Assembly: GCA_021647625.1 (NCBI GenBank)
Contig: JAKIUJ010000024.1
Coordinates: 1 to 32,224 of the forward strand
Length of the DNA stretch: 32,224 nucleotides
From: Desulfobacula sp.
Lineage (GTDB): Bacteria > Desulfobacterota > Desulfobacteria > Desulfobacterales > Desulfobacteraceae
Reading direction: 5' to 3'
This document shows, in pieces, positions 1 through 32,224 of the stretch. The position numbers and the translations under genes are program-made. The notes beneath the pieces are model-generated. The model searched no databases, was not told where the DNA came from, and worked only from the letters and a program-made list of their open reading frames with translations. Position 1 is the first letter of the stretch, and the number at the start of each line of letters is the position of its first letter.

Positions 1-106
1 TATAAATCGGGCCTCATGTACTATAGTACACTCCGGTTTCAGCATTTCTTGCGCCTTGCATATGGGCAACTTTGTGAGCTTTGCTCCTCTACGAGCCGCC
101 CAAACA
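1..106 (+). repeat. Dispersed long-hairpin repeat, copy 1 (left part truncated or degenerate)
   Basis: CTCATGTACTATAGTACACTCCGGTTTCAG...TTGCGCCTTGCATATGGGCAACTTT...GCCCAAACA matches copies at 18311-18448 (opposite strand) and 29168-29294; contains an extra ~24 nt near the right end. Confidence 0.75.
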
Positions 107-281
107 CGGGTTTTCGGTCAGCCACTAATTATCTTGGGCTTGCAACCAACTGTATCAACCTCTCTTTATTGCCCGTAATATTTTAATCCCGCCTCCTCTT
201 GGAATGCCCCATTCTAAAGGAGGTCTGCATGCCTGATAAAGACTTCCCTACACCAAAAAATCATATCCGCCGCCTTTTTCT

Positions 282-374
282 ATGAGGCTAAATCAAGAAG
301 AACGTGATGAATTAAAAAAATTAGCAGCTGGTTTGCCAATAGGCAGATTTATAAAAGATGCCATTTTTAATTAA
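282..374 (+). pseudogene. Short RHH/mobilisation-type protein remnant (MRLNQEERDELKKLAAGLPIGRFIKDAIFN)
   Basis: Manual translation; resembles the 'RLtxeEraeLexxAaGmplsxyIrdrlf' segment of small mobile-element proteins. A good RBS (AAAGGAGG, 216-223) and ATG at 229 sit in a different frame, suggesting a frameshift. Confidence 0.3.
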
Positions 375-592
375 CAACGCTCACGGCATCCAATCGGCGT
401 ACGGTTGGTGCATGGTTCAGTCCAGATAGAGAGGCACTTCTCCAAGCTCTGGTCGATAGGGATACAAGGGGATAATCGAAATATCACCCTTTTCCATGGG
501 GTTCTTAGGGGCAGCTCGGAGGCTCCCTTAAATGGTGATCAAACGGCCATACGTTTGTGGTTCATTTACGGCTCAATTCCATTAGGAAATAC

Positions 593-763
593 CGCATTGA
601 CACAAGCAATCAGAAAAAACATAAAATTCTTGGCATTCCTGATTTCCGTCCGCATGATCTAAGGCGCACGGGTGCAAAATTCGCGTTCAATGGGAGGTTT
701 GATATACCTTGTGACCTCTGTAACCATGCTTACCCCACCTATATCTTTCCAAGTAATGGTAGT
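593..763 (+). pseudogene. Tyrosine recombinase (phage-type integrase) C-terminal remnant
   Basis: ORF 557..862 contains GIPDFRPHDLRRTGAKFA...DIPCDLCNHA, matching the HxLRRT box and the following 'lNHa' of tyrosine recombinases; no intact gene around it. Confidence 0.5.
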
Positions 764-1053
764 GATCTGGATGTCATGGAGAGTCTGATTTTTACTAGAA
801 AACGCTCGTGCTTAACTGTTTCTTGTAAAAGTGATCAACGACAATTATTTTTTTCCACATGACAACATTCTTCTAATAAATACTGAAACAGTAAAAAAAT
901 CGGTCAAACTCGGTTTAATTAGGAAAGAAATCTTGTTTTTTTCATTAGATCTTTATATCTTAAATTCTGTTTAGCCCAAAGTAACTGGATGATCGTTTGA
1001 ATCTTATCTGGTTGAATAACTTGAAGAGCCCTTTAAGTGGCCCTTAAAGAATA

Positions 1054-1266
1054 ATGGAGTCCAAAATGGAAGATAGATGGTTGTCCGTAGACGAAATTGG
1101 AGACTATCTCGGGGTCAAACGAGATACTGTCTATAAATGGATAAGTGACAAGAATATGCCTGCCCATAAAGTCGGTCGTCTTTGGAAATTTAAAAAAGAC
1201 GAGGTTGATCAATGGGTGCGTAAAGATGGAGCTAATTCTTCTGATGAATCCGGCAAAAGAAAATAA
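1054..1266 (+). CDS. Excisionase-family / HTH_17 helix-turn-helix DNA-binding protein
   Basis: WLSVDEIGDYLGVKRDTVYKWISDKNMPAHKVGRLWKFKKDEVDQWVR is a classic AlpA/excisionase-like HTH. Confidence 0.85.
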   Translation: MESKMEDRWLSVDEIGDYLGVKRDTVYKWISDKNMPAHKVGRLWKFKKDEVDQWVRKDGANSSDESGKRK

Positions 1267-1300
1267 TAAAAAAATGATGGAAAGATAGGCGGCTGACAAC

Positions 1301-4300
1301 ATGCAAATCTTAGACAACATAAACACTCTTTGGGGCAATGATTTAAAACAAACCCTGAAGCCAGGTACAAAATTGAAAATTGCAGCCTCTTGCTTTTCTA
1401 TATATGCATTTGAAGCTTTAAAAAAAGAACTAGAAAAAGTTGATTCCCTTGAATTTATCTTTACAGCTCCGGCATTTATTCCAAATGAGGTGACTGACAA
1501 GGTTTCAAAAGAACGGCGTGAATTTCATATACCCAAACAAGAGCGGGAGCGTAGTTTGTATGGAAGTGAGTTTGAGATACAGCTAAAGAACAAACTCACA
1601 CAAAGAGCTATAGCCAGAGAATGCGCCGACTGGATTAAACGTAAGGCCCGGTTTAAATCAAACGCCACAAAAGCTCCAATGCAGCAATTTGCATGCTTAA
1701 ATAAGAAGGATGACGCTACAGCATATATGCCTCTTCAAGGATTTACAGCAGTCGATCTTGGCTACCAGCAAGGAGACGCTGTTTCTAATCTTATAACGAA
1801 ATTTGAAGATACCCCATCAACCCAAACCTGGCTAAATCTTTTTAATCAAATTTGGGATGATGATACCAAGTTAAAAGATGTCACCGATGCCATCTGTTCA
1901 CATATTGAATCTGTGTATCAGGAAAATTCCCCTGAAAAAATCTATTTTCTTATGCTTTACAATATCTTCAATGAGTTTCTTGAAGATTTGAATGAAGATG
2001 TTTTGCCGAACGACCTGACTGGATATAAAAACAGCGTTATATGGAATAAGCTGTTTAATTTCCAGAGAGATGCCGCTACCGGCATCATCAATAAACTTGA
2101 AAGCTACAATGGCTGTATATTAGCTGATAGCGTCGGTCTTGGAAAAACGTTCACTGCACTGGCTGTTATCAAATACTACGAGCTCCGCAATCGTTCTGTA
2201 CTGGTATTATGCCCGAAAAAACTTGCCGATAACTGGCTGAATTACAATCGGAACCTCAAGACCAATATTTTTACCAAAGACCGTTTGAACTATGATGTCC
2301 TTTGCCATACGGATTTACAACGCACCAGTGGTGAGTCCTTTGGAACACCTTTGAATAAAATCAACTGGGGTAACTATGATCTCGTTGTTATTGATGAATC
2401 TCATAACTTCAGAAATAACGACACATACAAGGATAAAGAAACCCGATATAAAAAGTTGATGAATTCTGTTATTCGTGATGGGGTTAAAACAAAGGTCCTC
2501 ATGCTTTCAGCTACACCTGTTAATAACCGCTTCAATGACCTCAGAAATCAACTGGCATTAGCCTACGAGGGTGAATCTGAAAATCTTAGTAGCAAACTTA
2601 AAACTGGGAAATCAGTTGAAGAAATATTCCGTCAAGCGCAGACCGTTTTTAATTCATGGTCAAAGCTGCCGCCTGAAGAGCGAACAGCCAGAGCGATACT
2701 GGATGCCCTTGATTTTGATTTTTTTGAGTTGCTTGATAGCGTCACCATTGCCAGATCCAGAAAACATATTGAAACCTTTTACGACACAACAGATATCGGA
2801 AAATTTCCAGTAAGACGAAAACCTCTATCCTTCCGTTGTCAATTAACGGAGCGTCAAGATGTCATGGGCTTCAATGATATCTACACACAGCTATCGCTGC
2901 TAAAATTATCTGTCTATGCACCGGTAAGCTATATTCTCCCAAGCCGCTTGAAAAAATATGAAGAACTTTATGATACAGCTGTTGAGGGCAGCAAAGTAAC
3001 GTTTCGGCAGACTGATCGTGAAAAGAGCCTGCAATCACTCATGACAACCAATCTACTTAAACGCCTGGAAAGTTCAGTTGAATCGTTCAGACTGACTCTA
3101 AGCTCGCTTGAAGAAAAGCACAAAGGGATGCTGAGCAAAATTGAACAGTTTAAGCAATCAGGTACGGATCTCTCTATTCATGATCTTGCAAATTCTCTTG
3201 GTGATCTTGAAGCGGAAGATGATGATTTGATAGGTCTTGATGATTTTATGATCGGAAATAAGATCAAGGTGAGCTTAACTGATATGGACTTACCATCATG
3301 GAAACATGATTTAAATTCAGATCTTGTGATCATTTCATCATTACTTGATGAAATGAAAAAAGTTGGTCCACAAGAGGATTTCAAACTTCAGCATCTGAAA
3401 AAACATATTGAAAAAAAGATCCAGCACCCGATTAACGCCGACAACAAAAAGATCATTATATTCACAGCCTTTGCCGATACAGCCAACTACCTCTATGAAA
3501 ACCTGTCAGGCGAATTACTTTCAATCGGCATACATTCTGGACGCGTTACGGGTAAAGATGCCCCAAAAACAACATTAAAAAAGGGCTATGATTTTCAATC
3601 CATCCTAACCTTGTTTTCACCGATTTCTAAAGAAAAGGCTCTCATCCTTCCAGAAGAACCAGGTGAGATTGATTTACTAATAGGAACCGATTGCATATCG
3701 GAAGGGCAAAATCTTCAGGATTGTGACTACTTGATAAATTATGACATTCACTGGAATCCGGTCCGCATCATTCAAAGGTATGGTCGCGTGGATCGAATTG
3801 GATCAACGAATGAATCCATTCAGCTGGTGAACTACTGGCCTGATATCTCTCTGGATGAATACATCAATCTGAAAGAACGTGTGGAAAACCGGATGATTAT
3901 TGCCGATGTCACTGCCACGGGAGATGATAACGTATTATCAGCACGGGCGAATGATGTAAGCTACCGTAAAGAGCAACTGAGACGTCTCCAGGATGAGGTG
4001 ATTGAGCTTGAAGATCTAAAAACCGGCGTTAACATTACCGATCTTGGCCTAAATGATTTCAGAATGGATCTTCTTAACTATATTAAAAACAATGGTGATT
4101 TAGGCCATCTACCAAACGGTCTGCACGCCATTGTTTCAGCAAATGAAACCATTGGATTGAAGCCGGGGGTAATCTTTACACTCAGAAACAGAAACTCGGG
4201 CGTTAATATCAATCAACACAATCGGCTGCACCCATATTACCTGATATATATCGGTAATGACGGAGAAGTTATCACCGACCACACACAGGTAAAGCCTCTT

Positions 4301-4570
4301 CTGGATTTGGTAAGAGCCGGCTGTAAGGGACAAGAACTACCCATTGAACTGCTATGCAAGGCGTTTAATGCTGAAACTAAAGATGGAAGAAACATGAAGA
4401 AATATTCTGATCTTCTCGGGCAAGCTATTCACTCAATGATCGAAATAAAAGAAGACAAGGATATAGACAGCTTGTTCTCAGGTACGAACACAACTGCCTT
4501 GGTCGATACAATATACGGTCTGGATGATTTTGAATTGATTTCCTTCCTCGTTGTTAAGGAGAACGAATGA
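1301..4570 (+). CDS. SNF2-type DEAD/DEAH helicase with PLD-like N-terminal region
   Basis: 1089 aa; Walker A ADSVGLGKTFTA, motif II DESHNFRN, motif III SATPVNN, motif V-VI GTDCISEGQNLQDCDYLINYDIHWNPVRIIQRYGRVDRIGS. Confidence 0.9.
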   Translation: MQILDNINTLWGNDLKQTLKPGTKLKIAASCFSIYAFEALKKELEKVDSLEFIFTAPAFIPNEVTDKVSKERREFHIPKQERERSLYGSEFEIQLKNKLTQRAIARECADWIKRKARFKSNATKAPMQQFACLNKKDDATAYMPLQGFTAVDLGYQQGDAVSNLITKFEDTPSTQTWLNLFNQIWDDDTKLKDVTDAICSHIESVYQENSPEKIYFLMLYNIFNEFLEDLNEDVLPNDLTGYKNSVIWNKLFNFQRDAATGIINKLESYNGCILADSVGLGKTFTALAVIKYYELRNRSVLVLCPKKLADNWLNYNRNLKTNIFTKDRLNYDVLCHTDLQRTSGESFGTPLNKINWGNYDLVVIDESHNFRNNDTYKDKETRYKKLMNSVIRDGVKTKVLMLSATPVNNRFNDLRNQLALAYEGESENLSSKLKTGKSVEEIFRQAQTVFNSWSKLPPEERTARAILDALDFDFFELLDSVTIARSRKHIETFYDTTDIGKFPVRRKPLSFRCQLTERQDVMGFNDIYTQLSLLKLSVYAPVSYILPSRLKKYEELYDTAVEGSKVTFRQTDREKSLQSLMTTNLLKRLESSVESFRLTLSSLEEKHKGMLSKIEQFKQSGTDLSIHDLANSLGDLEAEDDDLIGLDDFMIGNKIKVSLTDMDLPSWKHDLNSDLVIISSLLDEMKKVGPQEDFKLQHLKKHIEKKIQHPINADNKKIIIFTAFADTANYLYENLSGELLSIGIHSGRVTGKDAPKTTLKKGYDFQSILTLFSPISKEKALILPEEPGEIDLLIGTDCISEGQNLQDCDYLINYDIHWNPVRIIQRYGRVDRIGSTNESIQLVNYWPDISLDEYINLKERVENRMIIADVTATGDDNVLSARANDVSYRKEQLRRLQDEVIELEDLKTGVNITDLGLNDFRMDLLNYIKNNGDLGHLPNGLHAIVSANETIGLKPGVIFTLRNRNSGVNINQHNRLHPYYLIYIGNDGEVITDHTQVKPLLDLVRAGCKGQELPIELLCKAFNAETKDGRNMKKYSDLLGQAIHSMIEIKEDKDIDSLFSGTNTTALVDTIYGLDDFELISFLVVKENE

Positions 4571-5247
4571 AGACCCTTTACAACTTTCCCAAGGCGGCGG
4601 CTTTTGGCCGGAGGCTTGCCAAAAGCAAGATTTACGAACACACTTCGCCAAGTACCAAAGTAAAAAAATTATTTATTCAGCAGGTCGAAAAGATAACCTG
4701 GGCCTATAAACTATCTCCGGCAACTATCAACCTTCCCGCCAGTGATGGAGTGCAGGAAATCCAGGTTTTTACCATAGACTTAAGAGTCGGAGAACTGTCA
4801 CCGGATGTCTTGCAAACCATAGACAAAGCAATCCCCTCACCCATTCTTTTTGAATTGAAGTATGGCAGCAAAACCAAGTATGCTGCCAGCTATAAGAGAC
4901 CGAGTGAGGCAGATAAGAACAAATGGGTTGTCAGCAGTTATTTTCAATCAGACTGGCTGAAAGAGAACACACTAACATCAAAGCTTCCGGTAGTACTAAA
5001 CATGGGAGCACTCTATCAATCCTTTTTAACAAGCTTAAGTCCCCTCCCCTTTAAGAAAGGGGAAAATCTGGATGGTTTAGTATCAAGAATTGACCTTTTA
5101 CAGTTTAAAGAGCGTGAAGCTGGAAAACTGGAGAACCGTATAAACAAAGAAAAACAATTCAACCGGCGCGTGGGGCTGAACAGTACATTGAATAAACTGA
5201 AACAGGAAATTAAGAATTTAAAACGCCGAAAACTGCAGGCGGAATGA
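4567..5247 (+). CDS. DUF4391-like protein
   Basis: 226 aa; ATGA overlap with the upstream helicase stop; position between helicase and Mod and the sequence features (LFELKYGSKTKYAASYKRP, C-terminal coiled coil) fit DUF4391 proteins from memory. Confidence 0.65.
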   Translation: MKTLYNFPKAAAFGRRLAKSKIYEHTSPSTKVKKLFIQQVEKITWAYKLSPATINLPASDGVQEIQVFTIDLRVGELSPDVLQTIDKAIPSPILFELKYGSKTKYAASYKRPSEADKNKWVVSSYFQSDWLKENTLTSKLPVVLNMGALYQSFLTSLSPLPFKKGENLDGLVSRIDLLQFKEREAGKLENRINKEKQFNRRVGLNSTLNKLKQEIKNLKRRKLQAE

Positions 5248-5263
5248 TACAGGAGTCTTACAA

Positions 5264-7144
5264 ATGGAAAAATTAAAAATGCACAGCCCTAATTTTGCTG
5301 AAGAAAATATCGAGAAGCTTTCAGCACTGTTTCCGGGTTGCATTACAGAATCAACCTATGAAGATGGAACCCTGAAGAAATCTATTGATTTTGATCTGCT
5401 CAGACAGGAACTATCAACCACTATCGTAGAAGGTCCACAGGAGCGCTATCACCTGAATTGGCCAGGCAAGCGAGAAGCTTTACTCACTGCCAATGCACCC
5501 ATCGCTAAGACACTTCGCCCCTGCCGTGAAGAGAGCGAATATTTTGACACAACAGAAAACCTCTTTATTGAGGGTGACAACCTTGATGCACTAAAGCTCC
5601 TGCAGGAAACTTACCTCGGTAAGGTCAAAACGATCTATATCGATCCGCCCTACAACACTGGCAAGGACTTCATCTATTCCGACAATTTTGCTGAATCTAC
5701 TGAGGAATACCTGCTTGATTCAGGCCAAAAAGATGAAGAAGGAAACCGCCTTGTAGCCAACACAGATTCCAATGGCCGCTTCCACTCCGACTGGCTGAGT
5801 ATGATGTATTCACGACTGAAATTAGCCAGAAATCTACTCAAGGATGATGGGGTAATTTTTATCAGTATTGATGATGGAGAACAGGCTAATCTTAAAAGGA
5901 TGTGTGATGAGGTTTTTGGGGAAGAGAATTTTGTCGCTACAATATGCTGGCAAAAACGTTATTCACGTGAAAATCGGGGGTCTATTGGAGATGCACATGA
6001 GTACGTTATAGTATTTGCAAAACAATCCTCTCTGTTTGCAAATCAGTCAGGTAGAATCCCGTTAACAGAACAACAGGCTAAAATTTACAGAAATCCCAAT
6101 AATGATCCTAAAGGTCGATGGCGCGGTATTCCAATGACAGCACAAGGCTATAGGCCTAATCAAATGTATGAAGTTGTTACCCCAACAGGAAATGTTATTA
6201 CGCCGCCTGAAGGCCGTTGTTGGAGTACGATAGAGTCTGAATTTAAAAAATTGAAGGAAGCAGGCAGAATATATTTTGGTAAAGCTAATGATTCTCAGCC
6301 TCAAGTTATTAGGTATCTTTCTGAAGTAAAAGGATTAGTGCCATGGACATGGCTTCCACATGAAGAAGGAGGCCATACTGATGAGTCAAAAAAAGAAATG
6401 TACAGCTTTTTTGGAAAGGGGTTTGCCTTTGACACTCCTAAACCAACTAGATTACTTGAACGACTTATTACAATAGGGTCAAAAGAAAAAGATGGTATCA
6501 TCCTTGATTTCTTTGCGGGATCAGCCACTACAGCCCATGCGGTCATGCGGCTGAACGCTGCCGATGGAGGCAAACGCAAGTTTATAATGGTACAGCTTCC
6601 AGAGACCTGCGATGAGAAATCTGGCGCATATGAAGAAGGATACACAACTATTGCCGAAATCAGCAAGGAGCGTATCCGTCGGGCTGGTAAAAAAATTAAA
6701 GAAGAAAACGCATTGACAGCACCCGACTTGGATACAGGTTTCCGCGTTCTCAAGGTGGACTCCGGTAATATGGAGAACGTCTACTACGCACCCGATTCTG
6801 TTGAGCAAGACCTGCTGACTCTCCAGACCGATAACATCAAAGACGACCGAACTTCAGAAGATTTGCTATTCCAAGTCTTGCTGGACTGGGGTGTAGATCT
6901 AACCCTGCCAATAACCAAAGAAACCATCAAAGATCGTGAAGTTTTCTTTGTAGATGGCAATGCGTTGGCAGCTTGCTTTGCAAAGAATGGCCAAATTACT
7001 GAGAATTTCTGCAAAGAGCTTGCCAAACACCAGCCGTTGCGGGTGGTTTTCCGAGATTCCGGGTTCAAAGATGACAGCATAAAAATCAATGTAGAGCAGA
7101 TATTCAAGCTTATGAGCCCGCACACGGATGTAAAAACAATTTAA
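5264..7144 (+). CDS. mod: Type III restriction-modification methyltransferase (Mod), beta-class DNA methyltransferase
   Basis: Motif IV IYIDPPYNTGKDF precedes motif I ILDFFAGSATTAHAV, with a target-recognition region between; RBS AGGAG upstream. Confidence 0.92.
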   Translation: MEKLKMHSPNFAEENIEKLSALFPGCITESTYEDGTLKKSIDFDLLRQELSTTIVEGPQERYHLNWPGKREALLTANAPIAKTLRPCREESEYFDTTENLFIEGDNLDALKLLQETYLGKVKTIYIDPPYNTGKDFIYSDNFAESTEEYLLDSGQKDEEGNRLVANTDSNGRFHSDWLSMMYSRLKLARNLLKDDGVIFISIDDGEQANLKRMCDEVFGEENFVATICWQKRYSRENRGSIGDAHEYVIVFAKQSSLFANQSGRIPLTEQQAKIYRNPNNDPKGRWRGIPMTAQGYRPNQMYEVVTPTGNVITPPEGRCWSTIESEFKKLKEAGRIYFGKANDSQPQVIRYLSEVKGLVPWTWLPHEEGGHTDESKKEMYSFFGKGFAFDTPKPTRLLERLITIGSKEKDGIILDFFAGSATTAHAVMRLNAADGGKRKFIMVQLPETCDEKSGAYEEGYTTIAEISKERIRRAGKKIKEENALTAPDLDTGFRVLKVDSGNMENVYYAPDSVEQDLLTLQTDNIKDDRTSEDLLFQVLLDWGVDLTLPITKETIKDREVFFVDGNALAACFAKNGQITENFCKELAKHQPLRVVFRDSGFKDDSIKINVEQIFKLMSPHTDVKTI

Positions 7145-7156
7145 AGGAGGCCTATA

Positions 7157-10100
7157 GTGAAACTCAAGTTTAAGAAACAGGCCTACCAGACACGTGCCGT
7201 TGAGGCGGTGGTGGATTGTTTTAAAGGCCAACCAAATACAGCAGGAATCAGCTATCGAATTGACCCAGGTTTGGATAAGGCCAATTTACAAGGTTATAGG
7301 CAACAAAGTCTTATTGAAGAGTCCGGTTTTAAAAATGGGGATATTGTTTTACCCGAGGAACAGATCCTTGAAAATATTCAAGGGGTTCAGCGTATTCAAA
7401 ATTTACCGCAAAGTTTATCACTGAACGAATTTAAAACGATCAAAAAAAATACTTTTGTGTCAGATAAAAACTACACGAAAAAAGCTTTGGCAATTGCGCC
7501 ATTTCACTTTGATGTGGAAATGGAAACCGGAACTGGAAAGACATACTGCTACATCAAAACAATGTTTGAGATGAACAAACGGTTTGGCTGGACCAAGTTC
7601 ATAGTTGTGGTTCCAAGCATTGCTATTCGTGAAGGTATATACAAATCCCTTGAAATCACGGCAGAGCATTTTCAGGAATCTTACAACAAAAAAGCAAAAT
7701 TTTTCATCTACAACTCAAAACAGCTTCATAACCTCGAAAGCTTTTCTTCAGATGCCGGAATCAATGTCATGGTTATTAATGTTCAGGCATTCAATGCCCG
7801 AGGTAAGGACAACCGCCGCATCTATGAAGAACTCGATGATTTTCAGTCCCGCCGTCCCATCGATGTAATTAAGGCCAATCGACCGATACTAATTTTGGAT
7901 GAACCTCAAAAAATGGAAGGTGCAAAAACATTAGACTCCCTCAAGGAGTTTAATCCTCTGTTTATTCTGCGCTATTCAGCTACACATAAAACCCAGCACA
8001 ATAAGGTTCACAGGCTGGATGCATTAGATGCTTATAGCCAAAAACTTGTAAAAAAAATTGCAGTACGGGGTATCTCCGTAAAGGGTCTTTCAGGGACAAA
8101 CGCATATCTCTATCTTGAATCAGTCGAAGTCTCCAAACAGACTCCTGTTGCCAGAATTGAAATTGAAATAAAACAGAACAATGGTATTAAGCGAATAATC
8201 CGGAAACTAAAAAAAGGTGACAATCTTTACGACCTTTCAGGTGAACTTGATCAATACAAGGGATTTGTCATTACTGACATCAGTGCCATTACGGATACTG
8301 TTGAATTTACAAACGGCCATCAACTACAGGCCGGAGAAGCAACCGGCGATGTTAATGAGGCCGCTCTTAGAAGAATTCAGATAAGAGAGGCTATCAAGGC
8401 TCATTTTGAAAAGGAACAAGTCCTTTATCATCAGGGCATCAAAGTCCTGACACTCTTCTTTATCGATAAAGTCGCCAAATACCGTGTTTACAGCGATGCC
8501 GGAGAAGATGAAGGCGGTGAATATGCCAAAGTATTTGAGGAGGAATATACAGAAGCTTTGAAAGAGCTCAAACAAGACATGTTCCTGCCTGAAGATTACC
8601 AAAAGCATCTGGACAGCATTCCTGTTGACCGTACGCATAATGGCTACTTTTCCATCGATAAGAAGGGAAAAATGGTTGATGCAATCAAGACCACAAAAAG
8701 TGAACGAGAAGAAAGCACCGATCAAAGTGCCTATGACTTAATTTTGAAAGACAAAGAACGTCTACTCTCATTTGAGGAACCAATCCGGTTTATTTTCTCC
8801 CATTCTGCTCTCCGTGAAGGATGGGACAACCCGAATGTTTTTGTTATTTGTACCTTAAAGCACAGTGACAATACTATCTCCCGCAGGCAAGAGGTCGGTC
8901 GAGGGCTTCGTATATCGGTCAATCAGTTGGGTGAACGCCAAGATGAACCAGCCACAGTTCATCAAACAAACGTTTTAACGGTTGTTGCCAGCGAAAGCTA
9001 TAAGGACTTCGTCACGGCTTTGCAGAAAGACATCAGTGAGTCGCTCTCAGAACGGCCACGGGTGGCCGATGTAAAATATTTTACTGGAAAAGTAATGCAG
9101 ACTTCTTCCGGTACGGTTGAAGTGACACAGGACATGGCAGCGGGCATCGAGTTTTATCTAATTCAGAACGGATATGTTGATCGCAAGAAAAACATTGCCC
9201 AGAAATATCATGATGCAGTGAAGAATGAAGAAATAGCTGATTTGCCAGAGGATTTGCAGCCATACAAAGAGCAAGTTTTTCAATTAATAGAAAGCGTTTA
9301 CAGCGATGAAAAACTTCCTCAAATTGAAAATGATCGCAGCGCTAAGATGAATCCGTTAAATGCCAACTTTGAAAAAAAGGAATTTAAGGAGCTTTGGAAT
9401 AGGATTAATCGCAAAGCAGCCTATAGCGTACATTTTGACAGCGCTGAACTTGTTAAAAAATCCATCCAGACTCTGAACAAAGAATTGCGGGTTTCTCCCC
9501 TTAAATACACAATTCAGTCGGGTGAGCAAGCTGATGGAATAAATTATGACCAGATGAAATCGGGTGACAGCTTCAAAGTAAAGAAAACCTCTACCGAATA
9601 TGATGCTCACTCGATCCATTCAGCGGTAAAATACGACTTAATTGCTAAAGTTGCTGAGAATGTGCAATTGACAAGAAAAACCGTCACCGAAATTTTATCG
9701 GGTATTGAAAAGTCAGTATTTGCTCAGTTTAAAACCAACCCGGAAAATTTCATTTCCGAAGCTACACGGCTCATTCAGGAACAAAAAGCGACTGTTATTA
9801 TTGAACACCTGAGTTATGATGCTGTTACCGAGACGCATGGTATCGATATTTTTACCGAAAGCCAAAGCAAACAGGATTTCAGCAAAGCCGGTGAGTCACT
9901 CAAACGCCATATTTATGATTATGTTATAACTGACTCGAAAACGGAACGAACCTTTGTCCAGGAGCTTGATACCAGCTCTGAAGTGGTAGTTTATGCAAAG
10001 CTCCCCAGAGGTTTCTCAATCCCCACACCAGTTGGCAACTACAATCCAGACTGGGCAATCTCTTTCAAGGAAGGTTCAGTAAAGCACGTATACTTTGTCG

Positions 10101-10282
10101 CTGAAACTAAAGGTTCCATGTCCACCATGGAGCTCCGGGAGATTGAAAAGACAAAAATAGAATGCGCCCGTAAATTTTTCAATGAAATCAACCGCAAGAT
10201 TAACCCAGACAATGTGAAATACGACGTAGTTAACAGTTTCAGTAAATTGATGGATATCGTTGGAGCAGGAGCTACAGCCTAA
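7157..10282 (+). CDS. res: Type III restriction enzyme Res subunit (helicase-nuclease)
   Basis: GTG start with RBS AAAGGAGG; Walker [11 protein letters not shown], motif [27 protein letters not shown] and [12 protein letters not shown]-terminal PD-(D/E)xK signature [25 protein letters not shown]. Confidence 0.92.
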
Positions 10283-10380
10283 TATACATTATTCGCATCC
10301 AAGGACGGTTCCTTGGTTGACATCCACTGACAAAACAGTCGAAGGTATGGATGTTCAACCTCCAGAAATAAAGGGGATAG

Positions 10381-10815
10381 CGTCTGCTCCAACAAAAAGA
10401 CTATAAAGGCCAGTGTGTTGGAAGATACTGTGTTGAAAGAGAAGATGAATTAAAAAATCTGATTAAAAATCAGAGAAAGGATGTGCGCCCTGTGCTTCAT
10501 CCGTCAATGGCGCTTCGATATCAAAAAGCCATCACTGGACTGAGGGAGTCTTTAAAAAGCGGCAAGGCGGCAGGAGCAAAAGAACACATAAGAGCTCTAA
10601 TTGAAAAAATTGTACTGACCCCAAAAGAAAACCGTAAGGAGTTATCAATCGATCTTTACGGGAATCTGGCAGGAATCTTAAAAATTGCTTCGGAGGATAA
10701 ATTTATGAAAAACATGACCCAAAAAACAAAAAGGATCGAAAAGAAAGTTGCCAATGACAATTTTATTTTCGAGCCGTCTGTTCAAGTGGTAGCGGGGGCA
10801 GGATACCAAAGGTAG
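10381..10815 (+). pseudogene. Serine recombinase C-terminal remnant
   Basis: LHPSMALRYQKAITGLRESL...EHIRALIEKIVLTPKENRKELSIDLYGNLAGIL...VVAGAGYQR is the C-terminal segment of large serine (resolvase/invertase-type) recombinases; catalytic N-terminus absent, frame closed upstream of 10381. Confidence 0.75.
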
Positions 10816-11114
10816 ATATTAAGATCCACGGTGTCCTGCTTTGAAAAACAGATCCCCTCTGATTCCAGCAACGCTTTTTGCAATTCAAATCCATTGGCGG
10901 GCTTCAAAGAGATTTTCCCCTTGGCATTGATCACCCGATGCCAGGGCAGGTCATATTTTTTTGACATTGAGTGAAGCAGACGGGACACCTGCCTTGCACC
11001 ATTCGATTTCCCCGCCAGTGCCGCAATTCGGCCATATGTCAGCACCTTTCCTTTAGGTATATCCTTAATAATACATAGGACATCTCTTGTAAACGGTAAC
11101 ATCATGCCGGACAC
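10782..11114 (-). CDS. Alkyltransferase-like (ATL) / MGMT-family protein lacking the acceptor Cys
   Basis: IPKGKVLTYGRIAALAG...ARQVSRLLHSM...DLPWHRVINAKGKISL; PWHR replaces PCHR. Confidence 0.85.
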   Translation of the reverse strand: MSGMMLPFTRDVLCIIKDIPKGKVLTYGRIAALAGKSNGARQVSRLLHSMSKKYDLPWHRVINAKGKISLKPANGFELQKALLESEGICFSKQDTVDLNIYLWYPAPATT

Positions 11115-11364
11115 CCTGCCATATTTAACTTTTTTTTACAATCTTAATGCCGTCACAAAAACTCAGATCTACTGCGTTGCAGCTTTTTGACCTGATTGAC
11201 TTGTATCCAATCGGTTGTACCAATCAGTTCAGACTATATACGGACGCTACGCCGAGCCAGTATGCAAATTTATAATTTCGATCATCCGTTGGGGAAAAGC
11301 ATTATTTTTCAATACGCGGAAAATTTGGTTTGATTAAACTTGCGCAATCTAATATGGAGGGGCA

Positions 11365-12255
11365 ATGATTTCGCAAGTAAAAAATATTTTGCCGGTTCTT
11401 TCCATACTCGGGGCTGTTTTTTTATGGGGAAGTTCTTTTTCCGCCATGCGGCTTTTATTGATGGATTTGTCACCATTTGCCGTCATGTTCTGTAGGATTT
11501 CTATCGCTTTTTTATTTATTATCCCGATATCAAGAAAAATTATCCCGAAATCGTATGTAAAAGGTGATTGGAAAATCATCCTGCCCATGGTGCTGTTTCA
11601 GCCCTGTCTCTATTTTTTATTTGAAACAAATGCCTTAACCTATACCACATCCTCACAGGCCGGCATCATCTCGGCATGCCTGCCCTTGATGGTTGCTGTC
11701 ACCGCCTGGATGTTTCTTTCTGAATCAATCCGGAAAAAAACCGTTGTCGGTCTTGTTCTTTCCATCACCGGCGTTGTTTTGCTGACCCTATTCCAGAGTC
11801 AGGGAAGTACGGCATCCAGGCCTATATTGGGCAATTTTCTTGAAATGCTGGCCATGGGCAGTGCCTGCGGGAATATGATCCTGGTTAAAAAACTCAGCGC
11901 ACGCTATGACACCTGGTCTTTGACCGGTATGCAGGTTTGCGGTGGTATGCTGTTTTTTCTACCGGGCGTTGTACAGGTTTCACAGACCGATCCATCGGTC
12001 TTCACCACAAAAGTCATCGTCATTCTCATCTATCTTGGTGTCTGTGTCTCCTTTTTTTCTTTTGGCCTGTATAACTGGGGAATCAGCAAGATAGAAGCCT
12101 CCAGGGCATCCATATTTATTAACCTTATTCCGGTTACTGCAATTACCCTGGGCTGGTTGATTTTAGGCGAGACCTTGAATGTCAAACAAATCCTGGCTGC
12201 CGGTATTGTCATCGCAGGAGTCATCATTTCCAATCAAAAACAGGGTCAAAAATGA
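11365..12255 (+). CDS. EamA/DMT family transporter
   Basis: 296 aa, ~10 hydrophobic segments, two EamA-like halves (LWGSSFSAMRLLL; LGWLILGETL). Confidence 0.88.
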   Translation: MISQVKNILPVLSILGAVFLWGSSFSAMRLLLMDLSPFAVMFCRISIAFLFIIPISRKIIPKSYVKGDWKIILPMVLFQPCLYFLFETNALTYTTSSQAGIISACLPLMVAVTAWMFLSESIRKKTVVGLVLSITGVVLLTLFQSQGSTASRPILGNFLEMLAMGSACGNMILVKKLSARYDTWSLTGMQVCGGMLFFLPGVVQVSQTDPSVFTTKVIVILIYLGVCVSFFSFGLYNWGISKIEASRASIFINLIPVTAITLGWLILGETLNVKQILAAGIVIAGVIISNQKQGQK

Positions 12256-13163
12256 GTCATTGGCCCGGATTCAATTCTTTTGACAAGGTGGGCAATTAAG
12301 GATTCATCCTCAAGTATCCGTATGTGCCCCAGCCCGTTTGTCGGGAAAAGACTGATATTATTCTGTAAAAGACTTGCATTCCATGATTCTTCATAGGGAA
12401 CGGCCTTATCTTTTGTGTCATGGACAATTAAAATATTCTGGGTCACCTTTGACAACAGATCAATTGGATTTTCCAATGCAAAACTGCGGCCGGAGTTTAC
12501 CTCAATCTCGTCTATTAAGGCATTAAACGCAGCAATCGGCACACCGTATCGTTCAAACGTCACATTCAACATTTCGATTAGATTTAACGCAGGAGCGATA
12601 AGAATAGTATTTATTTTCCTTTTTGATCGCCAAAGATAATTAATTACCGCAGATGCGCCCAATGAGTGGGCAACTATCGTGTGAACATCCAATTGGGGTC
12701 GGGTTTCCAAAAAATCATACACTGCATTTGAAAATCTGAAATAATTGGCGGTTTTACCATCGGATTCTCCATGACCTATATGATCAAAAGTCAACACAGA
12801 AAACCCGGCCTGTGTCAGAGAAGAGATATATCGAGAAAACTGAATTCCTCTTCCTGCCCACCCATGGATAAACACAACAGCAGGGCCTTTCCCCCACTGG
12901 TATGCTTTAAGTATTTTATCATTTCCAACTTCTACATTGGACTGAAAATAAAAGACCTTGGCCTTTGACAATATACGTTTTTGATTTTCCGATAAGGTAT
13001 AAACCAGGGGCCTGAAAAATAACCGCTGGATAATAAGCCGACTCAAGGCGCTTGAAACAAGCCAGATAAAAGAAAAGAAAAACTTGATGAACCGTTGTCG
13101 AAAATCCAAATTGAGACGAACGTTCGTGCTTTTAATAGGTGTTTGCTTATAGCTGATTGTCAT
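12246..13163 (-). CDS. Alpha/beta hydrolase
   Basis: VVFIHGWAGRGIQFSRY, nucleophile elbow VAHSLGASA, ILIVHDTKDKAVPYEES. Confidence 0.88.
   Translation of the reverse strand: MTISYKQTPIKSTNVRLNLDFRQRFIKFFFSFIWLVSSALSRLIIQRLFFRPLVYTLSENQKRILSKAKVFYFQSNVEVGNDKILKAYQWGKGPAVVFIHGWAGRGIQFSRYISSLTQAGFSVLTFDHIGHGESDGKTANYFRFSNAVYDFLETRPQLDVHTIVAHSLGASAVINYLWRSKRKINTILIAPALNLIEMLNVTFERYGVPIAAFNALIDEIEVNSGRSFALENPIDLLSKVTQNILIVHDTKDKAVPYEESWNASLLQNNISLFPTNGLGHIRILEDESLIAHLVKRIESGPMTHF
13116..13127. promoter_or_regulatory. Candidate TetR operator (ACGAACGTTCGT palindrome)
   Basis: 12-bp perfect palindrome sharing core CGAACGTTCG with 13791-13800; lies just inside the annotated 5' end of the hydrolase gene. 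Confidence 0.5.
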
Positions 13164-13184
13164 TACACCACCTCTTTTTAACGT

Positions 13185-13775
13185 TTAATGATCTGATTTA
13201 TAGGAATCAATGAGCCGATCAAATGATTTGAACATGAGTTGTCTTGCACCGTTATATTCAAGGGAACTTTGATATAAAAAAAATCCAAGAATCAAGGCAT
13301 ACAATTCAAAAGCAAATTGTTCACAATCTGTATCAGCTCTAAACTCACCTACCCTGACTGCGGATTCGGCAATTTTGCTTAGGCATTTTATCCATTCATC
13401 TTGTTGTTCCCGGATAAAGGCCCTGACAAGCCCTGGTCGATCAGAATACTCAGCTGCCGCAGAAACAAAGATACAACCGCCTGAAAGATCCTGTGTCCAC
13501 TGCATCCAGTTTTCCATGATTTTTCTTACCCTGGGTATACCCGCCCGGGTCATCAATGCCGGGATAACAACACCTTCATTAAAAACTTCTCCGGCATGGG
13601 ACATCACCTGGAGCTGAAGATTTTCTTTTGATTGAAAATGACCAAACAGCCCGCTTTTAGACATATTTGCAGCTTTTGCCAGCGCACCGATGGTTAAGCA
13701 TTCCAGACCCAGCTTGGATGCCAGTTCAAACCCAAGACTTAAAATTTTTCTTTTTGTTTCATCTCCTTTTTTCAT
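13185..13775 (-). CDS. TetR/AcrR family transcriptional regulator
   Basis: KRKILSLGFELASKLGLECLTIGALAKAANMSKSGLFGHFQSKENLQ HTH; start moved to MKKGDETKRK so that the palindrome at 13790 is upstream (track ORF extends to 13811). Confidence 0.9.
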   Translation of the reverse strand: MKKGDETKRKILSLGFELASKLGLECLTIGALAKAANMSKSGLFGHFQSKENLQLQVMSHAGEVFNEGVVIPALMTRAGIPRVRKIMENWMQWTQDLSGGCIFVSAAAEYSDRPGLVRAFIREQQDEWIKCLSKIAESAVRVGEFRADTDCEQFAFELYALILGFFLYQSSLEYNGARQLMFKSFDRLIDSYKSDH

Positions 13776-13789
13776 AATTTTAAAATAGC

Positions 13790-13801
13790 ACGAACGTTCG
13801 G
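13790..13801. promoter_or_regulatory. Candidate TetR autoregulatory operator (ACGAACGTTCGG)
   Basis: Shares the 10-bp palindrome CGAACGTTCG with 13117-13126; located just upstream of the likely tetR start. Confidence 0.55.
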
Positions 13802-13917
13802 TTTTAATCAATGCTTTTATTTTTTTTATAAATCACTGGTATCTTACTAAAAAAAAGAGTAATTGTTAAAACTTAACCTAAAATCGGGGCTTCACAAAAA
13901 TTTTCAATTTATTAAAA

Positions 13918-15042
13918 TTGAGAAAGGAGAGTACGAAGAAAAAAGTCGGAATTGTTGGCTGGCGCGGAATGGTTGGTTCTGTATTAATGGAAAGAATGTT
14001 GGAGGAAGATGATTTCAAACGGTTCACACCGCTTTTTTTCACCACCTCCCAGGCAGGCCAAAAAGCACCTGATATTGGTATTGAAACACCGCCATTGGTT
14101 GATGCTTATGATATTAATGCCCTGTTTGACATGGACATTATTATTTCATGCCAGGGCGGATCATACACCCAGGTCGTCAGACCCAAACTTGCTGAACAAA
14201 ACTGGGACGGCTATTGGATTGATGCGGCATCCACCTTGAGAATGGATGATCAAAGTGTCATTGTCCTGGATCCTGTTAACAAAACGGTTATCGACAACGC
14301 GTTAAATAACGGTATTAAAAACTATATTGGCGGTAATTGTACCGTATCCTTGATGCTCATGGCATTGGGTGGCCTGTTTGAAAGCGGCCAGATTGAGTGG
14401 TTAACCTCCATGACCTACCAGGCAGCCTCCGGTGCCGGTGCGAAGAACATGGAAGAACTGGTTACCCAGATGCGGGCCATTGGGAACCTGGCATCTCCAA
14501 TACTGGATGACACGGCATCCGCCATTTTAAGCCTTGATAAAAATGTCATTGAAACCATGCGATCAGATGCCATGCCGACTGCCAACTGGGCAGTGCCGCT
14601 TGCGGCAAGTCTGATCCCCTGGATCGATCGTGCCATGGATAATGGACAGACAAGAGAAGAATGGAAAGGCTTTGTTGAAACCAACAAAATCATTGGTCGG
14701 TCTGATAACCCGATCCCCATTGACGGGCAATGCGTAAGAGTGGGCTCCATGCGGTGTCACAGCCAGGCATTTACCATCAAGCTGAAAAATGATCTTCCGT
14801 TAAACGAAATCGAATCCATGCTGGCCCGGAACAATGATTGGGTCAAAGTGGTTCCGAACAAAAAGCAAGCGAGTATCACCGATTTGACACCTGCCGCTGT
14901 TACCGGGACATTAACTGTTCCAGTCGGTCGTATCCGAAAAATGAACATAGGTGAAAAATACCTGACTGCATTTTCTGTTGGAGATCAGCTGCTTTGGGGC
15001 GCTGCCGAACCCTTAAGGCGCATTTTAAATATCATCCTTTAG
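13918..15042 (+). CDS. asd: Aspartate-semialdehyde dehydrogenase
   Basis: [43 protein letters not shown] (catalytic Cys), R-C-H-S-Q-A-F C-terminal region; start codon uncertain (TTG 13918 or ACG 13933). Confidence 0.92.
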
Positions 15043-15086
15043 TGTTTGATATTTGTCTTTTTTTAATATACTGAAACTTTGATCGT

Positions 15087-15942
15087 ATGAGCAGACTGAG
15101 ACTTGGGTATCCCAAATTTAACAGGTTAATATTGTATATTGTTAAGGTGGACAATAAAATATTTGTTTCAAGGCATGGAATCAATATTTCCTGCCTGGTT
15201 CTTCTCCTGGTGCTTGTCTTTGTAACGGGCGGATGCATTCAAAGCCAGGCAGACCCCATAGCCCAGGACGGCCATCTGGATCTATCCGGGTGGGACTTTA
15301 GTCAAAAAGGCCCTGTGGAACTGAAAGGAAAGTGGGAATTTTATTGGGAAAAATTGCTCCTGCCAAAAAATTTTTCCATTGACACCGATTGGAAGAAAAC
15401 CAACTATATTCAAGTGCCGGGGCTCTGGAAAAAAAACGCTTCAACCACGGGGCCGCTGCCGGCACAGGTCTCGGTCTTGCCATTTCAAAGGAGTTGGTGG
15501 GCCTGCCACGGCGGTAAAATCGGGGTTTCCTCCAGAAACGGACGGGGCTCTGTTTTCTGGTTCACCCTGCCCCTGGATTCTTCGAAAATGGATGTTTTGA
15601 CAAAGACAGACACCTCCCCGGCTAATATACCTGTTTTTACCGGCCCGGATGAATTTTTGCCTCCTTTAAAAATGAAAAGTAACGGACCAACATGCGATAG
15701 TGCCTGCATCCTGGCTGTGGATGATGATCCAGTCAATCTTGAGGTGGTGGTCAACCACCTGGACTGTTTTAATGTCCTGACCTGTATCAGCGGACAGCAG
15801 GCCCTTGATCGGATTGAAAAAGCCCCCTGCCGGATCTCATCTTGCTGGATATCATGATGCCGGGACTGTCGGGGTATGATGTCTGCCGTAAAATCCGGGA
15901 AACTTATTCTCCTTCCCGGCTGCCAGTGATCCTGCTTGGGTG
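15087..15942 (+). pseudogene. Collapsed hybrid sensor histidine kinase (7TMR-DISM N-terminus fused out of frame to HATPase end plus REC)
   Basis: Lipoprotein/7TMR-DISMED2-like start (WDFSQKGPVELKGKWEFYWEKLL...IQVPGLWKK) abruptly followed by out-of-frame GTGLGLAISKELVGL, then HGGKIGVSSRNGRGSVFWFTLPL, then REC VDDDPVNLEVV; another frameshift before DLILLDIMMPGLSGYDVCRKIRE. Confidence 0.85.
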
Positions 15943-16009
15943 TGGGGTTTGCTTGCTGGTTCCTATTCTTTGAGACGGAAGAAATATAATAATAATCAAT
16001 AAAAAAAAG

Positions 16010-16170
16010 TAAGGGCGCACTCAAAAAATTATTACCGATTTTGTAAGTTGAATCACCTGACCGGTAAGGCGTGGAAACCACGGCATATCAAGATATGTCG
16101 TGGTTTCATAACGTAACCTGCGAGATGAATCGGCTCTCAAAATGTAAAATTATTTTTAAGTGAGCCCTTA
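16010..16170. mobile_element. MITE-like palindromic element with terminal inverted repeats
   Basis: TIRs TAAGGGCGCACTCAAAAAATTATTACCGATTTT / TAAGGGCTCACTTAAAAATAATTTTACATTTT; central hairpin GAAACCACGGCATATC-AA-GATATGTCGTGGTTTC (16074-16107). Confidence 0.7.
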
Positions 16171-16199
16171 TCATTATTCTTGGTATAAATTCTTGATTT

Positions 16200-17609
16200 T
16201 TAAGTTTCGTTGACCAGCGGTTTTGTGGCATAGCTTGACTTTGGTTCATAACTTGACCCACCAGATCCACCTGACGTTCTCAGTGTGCCATGATTGATTG
16301 TGGTAAAATCAGGGTACGCATTACCACCATGTTCTATGGCATCCAGCCCTTCGAGCTCTTCTTGTCTGGACACTCTCAATCCTATGGTCATATCAATCAA
16401 TTTAAAAAGCAGGTAAGCCAATGGAAATGTCCATGCAAAACATGAAACAATGCCTGTCATCTGAACTGCCAGTATTTTCAAAGTCATACCATTGATATTA
16501 AAAAGGCCGGCAGCCAGGGTTCCCCAGGCACCGCACACCCCGTGGACGGATATGGCTCCAACAGGATCATCAATTCTAAGTTTATCAAAGAACAAGACTG
16601 AAAAAACAACGATCACGCCGGCAACAGCGCCAATAACAATCGCACTTGAGGGAGTCACATTAGCACACCCGGCGGTAATCCCGACAAGCCCGGCCAACGC
16701 ACCATTCAAAGTCATACCCACTTCCGGTTTTCCAAATTTGAACCAGGAAACCATCATGGCAAAAATTGAACCGCTGGCAGCGGCCAGATTCGTATTAACA
16801 AAAATCATGGCAATATCTTTAGAAGCCGCAGTTGTTGATCCCGGATTGAACCCGAACCATCCCAACCATAGAATAAATACACCAACCGCTGCCATTGGGA
16901 TATTATGACCCAATATCGGCTTAACACGACCTTCTTTTGTATATTTGCCAAGGCGAGGTCCAAGAACGATGGCCCCGGCGAGTGCTGCCCAGCCACCGAC
17001 GGAATGAACAACGGTGGAACCTGCAAAATCGATAAATCCAAGTCCTTCAAGCCAACCTGCACCGTTAAACAGACTTCCCCAGGCCCAGCTGCCAAAAACA
17101 GGGTAAATAAGCCCTGTAATAAAAATTGAATATAAAAGATAACCGATAAATTTTGTTCTTTCAGCCATTGCACCTGAAACAATGGTTGCAGCCGTTGCTG
17201 CAAAAACCACCTGGAACATCCAGAAAGCCAGAACCCAAGGATCTCCTCCCACTTTAAAATCACTTAAGAAAAAACCGGTTGTTCCAAAAAGACCGGTTTT
17301 TGAAACACCAAACATCAGGCCAAACCCCACAGCCCAGTAAACAATGGAACCCATTGAAAAATCCATAAGATTTTTCATCATGATGTTGACTGCATTTTTG
17401 GCTCGTGTGAAACCTGCTTCAACCATGGCAAACCCTGCCTGCATAAAAAATACAAACATGGCCGCAATGAGCGTCCAGATATAATCGGCATGTGTCTGAA
17501 CAGCTGCGATGGCAGCTTTATTTGTTAGTGCGGTGGGTACGTCATCTCCTGCCCAGACGGTCCCAGCGTACGCCAAAAAAAATATTAATATCATTCCAAG
17601 TTTCTTCAT
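16200..17609 (-). CDS. amtB: Ammonium transporter
   Basis: MFVFFMQAGFAMVEAGFTRAKNAVNIMMKNLMDF, VHSVGGWAALAGAIVLGPRLGKY, GAISVHGVCGAWGTLAAG. Confidence 0.97.
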   Translation of the reverse strand: MKKLGMILIFFLAYAGTVWAGDDVPTALTNKAAIAAVQTHADYIWTLIAAMFVFFMQAGFAMVEAGFTRAKNAVNIMMKNLMDFSMGSIVYWAVGFGLMFGVSKTGLFGTTGFFLSDFKVGGDPWVLAFWMFQVVFAATAATIVSGAMAERTKFIGYLLYSIFITGLIYPVFGSWAWGSLFNGAGWLEGLGFIDFAGSTVVHSVGGWAALAGAIVLGPRLGKYTKEGRVKPILGHNIPMAAVGVFILWLGWFGFNPGSTTAASKDIAMIFVNTNLAAASGSIFAMMVSWFKFGKPEVGMTLNGALAGLVGITAGCANVTPSSAIVIGAVAGVIVVFSVLFFDKLRIDDPVGAISVHGVCGAWGTLAAGLFNINGMTLKILAVQMTGIVSCFAWTFPLAYLLFKLIDMTIGLRVSRQEELEGLDAIEHGGNAYPDFTTINHGTLRTSGGSGGSSYEPKSSYATKPLVNET

Positions 17610-17663
17610 TTCATCTTCTCCTTATTGCTATAATTCACCTTAACTTTATACTGTGCCAAAACT

Positions 17664-18017
<354 letters not shown>

Positions 18018-18056
18018 TTAAAATTGTAACTCTTTCCCCATTTGGGTTCTTATAAA

Positions 18057-18072
18057 AGCAAAACAGGTGCCA
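18057..18072 (-). promoter_or_regulatory. Sigma54 (RpoN) -24/-12 promoter of glnK-amtB
   Basis: Minus strand reads TGGCACCTGTTTTGCT, matching TGGCAC-N5-TTGCW, ~55 nt upstream of the glnK start. Confidence 0.85.
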
Positions 18073-18310
18073 AGATCACAAAAGGAATCATTTAACATCA
18101 TAACCACTTGAAATATCAACAAAACATCTATATACAAAATATCAAACTATATTTTCCTAATTTACATATTTGTAATTACGAACTCACAAATTTGTAAGTT
18201 ATGTCTTTTGGTAATAAATTCCAAGGAGATTAATTACAAAAATGGAATTCTATCGAATTGAGGTATAAATGCGGGTATTCTCATTTACTACCTGACTGAA
18301 AGGCTCCGTA

Positions 18311-18448
18311 TTTGGACGAAAAGTTGCCCATATGCAAGGCGCAAGAAATCCTGAAACCGGAGTGTACTGCTGTACATGAGGATTTCAGGATTTTGCAGCA
18401 ACGAAGCAGATGGGCGCTGCCGACGGGTGGGTTTTCGCTCAAACACTA
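18311..18448 (-). repeat. Dispersed long-hairpin repeat, copy 2
   Basis: Minus strand TAGTGTTTGAGCGAAAACCCACCCGTC...AATCCTGAAATCCTCATGTACAGCAGTACACTCCGGTTTCAGGATTTCTTGCGCCTTGCATATGGGCAACTTTTCGTCCAAA. Confidence 0.9.
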
Positions 18449-19528
18449 TTTAAAAAGAATCCGGGAGATGGTCTTACCTGCGGCATATCCCCTGGCAAAT
18501 CGCCAGTGAAAAAATGACGAGGATACCATTTTTAATGAAAGGTTTGGGAATCTGTAAAACCAGTGGGCACCTAAATTATAAATACTCAAATCCCTTTGCA
18601 TGGTTTTAAGTTTTCTGTGATAGATTATTCCTGCTGATTCAAGGCGGTTTTTAGATGCTTCAAGGATTGCTTTTGCTGCATCCTGACCACTTTTGATCGC
18701 AAAATAAATCCCTTCTCCTAAAAGGCGCTCTGCAAGCCCGGCTGCATCACCAGCAAAAAGAATCCTTTTGTTTTCAAAAGAATACCTCCCGGTACAAATG
18801 GGATACCCCTTTATTGCACGCAATGATTGCGTGCCCATTTGCGTTCCGAAGCGGTGATTTGCATATTCAAAAAGCTGCTGTGTTCTAAGTTTTTTCCGGG
18901 TTTCAATAGAATAAATACCAATATTGACATGATCACCCTTAGGAAATATCCAATGATATCCTTTATGCTTTCCGGAAAAATCGAACTCCATTTTATATTG
19001 TTCCGGATGGTCGACTAAAACATCCGCCTCAAGGGCCCACTGCTGTTGCCACATTCTCTTTTTTATGACCATTCTGCGAACCCGGCTGTTGGCACCATCC
19101 GCTCCGATAAGATAGGATGCTTTAAAGGAACCGATATCCGTTACAATCTGCACACCCGTTGATGTTTCATGAATTTGATGTATTTTTTTTGCAATTTTAA
19201 ACTGTCCGCCCTTTTTGATCACCTCATTTAAAGAAAACGCATCCAGGTCTTCTCTTTTTGTCATGTAACAAAGAATGTTATCGCTTTGGATTAAAAAAGA
19301 TTGTTTATTGGTTTTACGAATTTTGACGGATCTACACACTCTTCTGATAACCGAAGAGATATCATATTGAAACAATTGAATACCCTTGGGAGTAATACCA
19401 CCGGCACATGCTTTTTTTCTGGGAAACGCCACCTTATCTATGATCAGCACACTGGCACCTGCTGTTAAAAGATCAAACGCTGCAGCCGTACCAGCCGGCC
19501 CCGCCCCTATGATGGCAACATCAAACAT
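18446..19528 (-). CDS. FAD-dependent oxidoreductase, geranylgeranyl-reductase-like family
   Basis: N-terminal GxGxxG: VAIIGAGPAGTAAAFDLL; later ILFAGDAAGLAERLLGEGIYFAIKSGQDAA. Confidence 0.88.
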   Translation of the reverse strand: MFDVAIIGAGPAGTAAAFDLLTAGASVLIIDKVAFPRKKACAGGITPKGIQLFQYDISSVIRRVCRSVKIRKTNKQSFLIQSDNILCYMTKREDLDAFSLNEVIKKGGQFKIAKKIHQIHETSTGVQIVTDIGSFKASYLIGADGANSRVRRMVIKKRMWQQQWALEADVLVDHPEQYKMEFDFSGKHKGYHWIFPKGDHVNIGIYSIETRKKLRTQQLFEYANHRFGTQMGTQSLRAIKGYPICTGRYSFENKRILFAGDAAGLAERLLGEGIYFAIKSGQDAAKAILEASKNRLESAGIIYHRKLKTMQRDLSIYNLGAHWFYRFPNLSLKMVSSSFFHWRFARGYAAGKTISRILFK

Positions 19529-19573
19529 GTATCTTTCTTTAGCAGGTTAGGGGCTTAAATACAACAGGCCAGG

Positions 19574-20407
19574 TTAACCCAAGATATCAAGAACTCTTAT
19601 GGCATTTGTATTGGCCTGGGCCTGGGCAAATGCTTTTGCCTTGCCCAAAAGTTTGATCCGTTCCAAATTCATAGACTCTTCGGCGAAATCCAAATCCCGA
19701 ATATCAGATTCTGCTGAAAGGGTATTGATCATGGCAGTTGAAAGGTTATTGATGGTGGACTCCAACTGGTTTTGAGTTGATCCCGCCCGGGATCGTTGTT
19801 GAGAAATATAATCAAGTGCGACGTCAGCCAACCCAATGGCAGACTGGGCACCTTCCATTGTTGTCACATCAATATTCATCAATGACCCTGTTTCATCCGA
19901 AATCCGGGAAGGATCAACAGAGCCAAGTGAAATTTCAACAGTTTCGCCGGAAGACGTCCCCACCTGAAACGTTTGATCAGTAAATACACCGGATAATAAT
20001 TTTTGACCATTATACGATGTGGTTTGTGCTATATCCTGCAAATTTGCTAATGACTGACTAATTTCATCCTGTATGGCCTGTAGGCTTTGTGGGGACTGTG
20101 CAGCACTTGCAGCCTGAATTGCTTTTTCACGGATTCCCTGAACAAGATCGGTGGCCTGACCTAAAGCGCCATCCGCAATCTGGGTAATGGATATGGCATC
20201 ATTGGCATTTTTAACGGCCTGGCCAAACCCACGGGCCTGGGAAGCCAATCTATTCGCTATAACCATTCCGGCGGCATCATCAGAGGCTTTGTTTATTCTT
20301 TTACCCGTGGACAGCCTTTGAAGCGATTGAGATAAGGCTTCCTGGTTTTTGTTTAACTGGTAACTTGAATAAAGGCTATTGGTATTTGTATTTATTCGAA
20401 AACTCAT
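19574..20407 (-). CDS. Flagellin (short, 277 aa)
   Basis: FRINTNTNSLYSSYQLNKNQEALSQSLQRLSTGKRINKASDDAAGMVIA N-terminal D0/D1 and SAESDIRDLDFAEESMNLERIKLLGKAKAFAQAQANT C-terminal D0. Confidence 0.96.
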   Translation of the reverse strand: MSFRINTNTNSLYSSYQLNKNQEALSQSLQRLSTGKRINKASDDAAGMVIANRLASQARGFGQAVKNANDAISITQIADGALGQATDLVQGIREKAIQAASAAQSPQSLQAIQDEISQSLANLQDIAQTTSYNGQKLLSGVFTDQTFQVGTSSGETVEISLGSVDPSRISDETGSLMNIDVTTMEGAQSAIGLADVALDYISQQRSRAGSTQNQLESTINNLSTAMINTLSAESDIRDLDFAEESMNLERIKLLGKAKAFAQAQANTNAIRVLDILG

Positions 20408-20474
20408 AGCAGTCCTCCTAAATCTTTTATGTCCACTTATAAGTATAAGGAAATATAATAATAAATCAATAAAA

Positions 20475-21194
20475 TCATAAAGAAAATCGATCCATTTCTT
20501 TTTTCAGCGTTCTCCATTGGGGAATATATTGATCCATATATTGGTTGAAACGAGCATTGTGAAGTCTCTCCAAAAGATGAACCATTTCATGAACGACTAC
20601 ATATTCAAGAAAAACAGGCGGCAGGTGTATTAACACCGCATTCAGCCATATTCGCTTCACATTGATATTGCAGCTTCCCCATCGCGTTCTCATCTTCCTT
20701 ATTCGGCAGTCATTAATTTTTACATTTAAAACAGGTTCCCATTTTTTGATTAAGCCTCGAATTTCCTGCCTTAGTTCTTCTCGCAGCCAGTTTATTATCA
20801 GTTTTCGAATTGATGACGCATGATTTTTTTGTTTCACAAACACATGAACGTGATTGTCATTAACAGGATATACTTTGGGACGTCCGTTTAAAAAAAACAC
20901 CCTGAGTGTTCTTGGTTTGCCCTTAAACCATACCGTATCAGAATTCAAGTATTGTATTCTGGGCGATTTAATTTTCCGGACTGGTTCTTTGATTTTTTTT
21001 TGAAGCCATTCTTTTTTTGATAGAATGGCTTTGTGTAATGTTTGTGCATCTATTTGATACGGCGCGGATACAACGATTTTTTTTTGCTTAGGATAGACCC
21101 TGAAATAAATGTGCTTAATTTTTTTGCGGTTTATTTCAAAAGAAAAACCCGCAAGATCAAGATCTACTGAGCGTTGACTAAAAATTTGCTGCAT
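20475..21194 (-). CDS. YgjP-like / DUF45 (SprT-like) metallopeptidase
   Basis: RKMRTRWGSCNINVKRIWLNAVLIHLPPVFLEYVVVHEMVHLLERLHNARF with HExxH. Confidence 0.9.
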   Translation of the reverse strand: MQQIFSQRSVDLDLAGFSFEINRKKIKHIYFRVYPKQKKIVVSAPYQIDAQTLHKAILSKKEWLQKKIKEPVRKIKSPRIQYLNSDTVWFKGKPRTLRVFFLNGRPKVYPVNDNHVHVFVKQKNHASSIRKLIINWLREELRQEIRGLIKKWEPVLNVKINDCRIRKMRTRWGSCNINVKRIWLNAVLIHLPPVFLEYVVVHEMVHLLERLHNARFNQYMDQYIPQWRTLKKEMDRFSL

Positions 21195-21244
21195 CCTGTC
21201 TGATTATATTTGTTCGGTCAGTCAATAGTTAGTGGCTGACATTA

Positions 21245-21862
21245 TTATTTTTTTGTTTTCATCTTCTGAATAAGGGCATCTACAGAGTCTCCATTAGGTG
21301 CCATGGCCACAGGATTCATCTCAACAATTTTTTCCCAGGCCCGAATACCACCCTCAATATCATTTAAATCATGCAGCAAAACAATGCCTTTGTTAAACCG
21401 TGATGTTTCGTAAGTGGGATCAATCAAAATGACTTTGTCAAAGGCTTCAATCGCTTTTTGGGGTTGTTTGTTTCTGCGATACATTACGCCCATATCAGTG
21501 ATTACACCAACCTGATCCGGTGTTATTGCCAACGATTTTTGATACGCATCAATGGCATTAGTATACTGATCACTGTCAAAAAACATATTACCCAATTGAG
21601 CCCATGCTTTTGCATCTTTGGAATTTGTTTTAAGGTATTGTTCAAGGCTTAAAATCTTTGAAGAAATTTCATCGGATTGATCCTGGCTGATATTTGCCTG
21701 ATTAACATTTGCAGGATTGCTTGTTTTCACGGACGTATTGCCAAGTTTTATTGAGGAGTAGACTGTTCCGCCGATAAAGCCGATAATAAGGGACAATATC
21801 ACTGCCCCGATCAGAGTTTGTTTTTTTACAGCGTCATTTTCAGGTTTATCTCTATTTTTCAT
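21245..21862 (-). CDS. Membrane-anchored tetratricopeptide repeat protein
   Basis: N-terminal TM segment; TPR units such as AKAWAQLGNMFFDSDQYTNAIDAYQKSLAITPDQ and VGVITDMGVMYRRNKQPQKAIEAFDKVILIDPT. Confidence 0.88.
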   Translation of the reverse strand: MKNRDKPENDAVKKQTLIGAVILSLIIGFIGGTVYSSIKLGNTSVKTSNPANVNQANISQDQSDEISSKILSLEQYLKTNSKDAKAWAQLGNMFFDSDQYTNAIDAYQKSLAITPDQVGVITDMGVMYRRNKQPQKAIEAFDKVILIDPTYETSRFNKGIVLLHDLNDIEGGIRAWEKIVEMNPVAMAPNGDSVDALIQKMKTKK

Positions 21863-22166
21863 TTTTCAGCTTATGCCTTTTTTAAAAAAAAAGTTAATAT
21901 TGATGAGAATATATACATCATCTTAAGCAAGCGCAATATCTAAGAAACATTCTTGCCCGCTTAATAATATTTCAATTAGGCAATATTGCACAAGTCTCAC
22001 CGCCATAATCAGGAATAATTTCAATCTAAAAATATAGAATTTGTTTCCTAAATTGAACCTTTTTATAAAAATTTTTTAAATTCTGACAATAAAAGTTGAC
22101 AAACAGTAAACTTATATTCTATTGCTCTTTCAGGCTGATCTATACTGTAACATCTTTTTTTAGGAT

Positions 22167-23546
22167 ATGGATATGCTGGATGAGAACATAAAGAATCAAC
22201 TCTTAACAATCATAAATCCTGAACGATATCTCGACCAACCAGAAGCACTTGCCTGCTATGCCTATGATGCCTTTGTCGAAGAAAGCCTTCCGGATGCTGT
22301 TATTTTTCCAAAAACAACCAATGAAGTCTCGGGTATTCTAAAAATTGCATCCCAATTTAAAGTGCCTGTCACGGCCCGGGGTGCCGGCACCAGTGTTTGT
22401 GGTGCACCTATCCCGGTAAAACACGGCATTATTGTGTGCTTTTCCAAAATGGATACCATACTTGATGTGAATACTCGCGATCGGTACATTATCGTTCAAC
22501 CGGGTGTTGTGAATGCAGACATTCAAAAAGCCCTTGCGCCTTTTGGATTCTTTTATCCACCTGATCCGGGTTCAATGAACACTGCCACCATTGGCGGGAA
22601 CATAGCCCAGAATGCCGGGGGCCCACGGTGTTTGAAATACGGGGTAACAGTAGATTATGTCCTTGGCTTGGAAGTTGTCCTGGCATCGGGTAAAATTATC
22701 CGATTCGGCAGTAAAAATGTGAAAGATGTCACCGGCTATAAACTGACCTCCCTTTTTTGCGGCTCGGAAGGAACTCTTGGCATTGTTACCGAAGCCATAT
22801 TAAAAGTACGCCCCCTGCCTGAAACTACCAAAACATTAATGGTCATGTTTGATGATCTTGATAACACAGCCAGGGCTGTCACCGATATTATCGGCTCGGG
22901 TATTTTACCGGCAGCCATGGAATTGATGGATCAAATGACCTTGACTGCCATTGAAGATGCCGCCAATCTAGGATTGGACAAAACCGCCCAGGGATCATTG
23001 CTCATTGAACTCGACGGTGTAGAAGAAGCCTGTGAAAAAGAGATGAAACAGATCATTGAAAAAGTAAAAGAAAATGGCGCCACCCACATTCAGGAAGCCA
23101 ACTCGGAAAGTCAACGCCAGAATATCTGGACAGCCCGGCGTGCGGCCTATGGTATTTTTGCCAAATTAGCGCCGGATATCATGTCTGAAGATGTCACCGT
23201 ACCTGTGAGCAAGGTTCCGGCTATGATTCGAAAAATTGTCGCGATAGCCCATAAGTATCGCCTCAAGGTGGGTGTACTGGCCCATGCCGGAGATGGCAAT
23301 ATGCACCCAATGATTCCGACAAATAAGGCAGACAGGGATGAATGGCACAGGGTAAAAAAAGCGTTTGACGAAATTTTTGAGGCAGCAGCCCAGCTTGACG
23401 GCACCTTGTCCGGGGAACATGGCATAGGACTTGCCAAATCTAAGTATCTCCCCCTGGTCATGAACCAGGACACCATTGACTTTATGAAAATCATTAAAAA
23501 AGCGGTTGATCCTGACAATATCTTAAATCCAGGGAAATTTGCATGA
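22167..23546 (+). CDS. glcD: FAD-linked oxidase, glycolate/D-lactate dehydrogenase-like
   Basis: PKTTNEVSGILKIASQFKVPVTARGAGTSVCG, GSMNTATIGGNIAQNAGGPRCLKYG, GEHGIGLAKSKYL. Confidence 0.9.
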   Translation: MDMLDENIKNQLLTIINPERYLDQPEALACYAYDAFVEESLPDAVIFPKTTNEVSGILKIASQFKVPVTARGAGTSVCGAPIPVKHGIIVCFSKMDTILDVNTRDRYIIVQPGVVNADIQKALAPFGFFYPPDPGSMNTATIGGNIAQNAGGPRCLKYGVTVDYVLGLEVVLASGKIIRFGSKNVKDVTGYKLTSLFCGSEGTLGIVTEAILKVRPLPETTKTLMVMFDDLDNTARAVTDIIGSGILPAAMELMDQMTLTAIEDAANLGLDKTAQGSLLIELDGVEEACEKEMKQIIEKVKENGATHIQEANSESQRQNIWTARRAAYGIFAKLAPDIMSEDVTVPVSKVPAMIRKIVAIAHKYRLKVGVLAHAGDGNMHPMIPTNKADRDEWHRVKKAFDEIFEAAAQLDGTLSGEHGIGLAKSKYLPLVMNQDTIDFMKIIKKAVDPDNILNPGKFA

Positions 23547-24856
23547 CCCCAAAAGTGCCCCCAAATTGTGGAAAGTGCGGTTTATGTCTCAATGTCTGCC
23601 CGGTCTACAAGCAGATGAAAGAAGAGCAGGCATCTCCACGGGCCCGCATGCAGTTAATACGGGCGCATAAGAATCAAACCATTGCGTCTTCTCCATATCT
23701 GAAAGAAATCATGTCAAAATGTTTGATGTGTGGTTCGTGTACTGCCAACTGCCCGTCAGGCATTGATCATTACTCAGCTTTCATGAAAATGAGAGAACAG
23801 ATGGCCGAGGATCACGGAGAGCCCGCGGCCGTTAAAAGCCTGATCTATCTTTTGGCCCGGGACTATCGCACAAGATGGGGGTCTACCCTTGCCCGGACCG
23901 GACAGAAGCTTTTACCGAAAAAAATTGCCGAATCATACAAACTTGGCAACATTGCCTTAAAAAACATGCCCCGACTCAATGCGGTTCCGTTCCGAAACAC
24001 CTGTGAAGAGATTATTCTTCCAGATACCCAAAAACCAGACAGACAAAAACCGGATACCCCGAAAACAGATACAAAGTGGCAAAACATTCAAAGACAAGGG
24101 TCTGATAAAGAGACCGGGACCGTTGCCTATTTCACCGGTTGTGCCACAAACTATATATATGATGACGTAGGTTTGGCCACCGTTGGTATCTTAAAAAGAA
24201 TGGGGTATAAAATCATTATCCCAAAAAATCAAACCTGCTGTTCCATTCCTTTATTATTTCATGGTGCAAAAAAACAGGCACAAAAAAACATTGAAACCAA
24301 TATCGAGGCATTAAAGGGTCTCAAGGTTGATGCCATTCTTGTGGATTGTTCCACCTGTGGAGAAGCACTCAAACATATCTATCCTTCTTTTTTTAATAAA
24401 AACGACCCGGCATCGCACCATGCAATTGCAATTGCCCAAAAGATTGGAGATGTTTTGTCTTTTATTGATGATCATTTTGACCGACTTACATTTAATGCAT
24501 CACCAAAAGAAAAACCCGTTGTCACCTATCATGCACCGTGTCATTCAAAAAACAGCTTCCAATCCCATACCACGATTGAAAATTTAATTAAGAAACTGCC
24601 GTTTGTCATCTATAAAAAAACCTGTGATACAGAAGAATGCTGTGGTGGTGGCGGAACTTTTTTTTATGAATTTCCAAAAGTCTCTAAAGAAATGACAGAC
24701 AAAAAAATTAATAATGCAAAAGCAATTCATGCAACACAATGGCTGACCGATTGCCCGGTATGCAGAATGAATCTTTCAGGCAATCTCAAAAAAGAGGACA
24801 ACCTGATTATCAAGCATCCTTTATCCCTAATTTATTCGGCATTAAAACCCCTATGA
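23543..24856 (+). CDS. (Fe-S)-binding protein with two CCG domains, GlcF/LldE-like
   Basis: CGKCGLCLNVCPVYK, CLMCGSCTANCPSGID, CCG motifs TGCATNYIYDD...CCSIPLLFHG and HAPCHSK...CCGGGGTFFYEFP; ATG overlaps the glcD-like stop. Confidence 0.92.
   Translation: MTPKVPPNCGKCGLCLNVCPVYKQMKEEQASPRARMQLIRAHKNQTIASSPYLKEIMSKCLMCGSCTANCPSGIDHYSAFMKMREQMAEDHGEPAAVKSLIYLLARDYRTRWGSTLARTGQKLLPKKIAESYKLGNIALKNMPRLNAVPFRNTCEEIILPDTQKPDRQKPDTPKTDTKWQNIQRQGSDKETGTVAYFTGCATNYIYDDVGLATVGILKRMGYKIIIPKNQTCCSIPLLFHGAKKQAQKNIETNIEALKGLKVDAILVDCSTCGEALKHIYPSFFNKNDPASHHAIAIAQKIGDVLSFIDDHFDRLTFNASPKEKPVVTYHAPCHSKNSFQSHTTIENLIKKLPFVIYKKTCDTEECCGGGGTFFYEFPKVSKEMTDKKINNAKAIHATQWLTDCPVCRMNLSGNLKKEDNLIIKHPLSLIYSALKPL
24020..24075 (+). 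repeat. In-frame 15-nt tandem repeat (~3.7 copies) in the Fe-S protein linker
   Basis: CCAGATACCCAAAAA / CCAGACAGACAAAAA / CCGGATACCCCGAAA / ACAGATACAAA, encoding PDTQK-PDRQK-PDTPK-TDTK. Confidence 0.85.
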
Positions 24857-26124
24857 AAATCGAATTCAATAAAGGCCGGACCGTTCTTAACCTTGACATA
24901 CCGGATGAAAAAATTCTGGATATCCTTGTCGGGAAAGATATACCGGGCCTGGGACTTAGAAAAATCAGCCGTATCATTGAAAATGGTATAAATAATCATT
25001 CACCTAAAGACATCTCAAACAAAAAAACAGCCATTATTATCCCGGATGATACCCGGCTCTGGGCCCGGGGAGATATTTTTGTCCCGCAAATTGTAAAATC
25101 ATTGATGACGCTCGGGGTCCCAAAAGATAATATCACCATTATTATTGCGCTGGGTACACATAGTGACATGGACAAAGACACCCTGCCAAAACTTGCAGGA
25201 AGCTTTTGTGCCGAAAATATTAAAATTCTTAATTCAGCAAACAAAGATACCCGTCGCCTGAGCTTTATCGGTGACACCCGTAAAAAAACAGCGTTGACCA
25301 TTACCAAAGAGGCTGCCGAGGCTGATCACATCATAATATTTGGTGGTGTTCTTCATCACATGCTTGCCGGATTTGGTGGTGGACGCAAATATATTCTACC
25401 CGGTATTGCCGGGTATGATGCCATCCAGCAAAACCATTTATTGGCCATCCAAAAGGATGGGTCCCCCCATCCGCTGGTTCGCCAGGGCATATTGCTCCAA
25501 AATCCGGTTAACGAAGATATGGAAGATGCTGCACACCTGTTTTTAAAAAATAAGACCTGTTCATATGTTGCCATTGCCGCCAATGGTACTGGTGATATTT
25601 TCCATGCAGATGTAGGAGATCTTGACACAACCTTTATTAGCGCCTGCAGCAAACTTACCCAGGCCTGCTGTATATCTGTTTTTCAAAAGTCAGATTTTGC
25701 CATAATTTCCACAGGCGGGCATAGAGCAGATACCCAATTGTACCAATCCACAAAAGCCTTGTTCAATGCAATTAATGTTGTAAAACAAGGAGGGGACATC
25801 CTCTTTATTGCAGGGTGCTCAAAAGGTGCAGGGAATGATCAGTTTGCCGATACACTAACTAATTTTAAGCATGATCCTGGAAAAACAGGCAAAAATCTGG
25901 TCAAAAAGTTTAATATGCCCATTTACGTTGCGCTCAGGGTCATGGATATTTTAAAGCGTTTCAATGTAACCCTGTATTCTGATTTTTCACAGCAAGACAC
26001 TTTGGATCTGGGGTTTTGTTTTACTCATGACATTGATCACACGATTAAAAGTTTATCCGGCAAAGGCTTTATTATCCCGTTTGCTGAAAACATTTTGCCG
26101 GTTTTAACAGAACCAATAACTTAA
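24853..26124 (+). CDS. larA: LarA-family (DUF2088) nickel-pincer hydroxyacid racemase/epimerase homologue
   Basis: IALGTHSDM, GGVLHHMLAGFGGGRKYILPGIAGYDAIQQNH; start at ATG 24853 (ATGA overlap) rather than track start 24739. Confidence 0.85.
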   Translation: MKIEFNKGRTVLNLDIPDEKILDILVGKDIPGLGLRKISRIIENGINNHSPKDISNKKTAIIIPDDTRLWARGDIFVPQIVKSLMTLGVPKDNITIIIALGTHSDMDKDTLPKLAGSFCAENIKILNSANKDTRRLSFIGDTRKKTALTITKEAAEADHIIIFGGVLHHMLAGFGGGRKYILPGIAGYDAIQQNHLLAIQKDGSPHPLVRQGILLQNPVNEDMEDAAHLFLKNKTCSYVAIAANGTGDIFHADVGDLDTTFISACSKLTQACCISVFQKSDFAIISTGGHRADTQLYQSTKALFNAINVVKQGGDILFIAGCSKGAGNDQFADTLTNFKHDPGKTGKNLVKKFNMPIYVALRVMDILKRFNVTLYSDFSQQDTLDLGFCFTHDIDHTIKSLSGKGFIIPFAENILPVLTEPIT

Positions 26125-26139
26125 CTTTAAGGAGGAATC

Positions 26140-27225
26140 ATGGAAAGACGGACATTTTTAAAAACTGCAGGTATTACAACCGCAACTGCAGCCGCATCTC
26201 TATCGATCGGCGCTCCAGCAGTCATTGCCTCGAACAAAAAAATCCGGTGGCAGGCCACAAGCTTCTGGAATCCAAAAGTCAAGATCATGTTCGATGGAAT
26301 AAAAGAGTTTTGTGAAAATGTAAAAGTCATGTCCGATGGTCAGCTTGATATCAAGCTGTACGGCGGCGGAGAGCTTGTTCCCCCGTTTGGTGCCTTTGAT
26401 GCCGTGTCCAATGGTACTGTTCAGATGGGTACGGGATCGCCCTATTTCTGGGCGGGTAAATCTACAGCCTTTAACTGGTTTGGTTCCATTCCATTTGGTA
26501 TGAATGCACAAAGCATCAATGCCTGGTTTTATCAGGGCAACGGGATGAATTTAATGACCGAGCTATATGATCAATTTAATCTTGTTCCAAGAATTATCGG
26601 CAACTCAGGTATGCAGATGGGTGGCTGGTATAGAAAAAAAATAAATTCTCTGGAAGATTTCAAAGGGTTAAAAATGAGAATCGGCTCCATTGCCGGTAAA
26701 GTGCTTTCAAAAGTAGGCGTGACAACTGTTATGGTGCCGCCTGCGGAAATCTTCCCATCCCTTGAAAGAGGTGTGGTGGATGCCGCCGAATTTGTAGGCC
26801 CCGTGCATGATATCCTGTTAGGACTCTACAAAGTTGCCAAATATTATTACACACCAGGCTGGCATGAGCCCGGACCAGTTCTGGACATTTTTTTTAATAA
26901 AGAAGCCTACACAAAACTTCCGGTTCACCTGCAGAAAATCCTTGATATTGCAGCGGCTGATATTAATGTCAAAACACTTGCCAAATTTGATGCCCAAAGT
27001 GCCATAGCATTGAACACACTGGTTAAAGATCATGGCGTTGATGTACAGATCTACCCGGATGATATAATAAAAAAACTAAAAACGATTTCAAAAGAAGTGG
27101 TTGAAGAAGAGGCCAAAAAAGATCCGTTTGCCCAAAAGGTTCATGATGACTATAAGACGTTCCAGGCCAATACGGCAATCTGGGGTAATATGAGTGAAAA
27201 AGTTTATTGGAACACAATGGCATAG
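26140..27225 (+). CDS. dctP: TRAP transporter substrate-binding protein DctP, Tat signal
   Basis: ERRTFLKTAGITTATAAASLSIGAPAVIA Tat-like leader; FKGLKMRIGSIAGKVLSKVGVTTVMVPPAEIFPSLERGVVDAAEFVGP. Confidence 0.93.
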   Translation: MERRTFLKTAGITTATAAASLSIGAPAVIASNKKIRWQATSFWNPKVKIMFDGIKEFCENVKVMSDGQLDIKLYGGGELVPPFGAFDAVSNGTVQMGTGSPYFWAGKSTAFNWFGSIPFGMNAQSINAWFYQGNGMNLMTELYDQFNLVPRIIGNSGMQMGGWYRKKINSLEDFKGLKMRIGSIAGKVLSKVGVTTVMVPPAEIFPSLERGVVDAAEFVGPVHDILLGLYKVAKYYYTPGWHEPGPVLDIFFNKEAYTKLPVHLQKILDIAAADINVKTLAKFDAQSAIALNTLVKDHGVDVQIYPDDIIKKLKTISKEVVEEEAKKDPFAQKVHDDYKTFQANTAIWGNMSEKVYWNTMA

Positions 27226-27230
27226 GGCTT

Positions 27231-27776
27231 ATGGAAACTATAAAAAAAGCCATTTCAACCTGTGATAAAGTCAATGAATGGGTGGGCAGCGTTGTTGTTA
27301 CAAGTGCTGTCTTCCTGTTCATTGGTATTATTTTTTCCAATGTGGTTTTGCGGTATGTATTTAATACCAGTTTTGTTTTCATGGCTGAATTGGAATGGCA
27401 TGTATTTGCTTTCATTTTTTTAATGGGCGCAGGGTTTACCCTGCTGCACGACGGTCATGTCCGGGTGGATATTTTCTATTCCATGATGAATCAAAAAAAA
27501 CAGGCATGGATCAATTTATTCGGCGTATTGTTCTTTTTGATCCCCTCCTGCTATCTGGTTTTAACCACGAGCATTCCCTGGGTGATTGATGCGTATAAGG
27601 TGGGTGAAATATCCATTGATCCCGGTGGAATTCCTGCCCGATTCGTAATTAAAGCCACGGTACCGGCAGGCTATCTTCTCATGCTGATCCAGGGGCTTGT
27701 TTTATTGTTTAAAAGTGCCTTTGTCATTATAGGAAACCCCATTAAAGATATACCGGCAACAAAACCACAAGATTAA
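27231..27776 (+). CDS. dctQ: TRAP transporter small permease DctQ
   Basis: Four TM segments, FVFMAELEWHVFAFIFLMGAGFTLLHDGHVRVDIFY; start taken at ATG 27231 after the dctP stop. Confidence 0.92.
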   Translation: METIKKAISTCDKVNEWVGSVVVTSAVFLFIGIIFSNVVLRYVFNTSFVFMAELEWHVFAFIFLMGAGFTLLHDGHVRVDIFYSMMNQKKQAWINLFGVLFFLIPSCYLVLTTSIPWVIDAYKVGEISIDPGGIPARFVIKATVPAGYLLMLIQGLVLLFKSAFVIIGNPIKDIPATKPQD

Positions 27777-27826
27777 CTTTAAAATGATGCTTTATCCCCA
27801 TAGCGGGGTTTACACTGGAAAACAAT

Positions 27827-29170
27827 ATGCTGATTGAATTTTTACCATTCTGGTTTGCTAACTATCTGGCGGCCTGGTTGTTTTTAGCACTGACCATTGC
27901 TTTGATGATGGGATTCCCCGTCACATTTACCATGATGGGGACATCCTTTCTTTTTGGTTTGATCGGGTTAAACCCCTCTTTTTTTGACCTGCTGCCGCTT
28001 CGCATGTGGGGCATCATGAACAACACCATGCTCATGGCGGTTCCTTTATTTATCTTTATGGGGCTTGCCCTGGAAAGATCCGGGCTTGCCAAAGAACTTT
28101 TGGAAACAATGGAAGAGTTGTTTCGCAATATCAGGGGCGGACTTGCTATCTCTGTTGTTCTCGTGGGCGCATTATTAGGTGCGTCCACCGGCATTGTCGG
28201 AGCAACCGTGGTCACCATGGGACTTATGTCCCTGCCCACCATGCTCAAGCATAACTATTCAAAATCATTTGCTGCAGGAACGGTGGCGGCTTCGGGTACG
28301 CTGGGTCAAATCATACCGCCCAGTATTGTTCTTTTGCTTTTGGGACCGGTCATGGAAGTTCCCGTAGGTGATATGTTCATGGGCGCTGTCATTCCGGGAC
28401 TGATCCTTGTGGTGCTTTATTGCCTGTACATCTATTTTTCCAGCTTTTTTAGCACCAAACATATACCAAGAGCCCAGGATAAGGGTGCTACCTTTGACAA
28501 AGCCTTTATCTTAAAAATATTTAAAGCACTTATCCCGCCGCTATTTCTAATCCTGGCTGTCCTGGGATCTATTTTTGCCGGTATTGCCACCCCCACTGAG
28601 TCCGGTTCCATGGGGGCTGTGGGGGCGATTATTTTAACAGCCTTTAATAAAAAACTTTCTTTCAAGCTGCTCCATGAAGTGGCAAAAGGCACCATAAAGA
28701 TGACCTGCATGGTCTTTATCATCATTATGGGAGCCTCTTGTTTTGCTCTTGTTTTCAGAGGGCTTGGCGGAGATGATTTGCTGCGTGAATTTATAACAAG
28801 CCTCAATTTGACCGGGTGGCAGCTGGTAACCATGGTTATGATCTTTATTTTTATTTTGGGATTTTTCCTGGATTTTATTGAAATCACTTATATTCATATC
28901 CCCATCATTGCCCCCATTGTTGTGGAATATGGATATGATCCTTTATGGTTTGGGATCATGTTTGCCGTTAATCTGCAGACATCATTTATGACACCACCGT
29001 TTGGGCCTTCTTTATTTTATCTTAAAGGCGTTTGTCCGCCCGAAGTAAAAACCACCCATCTGTACCGGGGGATTATCCCATTTGTAATTTTACAGATCAT
29101 AGGATTAATGATTATTGCTGCCTGGCCGAGCCTTGTTACCTGGCTTCCCGGCATTGTTTACGGTAACTAG
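27827..29170 (+). CDS. dctM: TRAP transporter large permease DctM
   Basis: VPLFIFMGLALERSGLAKELLE, GATVVTMGLMSLPTML, GTLGQIIPPSIVLLLLG, TPTESGSMGAVGA, NLQTSFMTPPFGPSLFYLKG. Confidence 0.95.
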   Translation: MLIEFLPFWFANYLAAWLFLALTIALMMGFPVTFTMMGTSFLFGLIGLNPSFFDLLPLRMWGIMNNTMLMAVPLFIFMGLALERSGLAKELLETMEELFRNIRGGLAISVVLVGALLGASTGIVGATVVTMGLMSLPTMLKHNYSKSFAAGTVAASGTLGQIIPPSIVLLLLGPVMEVPVGDMFMGAVIPGLILVVLYCLYIYFSSFFSTKHIPRAQDKGATFDKAFILKIFKALIPPLFLILAVLGSIFAGIATPTESGSMGAVGAIILTAFNKKLSFKLLHEVAKGTIKMTCMVFIIIMGASCFALVFRGLGGDDLLREFITSLNLTGWQLVTMVMIFIFILGFFLDFIEITYIHIPIIAPIVVEYGYDPLWFGIMFAVNLQTSFMTPPFGPSLFYLKGVCPPEVKTTHLYRGIIPFVILQIIGLMIIAAWPSLVTWLPGIVYGN

Positions 29171-29294
29171 TGTTTGAACGAAAACTCACCCATCTGCGGC
29201 GTTGCTGTGGAACTCTGAAATCCTCATGTACCGCAGTACACTCCGGTTTCAGAGTTCCTTGTGTCTTGCATATGGGCAACTTTTCGCCCAAACA
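29168..29294 (+). repeat. Dispersed long-hairpin repeat, copy 3
   Basis: TAGTGTTTGAACGAAAACTCACCCATC...GGAACTCTGAAATCCTCATGTACCGCAGTACACTCCGGTTTCAGAGTTCC...TTGCATATGGGCAACTTTTCGCCCAAACA. Confidence 0.9.
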
Positions 29295-29317
29295 AAGATT
29301 TTCATGATGAGGCCCAT

Positions 29318-29890
29318 ATGGATGAAAAGCTAATTTGCCAAAATATTAAAAAACTTCGAAAACAAAACCACTTGACCCTTGAAAAACTTGCATTCAAAAC
29401 AGGGCTGACAAAGGGATACTTATCAAAGGTAGAGCGTTCCCAAAAAGCACCGCCCTATTCCACGTTAAACAAAATTGCCGGTGCATTAGGGATTGAAGTG
29501 ACCCAGATTTTTGAGAAAAACATTGAACCCCTGGATGATATAAAAATCAGCTTTCATAAAGCAAATTCACTAAACATCATCAAGGCCACCTCGCAATTTT
29601 CCGGATATGATTATCAGGTGCTTGCCCCGGATAAACCCGGCAAAAACATGGAACCCTTTATTATCTATTCTCCAGACGAGATTACCAAAATGTATTCCCA
29701 TGAGGGAGAAGAATTCATGTATGTCATGGATGGAACCCTTGAATTTATATATGGAAAAGAGACCTATATATTAGAAAAAGGAGACCATGTTTATTTTGAT
29801 TCCTGTATTCCCCATGCCGGGAAAAGCCTTGGGGAAAAAAAAGCAACCTTGATGGTGGTCATCTATTTTTATAAAAGGAATCGAAGATAA
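29318..29890 (+). CDS. XRE-family HTH plus cupin regulator
   Basis: NIKKLRKQNHLTLEKLAFKTGLTKGYLSKVERSQKAPPYSTLNKIAGALGI HTH; C-terminal cupin HEGEEFMYVMDGTLEFIYG...LEKGDHVYFDSCIPHAG. Start shifted from 29261 because the upstream codons are repeat-derived. Confidence 0.92.
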   Translation: MDEKLICQNIKKLRKQNHLTLEKLAFKTGLTKGYLSKVERSQKAPPYSTLNKIAGALGIEVTQIFEKNIEPLDDIKISFHKANSLNIIKATSQFSGYDYQVLAPDKPGKNMEPFIIYSPDEITKMYSHEGEEFMYVMDGTLEFIYGKETYILEKGDHVYFDSCIPHAGKSLGEKKATLMVVIYFYKRNRR

Positions 29891-29896
29891 TGCAAT

Positions 29897-30979
29897 TTAA
29901 TCCTTAACAAGGCCGGGATAGAGCGTTTTGACACAATCAGGGCAGATACCGTGGCTGAATTCTGCCTTGGAATGCTTTTGGATATATGTTTCAAGATGAT
30001 TCCAGTGCCCTTTGCCATCCCTTATTTTTTTGCAATTAGCACAAATGGGGACGATCCCTTTTAACGTTTTAATTTCATCCAGCGCTGTTTTGAGATTGAG
30101 AATAAGTTGTTCTTTTTCTTTTTCAATAATTTTACGTTCTGAAATATCTCGTACTATTCCAACAGTATTCCAAATATCGTGCGCTTTAAATGAAGATAAG
30201 GAGAGTTCAATTTCAAATTCAGAGCCATCTTTTCGCATGGCAAACAATTCTACTTTTTTCCCGATTACGGCTCCCCGGCCTGTGTGTTTAAATTTTTTAA
30301 ACCCCTTGACAAAATTCAGCAGATACCTTGCCGGTACCAGCAGTTGATGAAGATCTTTATTAATCACCTCTTCTTTAGTATACCCAAATATCTTTTCTGC
30401 GGCCGGATTCCAAAACACGATCTCTCCGTTATGATTCATCTGTATAATGGCATCATTGGCAGAAAAACTTATTTTTTCAAATCTCTCTTTGTTGATATTT
30501 ACAGCTTCCTCCTCCTTTTTGCGATTTGTAATATCCGTAATGATACCTATCAAACCGGAAACGGCTCCATCATCACTAATAAGGGCTGCTTTGTCAAAGA
30601 TAACGTCCAATATCCGGCCGGCTTTATTTTTTACTTTCCATTCATATTTCTGGGTACCGCCTTTACAAAAAAGCTGGTCATCCATTTCATGATATTTGTC
30701 CGCAATCCGTTTTGATCCCATATTATATACAGTCTTGCCGATAATATCGGTTCGATTCCTGCCGACAAACCGTTCAAATGCCTTGTTACACCCGAGATAA
30801 ACGCCTTTTTCATCTTTATAGAATATCGGATTGGGCAGTGTTTCAAAAAGCAAATTCAAAAAATTAAATTTCAACCGTAATTGGTTTTCAGTTCTCTTTA
30901 GAGCATTCAATTTCTGCTTCAACCGGTCTATTTCAAAAATCAAGGCCTCTGTTTTGTTATTTGCCATCATTATCACCAA
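29897..30979 (-). CDS. PAS-domain signalling protein with C-terminal Cys-rich domain
   Basis: Two PAS modules (NPIFYKDEKGVYLGCNKAFERFVG; DAIIQMNHNGEIVFWNPAAEKIFGYTKEEV), coiled coil, then GIVPICANCKKIRDGKGHWNHLETYIQKHSKAEFSHGICPDC; no kinase or GGDEF domain. Confidence 0.88.
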   Translation of the reverse strand: MVIMMANNKTEALIFEIDRLKQKLNALKRTENQLRLKFNFLNLLFETLPNPIFYKDEKGVYLGCNKAFERFVGRNRTDIIGKTVYNMGSKRIADKYHEMDDQLFCKGGTQKYEWKVKNKAGRILDVIFDKAALISDDGAVSGLIGIITDITNRKKEEEAVNINKERFEKISFSANDAIIQMNHNGEIVFWNPAAEKIFGYTKEEVINKDLHQLLVPARYLLNFVKGFKKFKHTGRGAVIGKKVELFAMRKDGSEFEIELSLSSFKAHDIWNTVGIVRDISERKIIEKEKEQLILNLKTALDEIKTLKGIVPICANCKKIRDGKGHWNHLETYIQKHSKAEFSHGICPDCVKTLYPGLVKD

Positions 30980-31210
30980 ACCTTTATGTGGATATGCTTT
31001 TTACAGCACAACAAATTATTTTATCACGGATATTTCATGAAATACCCGAATAAATAATGTGCTTCCAATCTATCTCTATCCGGAATAAAAATCCTTGATA
31101 TGAAACATATACAAATATTTATTTTTTTGATAAGCTTGAAAAGATGTGGATTGCATATCCCCTTCTCCCACCCATCAAAAAAAAACATATCAATTTAATA
31201 ATGAATCAAT

Positions 31211-32224
31211 TTACAAGTTCTCAGATAATGTGCGGATCAGATTTTCAGGCGGACGATCATAAAACACACCGTATTTTGATCCAAATGATGGGTGCATGCC
31301 CCGGATAAAAAGATAAAAAATGCCACCAAAATGAGTAGCATAATTATATTTTTTTATCCTGTGGGACAAGTACCGATGCAAAGCTAAAAGATAAATGTGA
31401 TATTGCAGATAATAATGGTGGTCTGCCATTGCCTGTTTCATATTTTTTTTTGAGTAGCACCCATAGGTACTGCCAAGATAATTGGATTTATAATCAATAA
31501 TGTAATATCGGCCGTCATGCTGGATTATAAGATCAATAAATCCTTTTAAATAGCCTGTGAGCTTTGGTATATTAAGCAAAGAAAGCTGATTGAGATATCC
31601 TGAGGACCCAAAGCCTTGATTGGACAAATCCAATGCCCGTACTAATTTTGGCACATCCAATGACTGTACCGGAAAAGTAAACGCCAGTTCATTGAGCCGT
31701 TGGGAATCTTTGATATCTTTGAGTTTGAATGCCTGCGGCCTGATCCCAGGTTCGGTTTCATTCTCAGTTTCAAGCGGAGTTTCTATGACCTGCCTGACTG
31801 AATTTTGAGCCAATATGGCAAGTGCATCATCTGTAAAGCCGAACCGGTTGAACCGCAGGTTAACCTGGTTCGTGATATCCTCATCCGTTCCGGTAAAATC
31901 AATATTTTCAAAAACTGCATGAAAAAAATCTCCAGAGGCAGCTCCTTTTGGAAAGGACTCAAGTTCAATGACAGGTGTTGCATCGGATGTGATCTTCTCT
32001 ATATCCGGCACTTGATGGCTGTAACCTGCTGAATTACCAATAGCTGAATGAACAAGGGCCGAAAAACTGGACATTTTCCAGGCCGGTAAAATTTCGTGTG
32101 ATATTTGTCGGGCCACACTGGGTGGATATGGATCTGCGCTTTCTTGATACAATGGAACCTGCAAATCATCCTGGAGTGTGTCAATCAAAATACTGTGAGG
32201 GCCATTAACTGCCAGGAGTTCTAA
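31211..32224 (-). CDS. recB: RecB-like exonuclease V beta subunit, C-terminal nuclease domain (partial, runs off window)
   Basis: GDFFHAVFENIDF, YLKGFIDLIIQHDGRYYIIDYKSNYLG, AMADHHYYLQYHIYLLALHRYLSHR, HFGGIFYLFIRGM. The frame remains open from the track start (TTG 32188) to 32224. Confidence 0.9.
   Translation of the reverse strand, partial: LELLAVNGPHSILIDTLQDDLQVPLYQESADPYPPSVARQISHEILPAWKMSSFSALVHSAIGNSAGYSHQVPDIEKITSDATPVIELESFPKGAASGDFFHAVFENIDFTGTDEDITNQVNLRFNRFGFTDDALAILAQNSVRQVIETPLETENETEPGIRPQAFKLKDIKDSQRLNELAFTFPVQSLDVPKLVRALDLSNQGFGSSGYLNQLSLLNIPKLTGYLKGFIDLIIQHDGRYYIIDYKSNYLGSTYGCYSKKNMKQAMADHHYYLQYHIYLLALHRYLSHRIKKYNYATHFGGIFYLFIRGMHPSFGSKYGVFYDRPPENLIRTLSENL

Follow-up and report, generated by a model that had tools for sequence, protein, structure and literature searches.

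The repeat described here is most probably a non-autonomous transposon (MITE), which carries the terminal inverted repeat (TIR) GTGNCTGANCGAAAA of an ISNCY-family insertion sequence (IS) from the same genus and is mobilised in trans by it, and the interior of which is an older, separate hairpin under selection for its fold. We class it as a hairpin MITE, the interior of which is conserved and selected.

The window, i.e. the whole stretch of 32,224 nt that was analysed, harbored three copies of the repeat, far beyond chance: exact matches to CCGGAGTGTACTNNNGTACATGA were found at 14-36 (-), 18357-18379 (+) and 29224-29246 (-), with a chance expectation of 0.01. This bore out the three copies of the original prediction, and the two base-pair swaps that it had noted between copies 2 and 3 were as claimed. 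Its extents (1-106, 18311-18448 and 29168-29294) were too short, the real element being larger. The apical loop did vary between GTAC and GTAC, as it had stated, and took the form TNNN. Copies 2 and 3 displayed folding z-scores of -3.9 and -7.0 against shuffles (better strand). The features of the three copies were the following.

18288..18446, + strand: copy 2, whole element (159 bp)
18282..18287, no strand: copy 2, left target-site copy CATTTA, with one mismatch to the right copy
18288..18302, + strand: copy 2, outer left terminal inverted repeat CTACCTGACTGAAAG, degenerate (intact GTGSCTGACCGAAAA in most copies)
18308..18322, + strand: copy 2, inner left arm GTATTTGGACGAAAA, pairing with the right terminal repeat at the hairpin base
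18346..18358, + strand: copy 2, stem 1, 5' side AAATCCTGAAACC; eight of 14 stem-1 pairs changed on both sides
18359..18361, + strand: copy 2, conserved internal loop GGA, opposite GA at 18378-18379 (GGA/GA in 55 of 58 copies)
18362..18377, + strand: copy 2, stem 2 and apical loop GTGTAC-TGCT-GTACAT
18380..18393, + strand: copy 2, stem 1, 3' side GG-A-TTTCAGGATTT, with the invariant bulged A at 18382
18432..18446, + strand: copy 2, right terminal inverted repeat TTTTCGCTCAAACAC
18447..18452, no strand: copy 2, right target-site copy TATTTA; with the last element base, the TAG stop of gene 18446-19528 (-)
1..125, - strand: copy 1, truncated by the contig start, with the GGCTCGTAGAGGAGCAAAGCTCACA module and an alternative GCCCGATTTATA core
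126..131, no strand: copy 1, target-site copy TAATTA
29170..29294, - strand: copy 3, outer end degenerate and traceable to ~29313
29164..29169, no strand: copy 3, target-site copy TAACTA, forming the TAG stop of dctM (27827-29170)

The window further displayed, at 21211-21240, two remnants of the terminal repeat that face outward on either side of TAGTTA (CGGTCAGTCAATAGTTAGTGGCTGAC) and are probably the scar of another element with the same type of ends. Downstream of copy 1, an operon-like cluster (1301-10282) encodes an SNF2/helicase, a DUF4391 protein, an N6/N4 DNA methylase and a ResIII helicase that contains an endonuclease domain; it has the appearance of a defence locus, of the type III restriction-modification kind or related to it.

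Three copies in 32 kb, true of the window, were a small sample of the family. The 4.27 Mb genome contained 100 copies of the exact core GTGTACTNNNGTACATGAG and none of the reversed control, and a first search with copy 2 as query returned 168 candidates. Copies were gathered with a profile from ~1.1 Mb of fetched genome sequence. The elements were ~130-185 bp long and had no coding capacity; they started with the TIR GTGSCTGACCGAAAACYC and ended with TTTTCGTTCAAACAC. Listing the flanks of all copies gave TANNTA-GTGSCTGACCGAAAACYC-GTGTTTGGGCGAAAAGTTGCCCATATGC... as the left end, which lies beyond the boundary first proposed, and ...GCAGATGGGTGAGTTTTCGTTCAAACAC-TANNTA as the right end. Optional modules were GGCTCGTAGAGGAGCAAAGCTCACA, GCCCGATTTATAATTTGGC and, in the right arm, GGCGCTGCCGACGG. 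The flanking 6-mers were identical in 62 out of 133 copies, versus a mean of 9.7 and a maximum of 19 in 2000 shuffles. Each of the six flanking positions agreed in 73-83 % of left/right pairs, so that the duplication comprises six bp: TANNTA is a 6-bp target-site duplication, which reached seven bp in a few copies. Congener G006 displayed an element with TACATA on both sides, and the genome under study has related uninterrupted sequence there. Orthologous shared insertions between G018 and this genome were rejected, as the insertions were independent events in one intergenic region. Contigs C268:1, C162, C194, C306 and C312 of genome G000 had ends inside or adjoining copies of the element, meaning that the repeat breaks the assembly; copies of the element thereby explain assembly breaks in these bacteria. 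Plasmid and phage collections searched with the repeat gave no matches.

In congeners, the same TIR and TANNTA flanks carried other interiors, namely family B (L193 and L197) and family C (L178 and L198), and also occurred as minis, 45-50 bp long and composed of little besides two TIRs (L175, L177 and L189). The family B elements with ISNCY ends (L193 1350-1508 and L197 1500-1670) displayed the same internal motifs with different stems; the apex of this family contains GGAGGAAT, and partial copies were found just before gene starts (L174 and L190). In the complete genome G008, the TIR led to a 2.08-kb element with broken frames matching the ISNCY-family transposase model NF033593 (E = 2e-85, one segment). 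A scan of the genus with PF01609, the match list of which led to this IS, returned 30 fetched loci devoid of the TIRs. Protein searches recovered an intact 494-aa transposase frame between TIRs at 140 and 2040 in G012 (L336) and an intact 504-aa frame between the same TIRs in G001 (L335); an intact ISNCY-family transposase is thus present in the genus. The genome under study itself displayed only a broken relic of the NF033593 transposase (C54, L337). The first 20 bases of the element were identical to those of the G012 IS (20/20), with no other match of note, and the terminal repeats were also common to the IS of G001 and G008.

The element combines the features of a MITE: TIRs common to an autonomous IS, target duplication, a short length without transposase gene and a high copy number. 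Shared ends around an ISNCY transposase, together with relics, other interiors and minis, point to trans-mobilisation of a MITE by an ISNCY-family IS, and this appears to be the best explanation of the sequences. The ISNCY transposase would bind the TIRs of the element and cut with a 6-bp stagger at TANNTA, and the element would be moved in trans, either today or until recently. Against this explanation stand the target duplications of the IS copies, which were not identical (TACCTA/TAGTTA and TAGTTA/TAATTA). Moreover, a transposase match was present in only nine out of 56 relatives and in none of the copy-rich genomes G009, G014 and G004, for which reason we infer trans-mobilisation rather than assert it.

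Almost all copies of this genome with enough flank (108 out of 109) were intergenic, i.e. outside long ORFs taken as an approximation of genes, two of the 108 lying at the margin of the fetched sequence. The single exception was located within a frame of 167 aa, which is unlikely to be a gene. The earlier remark that no coding sequence explains the hairpin holds. Its suggestion to map the copies relative to genes revealed clustering at gene 3' ends, often exactly at stop codons: 55 out of 114 flanking gene 3' ends were within 15 bp of the element, versus nine out of 98 gene 5' ends. Copies 2 and 3 were both located exactly at stop codons, where TANNTA and the first G of the element form TAG; the genes concerned encode a FAD-binding oxidoreductase-like protein (18446-19528, -) and DctM (27827-29170, +). 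Tandem genes had the same orientation as the element in 23 cases and the opposite one in 31, hence without bias.

Covariation was assessed in an alignment of 58 intact copies, which came from this genus and two genera neighbouring it, with a 49-pair structure in which 94.2 % of the pairs were standard. Changes on both sides were displayed by 17 of the 49 pairs and in 61 cells, versus 5.7 and 9.3 after shuffling; none of 500 shuffles reached the observed values, and slid structures attained at most eight pairs and 18 cells. A second alignment comprised 75 distinct rows, namely distant copies from the phylum, supplemented with a small number from this genus and neighbouring ones. Here, 44 out of 49 pairs and 924 cells were affected, versus 36 and 307 after shuffling and a maximum of 261 cells in slid structures, in an alignment that was fitted to the model and leans towards it. 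The original prediction of a dispersed hairpin with stems kept by compensatory change, for which it had proposed a covariance model as the test, was thus borne out by significant covariation both within the family and across the phylum. The most constant positions of the hairpin were its unpaired features: the A-G mismatch of columns 24/102 and the bulged A of column 75 were encountered in all 58 copies, the internal loop GGA/GA in 55. With RNA parameters, the strand shown had the better fold of the two in all family copies (58/58) and in 64/66 distant ones (122/124 in total), and with DNA parameters in 57/58 and 61/66, a bias perhaps partly inflated by the strand-specific model with which the distant copies were detected. 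G-U pairs outnumbered A-C in 23 of 28 lineages. Simple palindrome correction would have erased the invariant mismatch, bulge and loop, and the better-folding strand and G-U excess fit selection on one folded strand; together these observations point to selection on one folded single strand rather than palindrome repair. Rfam gave no match above the gathering score in the window and only chance-level matches in six relatives.

The same hairpin was detected with the covariance model, its ends being different, in 63 out of 297 genomes sampled across the phylum, which indicates that the interior is not IS-derived; matches in L209, L218 and L228 looked like false positives and were left out. A simple IS end, which the original prediction had named as the finding to set against it, was recognized only in part: the ends belong to an IS and the hairpin does not, and the repeat as a whole was rejected as a simple IS end with only ~20 terminal bases matching the IS. 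Distant copies displayed the common core ...CAGATGCAAGGCGC ... GCAACGCNGCAGATGGG... and the apical part, and their outer arms were lineage-specific. The exact core pattern was mostly found in Deltaproteobacteria (Geobacteraceae, Desulfuromonadales and Syntrophaceae); single matches in MAGs labelled Rokubacteria, Nitrospiria and Chloroflexi may be due to transfer or misbinning. NF033593 was mostly absent from hairpin-bearing genomes of other families in the phylum and does not explain the spread of the hairpin there.

The surroundings of the hairpin differed among these lineages. In G227 (L274-L283 and L205), belonging to another family, at least seven out of 11 copies were located between two near-identical whole intrinsic terminators (~25-35 bp), as if the terminator were a duplicated target. 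An antiterminator was rejected for these flanks, longer stretches of which displayed the whole terminator duplicated on both sides. Copies from G058/G098 (L254-L265, L212 and L217) and G233 (L266-L270) displayed the same double-left architecture as the element with different ends, in which an outer left repeat and an inner left arm both resemble the right end; those of G058/G098 were flanked by CTAG-like sequence. The interior would be a much older hairpin module, distributed phylum-wide with lineage-specific ends, and its folded single strand (RNA or ssDNA) would be under selection, the fold most likely helping the element to spread or protecting the element or a host transcript. A bolder generalization, which we put forward tentatively and consider doubtful, is that a phylum-wide functional hairpin (RNA or ssDNA) is portable cargo repeatedly given the TIRs of available transposons, with its fold selected for spread or for transcript shielding.

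Other explanations were weighed against this one. The hairpin might be kept for a role in host transcripts, whether as a terminator, an RNase III site or a stabiliser of mRNA at gene 3' ends, as in ERIC, Correia/NEMIS and BIME, mobility only spreading it. The very low RNA folding energy, the closeness of copies to about half of the flanking gene 3' ends (within 15 bp) and the G227 copies, which adjoin duplicated intrinsic terminators, often downstream of genes, are in line with such a role. However, the preference for 3' ends may equally stem from TANNTA-like sites at stops and from the survival of harmless insertions, and the lack of orientation bias relative to genes lends no support to a one-sense role in host mRNA; this explanation is regarded as unlikely, if worth retaining. 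A process acting on the DNA itself, i.e. templated correction within the palindrome by template switching, could also have generated the compensatory changes without selection on the fold. Long imperfect palindromes are known substrates of this process and the swaps leave the arms perfect; mismatches left unrepaired at columns 43/82 in many copies of a single genome are likewise counted in its favour. Yet it should erase mismatches and bulges, and A24-G102, bulged A75 and GGA/GA are invariant, the same non-pairs recurring in the second interior family; nor does a strand-blind process predict the excess of G-U over A-C. We accordingly judge templated correction improbable.

The remaining two alternatives concern the mode of mobility. 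The unrelated ends around one core would also be expected if the hairpin were an independent mobile RNA or ssDNA with its own insertion route, which acquires the TIRs of resident transposons and therefore displays ends and flanks that differ by lineage (TANNTA in this genus, CTAG-like sequence in f30, whole duplicated terminators in G227); the strand-specific fold agrees with this. A dedicated enzyme for such mobility was not found. In this genus, however, the same ends also move minis with TIRs only and interiors unrelated to the hairpin, so that the TIRs suffice, and an independent mobile hairpin has little probability in our view. Mobility of ssDNA in the manner of REP/RAYT or attC, driven by a Y1 transposase or integron integrase, is extremely improbable: the strand-specific hairpin and the presence of three Y1 genes in the genome speak for it, but 6-bp target duplications, TIRs and ends common to a DDE transposase speak against it, and no consistent link between Y1 genes and copies was encountered. 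REP/RAYT and attC were rejected on the target duplications and the DDE partner. The assignment to a REP/ERIC/attC-like class was hence right as to ERIC-like mobile hairpins, which the element resembles, and the REP and attC mechanisms found no support. Mobilisation in trans by an ISNCY transposase, with selection on the folded interior, is retained as the preferred explanation.

Among known systems, ERIC (IRU) is a dispersed, intergenic, MITE-like imperfect palindrome of ~125 bp, the insertions of which duplicate TA only. The element is alike in being a dispersed, intergenic and MITE-like imperfect palindrome and differs by its 6-bp TANNTA duplication and its ISNCY TIR. Correia elements (NEMIS) are small hairpin MITEs, 100-160 bp in length, the ends of which resemble TATAGTGG...; they have a TA duplication and IS630-like ancestry, in contrast to the 6-bp duplication and ISNCY partner found here. 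The TA-dinucleotide duplication of ERIC and Correia was not displayed by the element. Hairpin MITEs of Thiomargarita have been compared with Correia elements (PMC4853749). REPs are 20-40 bp long with GTAG or CGTC ends (PMC3733652). Like REP/BIME elements with RAYT, the family consists of dispersed palindromes at gene ends; it differs by its length of ~130-185 bp, in place of a 20-40-bp palindrome lacking target duplication, by its 6-bp duplications and by the absence of Y1 linkage. The original prediction had suggested looking for a Y1/REP-type transposase or integrase acting on the repeat; none of the three Y1 genes (PF01797) of the genome was linked or adjacent to the family, the nearest copies being ~2-3 kb away at two of them.

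The core of the hairpin was already noticed in 2009, when the genome paper of Geobacter metallireducens listed 24 "predicted short RNA elements" with the central palindrome GRCGTAGCGCTGCTACGCC, multicopy and intergenic, with similar sequences in other Deltaproteobacteria (PMC2700814, Additional file 4): full hairpin cores of L462 and L378 bear this palindrome at their apex. The apex of the window family is GTGTAC-TNNN-GTACAT instead. The consulted part of that paper does not mention covariation, TIRs, target duplications or a transposase for the Geobacter elements (PMC2700814), and the element described here displays ISNCY ends and occurs in another order of the phylum. In the parts of the literature that were consulted, the hairpin module was not linked to ISNCY ends and its covariation was not reported. 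ISNCY-family IS (NCBIfam NF033593) have the terminal 18-20 bp and TANNTA flanks in common with the element; they are 1.9-2.1 kb long, encode a transposase of ~500 aa and lack the hairpin. The comparison assigns an ISNCY partner to a repeat that ranks among the most abundant in these bacteria. MITE interiors are usually taken as leftover or neutral, whereas the present one covaries like a structured RNA throughout the phylum while its ends change; small mobile repeats may therefore carry a selected fold.
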